Assembly: GCA_027026255.1 (NCBI GenBank)
Contig: JALVOT010000013.1
Coordinates: 1 to 56,754 of the forward strand
DNA from: Caldifarciminota bacterium
GTDB lineage: Bacteria; Hydrothermota; Tepidihabitantia; SM23-42
Length of the DNA stretch: 56,754 nt
Direction of reading: 5' to 3'
The notes under the pieces were generated by a model that worked only from the letters and a program-made list of their open reading frames with translations, did no database searches and had not been told where the DNA came from. Below, in pieces: positions 1 to 56,754 of this stretch (positions within the stretch are counted from its first letter, which is position 1; every line of letters begins with the position of its first letter). Made by a program: the position numbers and the translations under genes.

Positions 1-181
1 TGAGTATGCTAAAGAGGTGATGCCCGAACTTAATCGAGACATTGCCTTATTTCCACCGGTAATTTTAGATAATCTCAGTAGTAGCTCTTTCTGGAAAGGT
101 GGTAAGGATGTGTGTGCACATTACATTATGAAATTTGATTTATTGTTGGTTTTTCATACCCGGCGTCAGTTTTGGGGCTAA
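1..181 (+). pseudogene. 3' end of IS481-like transposase, cut by window edge
   Basis: Reading from base 2, the frame gives EYAKEVMPELNRDIALFPPV and continues to a TAA at 179-181. The sequence closely matches the C-terminal coding end of the IS481-like copy at 4578-5647 (opposite strand) up to about base 114, where the two diverge. The last residues therefore come from flanking DNA, and the element's end lies near 112-116. The catalytic part is outside the window, so I cannot tell whether this copy is intact. Confidence 0.8.
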
Positions 182-201
182 AGAGTGAAAAAATAGAAAA
201 T

Positions 202-235
202 AGGGGGACGGGTTTTCAGGTAACACAGTCCCCCT
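202..235 (-). terminator. Rho-independent terminator of copy A gene
   Basis: On the minus strand, AGGGGGAC pairs perfectly with GTCCCCCT (8 bp). A T-rich run then lies at 186-201. It sits 11 bases after the stop codon of the copy A gene and is repeated after copy B. Confidence 0.8.
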
Positions 236-245
236 GTTGAATAAT

Positions 246-1307
246 TTATCTTACAACAATCTTACCGGATGTATTCAGGAATCGGGATGTGAATTTATAA
301 AAATAGACGCCGCTTTTTACCTTTTCACCTTTGTTGTCTTTAAGATTCCATTTTACCAGTTCCCTTTCTCGGTTTACCCTCGCCTTTATGGTTTTGACTT
401 CTCTGCCTGTGACATCGTATATGTTGATGCAGTATTCAGAACCAAGCGGCATTGTAAATTCAAACCGGGCAGAATTCATACAGGGATTGGGAAAGAGATT
501 GACCTGATTAGAAATAAGAGATTTTTTATTATTCTCTTTCTCTTTGATGGAGAGTTCAGTGATTGATATTTTGCCACCCTGCCAGATTTCTTTTGTGGAA
601 TCGGATTGGAGCACATCACTTTGAATCCAGGCGACTATTTCACATTTACTCTCATCCCAGCCGGATTGGATAGTGAATGACCGACTTATAGTTACAGAAT
701 CCCCAGAAGCGATTGTAACGGTCTGGCCATTCTGATCGGGTAGATAGTCCCTTGCCACATGGTTGTGCCAGAGATCACCATTACGTGCATGGTAATAGAT
801 GCTGTCTTCGGTTATAACGAAGATTATTCGGCCATTCAGGCTTGCAGTTGAGTCATTGCGGAATTTTGCATAGACCGTTCCTGAGCCGTCTGCTGCGTAA
901 TCACCCCACATTGTCAGGGTGACAGGAGAGGGTTGATTCATACGGTTGGTAATCTTTTGTTCCCAGGTATATGAACCGCCTGAGTGGGGGTTGCCGTCAT
1001 ACCAGAGCCAGGGTGTTGCATAGTACCAGGAACCACCGGAATAATAAGGCGGTGGGTAGTAGAACCAGCGCTGACGGGCCTCAGCACTGTAAAGTGGATA
1101 GCCACTATTAATATGCATTTCAATGGCAGCAACCCTGTGTGGATGGTTTATAACGATTTGAGCCAGCGTCCTACTGGCTGATGCGCAACCGCCTCAGCCC
1201 TCTGAGTATGCTTCTTCACAGATTACGGTTCTCTGGGCACCGTATAGTGGTGCTAAGAGACCACAGCTTATAATAAAGCTTAAGCCGATTAAAAACCATT
1301 TTTGCAT
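246..1307 (-). CDS. Secreted thioredoxin-fold protein, putative selenoprotein (UGGC), copy A
   Basis: The start is ATG at 1307, preceded by a strong AGGAGG; the internal ATG at 1118 has no ribosome site. Residues 1-24 form a signal peptide (MQKWFLIGLSFII...). Codon 38 is TGA (1194-1196), followed by Gly-Gly-Cys, so reading it as selenocysteine gives U38-G-G-C41. The motif lies in an EE-x5-CxxC-type context, as in secreted Omp28/thioredoxin-like proteins. A TPWLWYDG segment resembles the cis-Pro region of that fold. The C-terminal ~85 residues are a type IX-like sorting domain (LFPNP, IYDVTGREVK, SGVYFYK). Length would be 353 residues with U. Likely role: extracytoplasmic thiol/selenol redox chemistry. 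The alternative is a nonsense-mutated pseudogene, which the intact downstream frame and the same arrangement in copy B argue against. Confidence 0.8.
1161..1196 (-). promoter_or_regulatory. Candidate Sec UGA codon and bacterial SECIS-like hairpin (copy A)
   Basis: The UGA occupies 1196-1194 on the minus strand. After 14 nt comes AGCCAGT, a 5-nt loop AGGAC, then GCTGGCT. This gives six Watson-Crick pairs plus a closing U-G pair. A G lies in the first two loop positions, and the loop starts about 22 nt after the UGA. Both agree with the usual bacterial SECIS description. It is inferred by eye, without a folding calculation. Confidence 0.65.
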
Positions 1308-1328
1308 GGTACCTCCTATATAATTATA

Positions 1329-1356
1329 ACTATATATAAAAACAGTAAATTGTCAA
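1329..1356 (-). promoter_or_regulatory. Promoter of copy A gene
   Basis: TTGACA (1356-1351), 16 nt, TATAGT (1334-1329) on the minus strand. The leader runs to AGGAGG at 1317-1312 and ATG at 1307, so this mRNA has a normal leader. The same promoter precedes copy B. Confidence 0.75.
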
Positions 1357-1546
1357 TAGGTCGTTATTCTGTTTCTTCAGGACATCGATTATTTATATTA
1401 AGTGCAGCGCGTAATGATTGCTATTGAATATATTTAATTAATGGCTTGTAAGAGGAGCGGTCAGGAATAGGATTTTCTTTCCGACAAATATTTATTCCAG
1501 CCAGATTAACCTTAAGTTGGGGTTAAAGAGTGAAAAAATAGAAAAT

Positions 1547-1580
1547 AGGGGGACGGGTTTTCAGATAACACAGTCCCCCT
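1547..1580 (-). terminator. Rho-independent terminator of copy B gene
   Basis: Same AGGGGGAC/GTCCCCCT hairpin and T-rich tail as at 202-235, placed 11 bases after the copy B stop codon. Confidence 0.8.
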
Positions 1581-1590
1581 GTTGAATAAT

Positions 1591-2661
1591 TTATCTTACA
1601 ACAATCTTACCGGATGTATTCAGGAATCGGGATGTGAATTTATAAAAATAGACGCCGCTTTTTACCTTTTCACCTTTGTTGTCTTTAAGATTCCATTTTA
1701 CCAGTTCCCTTTCTCGGTTTACCCTCGCCTTTATGGTTTTGACTTCTCTGCCTGTGACATCGTATATGTTGATGCAGTATTCAGAACCAAGCGGCATTGT
1801 AAATTCAAACCGGGCAGAATTCATACAGGGATTGGGAAAGAGATTGACCTGATTAGAAATAAGAGATTTTTTATTATTCTCTTTCTCTTTGATGGAGAGT
1901 TCAGTGATTGATATTTTGCCACCCTGCCAGATTTCTTTTGTGGAATCGGATTGGAGCACATCACTTTGAATCCAGGCGACTATTTCACATTTACTCTCAT
2001 CCCAGCCGGATTGGATAGTGAATGACCGACTTATAGTTACAGAATCCCCAGAAGCGATTGTAACGGTCTGGCCATTCTGATCGGGTAGATAGTCCCTTGC
2101 CACATGGTTGTGCCAGAGATCACCATTACGTGCATGGTAATAGATGCTGTCTTCGGTTATAACGAAGATTATTCGGCCATTCAGGCTTGCAGTTGAGTCA
2201 TTGCGGAATTTTGCATAGACCGTTCCTGAGCCGTCTGCTGCGTAATCACCCCACATTGTCAGGGTGACAGGAGAGGGTTGATTCATCCGGTTGACAATCT
2301 TTCTTCGCCAGGTGTTTGGGTTATAGCCTCCGTCGGGGTTGCCGTCATACCAGAGCCAGGGTGTTACATAGTACCAGGAGCCATTGGAATAATAAGGCGG
2401 CGGGTAGGAGTGCCAGCGCTGACGGGCTTCAGCATTATAAAGTGGAGAGCCATTACCAGCATAAATATGCATTTCAATGGCAGCAACCCTGTGTGGATAG
2501 TCTATAGCGATTTGAGCCAGTTCTCCACTGGCTGATACGCAGGGGTTTCAATAATCTGCATATACTTCTTCACAGATTACGGTTCTCTGGGCACCGTATA
2601 GTGGTGCTAAGAGGCCACAGCTTACAATAAAGCTTAAGCCGATTAAAAACCATTTTTGCAT
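1591..2661 (-). CDS. Secreted thioredoxin-fold protein, putative selenoprotein (UNPC), copy B
   Basis: The start is ATG at 2661 behind AGGAGG. The signal peptide is nearly identical to copy A. Codon 38 is again TGA (2548-2550), here followed by Asn-Pro-Cys, giving U38-N-P-C41. The two residues between U and C differ from copy A, while the TGA and the Cys are kept. Between the TGA and the shared C-terminal part, the copies differ by substitutions and by whole-codon insertions (for example MHINSGYP against MHIYAGNGSP), as expected if this part is translated. From MNQPSPVT onward the proteins are identical, including the type IX-like sorting domain. Length would be 356 residues with U. A nonsense pseudogene cannot be excluded without expression data. 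Confidence 0.8.
2515..2550 (-). promoter_or_regulatory. Candidate Sec UGA codon and SECIS-like hairpin (copy B)
   Basis: The UGA is at 2550-2548. After 14 nt comes AGCCAGT, loop GGAGA, ACTGGCT: seven Watson-Crick pairs with G as the first loop base. The closing pair is U-A here and U-G in copy A, so pairing is kept although the loop sequence has changed. Confidence 0.65.
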
Positions 2662-2683
2662 GGTACCTCCTCTAATGATTATA

Positions 2684-2711
2684 ACTATATATAAAAACAG
2701 TAAATTGTCAA
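2684..2711 (-). promoter_or_regulatory. Promoter of copy B gene
   Basis: TTGACA (2711-2706), 16 nt, TATAGT (2689-2684) on the minus strand, the same as in copy A. Confidence 0.75.
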
Positions 2712-2728
2712 TAGGTCGTTATTTGATG

Positions 2729-2779
2729 CATCAGCACCGCATCTAATCTTAAAACCTCCCAATATTCTAAGTTAAGCAA
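2729..2779 (-). mobile_element. IS481-like fragment (5' end of transposase gene)
   Basis: About 50 bp match, with at most a mismatch or two, the sequence at 5580-5630 that encodes the transposase N-terminus (NKLLNLEYWEVLRLDAVLA). Homology stops on one side at the edge of duplication copy B, and on the other just before a poly-C stretch. Only the fragment remains. Confidence 0.8.
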
Positions 2780-2822
2780 AATACACCCCCTTACTTAACC
2801 CTTGCTTTTTCCTAAAAAAGTA

Positions 2823-3326
2823 TTATAATAAATCATCTTTACTAATCATAAATCCAAAGGCCTTCCCTGGTGTGGGAATCTGTTGGAGGGGTTTTAGCGC
2901 AAGCCGCAGCTTTTTATCAGGAAAGTTATCAAGCTCTTGTTTTGGGATACCGGCTAACACCCAGGATTGATGTTCAGTGATAAATGCCTTGAGATGGATT
3001 GAGGACCGATAGCCAGTCAGCACCCAGAGTGCCTTAAGATAAGGCAGCATCGCCTTAGTGTATTTCTTCTTACGGCCGCGCTTATGGACATAGGTTACGG
3101 CTGGATCCCCAACCAACTTCACCCCCTGAGATGTATAATAAATCTTTCCGGTCTTATTAAGCAAATTAGTAAGATATTTACGATGCAGATGAGTAACTTT
3201 CTCTAATTCATCCAACATCACTTTCTTCTCTTTGCGTGATGCCTTCTTATAGCGTCGGGCATTTAATTTAACTATTGACCTTTTAGCCTTCATCGTGTAT
3301 ACTCCTTCTGGTATTTCTATTGTCAT
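2823..3326 (-). pseudogene. Truncated ISNCY-type transposase (N-terminal part)
   Basis: The start is ATG at 3326 (MTIEIPEGVYTMKAKRSIVK). An upstream in-frame extension to 3428 is open but lies in the IS end region. The protein has a basic N-terminal region (NARRYKKASRKEKKVMLDEL) and the KRGRKKKYTKAMLPYLKALW segment typical of helix-turn-helix regions in ISNCY/integrase-core transposases. It stops at 167 residues; this family normally has more than 400, with a DDE domain that is absent here. The last residues probably come from the junction. The matching copy at 26160-26437 is shorter still. The IS end region extends to about 3405. Confidence 0.7.
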
Positions 3327-3421
3327 AGGTGCACCTATTTTTCCAAGACCTAATTTCAAGCATCTAATTTCGATTAAACCAACCCCTTTCGGTAAGATTA
3401 TTTTTGATGAAAAACGGACCA

Positions 3422-3447
3422 TTGACAACAGAAAAAAAATGTATAAT
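3422..3447 (+). promoter_or_regulatory. Probable promoter of secreted protein gene
   Basis: TTGACA at 3422-3427 and TATAAT at 3442-3447. The 14-nt spacing is short for this window (16 elsewhere), so the exact -10 box is uncertain. An AAGGAGGTGA ribosome site follows at 3461-3470. Confidence 0.5.
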
Positions 3448-3472
3448 ATATATTATTGAAAAGGAGGTGAGT

Positions 3473-4378
3473 ATGCAGTTATTATTAATTACGTTATTGC
3501 TTCAGGGTTTTAATGCCCAACCTGTAGCAATGAATTCCAATGAATTTGGCGTACTGGCTGTGAAGCAGTTGGCTAATGATAATGATAGCGCAGGAAGTTT
3601 TGCCAGTTTCTGGAAACAGGGCTGGGCAGCAGCTGAAAAGTTATGGGCTGATAGTGCTGATTATCCGATAAGGATTGATACTCTTTTAGTCGCACTTTAT
3701 CGTCATAATGCGCATTTTTCCCGGACGACACGATTTTTATTTCAGGTCTGGTCCTGTGATACTTCAGGAAAACCGACATCAATGCTTGCAAGTACTGACA
3801 CAATAACCGTCCAGATTGATACATTCCCGGCCGGACGCTGGTATCTTATCCCTTTTGATACTTTCAATATAGTTATTGATACTTCCCAATACTACTTTGA
3901 TGTGGTTGTTGCCTGGGCTGATACTAATGATAGTTTAATTTCCGTTCTTTTTGACAACCAGGATTCTATTCCCCATAATATAAACTGGTATTACTATCCA
4001 AATAATAACCGATGGTACGAACATTATGATTTCTGGCAAAGTCCGACAAGTATCGGGGTAAATATGATTCGGGCGATTGTTTCCACCAATATGGTTGGCG
4101 CCAAAGAGCATAGCGCCCGGGTAAAGTCGCCGCTTGCGATCTTCCCCAATCCAACCCGCAGCGGCGCCAAACTTTCTTATACCCTGACTCAAAAAGGTGC
4201 TGTAAATATCAGCCTCTTTGACATCTGCGGACGCCTTGTTCAAACCTTAGAGCAAGGTATCCAGAACAGTGGGAATCATACAGTAAGTATTCCTGCGGAG
4301 CTTGCTCCAGGGGTTTACTTTGTCAAACTTGCAACAGCGGGAGAATATCACCAGACAAAGTTGATTGTGCTTCATTAA
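3473..4378 (+). CDS. Secreted protein with type IX-like sorting domain
   Basis: ATG at 3473 follows AAGGAGGTGA by 2 bases; the open frame upstream (from 3404) overlaps the promoter and is not used. The 301-residue protein begins with a short signal sequence (MQLLLITLLLQGFNA). The central ~200 residues are Asp-, Thr- and aromatic-rich beta-type sequence that I do not recognise. They contain phrases such as FRTRFLFQVWSCDTSGKP-like strands seen in jelly-roll-type extracellular proteins. The last ~80 residues form a type IX-like sorting domain (LAIFPNPTRSGAKLSY, LFDICGRLVQ, APGVYFVKL). Likely exported and cell-surface; function unknown. It is a single-gene unit between a promoter and a terminator. 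Confidence 0.8.
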   Translation: MQLLLITLLLQGFNAQPVAMNSNEFGVLAVKQLANDNDSAGSFASFWKQGWAAAEKLWADSADYPIRIDTLLVALYRHNAHFSRTTRFLFQVWSCDTSGKPTSMLASTDTITVQIDTFPAGRWYLIPFDTFNIVIDTSQYYFDVVVAWADTNDSLISVLFDNQDSIPHNINWYYYPNNNRWYEHYDFWQSPTSIGVNMIRAIVSTNMVGAKEHSARVKSPLAIFPNPTRSGAKLSYTLTQKGAVNISLFDICGRLVQTLEQGIQNSGNHTVSIPAELAPGVYFVKLATAGEYHQTKLIVLH

Positions 4379-4401
4379 GTCTTTAAATAAAAGGGATAAA
4401 T

Positions 4402-4436
4402 ATTTGGGGTTGTATTTTATAAATATGACCCCAAAT
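4402..4436 (+). terminator. Rho-independent terminator
   Basis: ATTTGGGGT (4402-4410) pairs perfectly with ACCCCAAAT (4428-4436), followed by TTATTTTT. It lies 24 bases after the stop codon of the preceding gene. Confidence 0.7.
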
Positions 4437-4577
4437 TTATTTTTCGGATAAACAAAATAACCGAATAGCGGACAGCAGCCCGCCAATAAACCAATACAGA
4501 AAAAACCGACAACAGTTCCGCAGACAGCTCTGAGGAGTGAATTTTTTTCTCATCTGCCGATTGATTTTCAGCTTGAC

Positions 4578-5647
4578 TCATCCGAGCTGAAATTGTAATA
4601 CGCACACATCCTTACCACCTTTCCAGAAAGAGCTACTACTGAGATTATCTAAAATTACCGGTGGAAATAAGGCGATGTCTCGATTAAGCTCAGGCATAAC
4701 CTCTTTAGCATATTCAATCGGCGTCTTGTTGTCAAGGTTATCACCACTGTGTCTGCGCCTGGTATTGTAGTATCTAAGCCAACTATAAGCTATTAAAAAT
4801 AGCGAATTTGTATCTTCAATCTCAGCACCATAAGGAATATACAATTCCTCATCATCAGTCCGGTGACTACGCTCCACATAACCATTCTGCTCCTTACGAC
4901 CCTTGTAAATCCGGGTAATCTCACTATCAAATAAACCTAAACGCTGATTCATCCAGGCAATCTTCTTACCCTCATCACCCCCAAACTCATCACCCCAGTC
5001 AGTCTGAATAATAATCCGCTGCTTAACCCCAAAAGCACGCAGCCAAAATACCACTAATAACAAAAATGCCCAACCATTACTAAAACTCTTCTGCTGACCA
5101 TAAGCAAGAAACCGCAACCGCGTCCGCACATCAATCGCCGTAAACTGATATAACGGCACACCCCGCTGCATCAATTCCTTGAAAGGCGCAAAATCAAGAG
5201 GATTATAGTAACGACGCCCCGTCTTACGAATCGTGAGCTTCTTACGAGGCTTATATAAACATTATTGCGCTTCAAAATCTTCTGGACCGTGCCATAAGAA
5301 AGCTTAACCCGATACTTCTGCCACAATGCCCGGGCAATACGCCGCGCCCCATAGTTGGTCTTCTCACGCAACATAAGCACTAACCTCTCAACCTCATCCG
5401 AGGTCTTACGAGGCATCCGATGCGGTCGCCGAGAACGCTCTCTTAACCCCGCCTCACCCTCAGCAAAGAAACGCCGCAACCATTTCCGCACCGTAGGACG
5501 CGAAATTCCACAAAGGCGCGCAGTTTTAGAAATCTTACGCTCCCCAGCATGAAAATAACAATCAATAACACGCTTATGCGCCAGCACCGCATCTAATCTT
5601 AAAACCTCCCAATATTCTAAGTTAAGCAATTTGTTAATTTTTTGCAA
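4578..5647 (-). pseudogene. IS481-like transposase, frameshifted
   Basis: The N-terminal part (5171-5647, TTG start) has a helix-turn-helix region (ISKTARLCGISRPTVRKWLRR). The C-terminal part (4578-5174) has the integrase core with three acidic residues: Asp in AIDVRTR, Asp in TDWGDEFGG and Glu in NGYVERSHR. The two frames separate at about 5255-5265, where one base seems to be missing: adding an A in the run before AAGCCTCG restores KPRKKLTIRKTGRRYYNPL and one continuous protein. IS481 transposases are normally a single ORF, and there is no classic slippery run here. I read it as a mutation rather than programmed frameshifting. Related pieces lie at 1-181, 2729-2779 and 51613-51843. Confidence 0.8.
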
Positions 5648-5650
5648 CGA
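4596..5650 (-). mobile_element. IS481-like insertion element
   Basis: Homology to the other copies marks one end near 4596-4600 (shared TAAGGATGTGTG on the reverse strand). The transposase start near 5647 marks the other side. I could not define clear terminal inverted repeats or a target duplication by eye, so the right boundary is approximate and may reach about 5660. Confidence 0.6.
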
Positions 5651-5654
5651 GAGA

Positions 5655-5682
5655 TTGACAATTCAAAATTTTCGTATATAAT
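5655..5682 (+). promoter_or_regulatory. Promoter of tRNA-Met and downstream gene
   Basis: TTGACA (5655-5660), 16 nt, TATAAT (5677-5682). The predicted start is 2-3 bases upstream of the mature tRNA 5' end. Confidence 0.8.
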
Positions 5683-5691
5683 TCACATTGA

Positions 5692-5764
5692 GGCGGCGTA
5701 GCTCAGCTGGCAGAGCAGGAGAATCATAATCTCTGTGTCGGGGGTTCGAATCCCTTCGCCGCTA
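5692..5764 (+). tRNA. tRNA-Met (CAT), elongator type
   Basis: A full cloverleaf can be drawn. The acceptor arm is GGCGGCG/CGCCGCT, the D arm GCTC/GAGC, and the anticodon stem GGAGA/TCTCT with loop ATCATAA. The T loop is TTCGAAT and the discriminator base is A. CCA is not encoded. The paired acceptor end and the lack of a GGG/CCC anticodon stem exclude an initiator. A lysidine-modified tRNA-Ile with CAT cannot be fully excluded. Confidence 0.9.
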
Positions 5765-5772
5765 TTGATATT

Positions 5773-8700
5773 ATGAACTTAATTGAGGAATATCTGGCCG
5801 GGATAGAGGAGCTGGACAAGAGTGTTGATAAGGTAGCACACATCCTGGATAATAATAATGAAGAACTGGATTTTCTGACTGAAAAACTGGGTATACTCTT
5901 CAGCCTATTCAACCGCGGTGATGAGTTGGGTTCAATTATTCGAAGCACCTCGGTACATCTATCCCGGGTGATTAATAATAAGAAATCAGATTTCTTACTG
6001 AGGGAGAATTTTCTCAAGATAACGAGCAAGCGCTTGAAAGAATTGAGTCAGTCCTTAAGGGAACTTATCGATTTATTAAATAAAATGCGTGGAAATGCAG
6101 GGCACTTTTTGAATTCAGCCCAGACCCTTATATACCTGGCAAAAAATACCGAAATAAAGGCATATCGATCACGGCACGAAGGAAAAGGGCTGGCAATTAT
6201 CGCCCGACAGGTTTATTCCTTAGCCTGTAATGCCCGAATTCCTCTTCAGAAATTCGGTAAACTGCTTGACGGTCTTTCTGATTTGACTGCACCTTATCTT
6301 GCTGAGATGACAAGGGTAATGGGGATTTCACAAAATTCGGCAGAACTTCTGTCGCGTTCCATAGCATCCTTGAAGATGATTGATGGGTCGATTACTGCCC
6401 TGCGTAAGATTATTGTCAGAATTGAAGATGATAAAGAAGTATTCAGACATCTTAAAGAGAGTGTTCAGGCCGGACTTGAACTTTTGAAAAATCAGCTTTT
6501 TTATTCAAGAAATGCGATGGATGATCTTTCTATCCGTTCTTCCCAGATGAGTTCCTCGGCTCATAATCTAAAAACACTTTATGAATTACTTACTGAACCC
6601 GGCCATAATTCAAACTTCTATGTTATCAATCAATTTAAGTATCTTTTTGATGAGAATAGGCGCATTGCGGAAAAATTATCAGTGGAGAGAAAGGCACCGG
6701 TCTTTCCTGAAGAACTTGTGAGGAGTATAACCGATATTGATAAACGATTAAGTAAGTTGCACGACTCCATTCAGAGTCTGGATGAATTTGAAAGGTCACT
6801 GGGCAGCGGTATGGAACAGATTATTGATTATGAGAATCAGATTCAGTCATTTTTCCAGAAGATGGAAACGACCGCAAAAAATTTGGATAAACTATTCAAC
6901 AGATTAACTAAGGAATTCGATGAGGTTGATAAATTTACCAGGGAGATTGGTAAGGTTTTGGGAAAATTGAAGAGCCTTACTATGTTTGCAAAGATTGAGC
7001 AGGGGAGAAGTCGTGATTATCATAATATTATAATGCCCGTGGTTCAGGAATTTGTTCACATCACTCAGGATACTGAGAATGTATTGGCACAGATTGAAGA
7101 ATTAATTTATCAGTGTAAAGTTTTAATTCAGTCGACAAAGACCGAGATTATTTTTTCAGAATTGCCGTCGACAGCGGATATTCCAGAATATTCAAAAATA
7201 AAGATATTTGTTGATGAAATAATTAGAGTATTTAAAGAGCAGCTCAATTATATCCGCTCAATTACTGATTGGACAAGGGATTTTGATGAAAAGAATCGTA
7301 AGCTGATAAGACAGTGGAGGGAATATAAATTTACGGTTAAATCGCTTGTTGATATGACGGTGCGGTTGAGTGATATTCCAGAGTTGCATTATCCGGCGCC
7401 AGCGGCGATAATCAGAAAAAGGCGGGTATTGAGGATAAATATTGTTGATGACCCCATTACCCTGAAACCGGATTTAAGGACCGATTCAAATTCCCATAAG
7501 GTGATATGTAATTTTTCTACCGGGCTTTTTCAATTTGGCGAGGGGGTGGAGCTTAATTTTGGCATATGTGATGATTATGAAATATCTGAAGACGGTAAGG
7601 AATATATATTAAAAATAAGGGAAGGGGTAAAATATCATAATGGAGAAAAGTTAAAAATTGAACATATAAAAGATGCATTTATAAAAGCATTATCTGGTCC
7701 TGATTTTGGTTTCTTTAATATGATTCAGGGGGCGCATAAGTTTTCCCGGGATAAGAAACAAGGGGTAAGCGGAGTTGAGATTATTGATAATCATACCCTG
7801 AGAATCAAATTAGAATATCCATTCCTGCCAATTCTATCAAATCTTGCAACAAATATTGTTGATCCCTATATAGACGATGAACTTCCAGCGGGGGTTGGTC
7901 CTTTCCGGCTTGTCGCCTGGGATAAGGGGAGGAGGATTGTCCTTGAGGCATTTGATGAGTATTTTGAAGGTAGACCATCAGTGGATGAACTCCATTTTCT
8001 AATCGTTAATGAAAACGAGGCGCATGAGCTTTTTTTACAGGGTAAACTCGATATCTATCAACCATCTTTGGCGATGTTTTCCCGGATGAATTTAGAATTA
8101 AAACGGCTGCGTCAGTCAGTAGCTGAACTTTCTACAAATTATATATGTATTAATTGTCAGAAAAAACCTTTTGATGATAAACTTGTTAGAAAGGCGATTG
8201 CGTATGCTGTGGATCAGGAATATCTGGTGAAGAACTTTATGCCCGAGGGTGCGATTCCAGCTCGTGGTGTGTTTCCACCCTCGATGAGGGTATTTAATCG
8301 CCGATTAACCGGATATAATTATGACCCAGCAAAGGCAAGAGAATTATTAAGGGAGGCTGGATATAAGAATGGACTGTCTGATTCATATCCTTTTGATATC
8401 GTGAATGCTGAACCGGTAATAGAGTGTTGTGAATACATAAAAGATTGTCTTGAGAAGATCGGTATAAAAATTGAGTTGAACCCGTTACCTTCCGACATAA
8501 TGCTGGAAAAGACTTTTACCAATCGGTCAATATTGTCGCTGCGGGGCTGGTTAAGTGATAACGGAGACCCGGACAATTTTCTCTTTCCACTATTTCACAC
8601 CCAGGCATTTGGGCGTACCGGTAATACATTTTTCTTCTCCAATCCCGAAATTGATAAGAAGATTGAGCAGGCACGGCGCATCAGAAATTTAAATGGAAGG

Positions 8701-8922
8701 ATCGCACTGTATCGGAAAATAGAAGAAATGATTCTGGACGAATGTCCGGGTGTTTTTCTCTCCCATTCGGTTCAAAATATTCTGTTACAAAAATATGTTC
8801 TTGGCTTCAAGATTCATCCCCTTGGTTTGATAAGGGGAAAATATGTTGTTCTAAAAGAGCGCAAAGATGCTGATTATTTTGCAAGACATAGGACCAGCAG
8901 ATTTGTTGGTTTGAGAACTTAG
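5773..8922 (+). CDS. MCP-like signalling region fused to family 5 solute-binding domain
   Basis: A 1049-residue protein with no signal peptide or membrane segment, hence probably cytoplasmic. Residues 1-530 are helical. Around 115-155 (LAKNTEIKA...HEGKGLAIIARQVYSLA) they resemble the hairpin tip of methyl-accepting chemotaxis proteins. A second, weaker tip-like segment lies near residues 395-425. Residues ~548-1040 form a full SBP_bac_5 domain: WDKGRRIVLEAFDEYFEG, FDDKLVRKAIAYAVDQEYLV, and YNYDPAKARELLREAGY. This family normally binds oligopeptides or nickel in the periplasm. The gene starts 8 bases after tRNA-Met with no ribosome site or promoter of its own, and a coiled-coil gene follows 8 bases later. 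Possibly an intracellular ligand sensor; function unproven. Confidence 0.75.
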   Translation: MNLIEEYLAGIEELDKSVDKVAHILDNNNEELDFLTEKLGILFSLFNRGDELGSIIRSTSVHLSRVINNKKSDFLLRENFLKITSKRLKELSQSLRELIDLLNKMRGNAGHFLNSAQTLIYLAKNTEIKAYRSRHEGKGLAIIARQVYSLACNARIPLQKFGKLLDGLSDLTAPYLAEMTRVMGISQNSAELLSRSIASLKMIDGSITALRKIIVRIEDDKEVFRHLKESVQAGLELLKNQLFYSRNAMDDLSIRSSQMSSSAHNLKTLYELLTEPGHNSNFYVINQFKYLFDENRRIAEKLSVERKAPVFPEELVRSITDIDKRLSKLHDSIQSLDEFERSLGSGMEQIIDYENQIQSFFQKMETTAKNLDKLFNRLTKEFDEVDKFTREIGKVLGKLKSLTMFAKIEQGRSRDYHNIIMPVVQEFVHITQDTENVLAQIEELIYQCKVLIQSTKTEIIFSELPSTADIPEYSKIKIFVDEIIRVFKEQLNYIRSITDWTRDFDEKNRKLIRQWREYKFTVKSLVDMTVRLSDIPELHYPAPAAIIRKRRVLRINIVDDPITLKPDLRTDSNSHKVICNFSTGLFQFGEGVELNFGICDDYEISEDGKEYILKIREGVKYHNGEKLKIEHIKDAFIKALSGPDFGFFNMIQGAHKFSRDKKQGVSGVEIIDNHTLRIKLEYPFLPILSNLATNIVDPYIDDELPAGVGPFRLVAWDKGRRIVLEAFDEYFEGRPSVDELHFLIVNENEAHELFLQGKLDIYQPSLAMFSRMNLELKRLRQSVAELSTNYICINCQKKPFDDKLVRKAIAYAVDQEYLVKNFMPEGAIPARGVFPPSMRVFNRRLTGYNYDPAKARELLREAGYKNGLSDSYPFDIVNAEPVIECCEYIKDCLEKIGIKIELNPLPSDIMLEKTFTNRSILSLRGWLSDNGDPDNFLFPLFHTQAFGRTGNTFFFSNPEIDKKIEQARRIRNLNGRIALYRKIEEMILDECPGVFLSHSVQNILLQKYVLGFKIHPLGLIRGKYVVLKERKDADYFARHRTSRFVGLRT

Positions 8923-8930
8923 GGGGTTTT

Positions 8931-11069
8931 ATGGCAAAAAAGGAAGATGTTGACCTTTTGACTGAACTTGAGGAGAAATTGGCTAAACTGGAAAAGACTG
9001 AAAACGAGTTGGCAGTGAAAAAGAAGGAATTGGAAGAGACGGAAAAGAAGCTGAGAGAGACCCATTCCAGGCAGATGGATGTTTTTGCAGAACTTGAGGA
9101 TTTGAAAAAAGAGGTTGCTGAGTTAAGAAAGGAGGAGAAGGAACTTAAGGTATATTTGAAGAATAAGGAGAAGGATGCCCAGAAAGAGATTTCAAAACTC
9201 AATAGTGAACGGGATAAATTAGAGAAGAATGTGAAGGAACTTAATAAGTCTATAGAGAAATTGAGTGGTGAAAGGGACCGGCTTAAAAATCAGGTTAATG
9301 AGCTTAAGGGAAAACAGTCAGAACTTTCAAAACAGATTGCATCACTGGAAAAAGATTTTTCTAAAAAACAGAAAGATTATTCTGAGGTTGAAAGGCGATA
9401 TAATGAATTTAAGATAAAGGTAGAGGATTTAAAGAATGATTATCAGGAACTTGACCAGACGCTCCGTAGTGCCTTATCTGATTTGCGCACAACCGAGAAG
9501 GATTTGAAGATAATGGGTGAGGAGAAGGCAACTTTGATGAAGGAACTTGATACAATAAAACGGACACGGGAAAAGGAAGAGACAAAGTATGAAAAATTGA
9601 AAAAGGCGGTGGAGGAGTTGTCCGCGCAGGAAGAGGAGTTAAAGAATTCCATCAGGGAGATGGAGGATGAAAAACCAAAGCTGGTTCAGGAACTCGACGA
9701 CTTAAAGGCTGAGATTGAAGAAAATTCCACGATTGCTGAGGAGTTGAAAGAGGAAATTACCGAACTTATGGAGAGACGGGATGGCCTGCGAAAGGAAAAT
9801 GAAGAATTTGTAAGGTTGAAAGAAGAGTATGAAGAGGTTGCCAGAAAGCTTGAAAAGATGAAGAGTGAGGAAGGAGAACTGGTATCCAATATTTCATCAT
9901 ATCAGCTTGATTTTAAAACCCTGGAAGAGTCGTTTCAGGAGATGGATGAGAAATATAAAAAGACAAAGGCGGAGAATGAGAAGTTGAAAAAAGAATTCAC
10001 CAGGTCAAAAAAAGAGCTGGAACAGCTGACAGAGAAACTGGAGAAACTGCGCGAAGAACATAAAGAGTTAATGCCCAGGGTTGCTGAATTGGAAAAGAAA
10101 GAAAAGGAATTGCGCGATATTGAATCCCGGTTTATGAAGGTAAAAGAGGATTTTGAAACCAAGAAAGCCGAGGCAACTGAATTAGGTAAATACATTGAAC
10201 TTGCCAAAAAAAAGGTTGAAGAACTTAAACCCGAGGTATCAAAATTGGAGGAACTTGAAAAGGAATATAGGACTAAATGCGAAGCACTGGAAAAGATAGA
10301 GGAAAAATTGATATCCCAGGAGGCAAAGCTGGAGGCGGTGGAAGGAGAGTATAAAAAGATTAATGAGGAATTGCCGGAGTTGAGAAAAGAGTATGAAGAG
10401 ATTAAGAATGCAGTTGAAGAGGATAATAAAGTAAAAAGACTTCTGGAAACCAGAAAGAAGGAGCTTTCTCTTATCGAGGGGAAGATTAGCCAGCGTGAGG
10501 AGAAAATTAAAGAATTATCTGAGAAACTGGAACTTTTACGTAAGGAAGAAGAAAAGGCAGTGTCTGATTTAAATAAAGAGACCCAGCAGCTTTTAAGCAA
10601 ACGCGATAAGTATCAAAGCGAATTGAATGAACTTGAGAAGAAGAAGGAAGAACTTGAAAATAAGATTAATGATTTAAAGATTGAAACCTCGGAGGCTGAA
10701 GGTAAGGTTGAAAAGGCAAAGGTGATTGAGATGGATATGCTTTCCAAGATTGAAAAGCGTCGCCAGGAACTGATTAATATGAATGCCGATATTGAAAAGC
10801 GTCGCCAGGCACAGGAACAGCAACTTGAAAATCTTAAAAAAGAGGTTGCGGCACTGGAAAAGAAGAAGAAAGAGGCGGTTGCAATTGTGACCAGGGCAGA
10901 AGAGATGAAGGCAAGCCTTTTGAAGATTAAGGCAGAAAAGGATAAACTTGATAAAGAGATTGCGGAAAAGAATCGGGAGTTAAATAAGATAAAGCTCTTT
11001 ATTGCAAGATTACGGGAATCCCAGCCGGTTTTAAAAAAGATTAAGAAGAAGGATCAGATATCCTTCTAA
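8931..11069 (+). CDS. Long coiled-coil protein
   Basis: 712 residues, almost entirely heptad-rich Glu/Lys/Leu sequence from about residue 5 to 690, ending in a basic tail (PVLKKIKKKDQISF). There is no signal peptide, membrane segment, Walker motif or globular head, so it is not an SMC or Rad50 ATPase. It starts 8 bases after the MCP/SBP fusion gene and is surely cotranscribed with it, perhaps as a filament or scaffold for it. I do not recognise a family beyond coiled coil. The many Ser/Phe-rich frames on the opposite strand are by-products of its composition. Confidence 0.75.
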   Translation: MAKKEDVDLLTELEEKLAKLEKTENELAVKKKELEETEKKLRETHSRQMDVFAELEDLKKEVAELRKEEKELKVYLKNKEKDAQKEISKLNSERDKLEKNVKELNKSIEKLSGERDRLKNQVNELKGKQSELSKQIASLEKDFSKKQKDYSEVERRYNEFKIKVEDLKNDYQELDQTLRSALSDLRTTEKDLKIMGEEKATLMKELDTIKRTREKEETKYEKLKKAVEELSAQEEELKNSIREMEDEKPKLVQELDDLKAEIEENSTIAEELKEEITELMERRDGLRKENEEFVRLKEEYEEVARKLEKMKSEEGELVSNISSYQLDFKTLEESFQEMDEKYKKTKAENEKLKKEFTRSKKELEQLTEKLEKLREEHKELMPRVAELEKKEKELRDIESRFMKVKEDFETKKAEATELGKYIELAKKKVEELKPEVSKLEELEKEYRTKCEALEKIEEKLISQEAKLEAVEGEYKKINEELPELRKEYEEIKNAVEEDNKVKRLLETRKKELSLIEGKISQREEKIKELSEKLELLRKEEEKAVSDLNKETQQLLSKRDKYQSELNELEKKKEELENKINDLKIETSEAEGKVEKAKVIEMDMLSKIEKRRQELINMNADIEKRRQAQEQQLENLKKEVAALEKKKKEAVAIVTRAEEMKASLLKIKAEKDKLDKEIAEKNRELNKIKLFIARLRESQPVLKKIKKKDQISF

Positions 11070-11093
11070 GATTTTTATAATTTTTGTATATAA

Positions 11094-11924
11094 ATGAAAA
11101 TATTGTTTATTATAATTGGTGGACTCATTGTAGCTTTAGCCTATGCTGCATTTTTAATTCCCGGTAAGGTTGTTCCGGGAGGGGTTACCGGTATTGCAAT
11201 GGTCGTTCATTTTTTGTATAACAGTCCGGTTGGTATAGTGACGATTTTACTCAATATCCCTCTGTTCTTACTTGCCCTTAAGATTTTAGGATTCGGGTTC
11301 AGTCTAAAATCTTTTATTGCAATTTTATATACAAATCTTCTGATTGATTTTTTTATCTATACCGTTAAGATTCAAATGCCGACCAGTAATGAGATACTTT
11401 CTGCTATCTATGGAGGGATACTGCTGGGGATCGGTTTGGGTCTGATATTTCGTGGAGGTGCAAGTACCGGAGGTTCAGACATTGTGGGTCAGGTGCTAAA
11501 TCGCTATACCAATCTTTCAGTTGGTATAGCGATTATGATTGTTGATTTTATTGTCATAAGTCTGGCCGGATTTGTTACACATTCTGTGGAACTTGCGCTT
11601 CTGGGTTATCTGTCCCTGTTTCTTTCCTCAAAGCTTATTGATCTGATACTTGAAGGCATTGATTATGCAAGGGCGGTATTTATAATAAGTAGTGAACCGG
11701 AAAAAATAACCGATGAAATATACAAAAAGATGAATCGGGGGGTGACGGTCCTTGAAGGTTATTCGCCGTTTACAAAAAAGAAGAGGCCGGTCATTATGTG
11801 TGTTATTACAAAAAAGGAGACTATGTATCTGAAGTCTCTAATAAAGGCGATTGATGAAGAGTCATTTGTGATTCTGACCGACATATTCGAGGTTTTGGGC
11901 AGGGGGTTTAGACCCAGAGTTTGA
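11094..11924 (+). CDS. YitT family membrane protein (DUF161/DUF2179)
   Basis: 276 residues. The N-terminal ~190 contain five to six hydrophobic helices, with the glycine-rich loops typical of YitT proteins (IPGKVVPGGVTGIAMVVH and FRGGASTGGSDIVGQVL). The C-terminal ~80 residues form the soluble DUF2179 domain (VTVLEGYSPFTKKKRPVI...). These are inner-membrane proteins of unknown transport or sensing function. The gene lies 24 bases after the coiled-coil gene and 7 bases before the next, so it probably belongs to the same transcript. No ribosome site is visible. Confidence 0.85.
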   Translation: MKILFIIIGGLIVALAYAAFLIPGKVVPGGVTGIAMVVHFLYNSPVGIVTILLNIPLFLLALKILGFGFSLKSFIAILYTNLLIDFFIYTVKIQMPTSNEILSAIYGGILLGIGLGLIFRGGASTGGSDIVGQVLNRYTNLSVGIAIMIVDFIVISLAGFVTHSVELALLGYLSLFLSSKLIDLILEGIDYARAVFIISSEPEKITDEIYKKMNRGVTVLEGYSPFTKKKRPVIMCVITKKETMYLKSLIKAIDEESFVILTDIFEVLGRGFRPRV

Positions 11925-11931
11925 CACCCTG

Positions 11932-13065
11932 ATGAAGAAGGTATTTATTAAAAGACATCACCCGGGCCATTCCTGGTTTTTTTCTAATGAGGTTGAAAAA
12001 CCAGCTGAGGATATTGCCCCGGGTGAGATTGTAGATATATTTAAAAAAAATAGATATCTGGGTCGGGGATTTTATAACCCTCATTCTTTAATCAGGGTTC
12101 GGCGCTACAGCAGAGAACCGGAGGACTTTGATGGAGAATTTGTCGCCCGGGTGATTAGCCGTGCCTTAAAATATCGAAGGCAATTTATGAACGAAAACAG
12201 TTTTCGACTTGTTCATAGTGAGGTAGATGGCCTGCCCGGAACAATCATAGACAAATACGAAGAAAATTTTGTCATCCAGATTCACTGTTTTGGGGTTGAC
12301 AGGAGAAAAGAGATAATTGTCAATGAACTCGTAAAATATAACCCGGGGTTTATTTATGAAAAAGATGATTTATATTTAAGAAGTCTTGAGGGTTTGAAAT
12401 CTGAGAGCCGACTTCTTTACGGAAAGAAAGAAAAATCTTTAATTATCACCCAGGATGGCTTACAATTCTATGTGGATATTGAGAGGGGACAGAAAACAGG
12501 ATTTTTCTTTGACCTGCGCGGGGCAAGAAGATGGGTGAAGAATAATGCCCGGGGCCGAATACTTGATCTCTTCTGTTATACCGGAAGTTTTTCCATCTAT
12601 GCCGCAGGGGGCGGAGCCGCATCAGTTCTTGGTATAGACGCTTCTAAATTTGCCTGTGAACTTGCCCGCAGAAACGCCCGGCTCAACCACTTTGATAATA
12701 TAGAATTTCGCCGTGCTGATGTTTTTGAGTTTTTAAGATTGCATCACGAAAGTTATGATTTTATTGTTCTTGACCCGCCTTCATTTACAAAATCGAAAAG
12801 CAAAAAGGCAGATGCCCTGCGCGGTTATAAAGAGATTAATTTCCAGGCGATGAAGAGATTGAAAAACAATGGTATTCTTGTTACTACCTGTTGTTCTTAT
12901 CATATTGATGAAGAAGATTTTTATGGGATGCTGAAAAAGGCGGCAATCGATGCCCGGGTAAATCTGCGTATGCTGGCGCGGATTATGCAGTCGCCTGATC
13001 ATCCCGTGGACCTATATCTCCCGGAAAGTTTTTATCTAAAGGGGTTCTGCCTTTTAAAAATATAA
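11932..13065 (+). CDS. Class I SAM-dependent rRNA methyltransferase (RlmI-like)
   Basis: 377 residues. An N-terminal PUA-like domain (about 1-75, with HPGHSWFFSNEVEKP) precedes a central EEHD-type linker and a Rossmann methyltransferase domain. The SAM motif is RILDLFCYTGSFSIYAA, followed by the acidic end of beta-2 (GIDAS) and the catalytic-loop motif VLDPPSFTKSK. The TCCSYHIDEEDF segment matches family motif VI. RlmI methylates C5 of cytidine 1962 in 23S rRNA. The stop codon lies one base from the convergent purF stop, and there is no obvious terminator between them. Confidence 0.85.
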   Translation: MKKVFIKRHHPGHSWFFSNEVEKPAEDIAPGEIVDIFKKNRYLGRGFYNPHSLIRVRRYSREPEDFDGEFVARVISRALKYRRQFMNENSFRLVHSEVDGLPGTIIDKYEENFVIQIHCFGVDRRKEIIVNELVKYNPGFIYEKDDLYLRSLEGLKSESRLLYGKKEKSLIITQDGLQFYVDIERGQKTGFFFDLRGARRWVKNNARGRILDLFCYTGSFSIYAAGGGAASVLGIDASKFACELARRNARLNHFDNIEFRRADVFEFLRLHHESYDFIVLDPPSFTKSKSKKADALRGYKEINFQAMKRLKNNGILVTTCCSYHIDEEDFYGMLKKAAIDARVNLRMLARIMQSPDHPVDLYLPESFYLKGFCLLKI

Positions 13066-13066
13066 T

Positions 13067-14506
13067 CTATTCTTCAATGTCAGGAATTTTCGCCATCATT
13101 CGGTCGGCCTCGATGCGTTCCAGGAGAAGAGGTGGAATCTCAGTAGGATATTTACCGGAGAAACATGCCGTGCAGAATCCCTGGGTGCCGTTGCCCACTG
13201 CCTTTATAAGTCCTTTCAGTGTTTGATAGATAAGGGCATCGGCTCCAATTGATTTTTGAATTTCGGGAATTGACTTATTCCGGGCAATGAATTCACCCCG
13301 GGTCTGCATATCAATTCCGTAGACACAGGGAAATCTCAGTGGTGGTGAATATGAGGCATAATATACCTCCTTGGCACGAACACTACGCAGGAGGTTGATT
13401 ATCTCGCGTGATGTATTACCCCGGACAATTGAATCATCCACAAGTAAAACCTTTTTACCTTTTATCTCTGATTTTATTGGATTCAATTTAAGCCGAACTG
13501 CTTCAATCCTTTCGGTTTGTGTGGGCATAATAAATGTTCGGTAGATGTAGCGGTTTTTTATTAAACCCTCACGGTGTTTTACATTTAGAACCTCAGCGAC
13601 CATTTCTGCTGCCCCGCGTGCGGTATCAGGCACCGGAATAACTACATCAGGTTTAATCTTCCGTTTTAAACAGATTTTGCCCAATTCTTCACCCAATCTC
13701 AATCTTGATTCATAGACCCCGATACCATCAATTACTGAATCGGGCCGGGCAAAATAGACATATTCAAATATGCAGGTTTTTTTTCTGCCGGAGGCGATCC
13801 GCTTTTTATAGAGATGGCCGGTTATATCGACATACACTGATTCACCCGGTTTTATGTCCTCCATTTTGCTGTATCCTAAAAGGTCCAGGGCAACACTTTC
13901 TGAGGCAAAGCAGTAATTATTTTCTTTCCGACCCATTATCAGGGGTTTTATGCCATTACTGTCGCGGAATGCCAGAAGACCTTTATTTGCGATTACTACG
14001 ACGACAGCAAAACTGCCAATAAGTTTTTTGTAGACACGACTCAGTGCCTTGAATAGAAGTTCCGGTCCAAGATTTCGCAGGTTCATCCGGGTCAGTTCCA
14101 AAGAAAGGAGGTTTAATATCACTTCTGCATCGCAATTTGAGTTGAGATAGTGGAGTTCATGTTCGATGAGAAATTTTTTCAGGTCGAAAAAATTCACCAG
14201 ATTACCGTTATGGGCAAGGGCAATACCATAGGGGATGGTGATGATAAAGGGCTGGGCATCCTCAACCCTGCCTGCGCCAACTGTAGGATATCGGACATGG
14301 CCGATTCCGATATTTCCTTTTAATCGTTCAAGATTTTTTTGGTTGAAGACATTGAGCACTAAACCATTGCCCTTTTTTAACTGGAATCCTTGATTAAAGG
14401 TTACGGCTCCAGCTGCATCCTGACCGCGATGCTGGAGCGCAAGCAGACCTGGATAAATCTGGTCTATAGCATTTCCCCGGCTGGTGACTCCGATTATGCC
14501 GCACAT
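13067..14506 (-). CDS. purF: Amidophosphoribosyltransferase
   Basis: Catalyses the first committed step of purine synthesis, PRPP plus glutamine to phosphoribosylamine. 479 residues. The N-terminus is MCGIIGVTS, with Cys2 as the glutaminase nucleophile and no propeptide. The glutaminase motif GHVRYPTVGAGRVEDAQPF-like follows, then the phosphoribosyltransferase motif KKVLLVDDSIVRGNTSREI near residue 350. The C-terminal region has conserved cysteines (GFCTACFSGKYP) of the kind linked to an Fe-S cluster in Bacillus-type enzymes. It is last in a four-gene minus-strand operon, one base after the HIT gene. Confidence 0.95.
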   Translation of the reverse strand: MCGIIGVTSRGNAIDQIYPGLLALQHRGQDAAGAVTFNQGFQLKKGNGLVLNVFNQKNLERLKGNIGIGHVRYPTVGAGRVEDAQPFIITIPYGIALAHNGNLVNFFDLKKFLIEHELHYLNSNCDAEVILNLLSLELTRMNLRNLGPELLFKALSRVYKKLIGSFAVVVVIANKGLLAFRDSNGIKPLIMGRKENNYCFASESVALDLLGYSKMEDIKPGESVYVDITGHLYKKRIASGRKKTCIFEYVYFARPDSVIDGIGVYESRLRLGEELGKICLKRKIKPDVVIPVPDTARGAAEMVAEVLNVKHREGLIKNRYIYRTFIMPTQTERIEAVRLKLNPIKSEIKGKKVLLVDDSIVRGNTSREIINLLRSVRAKEVYYASYSPPLRFPCVYGIDMQTRGEFIARNKSIPEIQKSIGADALIYQTLKGLIKAVGNGTQGFCTACFSGKYPTEIPPLLLERIEADRMMAKIPDIEE

Positions 14507-14507
14507 T

Positions 14508-15002
14508 TTATCCCTGTAAATCCTTGAGTTTTTCCAGACACTCTTTTATCCGTTTTGCGGTGCGATGTATTTCTTCTGAAATGACCTTTGTATCACCGAG
14601 CACCGGCATAAAGTTTGTATCACCCTGCCATCGGGGGACGAGATGAATATGGATGTGGTCAACCACACCAGCACCAGCCACCTTTCCCTGATTGATTCCA
14701 ATATTATAACCCTGCGGCTTCATTGCAGTATTTATCGCCTTTATCGCCCTTGATAATAGAAGGTGCATCTGAAGAATTTCATCATCAGTCAGGCTGTTAA
14801 TAAGGCCGGTATGCCGGGTCGGTGCAATCAAGAGATGTCCATTGTTATAGGGATAGCGGTTCATTATAATAAATGCAAGGTCTTTTTTTTCAATAATCAA
14901 TGAGTTTTTTTCTTTGATATCTTTTAAGGCTGTGCAAAAGAAGCACTCTTTACCGGGGTTGTGGATATATTCAATACGCCAGGGCGCCCACAGCCGTTCC
15001 AT
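14508..15002 (-). CDS. HIT family nucleotide hydrolase/phosphorylase
   Basis: 164 residues. The N-terminus (ERLWAPWRIEYI...CFFCTAL) is typical of the Ap4A phosphorylase-like HIT subgroup. The histidine triad is VDHIHIHLVPRW, near residue 100, and the LIAPTRHTG segment is also present. These enzymes hydrolyse or phosphorolyse dinucleoside polyphosphates or AMP derivatives; the substrate cannot be told from sequence. It lies one base from each neighbour in the operon. Confidence 0.9.
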   Translation of the reverse strand: MERLWAPWRIEYIHNPGKECFFCTALKDIKEKNSLIIEKKDLAFIIMNRYPYNNGHLLIAPTRHTGLINSLTDDEILQMHLLLSRAIKAINTAMKPQGYNIGINQGKVAGAGVVDHIHIHLVPRWQGDTNFMPVLGDTKVISEEIHRTAKRIKECLEKLKDLQG

Positions 15003-15003
15003 T

Positions 15004-15954
15004 TTATAGCCTCCATTTTTTCAGTTCTTCATCAGTAATCGGCGTGACCTTGACCTTTATTGTTTTATTCTTTTGCTGACAGTGGACAATGACCTCAGGT
15101 TCTTTTTTCTTATCACTATACCGGGCCGTGATCGCCGCGGCAAGTTTTATATGGGATTTATCGCCGAGAAGCAGGGCAGATGGGCTGCCGGTATCCGGAA
15201 CACAGAGCAGGATTCCTTTTTTCTTGGCGATCGCCTCAATCTGCTTATTTTCATCTTCATCCCGTCCTACAACCAGTTTTGTATCTGAATCGAACCTGAA
15301 ATGGCGTCCGATTTTTAATAATTCAATATCAAAACCTTCTAATATCTCTTTATACCTCAGGATATCAGCCAGGCGGCGGCAAAATCCCGGGTCGGTTAGA
15401 AGACATCCCCCGCTGGGCGAAAGGAAGTTTTTAAGCCTTTTCTGCCGGGCGAGTTCCAGCTGTTTTCGACGGGAACGTCCCTTGATATTCAGTAGTTGAC
15501 TGCGTGAAATCAGACCATTTCTTTCAGGAATTGTTGGTTCTAAAAGGGCACCACTTAAGGGCCTTACTACCAGACCTTCAAGTCCGGCTTCCCTTTCAAT
15601 AAGCTTTAAGGTGGTGATGTGCTGAGACATTGGCCTCTGGTCAAGAACTTCTCCGGTAATAATAAAGTCGGCGCCGATTTCTTTCATATATTCCTTTGCC
15701 TTTTTTAGCATCAGGATGCGACAGTCAATACAGGGGTTAAGGGTTCGACCATAACCATGCTGGGGTGCCTGAATGATACGGACAAAGTCTTCAGTCATAT
15801 CGATTACCTTCATTCCCGGGATTTCCGGTATCTTCTTTATGGAAAGGAGTTGGTGGGCTATATACAGGGGATAGACTTTTGCAAGCCATTCCCTTGCGAT
15901 ATAGACCGCAAGGCAGGAGTCAAGACCACCGGAATAGAGTGCGACTATCTTCAT
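15004..15954 (-). CDS. PP-loop ATPase, predicted tRNA thiolation enzyme (ThiI/MnmA-like)
   Basis: 316 residues. The N-terminal PP-loop is LYSGGLDSCLAVYIAR. The family signatures NPCIDCRILMLKKAKEYM, ADFIITGEVLDQRPMSQ and LSPSGGCLLTDPGF supply conserved cysteines. Homologues are usually annotated as tRNA 2-thiouridine or 4-thiouridine-type enzymes, and the C-terminal ~100 residues form an additional domain. Adenylation of a tRNA base and sulfur transfer are inferred. Its ATG overlaps the upstream gene's stop by 4 bases, so the two are translationally coupled. Confidence 0.7.
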   Translation of the reverse strand: MKIVALYSGGLDSCLAVYIAREWLAKVYPLYIAHQLLSIKKIPEIPGMKVIDMTEDFVRIIQAPQHGYGRTLNPCIDCRILMLKKAKEYMKEIGADFIITGEVLDQRPMSQHITTLKLIEREAGLEGLVVRPLSGALLEPTIPERNGLISRSQLLNIKGRSRRKQLELARQKRLKNFLSPSGGCLLTDPGFCRRLADILRYKEILEGFDIELLKIGRHFRFDSDTKLVVGRDEDENKQIEAIAKKKGILLCVPDTGSPSALLLGDKSHIKLAAAITARYSDKKKEPEVIVHCQQKNKTIKVKVTPITDEELKKWRL

Positions 15955-18638
15955 TGCTTCTGTAGTTTTTTCAGCATATTTTGTGCGGTTGTATCCCGGG
16001 GATTCATTCTCAGCCAGTTCCTCAGTACCCCCGCGGCGGAAACTGTATCGTGCATTGAGAGATATGCGGTAATCAGGCCGAAATACGCCCGGGGATATCT
16101 TGGATTGATATTCAGGGCACGCTGAAAATATTCAACCGATTTCCCCATCTCATTTATACTCATATAGACCGAACCAATCTTTGTCATCAATTCTGCATTC
16201 TTTACTCTAATATTTGAAAGATAATAGTCAGCACTGTCTTTCTTCCCTATCTGGGCATAGAGCACACCAAGGTTGTAGTCAAAATAGTAGGCAGGCTGCG
16301 GGTCAAAGAGTCGGGCAAATTTCCAGGCATTGAGGGTTCCTTTGATATCAGTCTTTTGCTGAAGGGCAAGTCCCAGTTGAAATAGTCCGGCTGCATAGTT
16401 TGTATAAAGTCTGCGGGTGTTTTCGTCTTTTATTACCGAAAAGTTTAAGAATTCACCTTCTCTTTTTCGTTTTTCAAAATCCTTAAGGATTGCTGCAAGC
16501 ATCTTCTGTTTTTCAGGGCCGAAGACTCCTGTATAACGATATGTATTATAGAAAAAGTTCTTTGTCTTTTTAATATCCACATTCAGCTCAGGATTGCTGC
16601 TGTCTCCTACAACCCGATAGACCAGTCCTTCCAGCCGGAGATAGGGTCGAAAACCCTGATAGTTTTCCGGCGATACGGTTGAGGCGAAATAGATTGGTTT
16701 TTTACCCTTATATCCTTTTAAATATTTCCGGGCAAACTCCTGCTGGGAAATGAAATAGTCTTTGTTACTTAGTTTTATCCCGGCATTGGTTGCCAGGATA
16801 TTTCTGATCATAATATCTTTAACATAAACAACCTTATGTTCCGGGGTAACGAATGGATATAATCGATCAATTATATAATCGCTAAAACTTATCGGGACAC
16901 CCCAGTATTTCAGCTGCTTGATATACCAGTTTGTATTGATTAGCGAAAGATTGGCAACAGTAACCCTTCTTTTGAGTTTCATTACTTCCTGCATAAACCA
17001 GAGGGGAAATGTGTCATTATCACCATTGGTGAAGACAATCCCGCCGTCATCGCAACTTATAAGCATATTGTAACCATAATCCCTGGGTATGAAGTTTTTG
17101 TAACGGTTGCAAAGTTCGAGATTACCAAAAAACGGTATTATGGAGAAGGCAAGGATTCCGCTTAAGCCACCCACCTTTGCCAGTCGGTTCTTTTTGGTCT
17201 CTTTTTTGAGCCAGCTCAGAAAGCCCAGGAATCCAAATCCGACAAGAATCCCAAAATAGGTATCACCGGTATGGAAAAAATAGTCTCTTTCCCTCACCTC
17301 ACGGGGCTGATGATGCGGGTTAGAATCACTGGGAGAAAATTTTAAATTGAGATAACCAACGATTGCAAAGGAGAGCATAAACATTATTAATATTGTAAAG
17401 AAAAATATTTTACGTTCTTTTTTATAGAGTTCGGCCATTCCCCAGATGCCGAGAAGATAGAAGATTGCCAGGACAATGCCCCGGAATGTGCGGTTTACAG
17501 TTTCTGGTAACATCTGCCAGGATAGGTAACGGATAAATAAGGCAAACTGCCAGAAATATCCTTCAATAAGATTGAACCCGGTTGCATCCTGGGTCTGTCT
17601 GGGAATGAGACGCGTAGGTCCATACTGTTTACGATGTAAGACATCTCTAAATGCCTTAAGGTTTTCTCCGGGGTTGCATAAATTTACCCGCGGTGCGATG
17701 TTTTTTCCGGCAAGATATAGTTTGGTTGCATTTTTATCTTTATATAACTCGGTCAACTTGGCAGAGCGGATCGGCAGGTACAATTCAGATGAGATTCCCA
17801 ATACAACAAGAAATATACCGGCCCAGAAGAAACGCCAGTTCCTGTATTTTTTCGGATTGTTAAGGGGAAGTGTAATTCCGGCAAGGAGGATGCAGAGCAA
17901 TATGATAATTGTCGGGATATGGAGTCCGTCCGGGAATATGAATGCAAGACCGAAAAAGAGAATCTGGAATATCCCCAAGAGCCATAAAAAGGGGTCGTGC
18001 AGGTAAAGACGGTCGACAATGAAGATAAAGATATAAAATGGTATGAACATTAAAAATGGGATGAGATGGATACCGGTGGATAAGAAGATAATATAAAATG
18101 AGAGGAGCAGATAATTATTGTTAGGCTTGCCCTGTTTAACCGTATCATACCATAGAAGGGCGATATAGTTTATTAATACAAAGACAAAGGTGCTTGCTGC
18201 ATAGACCTCGGTTTCGATTGCATTATCCCAGAATGTATAAAAGAATGCGATTGTCAGACTGGTTGCGAATGCAACGATAATCAGGGTTTTCTGGTCGAAT
18301 TCTTTTTTCCAGAGTCGGAAGAGTTTCAGGAGCAGCCGGTAGATAAGGAAAATTGTCGCAACTGAAAGGCCGAGTCCGAGCAGATTCATATGCCAGGCTG
18401 TTTCTTTGGAGATGGGCAGAATCGCGGCGATGATCGCCCAGAGCATAAGCCATACCCTGCCGAGCACCACATAGAGTGGCGTGCCTGGAGGATGGGGAAC
18501 TGCCAGGGTATAGGCAGAACTTATAAATTCACCGCAGTCCCAGAATGAGACGGTTGGTGCAACCGTGCACAGATAGATTACACCCACCACAATTAATAAA
18601 ATATAGAGGAGAATTTTCTCCAGTTGTTTATCGTCCAT
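15951..18638 (-). CDS. DUF2723 membrane glycosyltransferase-like protein with TPR tail
   Basis: 895 residues. Hydrophobic helices fill roughly residues 8-500. The family hallmark lies near the N-terminus: TVSFWDCGEFISSAYTL, then PHPPGTPLY. A soluble region follows, and the C-terminus carries TPR-like repeats (QPAYYFDYNLGVLYAQIG; MGKSVEYFQRALNINPRYPR). DUF2723 proteins have the GT-C fold and are proposed lipid-linked-sugar or O-mannosyl-type transferases. First gene of the operon, with its own promoter and an AGGAGG site. Confidence 0.8.
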   Translation of the reverse strand: MDDKQLEKILLYILLIVVGVIYLCTVAPTVSFWDCGEFISSAYTLAVPHPPGTPLYVVLGRVWLMLWAIIAAILPISKETAWHMNLLGLGLSVATIFLIYRLLLKLFRLWKKEFDQKTLIIVAFATSLTIAFFYTFWDNAIETEVYAASTFVFVLINYIALLWYDTVKQGKPNNNYLLLSFYIIFLSTGIHLIPFLMFIPFYIFIFIVDRLYLHDPFLWLLGIFQILFFGLAFIFPDGLHIPTIIILLCILLAGITLPLNNPKKYRNWRFFWAGIFLVVLGISSELYLPIRSAKLTELYKDKNATKLYLAGKNIAPRVNLCNPGENLKAFRDVLHRKQYGPTRLIPRQTQDATGFNLIEGYFWQFALFIRYLSWQMLPETVNRTFRGIVLAIFYLLGIWGMAELYKKERKIFFFTILIMFMLSFAIVGYLNLKFSPSDSNPHHQPREVRERDYFFHTGDTYFGILVGFGFLGFLSWLKKETKKNRLAKVGGLSGILAFSIIPFFGNLELCNRYKNFIPRDYGYNMLISCDDGGIVFTNGDNDTFPLWFMQEVMKLKRRVTVANLSLINTNWYIKQLKYWGVPISFSDYIIDRLYPFVTPEHKVVYVKDIMIRNILATNAGIKLSNKDYFISQQEFARKYLKGYKGKKPIYFASTVSPENYQGFRPYLRLEGLVYRVVGDSSNPELNVDIKKTKNFFYNTYRYTGVFGPEKQKMLAAILKDFEKRKREGEFLNFSVIKDENTRRLYTNYAAGLFQLGLALQQKTDIKGTLNAWKFARLFDPQPAYYFDYNLGVLYAQIGKKDSADYYLSNIRVKNAELMTKIGSVYMSINEMGKSVEYFQRALNINPRYPRAYFGLITAYLSMHDTVSAAGVLRNWLRMNPRDTTAQNMLKKLQKQ

Positions 18639-18655
18639 TAAACCTCCTGCGTCTT

Positions 18656-18683
18656 ATTATATTCAAAGACCATTCAATGTCAA
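18656..18683 (-). promoter_or_regulatory. Promoter of DUF2723 operon
   Basis: TTGACA (18683-18678), 16 nt, TATAAT (18661-18656) on the minus strand. The leader contains AGGAGG at 18647-18642. It is divergent from the 18727-18754 promoter. Confidence 0.8.
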
Positions 18684-18726
18684 TAATAATACAAGAATAA
18701 AACTATAATCTTCTGCTATCAGCCGG

Positions 18727-18754
18727 TTGACGGTATCAATTTTTTTATTATAAT
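18727..18754 (+). promoter_or_regulatory. Promoter of nuclease lipoprotein gene (leaderless)
   Basis: TTGACG (18727-18732), 16 nt, TATAAT (18749-18754). The ATG begins 6 bases after the -10 box, so transcription should start at or next to the start codon. Confidence 0.75.
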
Positions 18755-18759
18755 AGGTA

Positions 18760-19530
18760 ATGGCAAAATATTTGTCATTTTTATTATTGTTTATTCTTTT
18801 GTCGGGCTGTTCACAAAAGGAGAAGGTGGTTGAGGTTATTGATGGTGATACATTTAAAACCGCAAATGGTGAGCGGGTTCGTCTTCTGGGTATCAATACC
18901 CCGGAATTGAGCGAGCCGGGTGGTGATATTGCCAAAGATTATGCAACCCTTCTACTTCTTAATAAAAATGTCGAGTTGAAAGGTGATGTTACTGATAAGG
19001 ACGATTATGGAAGGCTTTTGCGCTATGTATACTGTGAAGGCAGGTTTATCAATGGGGAACTTGTTCGACTCGGCTACGCCGAGACAAGATGTTATCCACC
19101 GGATACATTTTACTGCGCAAAACTTAAGGAACTTGAAAAGAATGCAATAAGAAATCACCGGGGACTCTGGGCGTTCAGGGTATTCCAGTTACCAGATACC
19201 CTGCCCGGATCAGGACACAAAAGGACAAATTTCGGAAAGAAGGCTATTTCCTGGCGTGATGCCGGCAAGTATTGTGGCCAGATAAAGACCGTGGTGGGAA
19301 GGATTGTTGCATCAAATAATACTGGCCGGGTTTGCTTCTTAAACTTCCATCGTAACTGGAAAAAATATTTTACTGCGGTTATATTTTCCAGTGATTACGA
19401 TAAATTCCCGCCCAATCCTGAAGACCATTATCTTAACCATCGGGTAAGGGTGACCGGTTTAATTAAAGAGTATAAGGGAAAACCTGAGGTGATACTCAAA
19501 AGTCCATCCCAGATTGAGATAATCGATTAA
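18760..19530 (+). CDS. Lipoprotein with staphylococcal-nuclease-like domain
   Basis: 256 residues. Residues 1-17 are a lipoprotein signal with lipobox LSGC. Residues ~25-140 are an SNase domain: VIDGDTFKTANGERVRLLGI, then NTPEL, DDYGRLLRYVYCEG and NRHRGLWAF-like end. Arg and Asp/Glu positions of the thermonuclease active site appear to be kept. The C-terminal ~90 residues resemble an OB-fold nucleic-acid-binding extension (VVGRIVASNNTGRVCFLNFH). Probably a membrane-anchored extracytoplasmic nuclease. The transcript is leaderless and the gene stands alone. Confidence 0.85.
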   Translation: MAKYLSFLLLFILLSGCSQKEKVVEVIDGDTFKTANGERVRLLGINTPELSEPGGDIAKDYATLLLLNKNVELKGDVTDKDDYGRLLRYVYCEGRFINGELVRLGYAETRCYPPDTFYCAKLKELEKNAIRNHRGLWAFRVFQLPDTLPGSGHKRTNFGKKAISWRDAGKYCGQIKTVVGRIVASNNTGRVCFLNFHRNWKKYFTAVIFSSDYDKFPPNPEDHYLNHRVRVTGLIKEYKGKPEVILKSPSQIEIID

Positions 19531-19536
19531 TCTTTA

Positions 19537-19956
19537 TTATTCACCGATTAATTGAACAATAACTTCACGCGACCGGGAGCGATTATCAAACTCAGCCAGG
19601 ACTACCTGCTGCCAGGTGCCTAAAAGCAATCTTCCCTGTTCAAATGGAATGCTCAGTGAAGGACCCTGTAATGCAGCCCTTAAATGGCTGAAACCGTTTG
19701 CATCGCCCCAGGTGTCATCATGATGGTAATGGCGGTTTCTGGGTATTAACTTTTCAAACATCTCCTGGATATCCTGACAAAGCCCCGGCTCATACTCAAA
19801 TGTTATAATTGCTGCGGTTGAACCAGGGTGGAAGACTGTAATATTCCCCTGGTTTAATCCTGATTCCTTTAGAATTTTTTTTAACTCTTCGGTTATATCT
19901 ATCAGATCGCCGTTACCCTTAGTGCGTAATCTAATTCTTCTATTTATGATTTTCAT
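19537..19956 (-). CDS. YjbQ family protein (secondary thiamine-phosphate synthase-like)
   Basis: 139 residues from ATG 19956. The longer open frame to 20091 overlaps the ABC ATPase gene, and its AAGGAG site (at the end of that gene) serves ATG 19956. Family motifs are FHPGSTAAIITFEYEPG, NRHYHHDDTWGDANGFSHL with clustered His residues, and LGTWQQVVLAEFDNR. YjbQ/UPF0047 proteins have weak thiamine-phosphate synthase activity in some organisms; their physiological role is uncertain. It is last in the cobalamin-type transporter operon. Confidence 0.85.
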   Translation of the reverse strand: MKIINRRIRLRTKGNGDLIDITEELKKILKESGLNQGNITVFHPGSTAAIITFEYEPGLCQDIQEMFEKLIPRNRHYHHDDTWGDANGFSHLRAALQGPSLSIPFEQGRLLLGTWQQVVLAEFDNRSRSREVIVQLIGE

Positions 19957-19958
19957 AA

Positions 19959-20744
19959 TTACTGCTCCTTTGATGGTAAAATTATCTGAGGCACACCGGT
20001 CTGGGGATGATTTATTACCTGAACCGTTATACCGTAGACCGCTTTCAGGGTCTTTACATTGATGATTTCCCGGGCAGTGCCGGTTGCCCAAATTTTCCCG
20101 GTTTTCAATAAAAAGAGACGATTGCAGAACAGACTGGCGAGGTTAAGGTCATGGTTTACAATGACGATGGTTATTCCTTCAGTGTTTAACTTTCGAAGAA
20201 GCTCCATTATCCGGTATTGATGGTGGAGGTCAAGGTGGCTTGTGGGTTCATCAAGTAAAAGAATTTTAGGCTTCTGGGCTAAAGCACGGGCAATGACCAC
20301 ACGCTGCCTTTCTCCGGAGGAGAGTGAATTTATTGGTCGATTTCGGTATTCAGTAATAGAGGCTTGAACCAGTGCCTTTTCAATCGCTTCTTTATCTTCA
20401 GCACTTAGTTTCTGGAATGGATTCAGATAAGGGAATCTTCCCATACTGACGATATCGGATATTGAAAAGTTTAGTGCGAAGTGGGTTTCCTGGGGCACGA
20501 AACCGATGGTTCGGGCAATCTCTTTTTGATTCATATTTTGAAGTTCTTCTTCATATATAAAGACCTTACCAATACGGGGTTTCAGAATTCCGCAGAGAAG
20601 TTTTAAGAGTGTAGATTTACCGGCGCCGTTTGGCCCGATGATTCCGATAAATTCTTTATCTCTCAATATTAGACTTATATCTTTTATTACTTCCTTTTTG
20701 TCGTATGCAAAACAAACTTTTTTCAGTTCAATCGCCCGCTTCAT
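19959..20744 (-). CDS. Cobalamin/iron-type ABC transporter ATPase
   Basis: 261 residues. Walker A is IGPNGAGKSTLLKLLCG; the signature is LSSGERQRVVIARALAQKP; Walker B is ILLLDEPTSHLDLHH; and the H-loop is IVNHDLN. It belongs to the FecE/BtuD group, which energises uptake of cobalamin or ferric siderophores. The start overlaps the permease stop by 4 bases. With the BtuF-like receptor upstream, cobalamin is the best guess for substrate. Confidence 0.9.
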   Translation of the reverse strand: MKRAIELKKVCFAYDKKEVIKDISLILRDKEFIGIIGPNGAGKSTLLKLLCGILKPRIGKVFIYEEELQNMNQKEIARTIGFVPQETHFALNFSISDIVSMGRFPYLNPFQKLSAEDKEAIEKALVQASITEYRNRPINSLSSGERQRVVIARALAQKPKILLLDEPTSHLDLHHQYRIMELLRKLNTEGITIVIVNHDLNLASLFCNRLFLLKTGKIWATGTAREIINVKTLKAVYGITVQVINHPQTGVPQIILPSKEQ

Positions 20745-21646
20745 TTTTTGTATAGATAGATAAAGAATGGAACACCAATTAATGAAGTTACTACACCAAC
20801 CGGAAGTTCGTAGACTGTAATTATCCGGGACAGGGTATCGGCAAGGAGCAGGAATGTTCCACCCAATATGAAGGAAGCAGGGAGATTGTATAGGTGTTTT
20901 GGTCCGAATAGAAGTCGGGCGATATGGGGTATGATGAGCCCGACAAAGCCTATCGCCCCGACAATCGAAACGGTGAAACCGATTATTAATGAGGTGGCAA
21001 AGAATATGATTAGAGAAAATTTTTGAATATCGATACCCAGACCTGCGGCGGTTTCCATTCCCTGGGAGATAATATCAAGTTCGCGGTGAAACCGATAGAG
21101 AAATATAACGGTAGCAAGGGAAATTATAATCAAAAAAATAATCAGGATTCGATTGGTAGTATTTATAATGATGCCGAGGTAACCCATTAATAGATATAGT
21201 ATTTCGTAAAGTTCTTTCCCACCCATTACCATAATAATCATTACCAGTGAGGAGCATAAAAAGCTCATTACCACACCGGCGAGAATCAGTCGATCGCGAA
21301 AGAGTCCGCCTTCAAGCCTTGCAATTGTGTATACAAAGAAACCGACACCAGAGGCACCCAGGAATGCAAGGAATGGGCTTACTGTCCCAAATACCAAAAC
21401 CCCGATTGAACCTCCTAATGCCGCACCTGATGCCGCTCCAAGGGTATATGGTTCAACCAATGGATTGCCAAAAAGACCCTGGAGGATTCCACCGCAGAAT
21501 GCCAGGATGCCGCCGGCGAATATACCAAGCACGGCCCTTGATATTCTAAGCTGCAGGATTTGATTATTAAGTTGGGCAGGGCCAACAAGCAGTGACAATA
21601 CGACCGCAAGGATGAATAGAATAACAACAAATAGGGTCTTATTCAC
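20741..21646 (-). CDS. FecCD/BtuC-type ABC transporter permease
   Basis: 301 residues with about nine or ten hydrophobic helices. The family loops LRISRAVLGIFAGGILAFCG, NPLVEPYTLGAASGAALGGS and GFVGLIIPHIARLLFG are present; the last is the ATPase-contacting segment. It pairs with the ATPase that follows and the receptor before it (8-base overlap). It is somewhat shorter than the usual 320-340 residues, mainly at the N-terminus. Confidence 0.9.
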   Translation of the reverse strand: MNKTLFVVILFILAVVLSLLVGPAQLNNQILQLRISRAVLGIFAGGILAFCGGILQGLFGNPLVEPYTLGAASGAALGGSIGVLVFGTVSPFLAFLGASGVGFFVYTIARLEGGLFRDRLILAGVVMSFLCSSLVMIIMVMGGKELYEILYLLMGYLGIIINTTNRILIIFLIIISLATVIFLYRFHRELDIISQGMETAAGLGIDIQKFSLIIFFATSLIIGFTVSIVGAIGFVGLIIPHIARLLFGPKHLYNLPASFILGGTFLLLADTLSRIITVYELPVGVVTSLIGVPFFIYLYKK

Positions 21647-22442
21647 TGAGGATTTTTTTTAGTTTATTGTAACCCTGGACCAATCTTGGTCCGGGACGGA
21701 GCAGAATATCAGGGTTAAGGTTCTTGTAGACCTGTTTTCTTTTCACCGCTTCAAGTTTCTGCCAGCCCAACCTATCTTTTATATTACCGGGGTGGAGCAG
21801 AATAACAATATCCGGGTTGCGTCTTATAATCTCTTCCTGGGTGACAATGGGATAGGCTTTTTTTATATCAGTAAAGATATTCTTCCCACCGGTGAGTGAT
21901 ATCAGCTCATTTAAGAAACTCTTTTGTCCAACTGTAATTAATGGGCGTGAGGATAATTCGACATAGACCGTTTTAATTTTATCTTTCTTTATCGGTTTTA
22001 AATTATTTTTCATAAAATTAACCAGAGAGTCGGCCTGATCTTCCTTTTTAATAATATGCCCAATTTCAGAAATCTCTTTGTAGATATCCTCAATACATCG
22101 GGGCTGGGAAATGAATAGGGGAATCTTTAATTTTTTCAGTTCCCGGATAATATGGTTCTGTTCTGGAGGGTTTACAACAACAAGGCTCGGTTTCTGCGCG
22201 AGGATTCGTTCTAAGGAAGGATGGGAAAAATCGCCTACTTTATATGTTTTTTTTGCTGCTTCAGGATAGGTGCAGAATGTTGTGGTTCCAACAAGATAAT
22301 GTTCTCCACCCAGGGCGAAGATTATTTCTGTCATCGCCGGGGATAGTGACACGATACGCAGGGATTTTGTATTATTTTTTTTACTGCAGTTAAATAGATT
22401 GATTGTAATGAGGAAGAGTATAATCGCTCTTATGCATCTCAT
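21639..22442 (-). CDS. BtuF-like substrate-binding lipoprotein
   Basis: 267 residues. Signal sequence with lipobox LFNC at about residue 19. The RIVSLSPAMTEIIFALGGEH segment and the following LVGTTTFCTYPEAAK...VGDF are characteristic of cobalamin-binding BtuF-type receptors. ERILAQKPSLVVVN begins the helical backbone. It binds ligand outside the inner membrane and delivers it to the FecCD permease. It overlaps the preceding gene's stop by 4 bases. Iron chelates are an alternative ligand. Confidence 0.85.
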   Translation of the reverse strand: MRCIRAIILFLITINLFNCSKKNNTKSLRIVSLSPAMTEIIFALGGEHYLVGTTTFCTYPEAAKKTYKVGDFSHPSLERILAQKPSLVVVNPPEQNHIIRELKKLKIPLFISQPRCIEDIYKEISEIGHIIKKEDQADSLVNFMKNNLKPIKKDKIKTVYVELSSRPLITVGQKSFLNELISLTGGKNIFTDIKKAYPIVTQEEIIRRNPDIVILLHPGNIKDRLGWQKLEAVKRKQVYKNLNPDILLRPGPRLVQGYNKLKKILSE

Positions 22443-23080
22443 CGGTTAGATTTATTTTTCCCCCTGCGGGCGATAAAATCATTCCATAATTTTTCATAAT
22501 CTTTCTTATCAACTTTTTTATTTTGAATAAATACCTGATATGCCTTTATTATTTTCTTCTCATCGCTGTACTGCCAGAATATCAGGGGGAATCCGATTAC
22601 CAGCGTATATATAATGAGAAACCAGGACCCATAACCAAGGGCAAGCGATACCGCAAAGAGTGCTACACTGAGATAGAAATTGGAGATTTTCGATTCCGGA
22701 ATCGTAGTTTTGAACGAGCGTGTTCTCAGATAGATTGAATAGAGAAGGATCAAAATTCCAGCAATTTGGATAAACGGAAAGAGATGAATCTTGAAGCGAT
22801 GCCACCAGATGATGGTTGAGAGCCCAATGATAAAGGATGAGTAGAAAAAGAGGGCGACCGGGACGCGGAGATACCAGCGGTATAGTTTATAGGGAATAAA
22901 TCCCGACTGGAAAAATAATCTTTTATTATAATATTCAAATGCCAGCCAGGCAATGATGGACATCGTGTAGATATAGGTAATGCCCCATACTGGATAGGGG
23001 TTGAGGCAGTTATAGAAGAATATCAGGGTATATAAGAAGACAAATATAATCCAGGCAAACCTTCTTAAGTTAATTTTCAT
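22439..23080 (-). CDS. Multi-pass membrane protein of unknown function
   Basis: The chosen start is ATG 23080 (MKINLRRFAWIIFVFLY), 1 base after the upstream stop. The in-frame extension to 23146 would overlap that gene. 213 residues with about six hydrophobic segments, then a charged C-terminal tail (KKVDKKDYEKLWNDFIARR). The layout recalls small isoprenylcysteine-methyltransferase-like membrane proteins, but I see no HPxY-type motif, so I do not assign it. Its place within the operon suggests a link to the transporter. Confidence 0.6.
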   Translation of the reverse strand: MKINLRRFAWIIFVFLYTLIFFYNCLNPYPVWGITYIYTMSIIAWLAFEYYNKRLFFQSGFIPYKLYRWYLRVPVALFFYSSFIIGLSTIIWWHRFKIHLFPFIQIAGILILLYSIYLRTRSFKTTIPESKISNFYLSVALFAVSLALGYGSWFLIIYTLVIGFPLIFWQYSDEKKIIKAYQVFIQNKKVDKKDYEKLWNDFIARRGKNKSNR

Positions 23081-23081
23081 A

Positions 23082-24014
23082 TCAGTTGTTCGGGATAAAG
23101 AGATCAAAGACATATTGCCCTTCTTTGTTTGATGGTATAAGGACAAAATTATCTTTCTGAATTTTGCCCCACTGGCTCAGGTTCTTCGTTTTTTTAAGTT
23201 CATTTATTTCTTTAAGTGTCATTTTTACCTTTTTGAATCTGGTTTCACAATTAATGAGTTTTATAAAATCCTGAATCGTGATGGAATCATCAGGTGGCGT
23301 GCCCCGGAAAAGGGTTTCTGGATAAAGGACAATATTAACCCCCCTTATCCGGCTGATTTTTTCAAAAAGGTACGGGTTAAGGGATTTACCGGAGAAATAT
23401 ATCTTTCGGGCGAGTTTTTTCTTGATTTTCTGGCTGAATTTATTGAGTTCTTTTAGTCGCAGCGGATCGGGTTTTTTTGTAAATGGAATGACCGATGTAT
23501 CAGCCATATTCCTCGTTTTGAGGAAGAAGATAATTCGACTGGGTGGTAGTTTGAGGAAATTTTTATCCATTACCCATAAAATATCACTCCGTTGTTTTAT
23601 AAGGGTAATTCTGGTCTGGTCATTGATGCTCAAGGAATCCTTGTCCTGGTTGAGTATTGCGAATCTTATACCATCATAGTTTTTGATGGCATAACCCATT
23701 GACCCGGGGATAATAAAAATCTTTTCTGTCCTTATCGGAAAATTTGAGATTACAAAATCAACACCAAATTCATTCAGCAGGTCAAAAAGTCCGTATCTTT
23801 TTAAAAGAACTGTAAGATAAGGTGGGTTGGTTTCTAAGGTGCCAATCTTGAGTGCATCAATACCATTGGTGCTTGCAAGGATGGGGTTTAAGGATAGGTT
23901 TTCTTTTATTAGTGGGCCGAGATACAGGACATCAATTTTTTTTACGCTCGGTGCATATTTTTTTTGACAATTTAAAAGTACCAGAACAACTAAAAGAATC
24001 GTATAATATCGCAT
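23082..24014 (-). CDS. Lipoprotein of unknown function, first gene of cobalamin-type operon
   Basis: I use ATG 24014, 5 bases after the -10 box. A TTG two codons earlier is also possible but lies inside the presumed 5' end. 310 residues; the lipobox is LLNC near residue 16. The KIDVLYLGPLIKENL and GVDFVISNFPI stretches look like an alpha/beta fold, faintly reminiscent of calcineurin-like phosphoesterases, but the metal-binding motifs are absent. I do not recognise the family. It probably acts with the BtuF-like receptor encoded downstream. Confidence 0.65.
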   Translation of the reverse strand: MRYYTILLVVLVLLNCQKKYAPSVKKIDVLYLGPLIKENLSLNPILASTNGIDALKIGTLETNPPYLTVLLKRYGLFDLLNEFGVDFVISNFPIRTEKIFIIPGSMGYAIKNYDGIRFAILNQDKDSLSINDQTRITLIKQRSDILWVMDKNFLKLPPSRIIFFLKTRNMADTSVIPFTKKPDPLRLKELNKFSQKIKKKLARKIYFSGKSLNPYLFEKISRIRGVNIVLYPETLFRGTPPDDSITIQDFIKLINCETRFKKVKMTLKEINELKKTKNLSQWGKIQKDNFVLIPSNKEGQYVFDLFIPNN

Positions 24015-24019
24015 AGACA

Positions 24020-24047
24020 ATTATATTTAACTAATTTTCAATGTCAA
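24020..24047 (-). promoter_or_regulatory. Promoter of cobalamin-type operon (leaderless)
   Basis: TTGACA (24047-24042), 16 nt, TATAAT (24025-24020), then 5 bases to ATG 24014. There is no room for a cobalamin riboswitch. Confidence 0.8.
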
Positions 24048-24062
24048 GTGCACATTGCAAAC

Positions 24063-24079
24063 GTTAACAGATATTGTTA
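24063..24079 (-). promoter_or_regulatory. Candidate operator shared with ribBA
   Basis: On the minus strand TAACAATATCTGTTAAC, a TAACA/TGTTA dyad with 5 bp between. It ends exactly 15 nt upstream of the -35 box. It matches the ribBA site at 51529-51545 at 15 of 17 positions and has the same spacing, which suggests an activator or repressor site. Confidence 0.5.
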
Positions 24080-24259
24080 CTCATTTAAATATAATAATAA
24101 AAAATAATTAAATAAAATCTTAATTGCAACATAAGAATCCCATACGAAGACACATTATAGTTATCAAAAATTTCCACTATTAATTAATAAGCAGTAGGAC
24201 CTTTTTAAACAGGCAGTAAGAATATTTCTCTACATTATTGCATTACAAATAAAAAAATC

Positions 24260-24283
24260 GGGGCAGGGCTTTTGCCCTGCCCC
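24260..24283 (-). terminator. Rho-independent terminator of BNR gene
   Basis: A perfect 10-bp stem GGGGCAGGGC/GCCCTGCCCC with a 4-base loop, followed on the minus strand by a run of Ts. It starts 10 bases after the stop of the gene at 24294. The rest of 24080-24250 shows nothing recognisable. Confidence 0.9.
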
Positions 24284-24293
24284 GGGCATCAAA

Positions 24294-25718
24294 TCATCTA
24301 ATCTTCACCAATTTTCTTATTATTACTTTTTTTCTATTTCTCAGGACCAAAAAGTAAACGCCAGATTTTTCAACATTCTCAACCCGCCGACCATCTCCGG
24401 TATAGATTTTCAGCTCACTACCTGCAGGATAACTAATTCGATTTCCCTCAGTAAGAGGATTCGAGAATGAAAGAAAATGGTTTTGATTTAGGTTTTTACT
24501 ATTATGTTCTGAAATCCACACTGGATTGCCTGTTTTTGAAAAGAAGATATCTGGATTCGATGATCCATTACGACAGTCGCACCAGAGCGTATAGATATAA
24601 TTGCCATCTGAGGTACAGGCATTATAATCACCAATAAAGGTGTTGGCATATGCAAAGGAATCTGAAACACGGTAGTTTTGACTCCATGTCTGGCCGAAAT
24701 CTGTGGAATATGCATAATAGAGCGCAAGATCATTTACTGTACTTCCATCTCGAGAATCAAACCAGACAACATGAATGCGATCAGCCGGATCCACTGAAAG
24801 CCAGGGATAACACTGCAGTGAAGGACTTGATGAATTATCATTGATTTTAACCGGAGTCATCCAGGTCTGCCCCTGGTCCGTAGACCTTGAGAAAAAAACA
24901 TCAAGTTGATTAGAAGCAAGCCGTGAGTCAGCAAAGACAACATAGATCTTAGTACGGTCCTGACTCATTCCGAATGAAGGGATATTATTGAGTCGGAAGT
25001 TGGTATTTGGCGGATTCCAGGTAACACTTATTATTGTCTGTTGTCCCTGCCAGGTCCGCCCCATATCAGTTGACTTATTGAATCTAATATTCTGGATTCC
25101 CCATCCAACATAGATTAATGAATCGGGTCCACGCAAAGGACAGGTTCCATTGCCACTCGAACCAATTACGATTCCAGACCCGGGCCAGGTCTGGCCGAAA
25201 TCAGTGGAGCGTCTGAACTTAAGATCTCCAGTACCGCCATATTCGTACCAGGTAACAAATACATTGTTGCTATCAATGGCAGCCCAGGGTTTGTCATCAA
25301 GAGTAGACGAAGAGTTTGGAGTGACACAGATTGAAGGTTGCCAGGTCTGACCCCAGTCGCTTGACTTGGTTAGATAGATATCGCCTCGATAATTAGATGA
25401 ATTGTACGATAGCCAGAAGTAATAAATCTCTCCGGTCTTGCTGACAAGAATGCAGGGATCACAGTCACCAGGATAGGTGGGCTCAACCATCAGGGTCTCC
25501 TGCCAGGTTTGACCTCCATCAGTGGACCACCCAAACCCGACATGATAGGTCGTAAGTCGACCATCGTTCCATCCACCACAGATATTGGTTTCTCCGAATA
25601 CCCCCATCGTCATCTCATTCTGATTACCGGTTCCCTCATAGACTCCGACATCTTGGGTCCAGGGTGGATCACCAAAGAGTAGTAATGGTAGTAGTATAAA
25701 AAATATCACCAGTCTCAT
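24294..25718 (-). CDS. Secreted BNR-repeat (sialidase-like) protein with sorting domain
   Basis: 474 residues. Signal peptide MRLVIFFILLPLLLFG. Residues ~20-400 carry repeated Asp-box-like motifs (STDGGQTWQE, SSDWGQTWQP, STDFGQTWPG, STDMGRTWQG, STDQGQTWMT), giving a six-bladed-propeller type fold. Catalytic residues of true sialidases are not evident, so glycan binding or a structural role is possible. The C-terminus resembles a degenerate type IX-like sorting domain (GSELKIYTGDGRRVENVEKSG). Its ATG overlaps the stop of the small gene before it. Confidence 0.85.
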   Translation of the reverse strand: MRLVIFFILLPLLLFGDPPWTQDVGVYEGTGNQNEMTMGVFGETNICGGWNDGRLTTYHVGFGWSTDGGQTWQETLMVEPTYPGDCDPCILVSKTGEIYYFWLSYNSSNYRGDIYLTKSSDWGQTWQPSICVTPNSSSTLDDKPWAAIDSNNVFVTWYEYGGTGDLKFRRSTDFGQTWPGSGIVIGSSGNGTCPLRGPDSLIYVGWGIQNIRFNKSTDMGRTWQGQQTIISVTWNPPNTNFRLNNIPSFGMSQDRTKIYVVFADSRLASNQLDVFFSRSTDQGQTWMTPVKINDNSSSPSLQCYPWLSVDPADRIHVVWFDSRDGSTVNDLALYYAYSTDFGQTWSQNYRVSDSFAYANTFIGDYNACTSDGNYIYTLWCDCRNGSSNPDIFFSKTGNPVWISEHNSKNLNQNHFLSFSNPLTEGNRISYPAGSELKIYTGDGRRVENVEKSGVYFLVLRNRKKVIIRKLVKIR

Positions 25719-26104
25719 CTCTCCTCCTCTGTTTTAATATCCTCAAGTAGTTCCTTTTCTAATTTTCCATTTGAGGGAACCGCAACCCAGTCTGGGGGAA
25801 TAAGGAGATAGGCATTAGGAACACCAAACCTTTCGAATTTTGCCTCTATTTCAATGCGATTTTTTTCAATCGTAATATGTAGGCAGTATCTTCCCTTTGT
25901 CCAGCCTGGATTTTCATCCGGGAAATTTTCTATGATATAGCCATTAAGGTCTTCGATATTGATATAAACCCATTCACTGATAATGGCGCCGGATTCAACC
26001 TTTTCAATCGGGATTCCCTTCGCCTCAAGCACCCCACCCACAGTTTCAGGTGTGACCTGAACTGATGCAGTAAGTCCCATCACCATCATTAATATTAATC
26101 CCAT
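25715..26104 (-). CDS. Small secreted protein of unknown function
   Basis: I use ATG 26104, behind GGGGGTG. A GTG two codons earlier has no spacing from that site. 129 residues with a signal peptide (MGLILMMVMGLTASVQ) and then a compact, acidic alpha/beta-looking domain (EWVYINIEDLNGYII; HITIEKNRIEIEAKFERFG). No family recognised. Cotranscribed with the BNR protein that follows, to which it is coupled by a 4-base overlap. Confidence 0.7.
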   Translation of the reverse strand: MGLILMMVMGLTASVQVTPETVGGVLEAKGIPIEKVESGAIISEWVYINIEDLNGYIIENFPDENPGWTKGRYCLHITIEKNRIEIEAKFERFGVPNAYLLIPPDWVAVPSNGKLEKELLEDIKTEEER

Positions 26105-26121
26105 AATCACCCCCAGCTAAA

Positions 26122-26149
26122 ATTATAATCAGTAATCCAAAAAAATCAA
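26122..26149 (-). promoter_or_regulatory. Promoter of small secreted protein / BNR operon
   Basis: TTGATT (26149-26144), 16 nt, TATAAT (26127-26122) on the minus strand, with a normal leader and a GGGGGTG ribosome site. The -35 box lies next to the IS fragment end. Confidence 0.7.
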
Positions 26150-26159
26150 CCCCGCGAAT

Positions 26160-26437
26160 TAAGTCAAAAATAATCTTACCGGAAGGGGTTGGTTTAATCG
26201 AAATCAGATGGTTGAAATCAGGTCTTGAAAAAATAGGTGCACCGGAGTATAAGATACTCGAAAGGAGGTGCACCTATGACAATAGAAATACCGGAAGTAG
26301 TATACACGATGAAGGCTAAAAGATCAATAGTTAAATTAAATGCCCGACGCTATAATAAAGCATCACGCAAAGAGAAGAAAGTGATGTTGGATGAATTAGA
26401 GAAAGTTACCCATCTGCATCGTAAATATCTTAATTAA
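26160..26437 (+). pseudogene. ISNCY-type element 5' fragment with truncated transposase
   Basis: Bases from about 26166 to 26433 match the reverse complement of 3165-3405. They include the noncoding end region and the first ~53 codons of the transposase (ATG at 26276, MTIEIPEVVYTMKAKRSIVK). Homology stops at 26433, and a stop codon arises directly after, at 26435. The intergenic repeat then begins. It is a remnant without catalytic domain. Confidence 0.85.
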
Positions 26438-26439
26438 TT

Positions 26440-26757
26440 GCATTAATTGCAATGGTATTTTGGACAGAATGAACTTCTGTGAGATTATTAAACCAAGACG
26501 AAGAATACTCAACAACTTCGTTTTACTTTTTTTATATTATTTTATTGGTCATCGGTTCAATTTTCACCAGTGTTGGTGACGCCTCCATTTTTCTCAGCGC
26601 GGGCGGCGTTCCCGCCGCCTGCTGGAGATTTGTCATTCTTAACTCGTTTCAGAATCTCCTGCAGTTCGCCAGGCGTCCCCGCCTCGGGGCGCGACGCCCC
26701 CCGGCTATATCGTAACATAGCTTACAAAAAACCGGGACAAAAGGTGGAGAGGATTCA
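26440..26757 (+). repeat. GC-rich intergenic repeat, copy 1
   Basis: Matches 33995-34353 in inverted orientation. Order of parts: a GGTATTTTGGACAGAAT start; an AT-rich stretch; the GC-rich block with GCGGGCGGCG; a segment that would read VILNSFQNL in one frame (a hallmark of noncoding repeats, not of a gene); a hairpin-rich CCTCGGGGCGCGACGCCCC part; and an end at about AAAAGGTGGAGAGGA. It is inserted at the broken end of the transposase fragment. Confidence 0.8.
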
Positions 26758-26770
26758 GTGGTTTTATGCC

Positions 26771-26798
26771 TTGACACCTGATACTGTTTGTATATAAT
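26771..26798 (+). promoter_or_regulatory. Promoter of secreted protein / BNR operon
   Basis: TTGACA (26771-26776), 16 nt, TATAAT (26793-26798). Leader to GGAGGAG at 26821-26827 and ATG 26830. Confidence 0.85.
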
Positions 26799-26829
26799 AA
26801 AACTTCCAAGATTATTGAAAGGAGGAGTT

Positions 26830-27333
26830 ATGTTTTCGTTGGTCTTTTTTTTAGTCAATGCAATTGTGTGGCAGGAGGATTTCACCACCGCCCGTCAGAC
26901 AATGGCTCAACTATATGAATATACGATTGATATTACCCAGCAGGATGGAAAGGTCATACTCAAAGGTAATCCTCAGTTTGAGGGTTCTTCAACTGCCTGG
27001 TTTTATTTGGATAAAGAAATGATCTTTGATAATAATGATGTTCTTGAGATAGTGCTGAGGGTGAAGTGCAATAGGGCGCGTATTAACTATTTTTATCGTC
27101 GTAAGGATTCTCCGGTCTATTTTGGTGGTGAGGTTTGTATCGATGCGAAAGATGAGTGGCAGAGGATTGAAATTCCATTTAGAGATGCCCGACCGTGCTA
27201 CAGCAGTAATTTTCCTTTCGCACTCACGCCTCACAAACTGCCGGGTCTATATCTGTTTGTTGATAATCTTCTCCCCGGGAATTTTGAGGTTGAGATTGAC
27301 AAAATATTGGTGCGTACAGAGGAGGAACAATGA
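26830..27333 (+). CDS. Secreted protein, carbohydrate-binding-like, unknown function
   Basis: ATG 26830 follows GGAGGAG. An upstream in-frame start at 26788 would lie inside the promoter. 167 residues: signal peptide MFSLVFFLVNAIVWQ, then a beta-rich domain (YEYTIDITQQDGKVILKG; YLDKEMIFDNNDVLEIVLRV; LPGNFEVEIDKILV). The layout is like galactose-binding or CBM-type jelly rolls, which is an inference only. The stop overlaps the ATG of the following BNR gene. Confidence 0.75.
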   Translation: MFSLVFFLVNAIVWQEDFTTARQTMAQLYEYTIDITQQDGKVILKGNPQFEGSSTAWFYLDKEMIFDNNDVLEIVLRVKCNRARINYFYRRKDSPVYFGGEVCIDAKDEWQRIEIPFRDARPCYSSNFPFALTPHKLPGLYLFVDNLLPGNFEVEIDKILVRTEEEQ

Positions 27334-28799
27334 AAAAAATAATATTTTTCTTACTTCTATGGGGAATCGCCCTTTTTGCTGATTCGCCCTGGAAGCCAAA
27401 TGTCCGGGTAAGTGTTTCTGCTAACTGGGACACACTGAATCAGGGGGAATCCTGTTTTGCAGTATTTGGCGATTCGGTTTTTTCAATATGCAATACTGCA
27501 GAAAGATCTAATGTTCCGATTGCTCCTTATGCGTATTCATTCAATGGCGGTCAATCATTTAGCCAGATACCATTTACGGATAATGATGCAGGTATTACCT
27601 GGCATACTGATCCAGTAATTGATGTTGATGATTCGGGCCATGTTCATATGCTGATTCAATTCTCCCTCAATTTTATGAGACATTACCTTTCCCGGGATGG
27701 GGGACTTACCTGGGAAGATACGACGCAGATAAATTCTTATAGTGGTGTGGATAAACCCTGGTGGGTGGTTCACAATAATGAGATATTTGTTGCCTGGCAG
27801 CAGACATCCGGACAGCAAGGAATCTGGTTTTCCCGTTCAACTGATTACGGACATACCTTTAATGATTATCGGATATGGTCGGCCCGGGGCATTACGGCAC
27901 TCTGTATGGACCAGGCGGAAAATCTGCATCTTGCGGTTGTAACCTGGTCTGATGGAGTGTATTACTTGAAGTCAACCGATAAGGGGCAGACCTGGTCCTC
28001 GCCTAAGCATCTTGCTGATTATAGATACAATAGTAGTTATGGCGACCGGGCACCGATTAATTCAATCACAAGCTGTGGAAATGTTGTTTTTATTACCTGG
28101 GTTGATAATTCGTATAATGGCAGCTGGGAGGTTATGGGCATTCGTTCTACAGACGGGGGAAATACCTGGGGCTCGTCTTTTATTGTAAATGACATAAAAA
28201 CCGGTGGTCAATGTAAGGGCTGGGCGCACTTTGATTGTTTTGGAGGACTGCATGTCTTCTACTATCATACACCGGATTGGCCGACAAATTCGTCAAGTCG
28301 ATTTTCCATACGATATGAGTATTCACCGGATAGTGGGGTATCATTCTATCCGAGCAGTCGGCTCTCCGATGTTGATTTTGTCAGTCATGCCGATTTTATG
28401 GGTGAATATCATATCCTGCGCAGTGACAGTACTTATCTCTATGCCCAGTGGACTGATGGAAGGAATGGAAGTTATAATGACCTCTACTTTAGTAAGGCGT
28501 TGCTCAGGGACCTGGCAAAAAAGGAGTCTTTTGAAAAAAGACCTGTAAAACAATCTATCTTCGAAATTCCGACAATCTTGAAAGATAAAGTGGCGATGGT
28601 GCTTTTCGGGCCGGTAACATCTCTGGATATTAAAGTCTATAATGCATCAGGTCGACTTGTGACTTCTTTATATTCTGGCAGCCTTTTTAGGACATCAACC
28701 CGGATTATTGATTCTAAAGCATTGCCGTCCGGTATTCTCTTTATCAGGGCGAATACCCCTTCCCGGATTGAGACCAGGAAGGTTATAAATCTGAGATAA
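27330..28799 (+). CDS. Secreted BNR-repeat protein with sorting-like C-terminus
   Basis: 489 residues. Signal peptide MKKIIFFLLLWGIALFA. Propeller-type repeats with Asp-box-like motifs (SRDGGLTWED, STDYGHTFND, STDKGQTWSS, STDGGNTWGS, SPDSGVSFYP). The C-terminal ~85 residues are a type IX-like sorting domain (LDIKVYNASGRLVTSLY; LPSGILFIRANT). It is related in layout to the 24294-25718 protein, beginning with a similar PW-x(3)-V motif after the signal. Neuraminidase activity is not supported by visible catalytic residues. Confidence 0.85.
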   Translation: MKKIIFFLLLWGIALFADSPWKPNVRVSVSANWDTLNQGESCFAVFGDSVFSICNTAERSNVPIAPYAYSFNGGQSFSQIPFTDNDAGITWHTDPVIDVDDSGHVHMLIQFSLNFMRHYLSRDGGLTWEDTTQINSYSGVDKPWWVVHNNEIFVAWQQTSGQQGIWFSRSTDYGHTFNDYRIWSARGITALCMDQAENLHLAVVTWSDGVYYLKSTDKGQTWSSPKHLADYRYNSSYGDRAPINSITSCGNVVFITWVDNSYNGSWEVMGIRSTDGGNTWGSSFIVNDIKTGGQCKGWAHFDCFGGLHVFYYHTPDWPTNSSSRFSIRYEYSPDSGVSFYPSSRLSDVDFVSHADFMGEYHILRSDSTYLYAQWTDGRNGSYNDLYFSKALLRDLAKKESFEKRPVKQSIFEIPTILKDKVAMVLFGPVTSLDIKVYNASGRLVTSLYSGSLFRTSTRIIDSKALPSGILFIRANTPSRIETRKVINLR

Positions 28800-29117
28800 A
28801 GCGTAAAATTCGAAATCAACCGGGAAACACTGGGTAGCAAGGGGTGGTTTATTAAATTTTCCGCATTCGGTCTGCATATTGGAAAGGTAAAAGAGACCCC
28901 GATTTTTCCACGCCTTTGTCGATATTTTGCATTCGGGATCATTCTTTTATGACAGCGAATCGTTTGTCATCCCTGCTTTCCATTATTCAGATGATGAGTT
29001 TTCCGGCTGTTGTCCGAAGGAGTTGAAGCAGCACGAAAAGCCTGAAGAAGTTCAATGAAAAATAGCAATAACATTCGGTCGTCCCGGTCTGGGTTATTGG
29101 GAAGAAAAAAGAAGATA
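28800..29117. other. Intergenic region without recognised feature
   Basis: No convincing gene, hairpin terminator or repeat is visible between the BNR gene and the promoter at 29118. Open frames on the minus strand are extensions of frames shadowing the BNR gene. Confidence 0.6.
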
Positions 29118-29145
29118 TTGACTAATTATTGCCTTTGCATATAAT
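29118..29145 (+). promoter_or_regulatory. Promoter of epimerase operon (leaderless)
   Basis: TTGACT (29118-29123), 16 nt, TATAAT (29140-29145), then 8 bases to the ATG at 29154. The transcript should start within a few bases of the start codon. Confidence 0.75.
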
Positions 29146-29153
29146 CAGATATT

Positions 29154-30092
29154 ATGAAGATTCTCGTGACCGGTGGTTGTGGATTTATTGGTTCCCATAT
29201 TGTTGATGCCTATGTCGATGCGGGTCATAGGGTTTTTGTCATCGATAATCTTTCCACCGGACAATTAGAAAATCTTAACCCCGGGGCGAAATTAATAAAA
29301 GATGATATCTGCAATGAAGATATCGAGGAGTTGTTCAAGAAAGAAAAATTTGATGTTATTAATCACCATGCCGCCCAGATCAATGTAAGGAAATCGGTTG
29401 AGGATCCATTATTTGATGCCCGGGTAAATATTATCGGTTCGATTAATCTCTTGAGGTTGGCAGCAAAATATCATATTAAAAGGTTTATTTTCGCATCCAG
29501 TGGTGGTGTAGTATATGGTGAACCTGTCAGTTATCCGATCAGTGAAGATTTTCCTTATAATCCATTATCCCCTTATGGTATCTCCAAGATGGCGGTCGAA
29601 CAGTATATTCTCAATTTTGCACCGCTTTATAATTTTGATTATGTAATATTCAGGTACAGCAATGTGTATGGACCCCGGCAGATAGCGAAGAGCGAAGCCG
29701 GAGTGATTTCTATATTCATAAACCAAATCTTGAATGGAGAAAAATGCGATATATTCGGTGATGGCAAACAGATGAGGGATTATGTTTATGTGGATGATGT
29801 TATTCAGGCTAATATTCTCGCCTTAAAATGTCAGTCTGATATTTTAAATATCGGCACCGGTATCGCCACCAGTGTTAATGAATTGATTGAGATTCTTTCC
29901 GAAGTTACTGCCGATGATGTGGTTTATGAACATACCGATCCGAGACCGGGTGAGGTTTTTAAGAATGTGCTGGATAATTCAAAGGCACAAAAACGGATTG
30001 GCTGGAGACCGCAGACAAAGTTAAAACAGGGGATTTTAAAGACATTCGAATATTTCCGCAGGGTGCATTCAATTGGAAAAAAGATATCTTGA
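29154..30092 (+). CDS. NAD-dependent nucleotide-sugar epimerase/dehydratase (GalE-like)
   Basis: 312 residues of extended short-chain dehydrogenase type. The N-terminal NAD motif is VTGGCGFIGSHIVDA. The catalytic Ser lies in FASSGGVVYGE, and the Tyr-x3-Lys in PLSPYGISKMAVEQY. The downstream NVYGPRQ motif is also present. It probably interconverts UDP-sugars (glucose/galactose or their uronic or N-acetyl forms); the exact substrate cannot be decided. The 3' end overlaps the DUF58 gene by 20 bases. Confidence 0.9.
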   Translation: MKILVTGGCGFIGSHIVDAYVDAGHRVFVIDNLSTGQLENLNPGAKLIKDDICNEDIEELFKKEKFDVINHHAAQINVRKSVEDPLFDARVNIIGSINLLRLAAKYHIKRFIFASSGGVVYGEPVSYPISEDFPYNPLSPYGISKMAVEQYILNFAPLYNFDYVIFRYSNVYGPRQIAKSEAGVISIFINQILNGEKCDIFGDGKQMRDYVYVDDVIQANILALKCQSDILNIGTGIATSVNELIEILSEVTADDVVYEHTDPRPGEVFKNVLDNSKAQKRIGWRPQTKLKQGILKTFEYFRRVHSIGKKIS

Positions 30093-30957
30093 CCCGGAAT
30101 TTCTTGCCCGGCTTTCTCATTTAGATATCAAGGCAAGATTGGTGGTGGAGGGTTTTTTAACCGGTCTTCACACCAGTCCTTATAAGGGTTTTTCTCAGGA
30201 GTTTGCTGATTATCGCCAGTATATGCCGGGTGATGAGCCGAAGCGTATCGATTGGAAGGTTTATGCACGGAGCGACCGTTTTTATATTAAAGAGTATCAG
30301 GAAGAGACCAACCTGCGCGCCTATATCCTGCTTGATAAGAGCGGTTCTATGGGATACGGCAGGAAACTCAGTAAGTTAGAGTATTCCAAATACCTTTGTG
30401 CAAGCCTTGCCTATCTGCTCTTCAAACAGAGGGATAGCGTTGGAATTGTAACATTTGATAATAAGATAAGAGAGATTATACCGCCTTCATCAAAGAAGAT
30501 AAATTTTATGAGGATACTTGAGAGGATTGAGAATGCTGCCCCCGGAGGAGAGACAGCACTTTCCGATGTGCTTTCAGAATTTGCCCGGAAGGTAAAGAAG
30601 AGGGGACTTTTGATTTTGGTTTCTGATATGCTTGATGACCTCGAAGCAATGGTAAGGTCATTACGTTCTTTCCGTTATCGAAAGCATGAAATTCTGGTTT
30701 TTCAGATTCTTGACCCTGATGAATATAATTTCCCGTTTGAGGAGTCAGCGGTTTTTTTTGACCTCGAAGATAAAAGTGAGCTGGTTATTCAACCTGGTTT
30801 ATTAAGAAAATCATATCGGCAAAAATTCCATAAGTTTTTAAATGGGTTTCAGTCTCGATTATTTGAGTCATATATCGATTACGAACTGCTTCTTACCAGC
30901 ACCTCATATGATAAGGCACTTTTTGCCTATCTTCAGAAAAGATCAAGACTCCGGTGA
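30073..30957 (+). CDS. DUF58 protein with vWA-like domain
   Basis: 294 residues from a TTG start at 30073. Family motifs near the N-terminus are SPYKGFSQEFADYRQYMPGD, then RIDWKVYARSDRFYIKEYQ. A vWA-like domain with an intact metal-site motif, LLDKSGSMGYG, begins at about residue 88. DUF58 proteins are usually encoded with MoxR ATPases and Bat proteins, and are thought to act in assembly or stress tolerance of envelope complexes. No moxR is visible here. It is coupled to the BatA-like gene by GTGA overlap. Confidence 0.85.
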   Translation: MEKRYLDPEFLARLSHLDIKARLVVEGFLTGLHTSPYKGFSQEFADYRQYMPGDEPKRIDWKVYARSDRFYIKEYQEETNLRAYILLDKSGSMGYGRKLSKLEYSKYLCASLAYLLFKQRDSVGIVTFDNKIREIIPPSSKKINFMRILERIENAAPGGETALSDVLSEFARKVKKRGLLILVSDMLDDLEAMVRSLRSFRYRKHEILVFQILDPDEYNFPFEESAVFFDLEDKSELVIQPGLLRKSYRQKFHKFLNGFQSRLFESYIDYELLLTSTSYDKALFAYLQKRSRLR

Positions 30958-32780
30958 CATTTTTAAATCCGCTTTATCTTTTTGGGTTGCTCGGAGTTTC
31001 CCTGCCGGTTATAATCCATCTGTGGTATCAGAAGAGGTTGAGGCGGATACCGTTTTCAACGCTGAAATTTTTAAAGAAGTCTGAAGCCCGAAGATTTGGC
31101 TGGTTGAAATTTCGTGAGATACTTATTCTCTTTTTAAGATGTTTTTTTATTGCCTCCATTTTTTTGGCACTGTCTCGTCCGGTACTTAAAACCGGATATT
31201 TTAAATTCGGCCGGCTTGGTTCGGTCTATATTATAATTGATAACTCATATAGTATGCAATACAATAAAAATTTTGAGCAGGCAAAGGATGAGGTGAGAAA
31301 ATTGTTGGCATTATATTCTTCCCAATCTGAATTTTGTATTTTACCCCTCTGTATTGATGATGAAGATTACCGGGTGATATGGCAGACAAAGGAACAGGCA
31401 TTATCCCGATTGAAAATGATTGGGATGACCTATAAAAAAGGAAGAATCAGGAAAACCCTGGATTATTTTTCCGGGTTAAAACCCCATTACCCGGCAGAAT
31501 ATTTTTATGTCGGGGACGGCCAGGCGATTGTGTTTGAGGGGTTTGAAAAGAGCGAGGTAGCAAAAAATTTTTATTGGTTAAAAATCCCGGCCGGTGGTAA
31601 TATCGGAATTACAAAGGTTGTATTAAAGGATGCAGTTGCAATTCCTTATAAATTGTATAAACTGGTGACAAGGATTGAAAATTATTCTCCCCATACCTGG
31701 CAGGGTGTAATAAACCTTATTTCCGGACCTTTACATCTTCAAAAGAAATGTCAGATTGGACCCTGGTCATCCGGAGATTATGAATTTTCTGTCCCCAGGG
31801 AATTTACCAGTGGTAAGATAAAGATTTATGATGATAGTCTTCCGGTTGATAATACATATTACTTTTCTAAAGTTCTTCCCCGTAAATTTAATGTGCTGAT
31901 TAAAGGACCGGCAGCATATATTCGTTTTGCGCTGGAATCAACCAAAGAAAGGATTGCACCGTTTCATATCACTGTTACAAAAAATCTTGCGGGCGTCGAT
32001 TTAAGGAAATTTGATTTTGTGATATTGAATGGCGTTTTTGATATCAGTGATGCCGAGGCGATGAGACTTGAATCATTTCTCAGTGATAAAAAGAATGGGG
32101 TGGTCTGTTTTCTTGGTGAACAGGTGGGCCCCGGGTTGAGAAACTTTCTCGCCCGCATTTGTAAGGTAGGCGAAGAGGTGGTGCCTGAGGGCTATCTTGT
32201 TCTTGATGCTGTTGATTATGAACATCCCATTTTTAAGATTTTTGTCGGGACGACTTCAATAAGGAATGTTGAATTCTATCGTTTTCATAAGATTATTGCG
32301 TCTTCCGGTGTTGTGGCAAATATTGCAAAAAGGTATCCATTGATTGTTATCAAAAAAAATCTTGGGGTGGTTGCGACTCCATTTACACCACGATATACAA
32401 ATATTGTTTACAAGACATCATTTGTTCCAATCTTGCATAGATTACTTCTCAGTTTGACCATTAATGCACAGAAGAAGGAGTTTTATATTGGTGAAGAAGT
32501 TCCGGAATTCCGGGTCAAAGATACAAGGGGCGAGGTTTTAAATTCGGGCGAACGATTTTCTGTCCCGGGTTTTTATTTTTGTAAAGCCCAAACTCTCGCA
32601 GTAAATGTTGACCCGGAAGAGGGTAATCTTAAGTCAATCGGTGAACTGCGGCTTAAGGTATCAGGAATCAGGCAGTTAGACCTTGAACATCAATTATCCG
32701 GCAACAACCTCACCCAGCTGTTTTATTATCTGGCGCTCTTTGCCATTTTGTTTGAATTGCTGCTGCTTTTAATCCGTTAA
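30954..32780 (+). CDS. BatA-like membrane protein with degenerate vWA domain
   Basis: 608 residues from GTG 30954. The N-terminal BatA/aerotolerance domain has two membrane segments (FLNPLYLFGLLGVSLPVIIH; ILILFLRCFFIASIFLALS) and the family phrase RRIPFSTLKFLKKSEARR between them. A vWA-like region follows with a weak metal motif (IDNSYSMQYNK). The rest is extracytoplasmic and ends in a last hydrophobic helix. It probably works with the DUF58 protein. Proteins of this type in Bacteroidetes are linked to envelope stress or aerotolerance. Confidence 0.8.
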   Translation: MTFLNPLYLFGLLGVSLPVIIHLWYQKRLRRIPFSTLKFLKKSEARRFGWLKFREILILFLRCFFIASIFLALSRPVLKTGYFKFGRLGSVYIIIDNSYSMQYNKNFEQAKDEVRKLLALYSSQSEFCILPLCIDDEDYRVIWQTKEQALSRLKMIGMTYKKGRIRKTLDYFSGLKPHYPAEYFYVGDGQAIVFEGFEKSEVAKNFYWLKIPAGGNIGITKVVLKDAVAIPYKLYKLVTRIENYSPHTWQGVINLISGPLHLQKKCQIGPWSSGDYEFSVPREFTSGKIKIYDDSLPVDNTYYFSKVLPRKFNVLIKGPAAYIRFALESTKERIAPFHITVTKNLAGVDLRKFDFVILNGVFDISDAEAMRLESFLSDKKNGVVCFLGEQVGPGLRNFLARICKVGEEVVPEGYLVLDAVDYEHPIFKIFVGTTSIRNVEFYRFHKIIASSGVVANIAKRYPLIVIKKNLGVVATPFTPRYTNIVYKTSFVPILHRLLLSLTINAQKKEFYIGEEVPEFRVKDTRGEVLNSGERFSVPGFYFCKAQTLAVNVDPEEGNLKSIGELRLKVSGIRQLDLEHQLSGNNLTQLFYYLALFAILFELLLLLIR

Positions 32781-32793
32781 GCAGTTAGACTTT

Positions 32794-33771
32794 TTACCGA
32801 ATACTGATACTCAGAATCAAGTTGTGAGTCATATAGGGGAGGAAATTGATATCGTAGTGAAAGATGATCGGACCAGGTCTTAGGTTGAAACCGAGTATTG
32901 CACGGTAATGGTTTTGAGAATGGAGGGTTATGTTGACAGGACGCGAAACCGATATGGGTGCACCGGTAATTGTATCAGGAATTTCATAGTTAAATGTATA
33001 TGTAAAATTGACGCTGGTTCCCTCAAGTCCGAATCCGACGACCGGTTCAAAGATAATAAGGTGTTTAGAGATAAGAAGTTGAATATTCCAGATGTTACTG
33101 GAGACGATTGTTGCACCGAGTGAATCCTGAATCTGGAATTTCTGATACGCTCCACCAATGGCAACTGCAAGTGGAAAGGGAATTTCTTTGAGTACCGGCA
33201 GTTTATTTAATTGTTCCTTGGCGCCAAGTCCGAGGAATTTGACATTTGAACCCTTGAATGTGAAGGGAATATAGCGTATCATAAATTCAGCTCCACCCAG
33301 CAGCCCGACATTCAGTTGAGGCATAAAAAGAGGAACACCGGAAAGGTTAAAGCCAGCCGGGATATATGGTGGAATGGCGACTGCATTGTCTGATGCTACA
33401 GGAACCACGGTATTTTCTTTTGGTCCGAATATTGTGCCTATACTGTCTAAGGGAACATCGTAATAATCAAGTGTGTTTGTGTTTAAGGAACATGCGAAGG
33501 CTGTATCATTATAGAATTTCGCCGAACCGGGAATCTGAATGTACATTGCCCTTATGCCAATGTCAAATCCCAGGAAATCGTGGCTATATGCACTGTGGAA
33601 TAAACCGGTTGAGATCCCGGTACCAAAGGCAGTGATTAATGGTTGGGTATAACCTTCTAAAAGTTCTTCACTCACCTTTTTTATCTTTTCAGCAAGTGGC
33701 TCAGTAGATTGTTGTGCCTGAATCAAAGAGACAGCAAGAAGCATTATGATTATAAATTTATAACTTTTCAT
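32794..33771 (-). CDS. Outer-membrane-like protein (DUF6588-like)
   Basis: 325 residues. Signal peptide MKSYKFIIIMLLAVSLIQAQ. The body has alternating short beta strands (FLGFDIGIRAMYIQIPGSAK; LNVGLLGGAEFMIRYIPF; FHYDINFLPYMTHNLILSIS) ending in an aromatic-rich strand, as in outer-membrane barrels. It resembles the DUF6588 group; function unknown. A leaderless promoter at 33778-33805 supports this start. It converges on the batA gene with 13 bases between. Confidence 0.7.
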   Translation of the reverse strand: MKSYKFIIIMLLAVSLIQAQQSTEPLAEKIKKVSEELLEGYTQPLITAFGTGISTGLFHSAYSHDFLGFDIGIRAMYIQIPGSAKFYNDTAFACSLNTNTLDYYDVPLDSIGTIFGPKENTVVPVASDNAVAIPPYIPAGFNLSGVPLFMPQLNVGLLGGAEFMIRYIPFTFKGSNVKFLGLGAKEQLNKLPVLKEIPFPLAVAIGGAYQKFQIQDSLGATIVSSNIWNIQLLISKHLIIFEPVVGFGLEGTSVNFTYTFNYEIPDTITGAPISVSRPVNITLHSQNHYRAILGFNLRPGPIIFHYDINFLPYMTHNLILSISIR

Positions 33772-33777
33772 AAAATA

Positions 33778-33805
33778 AATATAACCACATTTATCAATGA
33801 GTCAA
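33778..33805 (-). promoter_or_regulatory. Promoter of outer-membrane-like protein (leaderless)
   Basis: TTGACT (33805-33800), 16 nt, TATATT (33783-33778), then 6 bases to ATG 33771. Confidence 0.75.
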
Positions 33806-33994
33806 GACTTTTTATCGAGTTGGAGGAGTAGGTGTGTAAAATAAAAACTATTGTAAGGTTGAAATCCGTTCACCTTTTTTCGTATTTTCCCGCTATGTTA
33901 AGAACCGTGATGCATTTTGTTTTCCTGAATCGTAGGGGACTCTTTTTTTATCTTAAATTTTTTGCAAATATCGAACTGGCCCGGGTTGTGAGGT

Positions 33995-34353
33995 TGATTC
34001 CTCTCCACTTTTTGTCCCGGTTTTTTGTAAGCTATGTAGATTACAAAATAGCCGAGGGGCGTCTCGCCCCGAGGCAGGGCGTCTGGCGAGTATGAAACGA
34101 GTTGAGGATGACAAACCTCCAGCGGGCGGCGGGGACGCCGCCCGCGCTGAAAAAAATGGAAACGCCGCCCGCGCTGAAAAAAATGGAAACGCCGCCCACG
34201 CTGAGAAAAATTGAACCGGGCGAAGATGGTAGAGAAATTTTTCAAATGACCAATAAAATAATATAAAGTAAAACGAAATTGTTGAGTATTTTTCGTCCTG
34301 GTTTAATAATCTCAGGGAAGTTTATTCTGTCCAGAATACCGTTACAATTAATC
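33995..34353 (-). repeat. GC-rich intergenic repeat, copy 2, with 27-bp tandem units
   Basis: Inverted copy of 26440-26757. It contains three tandem 27-bp units (34136-34162, 34163-34189, 34190-34216) that each begin CGCCGCCC and end in an A-rich tail; copy 1 has only one such unit. The bases just outside (33998-34015 and 34374-34392) carry an outward-facing inverted AAAGTGGAGAGGA motif. No gene is supported in 33806-34400. Confidence 0.8.
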
Positions 34354-34400
34354 CGGAAGGCATAATGAAAAAAGTGGAGAGGAGTCAGGTTGTGAGGAAC

Positions 34401-34428
34401 TTGATTTTTTTATAAATTTTGTTATAAT
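34401..34428 (+). promoter_or_regulatory. Promoter of aspartate kinase gene (leaderless)
   Basis: TTGATT (34401-34406), 16 nt, TATAAT (34423-34428), then 6 bases to ATG 34435. Confidence 0.75.
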
Positions 34429-34434
34429 CTCATT

Positions 34435-35643
34435 ATGTCGGTGATTGTGGTAAAATTTGGCGGGACTTCGCTTGCTAACCCACGGCTCATTATGAGTGCG
34501 GCGAGAAAAGTTGCGCGTATCAAAAAACAGAATGATGTTATAGTGGTTGTTTCAGCGATGGGCAGCACCACGGATCGCTTGTTTAAGATGTCGCACCAGA
34601 TTTCACCCCGCCCAAATGCCCGGGAACTTGATATGCTTCTGACTGCCGGGGAGCGTATTTCTGTAGCACTTTTATCAATGGCGCTGGATAATTTGAAATT
34701 AAAAGCGGTCTCCTATACCGGGTCTCAGGTTGGTATCATCACTGATGACCAGCATACCGAGGCAAGGATTCTTGAGATCAGGGGGCGCCGTATTACCAAG
34801 GCATTAGCAGAAAATATGATACCTGTGGTCTGTGGATTCCAGGGGGTGAGTATAAAGAAAGAGATAACTACATTGGGGCGAGGCGGTTCGGATACAACCG
34901 CACTTGCCATTAGTGCGGCATTCAATGCCCGGAAATGTATTATCTACACTGATGTGGATGGTATTTATACAGAAGACCCCAGGGTCTTCAAAGGGGTGAA
35001 AAAGATTGACCGAATTTCATACGAGGAGATGCTTGAGTTGTCAAGCCGTGGTGCCCAGGTTCTCCATCCCCGGGCATCAGGTATTGCTGCCCGTTTTCAA
35101 ATTCCAGTTGAGGTGCGCAGCAGTTTTAGTAATAAAAAGGGAACACTGATTACCAGTATAAATGAACTTGAGAAACCGCGGCCCCGGGCAATTACCCATA
35201 GTTCAAGCCTTTATCTTATCGGCCTGCCCGGTGTTCCCAAACATCCGCGTTTTTTGTCCCAGATGGTTACGGCATTGACAAACGGCGGAGTTCATTTGAA
35301 GTTTTTCTTTCACGGTATTACTGAAGCAAAGAGGTGCGATCTTTCTTTTATCACCCCTCTGGAGGAGAAGAATTTAGTAAGGGGAATAATAAAAAAACTG
35401 ACCGGGCGTCTTGGTATTAAAAGGATAAAAGAATTTGATGATATTGGTCTGGTCAGTATTATCGGCCAGGGGATTGGCTCGGATAATGATGTCCTTGCGA
35501 ATGTTTTTAATACCCTTTCTAAGAAACATATTCATATTGAGGCCGTTACTACATCGGAACTGTCGATAAATATTTTCCTCCATAAAAAAAATCTCAAGCC
35601 GGCGATAAAAGCCCTGCTTGAGAAATTCCATCTGAAGAATTAA
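34435..35643 (+). CDS. lysC: Aspartate kinase
   Basis: Phosphorylates aspartate, the first step to lysine, threonine and methionine. 402 residues. Kinase motifs: VVKFGGTSLANPRL at the N-terminus, TTLGRGGSDTTALAISAAF, and YTDVDGIYTEDPRV. The LSSRGAQVLHPRA segment follows. The C-terminal ~130 residues form two ACT-type regulatory domains (SLYLIGLPGVPKHPRFLSQM; VSIIGQGIGSDNDVLANVF), so feedback control is likely. It is monofunctional, with no homoserine dehydrogenase part, and is transcribed alone. Confidence 0.92.
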   Translation: MSVIVVKFGGTSLANPRLIMSAARKVARIKKQNDVIVVVSAMGSTTDRLFKMSHQISPRPNARELDMLLTAGERISVALLSMALDNLKLKAVSYTGSQVGIITDDQHTEARILEIRGRRITKALAENMIPVVCGFQGVSIKKEITTLGRGGSDTTALAISAAFNARKCIIYTDVDGIYTEDPRVFKGVKKIDRISYEEMLELSSRGAQVLHPRASGIAARFQIPVEVRSSFSNKKGTLITSINELEKPRPRAITHSSSLYLIGLPGVPKHPRFLSQMVTALTNGGVHLKFFFHGITEAKRCDLSFITPLEEKNLVRGIIKKLTGRLGIKRIKEFDDIGLVSIIGQGIGSDNDVLANVFNTLSKKHIHIEAVTTSELSINIFLHKKNLKPAIKALLEKFHLKN

Positions 35644-35646
35644 AAA

Positions 35647-36309
35647 TTATTTAATCTTAAATTCAATACCAAGACCAAATTGGTTTACTATATAAGATGT
35701 TCCTGAATTATTACCCAGGAGCCAGTTTGATTCCGGAATTATTAGAAATTCGTTTCCGAAAGTTATTCCGATACCGAGTCCATATTGGAAGATATATCGT
35801 GGTGAGCGGTTTGAATGTTCCTGGCGGTCCCGGGTGTGGATAGAATAGATAATCTTCGGTGCGGCAAAAAATTGTATTGATTTATTTAGATGAGAACTGA
35901 AGATTAATGTCGGATAAAAATCATATACATAATCGGTAATAATTTTTTCCCTTGTTCCTTTCATATAGCCGACGCCCAATTTTAATGCACCATTAATAGA
36001 GGCATCGATAAAGCGATATTTTATTGAAACGATGCCGGCGGTGGGCCAGGAAAATTTTAATTCAAAGTCGATGTTTTTAAATAGTCCGTATCCGGCAAAT
36101 AAATCAAATCTGCGCTGGTCATAGTTCAGGGTATCGCCGTTCTTACAATATATGCAGTAGTTATTAATACCAAAGCCTATGGCGTAATGCCCTGCACCTT
36201 TTGTTCCGGCCCGGTCATAGGTGCTGTATGACTGACTCCAGGAATTTGGTAAGTCTTCAATCTCAGCGGAGATATGATTTGCTATGAAAAAGATAAGGAA
36301 AACGGTCAT
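35647..36309 (-). CDS. Outer-membrane beta-barrel-like protein
   Basis: 220 residues. Signal peptide MTVFLIFFIANHISA. The following strands are amphipathic and aromatic (HYAIGFGINNYCIYCKNGD; FDLFAGYGLFKNIDFELKF; LKLGVGYMKGT), with a C-terminal GLGIEFKIK strand. It looks like a small barrel or a transport-associated surface protein of unknown function. It follows the sugar transferase gene by 11 bases and is probably cotranscribed, which suggests an envelope or polysaccharide role. Confidence 0.65.
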   Translation of the reverse strand: MTVFLIFFIANHISAEIEDLPNSWSQSYSTYDRAGTKGAGHYAIGFGINNYCIYCKNGDTLNYDQRRFDLFAGYGLFKNIDFELKFSWPTAGIVSIKYRFIDASINGALKLGVGYMKGTREKIITDYVYDFYPTLIFSSHLNKSIQFFAAPKIIYSIHTRDRQEHSNRSPRYIFQYGLGIGITFGNEFLIIPESNWLLGNNSGTSYIVNQFGLGIEFKIK

Positions 36310-36320
36310 TATTGTATCAC

Positions 36321-37628
36321 CTAATGAGCCCCTTCTTTTTTTACAACCGTGAGGATAGTTTTTAAGAATATCTTTAAATCGAGTTTTAATGACATATTGT
36401 TAATATATTCAAGGTCATATTCAAGTTTCTTTTTAACATCATCAACTGTCTGGTCGTAGTTGTGCTTGATCTGGGCAAGTCCGGTTATACCGGGTAGAAC
36501 ATTGAGGCGAAGATTGTAAAGGGGAATCTCTTTTTGGAGGTTTTTGACAAAGGCAGGTCTTTCCGGTCGGGGTCCGACAAAACTCATATCGCCTTTTAGA
36601 ACATTCAGCAACTGGGGGAGTTCATCAAGTCTGAATGGTCTGAGAAATCGACCGACCCGGGTTATGCGGGTATCATTCTTTGATGCCCAGACTGGTCCAG
36701 TATTTTTCTCGGCATCACTCACCATAGACCGGAACTTATAGAGTGTAAATTTATTCCCCCTTAGGCCAACGCGTTGCTGTTTATACAGGATTGAACCGGG
36801 TGAGTCTATGATTATTAGGATAGATATTATTGCGAGAATGGGGGAGAGGACAATCAAACTTATCGAGGCGATTAATATATCTATTATTCTTTTCAAAAAT
36901 CGATCCCAGTTGGAAAGGGGATGGAAGATAACCTTTAATAATGGGGAATCCGGCATTTTCTTAACCAGAAAATATTGATAGATTAGCGGATAGATTCGAG
37001 GTGAAACAAATATTTCATAGCGTGCATCGGCAAATTTTGACATAAGGTGCATTATATCTTTTTTATGGCTTCCGTTGCTTTCGATTACAATCCCTTTGAT
37101 ATTATTATTTTTGAGCAGGGTATCAGGAATATCAGGATTTAATCGGTCGATTCTTATTTTTTCTATAATATTAAACTTGCTATTATGCTCGACCGCATCA
37201 CCGTTTTGAAAGATTAGAACCTTTTCCGGTTTGGGCTTGAAATATTCGCCCACGATTCCCCGCCACATAAATCGCCAGACAATTAAAGAAGAGAGGGTGA
37301 TTATATAAGCCGGGATAAAACCAGGTGCCTTGATAAAGTTTATATTGAACAAAAAGGCAAGGGAGAAAATTATTATCATACCCAGACACAGAACCTTGAA
37401 TAATCGGGATAACTCATTAATAATCTGGATCTGTGAACGAGTGCGATAGAGATTAAAACTCTGAAAGAGAAAAAGCCAGAAGAATAAAAACGAAAAATTG
37501 CCGATAAGCGCATGACTGCTTATTAAAGACATATAGATATCCGCCGCCTTCCAGCTTATTACAAAGGCCAAAACCAATAAGATTATATCACCCAAAAGGG
37601 TTATTAAAAATTCAAGTTTGCGGGACAT
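36321..37628 (-). CDS. Undecaprenyl-phosphate sugar phosphotransferase (WbaP/WcaJ-like)
   Basis: 435 residues. The N-terminal ~110 hold four to five membrane helices, followed by a CoA-binding-like domain and a further membrane segment (IDILIASISLIVLSPILAI). The catalytic sugar transferase domain has YKQQRVGLRGNKFTLYKFRS, then SMVSDAEK, RLDELPQLLNVLKGDMSFVG and GPRPERP. It starts surface polysaccharide synthesis by loading a sugar-phosphate on the lipid carrier. The start is uncertain: the AAAGGAGGT site lies about 24 bases before ATG 37628, and an out-of-frame ATG lies between. Confidence 0.9.
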   Translation of the reverse strand: MSRKLEFLITLLGDIILLVLAFVISWKAADIYMSLISSHALIGNFSFLFFWLFLFQSFNLYRTRSQIQIINELSRLFKVLCLGMIIIFSLAFLFNINFIKAPGFIPAYIITLSSLIVWRFMWRGIVGEYFKPKPEKVLIFQNGDAVEHNSKFNIIEKIRIDRLNPDIPDTLLKNNNIKGIVIESNGSHKKDIMHLMSKFADARYEIFVSPRIYPLIYQYFLVKKMPDSPLLKVIFHPLSNWDRFLKRIIDILIASISLIVLSPILAIISILIIIDSPGSILYKQQRVGLRGNKFTLYKFRSMVSDAEKNTGPVWASKNDTRITRVGRFLRPFRLDELPQLLNVLKGDMSFVGPRPERPAFVKNLQKEIPLYNLRLNVLPGITGLAQIKHNYDQTVDDVKKKLEYDLEYINNMSLKLDLKIFLKTILTVVKKEGAH

Positions 37629-37646
37629 CGAACATCTTAAGAGTTG

Positions 37647-37784
37647 CTATTTACCTCCTTTATATCCAACTATTATATATAAATTGGATAGCCGGCCAAG
37701 CGAAATTTTAATAGAACCGGAATAATTAATTAGCACTCGATTTTTTTTAATCATCAAAATCTGAGAATTAAATTTCTTAACCAT
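37647..37784 (-). CDS. Possible 45-residue leader peptide upstream of sugar transferase
   Basis: ATG 37784 to TAG 37647 encodes a basic peptide (MVKKFNSQILMIKKN...). It ends inside the ribosome-site region of the sugar transferase gene. A promoter and an AAAGGAGGT site precede it, but the site is far (about 25 bases) from the ATG. It could be chance; I list it because it fills the long leader exactly. The remaining 37859-38096 interval shows nothing else. Confidence 0.25.
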   Translation of the reverse strand: MVKKFNSQILMIKKNRVLINYSGSIKISLGRLSNLYIIVGYKGGK

Positions 37785-37830
37785 CCAACATTAAAGGTGC
37801 CGTTTAACCTCCTTTAATAAAAGGCTGACA

Positions 37831-37858
37831 ATTATAATCAAATGTCATAATTTGTCAA
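37831..37858 (-). promoter_or_regulatory. Promoter of sugar transferase operon (long leader)
   Basis: TTGACA (37858-37853), 16 nt, TATAAT (37836-37831) on the minus strand. It leaves a leader of about 195 bases, the longest in the window. Confidence 0.75.
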
Positions 37859-38096
37859 TAGATAATTTGTCTGTTATTGCAGGGTGAAAATGTTTTCCTT
37901 CTTCCTGTCAGGGAGAAATTCAGAAATTCCCTTGAGATGGTGTGCGCTGATTGAGGTTTTAATCAAACCGGATATCATAAAAAGGGGATATATCGATTTG
38001 CAGTTAAGGGGACATTTTTGCTCTGGTATAACAGAAGGTGGATGAACTGTTTTTTGTTTATTGGCAATGTGTAGTATTTTTTTATACAGAAAATCC

Positions 38097-38124
38097 TTGA
38101 CAAATTTAAAATTGTGTGTATAAT
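38097..38124 (+). promoter_or_regulatory. Promoter of small membrane-associated protein gene
   Basis: TTGACA (38097-38102), 16 nt, TATAAT (38119-38124), then a leader with AAGGAGG at 38134-38140. Confidence 0.85.
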
Positions 38125-38144
38125 TTTACAATTAAGGAGGTAGG

Positions 38145-38660
38145 ATGAAGAAACTATTGGTCATAATATTTGTCGCTGGATTGGGGGGATTGTATGCCGG
38201 CTCAATTGGACTCGGAATCGCCTATGATAATTTTATACATTCAAATTCTGCGGTTAATGCCTATCCTTCGATAAGGGCGGATTTGATGTTCAATGTCCTT
38301 CCTATTTTAGGGCTTCGTGTGGGACTGCTGAATGTAGATATTAAAGAAGATGCTACGGGTGGAACAATGTTTGGACTTGGAAGTGGGGTTTATTCGGATA
38401 TCTGTCTTTTTATCCCGATGCCTTTATCAATAATGCCGTATATTCCTTTCGGAGTCTGGTACTTCAATAAGTATTTTGGTATGAACAGTTCGCACCTTGC
38501 ATTCAAGGGCGGTCTTGGAGGTATGATGGGTTTCGGTAATCTCCGTGGTTACTTAGAGCTGGGTGCTAATTTTATAACCGATAGTCCATCAGGTGGTGCG
38601 AGTTTTTCAGAACACTGGTTCTATGGACAACTTGGTGTAAGACTGCCGTTTGGAATGTAA
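38145..38660 (+). CDS. Small secreted or outer-membrane barrel-like protein
   Basis: 171 residues. Signal peptide MKKLLVIIFVAGLGGLYAG. The remainder is glycine-rich with alternating hydrophobic strands (SIGLGIAYDNFIHSN; LGLRVGLLNVDIKED; GYLELGANFITD) ending in a FYGQLGVRLPFGM strand, as in eight-stranded outer-membrane barrels. Function unknown. The start follows AAGGAGGTAGG. It is a single-gene unit with a hairpin terminator. Confidence 0.7.
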   Translation: MKKLLVIIFVAGLGGLYAGSIGLGIAYDNFIHSNSAVNAYPSIRADLMFNVLPILGLRVGLLNVDIKEDATGGTMFGLGSGVYSDICLFIPMPLSIMPYIPFGVWYFNKYFGMNSSHLAFKGGLGGMMGFGNLRGYLELGANFITDSPSGGASFSEHWFYGQLGVRLPFGM

Positions 38661-38681
38661 ATGGAATTTTTATTTAAAAGG

Positions 38682-38706
38682 ACGGACTGATAGAGCCGTT
38701 TTTTTT
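38682..38706 (+). terminator. Terminator, possibly bidirectional
   Basis: A short ACGG/CCGT stem with an extra inner pair, followed by eight Ts at 38699-38706. It lies 22 bases after the stop of 38145-38660. The opposite strand could serve the convergent tRNA-Ser. Confidence 0.5.
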
Positions 38707-38707
38707 A

Positions 38708-38793
38708 CGGAGAGAGAGGGATTCGAACCCCCGATCCCTTTTCGGGATACACGATTTCGAGTCGCGCGCCTTCGTCCACTCGGCCATCTCTCC
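38708..38793 (-). tRNA. tRNA-Ser (CGA)
   Basis: Class II tRNA. The acceptor arm is GGAGAGA/TCTCTCC with discriminator G. The anticodon loop CTCGAAA gives anticodon CGA. The long variable arm (ATCCCGAAAAGGGAT) is typical of Ser. T loop TTCGAAT. CCA is not encoded. Confidence 0.92.
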
Positions 38794-38799
38794 TGACCA

Positions 38800-38827
38800 A
38801 TTATATGAATTTATTTATTTTTGTCAA
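38800..38827 (-). promoter_or_regulatory. Promoter of tRNA-Ser
   Basis: TTGACA (38827-38822), 16 nt, TATAAT (38805-38800). The interval 38828-39174 downstream of the next tRNA shows no gene or repeat. Confidence 0.85.
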
Positions 38828-39174
38828 TCAGAATAAAAATATTTTTTTAATTTTAAAAAATAGTTTTGCCAGTTTTAATCCCGACTTATGAAAGTTGCCG
38901 GATAGATTTTAGATGTGCGTAGCATATATAGGTTGGATATTACTGATAAATTAATCAAGCCGGTTAAATTCATCCCTGATAACAATAGAATAAAATCTGC
39001 AACGCTTCTGTATTAGTATTATTTAATGCCTTCAATTATTGCAGAGCAAGGAATCAGTATGGCCGGGCAGAAGAACCGGATTAAATAAAGTTGATACCTG
39101 ATAATGAGTTGATGACATTCATACCCGACGCATCGTTACATAATAAATTTAGACGAAATACCGGATAAAAAAAA

Positions 39175-39246
39175 TAGCGGGGGCTGGATTCGAACCAGCG
39201 ACCTTTGGGTTATGAGCCCAATGAGCTACCGCTGCTCCACCCCGCG
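39175..39246 (-). tRNA. Initiator tRNA-fMet (CAT)
   Basis: The acceptor arm begins CGCGGGG and leaves C1 opposed to U72, the unpaired end typical of bacterial initiators. The anticodon stem has the GGG/CCC pairs around loop CTCATAA, giving anticodon CAT. T loop TTCGAAT. CCA is not encoded, and a T-run follows. Confidence 0.93.
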
Positions 39247-39255
39247 ATCGTAACC

Positions 39256-39283
39256 ATTATACTCAAAAATAAGTATTTGTCAA
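39256..39283 (-). promoter_or_regulatory. Promoter of tRNA-fMet
   Basis: TTGACA (39283-39278), 16 nt, TATAAT (39261-39256), about 9 bases before the tRNA 5' end. Confidence 0.85.
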
Positions 39284-39332
39284 TAGGTTAATTAAAGTGG
39301 TAAATATTATATGACGAAAATATAAATATTTA

Positions 39333-39360
39333 TTGACATTTCAAATAAATTAGATATACT
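39333..39360 (+). promoter_or_regulatory. Promoter of ndk (leaderless)
   Basis: TTGACA (39333-39338), 16 nt, TATACT (39355-39360), then 6 bases to ATG 39367. Confidence 0.8.
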
Positions 39361-39366
39361 TTAGCT

Positions 39367-39786
39367 ATGAAAAGGACACTATTGATTATCAAACCTGATG
39401 CGGTCAAGAGAAATCTTGCCGGAGAAATCTTAAAACGCATCATTGATGCGGGTTTTAAAATACTGGGAATGAAGATGATGTGGCTTGATAAAGATGAAGG
39501 GGCGCGTTTTTATGAAATCCATAAAGGCAAGGACTTTTATGAATGGCTTGTAAATTTTATATCTTCCGGTCCAATTGTTGTTTGTTGCCTGGGGGCAGAG
39601 GATGCACCACAAAAACTCCGCACCGTGGTTGGGGCTACGGATCCAAAAAAGGCAGCGGTTGGTACAATACGGAACCTTTTTGGAACATCAGTCGGGGAAA
39701 ATGTCGTTCATGCATCAGCTCCTGATGAAGACCCCGAGAGGGAGATAAAATTCTTCTTTTCAGAAAAAGAGATATTTAATTACTAA
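39367..39786 (+). CDS. ndk: Nucleoside diphosphate kinase
   Basis: Transfers phosphate from ATP to nucleoside diphosphates through a phospho-histidine. 139 residues, the normal length. The N-terminus TLLIIKPDAVKRNLAGEI is the family start. The catalytic His lies in FGTSVGENVVHASAP, where most bacterial enzymes have HGSDS; Ala-Pro-Asp follows here. The C-terminal EREIKFFFSEKEIF is usual. Leaderless transcript from its own promoter. Confidence 0.95.
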   Translation: MKRTLLIIKPDAVKRNLAGEILKRIIDAGFKILGMKMMWLDKDEGARFYEIHKGKDFYEWLVNFISSGPIVVCCLGAEDAPQKLRTVVGATDPKKAAVGTIRNLFGTSVGENVVHASAPDEDPEREIKFFFSEKEIFNY

Positions 39787-39816
39787 AATTTATTTTTATT
39801 TAAAAGAAATCCAGAC

Positions 39817-39844
39817 TTGACCGCTGTATGATTCTGGTTAGAAT
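39817..39844 (+). promoter_or_regulatory. Promoter of lytic transglycosylase gene (leaderless)
   Basis: TTGACC (39817-39822), 16 nt, TAGAAT (39839-39844), then 6 bases to ATG 39851. Confidence 0.7.
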
Positions 39845-39850
39845 AGATTT

Positions 39851-41950
39851 ATGTGGAAATATTTCCTTTTAATTTTTTTTATAATATCCTGTCCACGCTA
39901 CGGTTTAAAAAAATTACCTGAGACGGTATGTATTGATGTCGCCCGGAAGGTTTATTTGAAGAATCCCGTTTATGCCTATACATTATTGAAAGGCATAAAA
40001 TCAAAGATATATAATAAAGAAAAGGCAGAGATTCTGCTCAGGATATATCTTAATCAGAGAGAGTATAATAGGGCTGCAGCATTATTAGATAGTGCACCGG
40101 GATTGAATAATCTTGGTCCATTTGAAAGAAATATTATTTATTTCAAAACAAAACGCTGGCACAAACTTTTAAAAACCACAAATGATCGTTTGGCCAGGGC
40201 GATCGCCTATTACCGATTAGAAAATTATTCTGAGGCATTGAGGTTATTCTCAGTGGATTCAGATGTTGTGGATTACCGAATTCTTTATCAGGCACGATCC
40301 CTTTACAGATTAAAGAAATACAAAAAGGCACTTGAAACATTATTTCTTCGTGACTCAGTTGTTGATTATCTGAATAATGATTATCAATCAATAATAATGA
40401 AAAACCTTTTGGAGATTGACGACCTGGCTATAATAGAAAATATTGCAAAGCGGCTTAAGAAAAAGTCGTTGCAGGAATATGTATTGCTGCGAAGTTATGA
40501 AAAAAAGGGTTTTACCAGAAAGATTTATAAGATCGGCTGGAATCTTATAAAAAAATATCCCAGATCACCAGGTGCATATTATGCCCTGAGATTATTAAAA
40601 CCCCGTAGTAGAAAGCAGTTTAAGCTGTTTGCGAAGGTATGCTACTATCATAATAATTATAATCGGGCACTAAAATATTTCAGAAAGACCAGAAAGGATA
40701 ATGAGGTAAATTATTATTTGGGAAAGATTTACTACAGCCGAAAGGATTATAACCGGGCACTCAGATGTTTCAGGAGGAGTAAATTTCCTCCATCATACTA
40801 CTATCGGGGACGTATTTATGAAGAAATAGAATTGAATACAAAAGCAATTGCTGCATATGATTCTTTATATCACCTTTATCCCGGTAATAGTTATGCAATT
40901 CGGGGGCGGAAACGCAAGGCGTATCTCTTAGAGGATATTGGCGATACACTGCAGGCGGTAGCAACATTTCTCAGCCTTAATGATAAAAATGCGAAATTCC
41001 GCGCTGCTATGCAATTATACCATATCGGTAATCTCTCTGAGGCATTAAAGATTCTCGGCGAATACGATGCTCCGGATTTTCTCTACTGGCGGATCAGGGT
41101 TAAAGAGCGTCTGGGTGAACCTGTTGATAGTCTTAAAGAGTATCTGCAAAAAAAATATCCATTGTCATATTATACACTATTAAGAGAAAAACATAATATT
41201 TCACTGGATACCCTTTCTATTGATACCTGGGTAATGAATTTAGGTGATAGTGCAGTGGTTTTTACACATAGTGATTCACTCCATATTAAAAGGGCGCTGA
41301 GATATTTTTCTTTAAATGAATATCGGTATGGAGAGAAGGAACTCGACCAGATTATGCCCAAAAACGGTGCCGAGTTTTTGTATTTGAGTAAATTGTGTTC
41401 AGAAAATGGTGCTGATAAAAGGTCAATAATTTATGCATTGAGATTAATAAAATGGGCAAAAAAACGGGGTGAAAAGGAGATTCCTGAAGAACTTTTACGA
41501 CTTATCTACCCGGTGCGCTATGCGATTACTGCTTATGAAGAGAAAGCCGATATAAGTATCTGCCTTGCAATGATCTGGCAGGAAAGTCTTTTTGACCCGA
41601 CGGCGGTGTCCCCGGCACAGGCAAATGGTCTGATGCAGATAATCCCTCAGACTGCACAGTCAATCGCCCGTGATTTGAATATTAAAGATTATTCTCTTTT
41701 TGACCCCTTTATATCAATAAAGTTTGGGTGGTATTATTTTTCCAAATTGATGAAAGAATTTCATTCCGTTCCATTAAGCCTCGCTGGATATAATGCCGGG
41801 CCAATTCGCGTGCGTCGATGGCTCGCCGAGAACGGTAATTTAGAAACCGACCAGTTTATTGAATTGATTCCCTTTAATGAAACCAGAAATTATGTCAAGT
41901 CGGTGCTTCGCAGGGAAGTAATATATCGTGCTATCTTAAATCAGGATTAG
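39851..41950 (+). CDS. Soluble lytic murein transglycosylase-like protein with TPR repeats
   Basis: 699 residues. A short hydrophobic start with a possible lipobox-like Cys (FFIISCPRYG). Residues ~40-520 are helical TPR-like repeats (YNRALKYFRKTRKDNEV; YNRALRCFRRSKFPPS), giving the Slt70-type ring. The C-terminal SLT domain at about 565-680 has the catalytic Glu in AMIWQESLFDPTAVS, the GLMQIIPQTAQSIA motif and SLAGYNAGPIRVRRW. It cleaves peptidoglycan glycan strands. The last 20 bases overlap the convergent lspA gene. Confidence 0.88.
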   Translation: MWKYFLLIFFIISCPRYGLKKLPETVCIDVARKVYLKNPVYAYTLLKGIKSKIYNKEKAEILLRIYLNQREYNRAAALLDSAPGLNNLGPFERNIIYFKTKRWHKLLKTTNDRLARAIAYYRLENYSEALRLFSVDSDVVDYRILYQARSLYRLKKYKKALETLFLRDSVVDYLNNDYQSIIMKNLLEIDDLAIIENIAKRLKKKSLQEYVLLRSYEKKGFTRKIYKIGWNLIKKYPRSPGAYYALRLLKPRSRKQFKLFAKVCYYHNNYNRALKYFRKTRKDNEVNYYLGKIYYSRKDYNRALRCFRRSKFPPSYYYRGRIYEEIELNTKAIAAYDSLYHLYPGNSYAIRGRKRKAYLLEDIGDTLQAVATFLSLNDKNAKFRAAMQLYHIGNLSEALKILGEYDAPDFLYWRIRVKERLGEPVDSLKEYLQKKYPLSYYTLLREKHNISLDTLSIDTWVMNLGDSAVVFTHSDSLHIKRALRYFSLNEYRYGEKELDQIMPKNGAEFLYLSKLCSENGADKRSIIYALRLIKWAKKRGEKEIPEELLRLIYPVRYAITAYEEKADISICLAMIWQESLFDPTAVSPAQANGLMQIIPQTAQSIARDLNIKDYSLFDPFISIKFGWYYFSKLMKEFHSVPLSLAGYNAGPIRVRRWLAENGNLETDQFIELIPFNETRNYVKSVLRREVIYRAILNQD

Positions 41951-42410
41951 TTTCGCTTTTTTTAATAAAGGATTCTCTAATCAGAAGAAATACTGCACCG
42001 ACAGTGATGAAGGCATCGGCAAGGTTATAAGTGAACCAGCGGAGATTACCGATACCCATATCAATAAAATCGACAACATAATTCATCCGTATGCGGTCAG
42101 TGATATTTCCAAGTGCACCACCAATAATTAATCCCAGGATTATAAGGTTTGTTTTATCGGATACAGACAGGGCGAAATATGTTAGAGCTACAATACCGAC
42201 AAATGCTAATATATAATATAAGGTAGTTGAACCAAATGATATTCCAAAGACTCCATAAGGATTGTAGGTAAGTTTAAAACGTAAAAAACTGCCAATGATA
42301 TTGGTCGGTGATGTAGAATTCATAACTATAATCTTTGATATCTGATCGGTAAGTAGTGCAATAATGATAAATGTTATTAAAAATTTGAGGTTTTCTTTTC
42401 GGATTGACAA
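41931..42410 (-). CDS. lspA: Lipoprotein signal peptidase
   Basis: Inner-membrane aspartic protease that removes lipoprotein signal peptides. 159 residues with four membrane helices. The catalytic aspartates are in GGALGNITDRI and FTYNLADAFI, with the VVDFIDMGI motif between. The window encodes several lipoproteins as substrates. It is downstream of the DksA-like gene by 5 bases. LspA often lies next to a DksA-type gene in diverse bacteria. Confidence 0.93.
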   Translation of the reverse strand: MSIRKENLKFLITFIIIALLTDQISKIIVMNSTSPTNIIGSFLRFKLTYNPYGVFGISFGSTTLYYILAFVGIVALTYFALSVSDKTNLIILGLIIGGALGNITDRIRMNYVVDFIDMGIGNLRWFTYNLADAFITVGAVFLLIRESFIKKSETNPDLR

Positions 42411-42415
42411 TTCCT

Positions 42416-42793
42416 TTATTTGTCAGACGCCTTTGAGCATTTTATACATAATCTTGCCTGGGGAATAAATTTAAGACGTCTTTTCGATATCGGTTTACCA
42501 CATTGTTCACAGGTTCCATAGGTTCCCTGATATAATTTTTTTAGGGCATATTCAATCTGTAAGAGCATATCACGACGTGTGGATAGAATCTGTGAGGTAA
42601 TCTCGCGCCGTTCTGTTTCACTACCCATATCCGCCATATGATTTGAATATGCCGATAGATCTCCGGATGCATCCTGCTGGGTTTGGGTGATTTGATTCCC
42701 CTCATATTGGAGCTCCTTTAAGATTTGCTGTCGTTCTTTTATTAGAATTTGTTCATAGAGTTTTAACTCTGATTTTTTAAACCTTTTTGTCAT
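42416..42793 (-). CDS. DksA/TraR-type zinc-finger protein
   Basis: 125 residues. An N-terminal helical region (KKSELKLYEQILIKERQQIL) leads to a C4 zinc finger, CEQCGKPISKRRLKFIP...CIKC, at about 95-120. The DxxDxA-type coiled-coil tip of true DksA is not clear (DASGDLSAYSNHMADMGSE is closest), so the effect on RNA polymerase is uncertain. It overlaps the upstream TPR gene by 17 bases and is cotranscribed with lspA. Confidence 0.85.
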   Translation of the reverse strand: MTKRFKKSELKLYEQILIKERQQILKELQYEGNQITQTQQDASGDLSAYSNHMADMGSETERREITSQILSTRRDMLLQIEYALKKLYQGTYGTCEQCGKPISKRRLKFIPQARLCIKCSKASDK

Positions 42794-43493
42794 TTTCTTT
42801 CTCCTTTAGCATCTGCAGATAAGATTTTGCCTTTATATTACTGGATTCTTGTTCCACCACCTCTTGCCACTGTTTTTTTGCTTCGTCAAATCTATTCTGA
42901 CGATAATAACAGAGTCCCAGGGTGGTCTTGGCTTCAAGGTATTTTGGATTCTTCTCGATGATTTCTTTCAGTAATTTTTCGGTGTTATCAAAATCTGCAA
43001 GTTGGAGATATGTCTTTGCCAGTTTGAGTTTTATATCAAGGAAGGTTGGAGCCAGTTCAGCTGCCCATTTATATTCATCTCTTGCCTTCTTATAATTTTG
43101 TAGTTCATAATAGGTATCACCGAGTTGCCGATAGGTATTGGCAAGTTTCGCCCTTATCTGGGGTGAAAAACCCTTCTCTTTGGTTTCTAAATTTGCTGCT
43201 TTTTCAAATGATGCTATTGCCTCTTCAAATTGGCACTGTTCATTATAGATGATTGCCATGTTTACATAGGCTTCAATATAATTCGGGTTGAGTTCGGTAG
43301 CCCGTTTAAATGAATTAATTGCCTCGGTATGATTACCTGATAAAGAATATGCCAGGCCAAGGGCATTATGGACATCAGGATAATCAGGGTATAGAGAAAC
43401 AACTTTTTTTAAGGCATCAAGCGCTTCTTTTATCTTGCCCTGTTCATAAAATGCCAGACCGTCATTGTATAGTTTCTTTGTATCAGGATCCAT
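42777..43493 (-). CDS. Tetratricopeptide-repeat protein
   Basis: 238 residues, entirely about six TPR units (GKIKEALDALKKVVSLYPDY; NHTEAINSFKRATELNPNY; QFEEAIASFEKAANLE; YKKARDEYKWAAELAPTF; ENTEKLLKEIIEKNPKY-like; RFDEAKKQWQEVVEQ). No signal peptide, so it is probably a cytoplasmic adaptor. It is the first gene of a TPR-dksA-like-lspA operon with a leaderless promoter at 43499-43526. Confidence 0.88.
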   Translation of the reverse strand: MDPDTKKLYNDGLAFYEQGKIKEALDALKKVVSLYPDYPDVHNALGLAYSLSGNHTEAINSFKRATELNPNYIEAYVNMAIIYNEQCQFEEAIASFEKAANLETKEKGFSPQIRAKLANTYRQLGDTYYELQNYKKARDEYKWAAELAPTFLDIKLKLAKTYLQLADFDNTEKLLKEIIEKNPKYLEAKTTLGLCYYRQNRFDEAKKQWQEVVEQESSNIKAKSYLQMLKEKENDKKV

Positions 43494-43498
43494 AGTTT

Positions 43499-43526
43499 AT
43501 TATATCTATCTGAATTGTGTTGTCAA
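43499..43526 (-). promoter_or_regulatory. Promoter of TPR-lspA operon (leaderless)
   Basis: TTGACA (43526-43521), 16 nt, TATAAT (43504-43499), then 5 bases to ATG 43493. Confidence 0.8.
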
Positions 43527-43629
43527 TATCTTTAAAACCTGAACTTTTTTGGCATACGGGCAGGCTGGGTATCGGGTCTTTTGGAGTTGGCGTTTCGAAA
43601 AGGTGATGGTAAATTGGGCCTTTTTAGTT

Positions 43630-44022
43630 TTATGATCGGCCGCGTTTTCTATATTTTGCCTCAACCGTTGAAATGATGCCGCCCCGGGGTCTGAACTCAC
43701 CCTTCACTACTGCCCAGACCGGTTTTACTGCTTTCACAAAGTCTCGGAGAATACGGTTTACCGCATTCTCATAGAATATGCCGAGATTTCGGTAACCAAG
43801 GATATAGTATTTTAATGATTTCAGTTCTACAAAGTATCTGTCCGGCTCGTATTCTATTGTTATGGTGCCGGCATCCGGAAGGTTTGTGCGGGGGCATAAT
43901 GAGGTATATTCAGGAATTATAATGGTGATCTTATAACCGGAAAATTGATTGGGCAGGACTTCCAGTTTCGGCAATTTTTCCTTTAACCCGGCCCGGGTAT
44001 GTTTTTTTGTATATTCTGACAT
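43630..44022 (-). CDS. queF: NADPH-dependent preQ0 reductase, type I
   Basis: Reduces 7-cyano-7-deazaguanine to preQ1 in queuosine synthesis. 130 residues, the size of single-domain (type I) QueF. The catalytic Cys lies in YTSLCPRTNLPDAGTI. The QueF motif ELKSLKYYILGYRN matches the E-S/L-K-S-x-K-x-Y pattern. The leaderless promoter leaves no space for a preQ1 riboswitch. Transcribed alone. Confidence 0.93.
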   Translation of the reverse strand: MSEYTKKHTRAGLKEKLPKLEVLPNQFSGYKITIIIPEYTSLCPRTNLPDAGTITIEYEPDRYFVELKSLKYYILGYRNLGIFYENAVNRILRDFVKAVKPVWAVVKGEFRPRGGIISTVEAKYRKRGRS

Positions 44023-44028
44023 AGAGTT

Positions 44029-44056
44029 ATTATATAAGTTTTTTTTAATCTGTCAA
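44029..44056 (-). promoter_or_regulatory. Promoter of queF (leaderless)
   Basis: TTGACA (44056-44051), 16 nt, TATAAT (44034-44029), then 6 bases to ATG 44022. Confidence 0.8.
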
Positions 44057-44212
44057 TCAAACTGTGAGTAATCTAATGCTGTGGTCAATAACACAGTGAT
44101 TCCGGGACGGGTTCGGTATTATTCAGATTAAACTGGTAGAGGATTGAATTTTTAAGAAAAATTTGGTGGAGAGGAAAGGATAAAGGAAAGATAATAAGAA
44201 TTTTGATATTTT

Positions 44213-44968
44213 TCAGATTCGACCGTAAACAGTGAGAATTTTGCTGATTCCTGTTATCGCTGCTGTTTCACTGCGCAGACGTTTTTCACCCAGTGACATC
44301 AGATAAGCTTTATGTTTGCTTAATATTTCAATCTCGGTTTGATCAAAGCCACCTTCTGGGCCGACAATAAAGAGGATTTTTTTCTTGCCTTTCGGGATTT
44401 CTCTTTTGCCTTTTTTGTCGGCAATCAATATAAGATCATATTTCTCAAATTCATTGATAATTTCATTGAGCCCGGGTTTGAAAATTATTTCGGGATGATA
44501 ATATCGCCGGGATTGAAGCATTGCGGAACGGGCGATTTTTGTGAAACGGATAAGTTTTTTAGTTGAGAGCTTAGATGCAACACAGAATTTTGATATGAAT
44601 ATAATAAAATTTCTTATACCCAGTTCAGTCCCTTTTTCAATCACATAATCATTTCTCAAACCTTTTAATAAGGCAAATGCCAGGTTCAAGTCAATTCTAT
44701 TTTTTTCTGGATGATGTCCGTAGTTTAAGATCTGGGCAATTAATTTAGCACCCCTCGCTTCGATAATTTGTGCCTCGTATCTATTCCCGATACCATCGGT
44801 TATATAAATAATATCGCCGGTCTTTTTTCTTAATACATTTCTTATATAATGTAGTTCATCACCTTTAATTGTTATTTTATCACCGATAAGCTGGTTCTTC
44901 GGTAGATAAAACAGGTTATGTATATTTTTTGTTCTATTTACGGTTTTACTCGATTTACCCTGAGCCAT
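44213..44968 (-). CDS. rsmE: 16S rRNA m3U1498 methyltransferase
   Basis: 251 residues of SPOUT type. An N-terminal PUA-like part (FYLPKNQLIGDKITIKGDEL) precedes LAFALLKGLRNDYVIEKGTE. The knot-forming C-terminal motif is LFIVGPEGGFDQTEIEIL, then LMSLGEKRLRSETAAI. It methylates N3 of uridine 1498 in 16S rRNA. It is last in the grpE-dnaK-dnaJ-rsmE cluster, where it is often found, 8 bases after dnaJ. The first ~15 residues may be an overlong start. Confidence 0.92.
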   Translation of the reverse strand: MAQGKSSKTVNRTKNIHNLFYLPKNQLIGDKITIKGDELHYIRNVLRKKTGDIIYITDGIGNRYEAQIIEARGAKLIAQILNYGHHPEKNRIDLNLAFALLKGLRNDYVIEKGTELGIRNFIIFISKFCVASKLSTKKLIRFTKIARSAMLQSRRYYHPEIIFKPGLNEIINEFEKYDLILIADKKGKREIPKGKKKILFIVGPEGGFDQTEIEILSKHKAYLMSLGEKRLRSETAAITGISKILTVYGRI

Positions 44969-44976
44969 TCAGGGGG

Positions 44977-46092
44977 TTAACCCTGTCTTTTTCTCGGAAC
45001 CGGGGTTCCTTCATATTTTTTCAATTCTTCGATAATTCTCTGAAGATTTTTATCGCTATGTTCTAATGGCTTAAGGTCAAGTTCAACAAATAGATCACCC
45101 GCACCACCGTCAGGCCTGGGCATACCCTTACCCTTTACTTTGATAATCTGAGGTGCTGTGCTGCCCCGGGGAATTTTAATTTTATTCTTTTTACCATTAA
45201 GCCCGGGAATTTCTACTGCACCGCCTTTTATTAATTGAGAATAGGGGACAAGGAGCCTTAGATAGAGATTATAGCCCTGTCTTTCAAAGTATTCATGGGG
45301 TTTTTCTTCAAATTCAATCAGGATATTCCCATTTCCTCCAGGCCCGTAATGTCCCTCACCCTTTAACACAATATACTGACCATTGGCAACGCCGCGGGGT
45401 ATCTTTATCTCAATTGTGCGGGCATTTCGAACCCGCCCTGTTCCTCCACATTTTTTACAGGGCACCTTTATTATCTGGCCCCGACCCTGGCATTGTGGGC
45501 AGGTCGAGATGCTCGTAAAGGTTCCAAAGAAACTTCTGGTCTGGGTCTGAACCTGACCACGACCCCGGCACTGAGGACAGGTGATCAATTCAGACCCACC
45601 CCGACCGTTGCATACCGGGCACCTTTCATATCGGTTTATACGAAACCGCTTTTTTGCTGAGGCAATAATTTCTTCAAGCGAAACCCTTAATATAACATGG
45701 ATATCACCACCCGATTTTGCCCTTGTCTGGGCACGGGTTCTGGTTCTGCCAAATCCAAAGAAGTCATCAAAGATTGAACCGCCGCCGAATAGATTGCCCA
45801 GGATATCCTGAAGGTCATCAAAATGTGTAAAGTCATCCCAGGTAAACCCACCGCCCTTAAAGGTTTGGGATACGCCTTCATGACCGTAACGGTCATAGAG
45901 CTGGCGCTTTTTGGGGTCCATTAATACTTCATAAGCCTCTGAGACTTCCTTGAATTTTTCTTCGGCCTCTTTTTTATTCTGTGGATTCATATCAGGATGG
46001 TACTGTTTTGCCTTTTCCCGATAAGCCCGTTTTATCTCTTCGGCAGTAGCATTCCTGGATATACCCAGTATTTGATAATAATCTTTCTTCAT
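44977..46092 (-). CDS. dnaJ: Chaperone DnaJ
   Basis: 371 residues. J domain with the HPD motif ([14 protein letters not shown]). A Gly/Phe-rich linker ([17 protein letters not shown]) follows. The four CxxCxGxG zinc motifs are [24 protein letters not shown] and CKKCGGTG. The C-terminal substrate-binding domain is complete. It stimulates DnaK ATPase activity and delivers unfolded clients. It lies 29 bases after dnaK. Confidence 0.96.
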
Positions 46093-46121
46093 CTTAATAA
46101 TTTAACCGTTTGGTCGGATTT

Positions 46122-48056
46122 TTATTGTTCTCCTTTGTCGGCTTCGTCGTCGACTACTCGATAATCCGCTCCGGTATCAGCACCCTGGCTGGGTTCTTCG
46201 GGTTTCTGCTGTTCATCCGGTTCTGGGCCTGCTGTCTGGGTTTGTGTCTGCTGAGCTGCGTTACGATAGACAGCCTCAGATAATTTATAAACAGATTGTT
46301 GAAGGTCGTCCATCGCCTGTTTAATTGCTGCCACATCATTTCCGTCTTTTCTTTTCTTCAGTTCTTCAAGTTTTTTGCCGATTTCATTACGGTCCTCAAA
46401 TGAAATCTTTTCACCATAGTCTTTCAGGGTTTTCTCAACCGAATATATAACACTATCTGCCTGATTCCTGATGTCAATCAATTCCTTCTGTTTTCGGTCT
46501 TCTGAAGCGTGTGCCTCGGCTTCTTTTACCATTCGTTCAACTTCTTCCTTGGTCAGACCGCTCGATGCGGTAATCTTTATCTTCTGCTCTTTACCGGTTC
46601 CCATATCCTTTGCTGATACATGGAGGATGCCGTCGGCATCGATATCAAATGTTACTTCAATCTGAGGAATACCACGGGGTGCGGGTGGGATACCGTAAAG
46701 GTCAAATTTTCCTAAGGTTCTGTTCTGGTATGCCATTGGACGTTCACCCTGTAATACATGGACGGTAACTGCGGTCTGGTTATCTTCGGCGGTTGTAAAT
46801 ATCTGAGATTTTTTTGTCGGGATTGTAGTATTACGAGGAATTATCGGGGTCATAACCTGACCCAGGGTCTCAATACCAAGGGTTAGGGGTGTTACATCCA
46901 ATAGTAGAATGTCTTTCTTCTCACCACCCAGGACTGCACCCTGAATTGCCGCACCAATTGCCACAACCTCGTCTGGATTTATTCCTTTGTGAGGGTCCTT
47001 GCCAAAGAAGTCGCGGACAATCTGCTGAATTCTGGGCATTCGTGTTTGACCGCCAACCAGGACAATCTCATCAATATCCTGGGGATTCAATTTTGCATCC
47101 AGGAGTGCCTGTTTACAGGGTGGAATTGAACGCTGTATCAGGTCTTCAACCAGGGACTCAAGTTTCGCCCTGGTTAATTTCATCTCAAGGTGGAGTGGAG
47201 TTTTATCCTTATCCGAGGCGATAAATGGCAGACTGATTGTTGTTTCCATAACGCTGGAAAGTTCACATTTTGCCTTTTCCGCTGCCTCTTTTAGACGCTG
47301 GAGCGCGGTGAGGTCTTTTCTCAAATCAATTTGATGTTCCTTCATAAATTCATCGGCAAGATAGTTCATTATCCTTTCGTCTAAATCATCACCGCCTAAG
47401 TGGGTGTCGCCATTTGTCGATTTTACCTCAAAGACTCCTTCACCGATTTCCAGTATTGAGATATCGAATGTTCCTCCACCAAAATCATATACCGCAATCT
47501 TTTCGTTTTTATTTTTTTCCAGACCGTAGGCAAGGGATGATGCGGTAGGCTCATTTATGATACGCAGGACATCAAGTCCGGCAATCCTCCCGGCATCTTT
47601 TGTTGCCTGACGCTGTGAATCATTAAAATAGGCGGGGACGGTAATTACTGCTTTTGTAACCTTCTCGCCAAGATAGGATTCGGCTGCCTGTTTTAGATAT
47701 TGGAGGATCATCGCTGAAATTTCAGGGGGAGAGTATGTTTTATCACCAACCTTTACCCAGGCATCGCCGTTTTCGTGTTCAACCACCTTATATGGAAATC
47801 GTGTCACTTCATTACTAACTTCACCAAACCTTCTTCCCATAAATCTTTTGATTGAATAGATCGTATTTTCAGGATTTGTGATTGCCTGCCTCTTTGCCAG
47901 TGGCCCAACCAAACGCTCGCCACTTTTTGTAAATGCAACTACTGAAGGTGTGGTTCTTCCGCCTTCTGGATTGGGAATTATTACGGGCTGACCACCCTCC
48001 ATAACTGCCACACAGGAATTTGTTGTTCCTAAATCAATCCCTATTATCTTTGACAT
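46122..48056 (-). CDS. dnaK: Chaperone DnaK (Hsp70)
   Basis: 644 residues from ATG 48056 ([15 protein letters not shown]). A longer frame to 48089 would include the ribosome site and the grpE end. Signatures: [31 protein letters not shown] and [14 protein letters not shown]. The substrate-binding domain is followed by a Gln/Pro-rich tail that ends [11 protein letters not shown] rather than the canonical EEVD-like DDK end. The ATG overlaps the grpE end by 23 bases. Confidence 0.96.
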
Positions 48057-48555
48057 CTTCTGCACCTCCTTCTTTGGGTTTGGAGACAAAAACCTTGGCT
48101 GGTTTTATAACCCGGTCATAAACCATATAACCTTTGCATATCTCGTCCACGACGGTATTCTCAGGTTGATCATCAGTAGCCACCGTAGCGACCGCCTCGT
48201 GGCGTTTGGGATCAAATGTCTCACCGATACTTGAGAATTCCTCCAGTCCTAATCCGCGCAAGGCATCCTTAAACTGCCGATGAATGATTTCAATCCCTTT
48301 GAAGAAATTGTCAAAATCCTTTTTGCCCTGGGCACCGATCAGCGCCCGATCAAAATTATCCAAAACCGGAATCAACTTTTCAAAGAAGTCAACCCGGGCG
48401 AATTTTTTAAATTCATCAAACTGAGTCTCCATGCGCTTTCTGTAATTGTCGAGTTCCGCCAGCGCCCTCAGATATTGGTCCTTCAATTTTTGAATCTGTT
48501 CATCCTTTTCTTTTAATTCCTGTTTCATTTTTGTAATGGGTCCAACCTTTTTCAT
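48034..48555 (-). CDS. grpE: Nucleotide exchange factor GrpE
   Basis: 173 residues. A long N-terminal helix ([20 protein letters not shown]) leads to the [13 protein letters not shown] motif and the compact C-terminal beta domain ([40 protein letters not shown]). It releases ADP from DnaK. It is the first gene of the chaperone cluster. I see no CIRCE element upstream, and the promoter of the cluster could not be identified with confidence. No hrcA is present in the window. Confidence 0.95.
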
Positions 48556-48643
48556 AATTGTCTCCTTTATCCATTAATTCCTTTCAAATGTTAGACAATC
48601 TATCCTTGATTTAGGTTTATAACTTGAAACTTTTTCATGATTA

Positions 48644-49372
48644 TTATTTACCGACCATTAATCGATCAGCAAGAAATTCCGGAAGGCCGCTATCAAGAAT
48701 CTTTCGCTGGGCAAGCAGAATATTGTAATCGAGGCGCACAATTTCTATGTATTTTCTATTTCCATCATAGATTGCATAACTTGCCCTGGGGTCGAGGTCC
48801 CGGGGTTGGCCAACACTGCCGACATTTACTATATATCTGCGGTTTTTTATGATGGGGAATGGATTATCACGGAGAAAATCAGTATATCCGTTGGCATCCT
48901 GGAAAACAGCCGATGGTACATGGGAATGGCCGATAAAACATATCTGTTCCTGAAAATTGGGGAACTGGTTTTGAAAATCTTTGAGGGTGAAGAGATAATT
49001 CCATTTTTCAGGATTTCCCGGGGTTGAGTGGACAAAGCAGAGCTCCTGAGTCGAACGGGTCAATTTCAGATTTTGCAGCTGTTTAAAATTATGTTGATTA
49101 ATATTGTTCCTGGTCCAGCGTATCGCCTCAGCTGCGATAGGGTTGAATTTCTTATAATCGGTTTTATCAATGGTTGCCCAATCGTGATTTCCGGCAATGA
49201 TAATGTCCGCCTCTTTGGTACATAGTTCAACACATTCATTGGGGTTTGCTCCATAACCTACGATGTCTCCCAAACAGAAAATTTTTTTTATTCTCTTCTT
49301 TTTTATATCTTTTATTACGGCCTGTAGGGCCTCTAAATTTGAGTGTATATCACTTATGATTGCTGCTTTCAT
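48644..49372 (-). CDS. Metallophosphoesterase (YfcE/MJ0936-like)
   Basis: 242 residues. Calcineurin-like metal motifs: AIISDIHSNLEAL, CLGDIVGYGANPNEC, IIAGNHDWATI, and FIGHSHVP. The fold is a single-domain phosphodiesterase of the MJ0936 type that acts on diverse phosphodiesters; the natural substrate is unknown. It overlaps nusB by 4 bases in the rib-nusB operon. Confidence 0.88.
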   Translation of the reverse strand: MKAAIISDIHSNLEALQAVIKDIKKKRIKKIFCLGDIVGYGANPNECVELCTKEADIIIAGNHDWATIDKTDYKKFNPIAAEAIRWTRNNINQHNFKQLQNLKLTRSTQELCFVHSTPGNPEKWNYLFTLKDFQNQFPNFQEQICFIGHSHVPSAVFQDANGYTDFLRDNPFPIIKNRRYIVNVGSVGQPRDLDPRASYAIYDGNRKYIEIVRLDYNILLAQRKILDSGLPEFLADRLMVGK

Positions 49373-49767
49373 ATCTTTTTTTTCACTGCGTCAAGCACAC
49401 CATTAATAAATCTGCCTGAGTCGCCGCCGCCAAATTTTTTACCCAGTTCAATGGCTTCATTGATTGAAACCCGGACCGGGATATCTTTAAAATAGAGCAT
49501 TTCGCAGGTTGCCAGCCTCAAAATTATTTTGTCTATTAAGGAAATGCGATTAAATTCCCAGTGCTCAAGGACATTTTTGATATATTTATCAATTTCAGGA
49601 AGGGAGTTTACGGTTCTGGTAACAAGGGTATGGGAGAATCTTCGGTCTTTTTCCTCATATTTTTCTGCTTTAAGCACATCTTTTAATATGCGGTTGATGT
49701 CTCTGTCTCCTTCTTCATATCGGTAAAGAATCTGGAGTGCAAGTTCGCGTGCCAATCTTCTTCCCAT
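49369..49767 (-). CDS. nusB: Transcription antitermination factor NusB
   Basis: 132 residues, all helical, the usual length. Characteristic phrases: RRLARELALQILYRYEEGD at the N-terminus, ISLIDKIILRLATCEML, and VRVSINEAIELGKKFGGGDS near the C-terminus. It binds boxA RNA with NusE during rRNA transcription. NusB following ribH is a common bacterial arrangement. Confidence 0.93.
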   Translation of the reverse strand: MGRRLARELALQILYRYEEGDRDINRILKDVLKAEKYEEKDRRFSHTLVTRTVNSLPEIDKYIKNVLEHWEFNRISLIDKIILRLATCEMLYFKDIPVRVSINEAIELGKKFGGGDSGRFINGVLDAVKKKI

Positions 49768-50229
49768 CTATTTTATGTGGGCATAGAGGTCAGCCAGTTC
49801 AAGACCCGCCAGTGCAGCATCCCAGCCTTTATTTCCTGCCTTTGTACCGGCACGCTCGATTGCCTGTTCGATTGTATCCGCAGTTATTATTCCATAGACA
49901 ACCGGGGCACCCTTTTCTAAGTTGAGATTGGCGATGCCTTTAGTGACTTCAGCCGAAATATAATCAAAGTGTGGGGTGTCTCCCCGAATTACTGCACCGA
50001 GACAGAGCAGGCAGTCAAATTTATTGCTCCTTACCCTTCGGGCAACACCGGGTATTTCAAAACTTCCCGGGGTCCAGTAGACAGTGATGTCATTTTGCGC
50101 CACCCCATGTCTTACAAGACAATCAATCGCACCTTCCAGTAAACTTCTTGATATGAATTCATTGAAGCGTGAGATTATTATTGCAACCTTTTTACCCTTG
50201 CCGATTAATTTCCCTTTAATCTCTTGCAT
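49768..50229 (-). CDS. ribH: 6,7-dimethyl-8-ribityllumazine synthase
   Basis: Condenses the 4-carbon product of RibB with the pyrimidine intermediate. 153 residues from ATG 50229 behind GGAGGT; the frame extending to 50277 overlaps the ribBA end. Motifs: [35 protein letters not shown], and [16 protein letters not shown] with the catalytic His. The C-terminus [16 protein letters not shown] is conserved. It lies 10 bases after ribBA. Confidence 0.95.
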
Positions 50230-50239
50230 AAGACCTCCA

Positions 50240-51478
50240 TTATTTTTTGCGACCACCTTTTTTGTTTTCTGCTTCAATAAATACAGACTCAGGAATCAGG
50301 TGGCCCAGTTTGTTCCGTTTTGTCCTTAGATATTTGATATTATGTTTGTGCACGGAGAATATTGGTATCTGTTGGGTGACCTCTAATCCGTAACCCTTCA
50401 AGCCGATAATTTTTTTGGGATTATTGGTAAGGAGTTTGACCGAGGTGAGACCTAAATCAACCAGAATCTGTGCTCCAATTCCATAATCGCGTAAATCCGG
50501 GGGAAAGCCCAGGGCAAGATTCGCATCGACTGTATCAAGTCCTTTGTCCTGAAGCCGATATGCCCTTAATTTATTGACCAGGCCGATACCCCGACCTTCC
50601 TGTCTCATATAGATAAATACGCCGCTTTTGTTTTTTGCGATCAGTTTGAGCGCGGCATCTAATTGATCACCACAATCGCATCTTAAAGAATGGAATACAT
50701 CACCGGTAAGACATTGAGAATGGACCCGGACCAAGACATTCTTTTTGCCCTTTACTTTTCCCAGGACTAAGGCAATATGATGGTCTTTAGTAACATGGTC
50801 TTCATACAGGATTAATTTAAATACACCATATTTTGTTGGTAGATTGGTTTCGAGAATACGTTCAATCAGCCGTTCTTTTTTTCTTCGATATGCGATCAGG
50901 TCTTTGATTGTAATAATCTTGAGATTAAATTGTCGGGCAAGTTTTTTTAGTTTCGGCAGTCTTGCCATTCTGCCGTCTGCATCCATTATCTCACATAATA
51001 CCCCGGCTGGATAGAGCCCAGCCAGTCGGGCAAGGTCGACACTTGCCTCGGTATGGCCGGCGCGGCGCAACACACCGCCATTCACAGCCTTCAGAGGAAA
51101 AACATGCCCGGGTCGGGCAAGATCTTCAGGTTTTGTCTTTGGATTGATAAGTGCCTTTATTGTCTTGGCTCGGTCATAGGCAGAGATGCCGGTTGTGGTT
51201 CCCTTTTTATAGTCCACACTAACGGTGAAGTGGGTGCCGTGGAGTGATGTATTTTCATTCACCATAATGGGGATATCCAATTTTTCCAGGCGTTCCTGAG
51301 TCAAAGATACACAAATCAGTCCCCTGCCGTGTTGAGCCATAAAATTAATCATCTTAGCAGATACTTTCTGGGCAGCACCGATAAAATCGCCTTCATTTTC
51401 GCGGTTTTCATCATCAACCACGATTACCAGTTTCCCTTTCTTTATATCCTCAATACCCTGTTCAATGGATGCCAGCAT
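50240..51478 (-). CDS. ribBA: Bifunctional DHBP synthase / GTP cyclohydrolase II
   Basis: 412 residues. The N-terminal RibB domain (1-~205) has [31 protein letters not shown] and the surrounding motif [12 protein letters not shown]. The C-terminal RibA domain has the zinc site [18 protein letters not shown], then [16 protein letters not shown] and [19 protein letters not shown]. Together they start both branches of riboflavin synthesis. The leaderless promoter excludes an FMN riboswitch. A 17-bp dyad shared with the cobalamin-type operon lies upstream of the -35 box. Confidence 0.95.
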
Positions 51479-51485
51479 GATTATT

Positions 51486-51513
51486 ATTGTATCAAAATAT
51501 CCGGAAAAGTCAA
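51486..51513 (-). promoter_or_regulatory. Promoter of rib operon (leaderless)
   Basis: TTGACT (51513-51508), 16 nt, TACAAT (51491-51486), then 7 bases to ATG 51478. Confidence 0.75.
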
Positions 51514-51528
51514 GAATTATATATAAAT

Positions 51529-51545
51529 GTTAACAGACATCGTTA
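51529..51545 (-). promoter_or_regulatory. Candidate operator shared with cobalamin-type operon
   Basis: On the minus strand TAACGATGTCTGTTAAC, ending exactly 15 nt upstream of the -35 box. It matches the site at 24063-24079 at 15 of 17 positions and has the same spacing. Confidence 0.5.
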
Positions 51546-51612
51546 TCAGTTCAGAAATAAGATGAGTCAGTGTTTAAGTTTATCGGGTTCGTTATGTGGC
51601 GGCCGGTTGTCG

Positions 51613-51843
51613 GACCTATGGAATTTATGGTGCCGGGATTGAAGATACAAATTCGCTATTTTTAATGGCTTGGGTGCCAGTACCACAGCCCCTGTTCCTG
51701 ACGCAAAGTGATGACCCCGGCAACAGGATACTGGTTGTGTAGGCTGAAGAGATTATGCCCGAATTTAATGGAAATATCGCCTTATTTGTGCCGGTATTTT
51801 AGATAATCTCCGTAGTGATTATTTCTGAAAAATGTATGCGCAT
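51613..51843 (+). mobile_element. Decayed IS481-like remnant
   Basis: Two stretches match the C-terminal coding part of the IS481-like transposase in order. Bases 51613-51675 correspond to the IPYGAEIEDTNSLFLIA region. Bases 51743-51843 correspond to the AKEVMPELNRDIALFPPVIL region, ending near the same IS terminus. Many substitutions and frame breaks separate them. It is an old insertion, unlike the well-preserved copies near the window start. Confidence 0.75.
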
Positions 51844-51878
51844 TGCAGATTTTATGTTATCTGGATTATTATAAAATT

Positions 51879-53264
51879 TTATCTTGCGTCCCAGGTTGTG
51901 TTAAAGATGATGTCATAATTAGAAGATTTTAAGGCCTCTTCACTCTTCAACTTTTCAATCGGGACGCCTTTTTCCCAGCGGCTTGCATAGATAAATCTTC
52001 GGCTTCGATAGATGAGCCGTTTTCTTACCCTGGGCACAGTGAGACTGGCATTCATCAAAAAGAGAATTTTTTCATCACCCTTTTCTGCAAGTGCGGCATC
52101 AATCGCCTCCTGAAGGTTTTTGAATGGCCGGATAAAGATACTTTTTAATATCTTATCATCAAGACTTGATACTGCCCACATCTCAGCCCAGCGTGCTATT
52201 TCAGCAATCTTTGCTGATTTGTGATAGCCCAGTTTATATTCTTTTTCTATCTTCTCAAGTGCCTCCTGCGGATCGTGGCAGCTGCTTAGAAGTTTTATAA
52301 ATGTTTCACTTCCAACACCCTTGCGGCATTTTGAAACAAGAATCAGTATGCCGTTGTCATTTAAGGCAAGTTTTCCATTATCTAACGCCTTCTGGGATTG
52401 ATAAAGGTCGATATCCATCGGATAGGGTGCGACTGAAACCACAATATCTGCCTTTTCTTTTATCTCAACCGCGAAGACCTGATGTGCTTTTTCAATTGCA
52501 GCATTTAATGATTCAGTAATGTCTCCGGTAGTTGCCGCATATATCCTTTCCCTGCGATCCAGGACAGTCATTATTGCGAAGATATCTTTATCCTTTATCG
52601 TCTGTATTGCATCTTCCATATCTTCGTGCACTGGATTACCTTTAAGGCTCAGGGCACGGGCACTCGATTTGAGCGCAAGTTTGTGGTTTTGTTCGATTGT
52701 CTTATATGATGCAATCCCGGGCAGAAAAGATTTTCTTCCTCCTGTATAACCGGCGAAATAATGTGGTTCCACGGAACTTATGATGATAATCTTACGGGCA
52801 TCAGCAGCAAGTTTATTAACATACATCTCAGTGCCGTTTTTAGATTTTCCCAGAAAGACCATCGGGTCATTTTTGGCGTCGTGGGCGAAAATGTTGGCCT
52901 TAAATTTTTCATAGAAATCGCCGAAAATCTCAATATACTCATCCTGGGTGGGGACACGGTGTGCACCGGTGGCGACAAGAAATTTAACATTTTTATCCTT
53001 TATCCTGGGATAGATAATCTTCAATATCTTGGCAGTGGGCGTGGGACGCGTTGCATCATTTACAATGAAAAGGATATCCGGTGCGTCACTTAGAAATTCA
53101 TCAAAACGCTTGGGACCGAATGAGTTATTGAGTGCCTTCAGGAGAGTCTGTTCTTCATCTTCGATTACTACTTTATTGGGATAGACAATTTCACCGATAT
53201 TATTTTCGTCGATTTCAACAAAAATTTCTTCTCGTCCATATGGTATGCCAATTTTTATTTTCAT
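51879..53264 (-). CDS. LarA-like (DUF2088) protein
   Basis: 461 residues. Residues matching the lactate racemase active site are visible: His in LVATGAHRVPTQDEY, EPHYFAGYTGGRKSFLPGI (the Lys that carries the nickel-pincer cofactor in LarA) and His in TIEQNHKLAL. LarA interconverts D- and L-lactate; homologues act on other 2-hydroxyacids. Compared with the paralogue at 55333, it has ~50 extra C-terminal residues (RRFIYASRWEKGVPIEKLKS). It follows the malate-dehydrogenase-like gene by 32 bases. No larB, larC or larE is visible in the window. Confidence 0.8.
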   Translation of the reverse strand: MKIKIGIPYGREEIFVEIDENNIGEIVYPNKVVIEDEEQTLLKALNNSFGPKRFDEFLSDAPDILFIVNDATRPTPTAKILKIIYPRIKDKNVKFLVATGAHRVPTQDEYIEIFGDFYEKFKANIFAHDAKNDPMVFLGKSKNGTEMYVNKLAADARKIIIISSVEPHYFAGYTGGRKSFLPGIASYKTIEQNHKLALKSSARALSLKGNPVHEDMEDAIQTIKDKDIFAIMTVLDRRERIYAATTGDITESLNAAIEKAHQVFAVEIKEKADIVVSVAPYPMDIDLYQSQKALDNGKLALNDNGILILVSKCRKGVGSETFIKLLSSCHDPQEALEKIEKEYKLGYHKSAKIAEIARWAEMWAVSSLDDKILKSIFIRPFKNLQEAIDAALAEKGDEKILFLMNASLTVPRVRKRLIYRSRRFIYASRWEKGVPIEKLKSEEALKSSNYDIIFNTTWDAR

Positions 53265-53296
53265 CGATATTTTCAGGTTTTTTAATTCAGAAGGTC

Positions 53297-54232
53297 TTAA
53301 AGCAGGCCTAAACCCTCAAGTTTCTCAATAACATTCTCGACCGCTGAAGCAGAGTTTTGTAGGGCATCTTTTTCATCGGGGGTTAGTTCTAATTCGATAA
53401 TTTTTTCCACACCGTTCTTACCCAGCAGGACCGGTACACCGACAAAGAGACCTTCAATCCCGTATTCACCCCGGAGATAGGCGGAGCAGGGAAGGATTCG
53501 CCTTTTATCACGAATAATACATTCTACCATCTCTGCCACCGCAGCAGCGGGTGCATAAAAGGCACTACCGGTCTTAAGATAGGAAACGATCTCGGCACCA
53601 CCCTTACGGGTTCTTTCAATAAGTTTTTCAATTGTATCCCTGGGTAGAAGTTCAGTAATAGGTATACCACTTACTGTAGTATATCTTGGTAAAGGGACCA
53701 TAGAATCACCGTGTCCACCGAGCACGATTGCGGTCGTGTCGGCGACTGAGATACCGAGTTTTTGGGCGATAAAATAGCGAAATCGTGTAGAGTCAAGGAT
53801 TCCTGCCATACCTACAACCCTTTTTAGAGCAAAACCGGTAACCTTGAGTGCCAGGTATGCCATAACATCCAAGGGATTACTTACAACAACGATGATTGAA
53901 TTCGGGGTATATTGGGCGACCTTTTCTGCTACCGATTTCATTATCTTGGAGTTGGTTGCAAGGAGGTCATCCCTTGACATTCCAGGACGTCGGGCAACAC
54001 CAGCGGTGATGACGACAACATCAGAATCGGTCAATGCAGAGAAATCTTCGGTTCCTCGGATTTCAATATCGTATCGACGAATTGGTGCACCTTCTTCAGC
54101 ATCCAATGCCTTTCCCCGGGGAAGTCCTTCAACTACATCAAACAGATAGATATCAGCAAGCTTCTTTTCGGCCAGATAAAGTGCGGTTGTGCTTCCCACA
54201 TTTCCGCTCCCAATTATGCTCACTTTATTCAT
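53297..54232 (-). CDS. mdh: Malate dehydrogenase
   Basis: 311 residues of the LDH-like MDH type. NAD motif VSIIGSGNVGSTTALYLAE. The substrate-specificity Arg81 lies in GVARRPGMSRDDLL (an LDH would have Gln). The catalytic Asn119 lies in VVVSNPLDVMAYL, and His174 in VLGGHGDSMVPL. It interconverts malate and oxaloacetate. A second MDH-like gene lies 17 bases upstream in the same operon. Confidence 0.9.
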   Translation of the reverse strand: MNKVSIIGSGNVGSTTALYLAEKKLADIYLFDVVEGLPRGKALDAEEGAPIRRYDIEIRGTEDFSALTDSDVVVITAGVARRPGMSRDDLLATNSKIMKSVAEKVAQYTPNSIIVVVSNPLDVMAYLALKVTGFALKRVVGMAGILDSTRFRYFIAQKLGISVADTTAIVLGGHGDSMVPLPRYTTVSGIPITELLPRDTIEKLIERTRKGGAEIVSYLKTGSAFYAPAAAVAEMVECIIRDKRRILPCSAYLRGEYGIEGLFVGVPVLLGKNGVEKIIELELTPDEKDALQNSASAVENVIEKLEGLGLL

Positions 54233-54249
54233 AATTACCTCCTCAGTTT

Positions 54250-55173
54250 CTATATTTCCAGGGTTGCAACTGCTTTTTTGACAACATTAACGGATTGTTC
54301 GAATTCTTCGCGTTCTTCAAGGGTTAATTGAAGTTCAATCACCTTTTCCACACCCTGGAATCCGATTATTGCGGGAACACCCAGACAGAGGTCTTTAATT
54401 CCGTATTCTCCCTGCAAACAGGCGGAGACACATAGAATGCGTTTTGTATCTTTTATGAATGCCTCGGCCATTTCAGCAATTGCCGCAGCCGGAGCATAGT
54501 GCGCGGTGGCTGTCTTAAGATAAGAAAGAATTTCGTTTCCTGCTTCACGGGTTCTTTTTATAATCTTTTGCACCCTTTCCTGGGGCAGAAGTTCAGTAAT
54601 AGGAATACCTTCAACCCGGGCATAACGGGGTAGGATAACCATATAATCATGGTGTCCACCCAGGACAATTGCGGTTGTATCCGCAGTTGATACCTGTAAC
54701 TCCTTGGAAATAAATTCGCGCAGTCTTGTTGTATCAAGAACTCCGGTCATTCCAACGACTTTTTTAGCGTCAAAACCTCCTTTTTTCCAGACATAATAGG
54801 AGAGGGTATCAACCGGTTCAGTAACCACAACAACTATTGCATCGGGAGAATATTTTTTGATTTCATCGATAATTGGATTGATAATTTTGATATTTTCTTC
54901 CAGGAGGTCAAGTCTCGACATATGGGGTTTTCTTACATAGCCGGCAGTAATTACAATAACTTCAGAACCAGCAAGGTCCTTAAAATCATCAGAGCCGGAT
55001 ATTTTTGCATCATACATTCGGATTGGTGCCGCCTCCATTAAATCAAGTGCCTTTCCTTTTGCCTTGCCCTGCACAATATCGATGAGCATTACATCTGCGA
55101 AGTTCTTCTCTGCGATATAAAAGGCTGCATTAGCGCCAACATTTCCTGCACCAATTATGCTGATTTTTTTCAT
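54250..55173 (-). CDS. Divergent malate/lactate-dehydrogenase-like protein
   Basis: 307 residues, aligning without gaps to the neighbouring MDH through at least residue 180. The NAD motif ISIIGAGNVGANAAFYIAE and Arg81 (YVRKPHMSRLDLL) are kept. The active-site Asn119 is replaced by Glu (VVVTEPVDTLSYY), and the catalytic-His motif reads GGHHDYM instead of GGHGDSM. A related 2-hydroxyacid substrate or altered kinetics is likely; it may not be a standard MDH. Its ATG follows AGAGGAGGCATG; own promoter at 55252-55279. Confidence 0.8.
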   Translation of the reverse strand: MKKISIIGAGNVGANAAFYIAEKNFADVMLIDIVQGKAKGKALDLMEAAPIRMYDAKISGSDDFKDLAGSEVIVITAGYVRKPHMSRLDLLEENIKIINPIIDEIKKYSPDAIVVVVTEPVDTLSYYVWKKGGFDAKKVVGMTGVLDTTRLREFISKELQVSTADTTAIVLGGHHDYMVILPRYARVEGIPITELLPQERVQKIIKRTREAGNEILSYLKTATAHYAPAAAIAEMAEAFIKDTKRILCVSACLQGEYGIKDLCLGVPAIIGFQGVEKVIELQLTLEEREEFEQSVNVVKKAVATLEI

Positions 55174-55251
55174 AATACATGCCTCCTCTTTATATTATTC
55201 GATTTGTTTTTCGGTTCGAAATTAAGATAATAAAAAATCATTTAACGGTAA

Positions 55252-55279
55252 ATTATAGTGAAAATATTCAGAAAGTCAA
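55252..55279 (-). promoter_or_regulatory. Promoter of mdh-like/mdh/larA-like operon
   Basis: TTGACT (55279-55274), 16 nt, TATAAT (55257-55252). A leader of about 70 bases contains GAGGAGG. It is back to back with the promoter at 55298-55326. Confidence 0.75.
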
Positions 55280-55297
55280 TACAATGTTGTATCAGCC

Positions 55298-55326
55298 TTG
55301 ATTTTTTCTTGCAGATTTTTTATAAT
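55298..55326 (+). promoter_or_regulatory. Promoter of second larA-like gene (leaderless)
   Basis: TTGATT (55298-55303), 17 nt, TATAAT (55321-55326), then 6 bases to ATG 55333. This decides the start against the longer frame from 55258. Confidence 0.75.
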
Positions 55327-55332
55327 GATGTT

Positions 55333-56568
55333 ATGAAGATTAATATACCATATCATCATAGGGACTTTAAAATCAATATTCCGGATAGCAAAATATCAGA
55401 AATCATTTATCCAAAGAGGCGAAGATTAGGACCTTCAGAGCAGTTAATAAAGATAAGCCTTGAGGCTCCGGTCGGTTCTGTTTCGTTAAAGGAGTTTATC
55501 CGAAGACAAAAGGATATTCTTATTATTGTGAATGATCACAAAAGACCCACCCCAACTGTTGAGGTTCTTGATGTATTATACAGGTATATCAAAAATAAAA
55601 ATTTTAAATTTCTTGTTGCGACCGGCAATCATAAAATGCCCGGGGTTGATGAACTTAGATTGATATTCGGTCGGTTCTATGAAAAGTTTAAAAAGAGTAT
55701 TTTGATTCATAGTCCGCATACCAGATTATCTTATATTGGTAAGTCCCGGAACAATACTGAACTCTGGATAAATAGCCGGGTTATATCCGCCCGGGCGATC
55801 ATCGTCATAGGCTCTATTGAGCCACACTATTTTGCCGGGTTTAGTGGGGGAAGAAAATCTTTTCTTCCAGGATGTTCTGGATACAGGACTATTGAGCAGA
55901 ATCATAGTTTTGCCCTGAATCCGAAGGCGTTTGTTCTTAGATTAAGGGATAACCCTGTGCATCAGGATATGGTTGATATGGTCAATAAAATCGGGTCGGA
56001 GAGGATATTTTCTATCCAGTTATTACTTGATAAGGATTATAAGATATGGAAGGTATTTAGTGGTCATATTCATAAAACATTTAATATTGCCATACCCTAC
56101 GCAAGAAGATATTTTTGCCATCGACTGAAAGAGCGGGCGGAGATTGTGGCTGCCGTGACAGGACAGCCCTATGACGCCAATCTCTATCAGACCCTGAAAT
56201 CTATTGAAAATGGCAGATTGGCATTGAAAAAAGGGGGTATTTTAATTGTTGTATCTTGTTGTTATCAGGGACTTGGCCCGGAGAGTTTTGCCCGTTTTTT
56301 TAAGAATCCTTATTTGATTGAGAAAACAACAGGGCATAATTTTGAGCATTATAAACTTGGAGACCATAATGCGGTGAATCTTAAAAATTTAAAGAATCGT
56401 GCCCGGGTGTGGCTTGTTTCGAGTTTACATCCTGAGATATTAAAGAAGGCAGGGTTTTTGAATTTTTCTTCCGTCTCTGAGGCGATTAATCAGGCGATGA
56501 AGATAAAAGGGCCGGATGCCAGGATATTATTCTTGATGGACGCAAGTCTCAGTGTGCCGTGTGTATAA
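55333..56568 (+). CDS. LarA-like (DUF2088) protein, second paralogue
   Basis: 411 residues from ATG 55333; the N-terminus MKINIPYHHRDFKINIPDS aligns with the paralogue at 51879. Active-site-like residues are kept: LVATGNHKMPGVDEL, IEPHYFAGFSGGRKSFLPG and RTIEQNHSFAL. The protein ends at DASLSVPCV, where the paralogue continues for about 50 residues. I found no single frameshift that would restore the longer end. Substrate is likely a 2-hydroxyacid; lactate is not proven. Divergent from the mdh-like operon. Confidence 0.8.
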   Translation: MKINIPYHHRDFKINIPDSKISEIIYPKRRRLGPSEQLIKISLEAPVGSVSLKEFIRRQKDILIIVNDHKRPTPTVEVLDVLYRYIKNKNFKFLVATGNHKMPGVDELRLIFGRFYEKFKKSILIHSPHTRLSYIGKSRNNTELWINSRVISARAIIVIGSIEPHYFAGFSGGRKSFLPGCSGYRTIEQNHSFALNPKAFVLRLRDNPVHQDMVDMVNKIGSERIFSIQLLLDKDYKIWKVFSGHIHKTFNIAIPYARRYFCHRLKERAEIVAAVTGQPYDANLYQTLKSIENGRLALKKGGILIVVSCCYQGLGPESFARFFKNPYLIEKTTGHNFEHYKLGDHNAVNLKNLKNRARVWLVSSLHPEILKKAGFLNFSSVSEAINQAMKIKGPDARILFLMDASLSVPCV

Positions 56569-56614
56569 AATATAAAGAGCATAGGGCATTGAGGGTCGTC
56601 TGGTTTATATAAAA

Positions 56615-56730
56615 TCGTTATTCGTTATACGGTGTCGATGCCCGTCTGGTTATAGGTTGTGGTTAATCGGCTGCGACCGTAAAAACATTAACATTACGAA
56701 TAACGAAACCTTATGACGAGACGGGCTTCG
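56615..56730. repeat. Two inverted-repeat pairs at the window end
   Basis: TCGTTATTCG (56615-56624) is complementary to 56697-56706. CGATGCCCGTCT (56636-56647) is complementary, with one mismatch, to 56719-56730. The pairs have the same spacing but are interleaved, not nested. No gene is visible in 56569-56754, and the function is unknown. Confidence 0.5.
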
Positions 56731-56754
56731 ATGTCCAACAACTTACAACGATGT

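Follow-up and report, generated by a model that had tools for sequence, protein, structure and literature searches.

Genes at the Locus

The DNA under study is a 56,754-nucleotide stretch from a Caldifarciminota bacterium (contig JALVOT010000013.1), referred to here in its entirety as the window. The gene structure, Sec machinery, conserved U, RNA hairpin, and domains described below are computational results. Located near the left end of the window, and both on the minus strand, are two genes, designated A and B, each predicted to encode a selenocysteine (Sec)-containing, Omp28-like secreted protein. Gene A extends from position 246 to 1307 and gene B from 1591 to 2661, stop codons included, with the products consisting of 353 and 356 amino acid residues, respectively, when U38 is counted. 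Each reading frame contains one in-frame TGA, at codon 38, where the leading residue of a CxxC motif is encoded, and is otherwise open. The presumed Sec codon is found at 1194-1196 in gene A (U-G-G-C) and at 2548-2550 in gene B (U-N-P-C), and it aligns with U or Cys of the homologs. The AGGAGG ribosome binding sites at 1312-1317 (A) and 2666-2671 (B) and the signal-peptide regions formed by codons 1 to 24 (1236-1307 in A and 2590-2661 in B) were read from the sequence. Further along lie the Omp28 domain, identified by a Pfam match to PF11551 (615-1013 in A and 1960-2361 in B), and a T9SS type A sorting domain, delineated by a profile match (252-497 and 1597-1842). An earlier note on this DNA had described such a single-TGA frame, complete with ribosome site, signal peptide, and sorting domain, in both genes, and the sequence and the domain profiles bear that description out.

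The two genes display 77-82% identity per 100 nucleotides between codons 33 and 125, and are 100% identical from approximately codon 125 to the end. The TGA codons have been retained within this most divergent stretch, and the insertions and deletions there comprise whole codons. Given the complete identity beyond codon 125 and the whole-codon indels, A and B are recent tandem copies. The frame-keeping divergence that had been noted from the letters is thus real, and is limited mainly to codons 33-125.

Transposase fragments are observed at window positions 1-180 and 4578-5647. The end of the transposase open reading frame at 4578-5174 recurs at the left window edge, and thus the A/B pair is flanked by insertion-sequence remains. 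A search of plasmid records found no similar DNA.

Selenocysteine Machinery of the Host Genome

The host genome consists of 2.10 Mb on 18 contigs and is 99% complete. A profile search of this genome identified SelA, with a score of 549 bits, and two SelB proteins with scores of 342 and 324 bits. On contig C15 the genes for SelA and SelB are positioned side by side, and adjoining them is a tRNA-Sec gene with a UCA anticodon (78.5 bits). On contig C17, two SelD genes are accompanied by another full SelB, a cysteine desulfurase-family protein, and a selenium transporter of the YedE type. Each of the SelD genes has its own in-frame UGA, in the contexts TRAAGUAGKLC and TCPGUASKL, at the known Sec site. 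The two Sec-type SelD genes serve as an internal positive control for the reading of UGA as Sec in this genome. The sel gene search suggested in the earlier note therefore recovered SelA, SelB, SelD, and tRNA-Sec alike.

The two full-length SelB genes are located at G000:C15:4506-6383 and G000:C17:75150-77036, where G000 is the host genome, and they occur there together with the two Sec-type SelD genes. Most relatives contain a single SelB above the cut-off, as opposed to the two in the host genome.

Homologs and Phylogenetic Distribution

Two further copies, a tandem pair with one TGA each, are encoded on contig C8 of the host genome, such that there are four TGA copies in total. Cys versions with the sequences FTATWCTYC and FTFARCTYC are found on contig C17. 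Close homologs in 100 relatives, which span the family, order, class, and phylum, carry a single TGA, and at the same codon, with few exceptions, such as two TGA codons in genome G001 and a TAG in one copy from G009. The two additional genomic copies and the dozens of homologs with a lone TGA at this position exclude chance. From the extracted loci, 65 distinct TGA forms and 23 Cys forms were obtained. In 65 of the 65 TGA forms the codon corresponds to the U of UxxC, with variable intervening residues, and among the genes read neither TAA nor TAG ever occupies the codon-38 position. The proposal that the UGA marks the first Cys position of CxxC, and that U and C are fixed while the residues between them vary, was made from genes A and B and holds across all 65 distinct genes. 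The paralogs with Cys at this position read C..C. Both outcomes that the earlier note named as refuting its reading, a genome lacking the Sec machinery and random stops at this position in homologs, were checked for, and neither was seen.

In a tree built with the U/Cys column masked, the short subfamily holding A and B forms a 43-row group with a support of 90, and U is present in 43 of the 43 rows. Across all of the Omp28-like rows of the tree, at least eight Sec/Cys changes are required. Sec/Cys switching among close relatives can be seen in a group of 600-residue Omp28-like paralogs (L101-L106, and P0005, which is L048:13778-15574), where FTATxUPYC and FTATWCTYC are both represented. According to named records, the group of genes A and B belongs to candidate division WOR-3/Candidatus Stahlbacteria. 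An alignment of the region after UxxC was employed to find 18 named WOR-3 loci; a contig scan with the single protein P0002 as the query returned no matches.

The TGA form and SelA co-occur in the 100 genomes with a Fisher p of 6 x 10-17, as calculated from a table compiled by hand. Both are present in 50 genomes and neither in 40, four genomes have the TGA form without SelA, and, among the matches listed, at most six have SelA without the TGA form, of which G085 does show a TGA match. Hence SelA was found in 50 of the 54 genomes with a TGA form. A full SelB is encoded in three of the four exceptions, and the fourth exception is only 53% complete. One relative, G007, a single-contig assembly that is 90% complete, encodes a full SelB and several TGA-form genes, and a search for SelA in that contig gave no match. 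The SelB gene of G007 is located between two U-Omp28 genes.

Predicted SECIS Hairpin

Following each UGA codon is a predicted bacterial SECIS hairpin on the minus strand. In gene A it lies at 1161-1179 (AGCCAGT-AGGAC-GCTGGCT) with an energy of -10.2 kcal/mol and a z of -2.9 versus synonymous shuffles, and in gene B at 2515-2533 (AGCCAGT-GGAGA-ACTGGCT) with corresponding values of -11.1 kcal/mol and -1.9. Both hairpins consist of a 7-bp stem and a 5-nt loop that starts 21 nt past the UGA, and among the TGA-form genes the hairpin lies 21-23 nt after the UGA. The constraints described for bSECIS elements are a loop of 3-9 nt, a G within the first two nucleotides of the loop, a distance of 16-37 nt from the UGA, and an energy of -7.5 kcal/mol or lower (PMC13188914). 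Both window hairpins fall within these limits.

The stability of the fixed region from +14 to +45 after the UGA was compared with that of 300 synonymous recodings per gene. The U genes are more stable than the synonymous expectation, with a mean z of -2.23 (n = 65), the majority of members, though not every one, having a strong hairpin (68% at p < 0.05). No extra stability was detected in the Cys homologs (mean z of -0.18, n = 23) or in the same U genes at windows shifted by 60-300 nt (z of -0.01 to 0.14). The pairing is specific to its register, with a paired fraction of 0.79 versus 0.23-0.36 when slid. With shuffled partners the value is 0.71, compared to the real 0.79, and the covariation alone is modest, the shuffled pairing being already high because the stem columns are conserved. 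The longer Omp28-like proteins have a different stem sequence and an AGGU loop. A hairpin search that forced one spanning stem was dropped, as it missed some members and both window copies.

Domain Architecture, Predicted Fold, and Export Signals

The Omp28 domain scores 55.2 bits in protein A and 53.8 bits in protein B against a Pfam gathering cut-off of 34.9. At the C-terminus, the Pfam model Por_Secre_tail is matched by protein A with 27.6 bits (cut-off of 27), and the TIGR04183 sorting domain lies above its cut-off of 23 in P0001-P0003, with the window proteins scoring 33.2 and 33.3 bits. The T9SS component SprA was recognized in the host genome as a 1806-residue frame (SprA_N, 72 bits with a cut-off of 27), and thus a type IX system is likely.

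With respect to the region preceding Omp28, TrxA models are matched weakly by set member P0004 (E of 0.004), with U at the CxxC position. A profile of 38 homologs gave weak matches to thioredoxin and Omp28 chains in the PDB, including the solved Omp28 chain 2r2c. The AlphaFold model is confident (pLDDT of 93) and places U at the start of helix 1, which contains 16 residues. The order of elements, taken from the DSSP line, is strand, U-helix, strand, helix, a near-invariant Pro, strand, strand, and helix. Features of the thioredoxin topology that are matched in the model include the β-α-β...β-β-α arrangement, the location of the active site where helix 1 begins, and the Pro before the third core strand. 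A whole-protein fold search, which was dominated by β-sandwich repeats, yielded poor Ig-like β-sandwich alignments alone, with TM values to the query of 0.27 or lower, and the assignment of a thioredoxin fold thus rests on sequence matches and predicted topology. These support an N-terminal domain that is probably thioredoxin-like with a UxxC motif. The earlier suggestion of an exported protein of thioredoxin-like topology draws its support from them and, for export, from the signal peptide and the T9SS tail.

Relationship to Known Selenoproteins

The UxxC families listed in a recent inventory of prokaryotic selenoproteins include NF045500, formerly GOS_C (PMC13188914), and a thioredoxin-like fold was ascribed to GOS_C in the original Global Ocean Sampling study (PMC2398784). 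The NCBIfam name of NF045500 is Omp28-related. Like the window proteins, this family is Omp28-related and thioredoxin-like, has UxxC, and has Cys homologs, and it is the best-scoring selenoprotein model over the N-terminal part (residues 24-257 of P0002). The window proteins differ, however, in scoring 44.8 and 46.3 bits against a curated cut-off of 200, and in the WOR-3 phylum none of 147 genomes contains a protein above that cut-off. Assignment of A and B to NF045500 was accordingly rejected, and they belong to a divergent subfamily. The claim of a new selenoprotein family, as put forward in the earlier note, must be narrowed: Sec in an Omp28-related protein is already known, and it is the subfamily that is new.

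With Omp28 (PF11551, the 28 kDa outer membrane protein) the window proteins share a domain above the cut-off, but they differ in the Sec that begins the CxxC motif and in a T9SS tail in place of the lipoprotein form, NF033782. They share with bacterial thioredoxin and DsbA-like UxxC selenoproteins the position of UxxC at the start of helix 1, but differ in being secreted and multidomain and in having weak sequence similarity to thioredoxin models. With T9SS type A cargo they have in common the C-terminal sorting domain, in a genome that encodes SprA. No selenoprotein is described as T9SS cargo in the inventory (PMC13188914), and a literature search combining selenoprotein or selenocysteine with WOR-3, Stahlbacteria, or type IX secretion returned nothing relevant.

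Neighboring Genes and the NGDFE Family

Positioned directly upstream of the U-Omp28 pair on contig C8 is a gene for a CsoR/RicR-type metal-sensing repressor with extra N-terminal cysteines (L047:2710-3006). In several relatives, the genes downstream of U-Omp28 encode, in turn, one or two NGDFE proteins with a TGA, a small Omp28-like lipoprotein that likewise has a TGA, a thioredoxin of the TlpA-like type, and a DUF6029 protein. This gene order is conserved at L132, L135, L136, L137, and L192 (G000:C17:7000-16500), with the lipoprotein motif being either GUGFC or GUPYC. On host contig C17 the NGDFE, lipoprotein (GUPYC), and DUF6029 genes occur together.

The NGDFE proteins are secreted, have the pattern NGDFE...CUGA...KVFADD, and end in a T9SS tail (L132:6932-8866, L171 at G000:C17:11989-12552, and L161-L190). 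Nearly all of the ∼100 matches in 80 genomes searched have a single TGA, and the host genome contains one copy. The hairpin after the UGA has a mean z of -2.6 and an AGGU loop. No Pfam or NCBIfam model matches the N-terminal half, and the predicted structure is a carbohydrate-binding-like β-sandwich (pLDDT of 91). No prior record of the family was found, and it is a more novel lead than the U-Omp28 subfamily.

On balance we lean toward the existence of a dedicated WOR-3 extracellular selenoprotein system, in which operons would encode a Sec-thioredoxin/Omp28 protein, a smaller Sec-Omp28-like lipoprotein, a Sec β-sandwich protein, a TlpA-like thioredoxin, and a DUF6029 protein, the larger ones type IX-sorted, that together may form a surface redox relay. 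If so, the β-sandwich proteins would represent a new selenoprotein family outside of the thioredoxin fold.

Interpretation

With high confidence, genes A and B, which belong to a WOR-3 (Stahlbacteria) bacterium, are functional and encode selenoproteins, namely exported UxxC thioredoxin-like/Omp28 proteins, likely with a redox role. The pair might instead be considered pseudogenes, in which a nonsense mutation was passed on by tandem duplication. Indeed, flanking transposase fragments and recent duplication are typical of decaying regions, and some relatives' copies carry extra stops (those in G001 and G009). The same-codon TGA is kept, however, in dozens of divergent homologs with otherwise open frames, among the genes read it is never TAA or TAG, and selection on the hairpin tracks U and not Cys. 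Such phylum-wide conservation refutes decay, which we regard as extremely improbable. Conservation also led to the rejection of a scheme, itself highly unlikely, whereby translation truly ends at the UGA and begins anew beyond it, for instance at Met codon 64, to produce a 290-residue Omp28 protein without the thioredoxin part. An ATG-initiated reading frame of 290-293 residues does follow the TGA, but its use would mean loss of the signal peptide and splitting of a conserved domain; the flanks of U and C show conservation both before and after the codon, and visual inspection revealed no conserved second ribosome site. Genome-wide reassignment of UGA, to Trp or Gly for instance, would likewise leave the frame open when TGA is taken as sense. 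The larger open reading frames of the window, however, end in TGA in nine of 36 cases (TAA in 22 and TAG in five), in agreement with the note's view of UGA as an ordinary stop elsewhere in the window, and TGA appears once in each gene, at an active-site Cys position. With a dedicated tRNA-Sec, SelA, and SelB in the genome, reassignment is already refuted and its likelihood is vanishingly small.

A different possibility accepts the selenoprotein but has its UxxC domain bind, store, or sense selenium or a metal instead of carrying out disulfide exchange. The CsoR/RicR-type repressor gene next to the second pair, the several copies per genome, and the CBM-like selenoprotein and DUF6029 protein of related operons are compatible with such a function. 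The placement of UxxC at the thioredoxin active-site position, the conserved Pro, and the TlpA-like partner gene, on the other hand, favor redox exchange, and CxxC is retained in the Cys paralogs. We consider a binding, storage, or sensing role fairly unlikely.

For a redox-active selenoprotein, the following scheme is favored. The UGA at codon 38 would be read as Sec by SelB and Sec-tRNA(UCA), with recoding directed by the short hairpin, in which the apical loop contains a G and begins 21 nt past the UGA. The signal peptide would export the protein, and the type IX tail would probably place it on the cell surface or outside of the cell. The attacking residue would be Sec, which leads the UxxC motif where helix 1 begins, in a domain joined to the Omp28 β-sandwich. 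The most likely role would be that of an extracytoplasmic selenenylsulfide/dithiol oxidoreductase, and its electron relay may possibly be the TlpA-like thioredoxin of the related operons. Sec insertion in the cell, the route of export, the redox activity, the electron donor, and the substrate are what we infer from the analysis.

Implications

Since standard gene callers stop at UGA, annotation has probably reduced an expanded class of exported selenoproteins, from a phylum that is uncultured, to truncated fragments. The alignment provides ∼65 genes that have short SECIS hairpins, for which the Cys paralogs serve as natural controls. Why Sec is retained, given that Cys never replaces U in the 43 rows while sister groups switch, can be addressed through a U-to-C comparison. 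For the organism itself, the export signals suggest that these type IX-tagged proteins, present in multiple copies, would employ Sec at the cell surface or outside of it.
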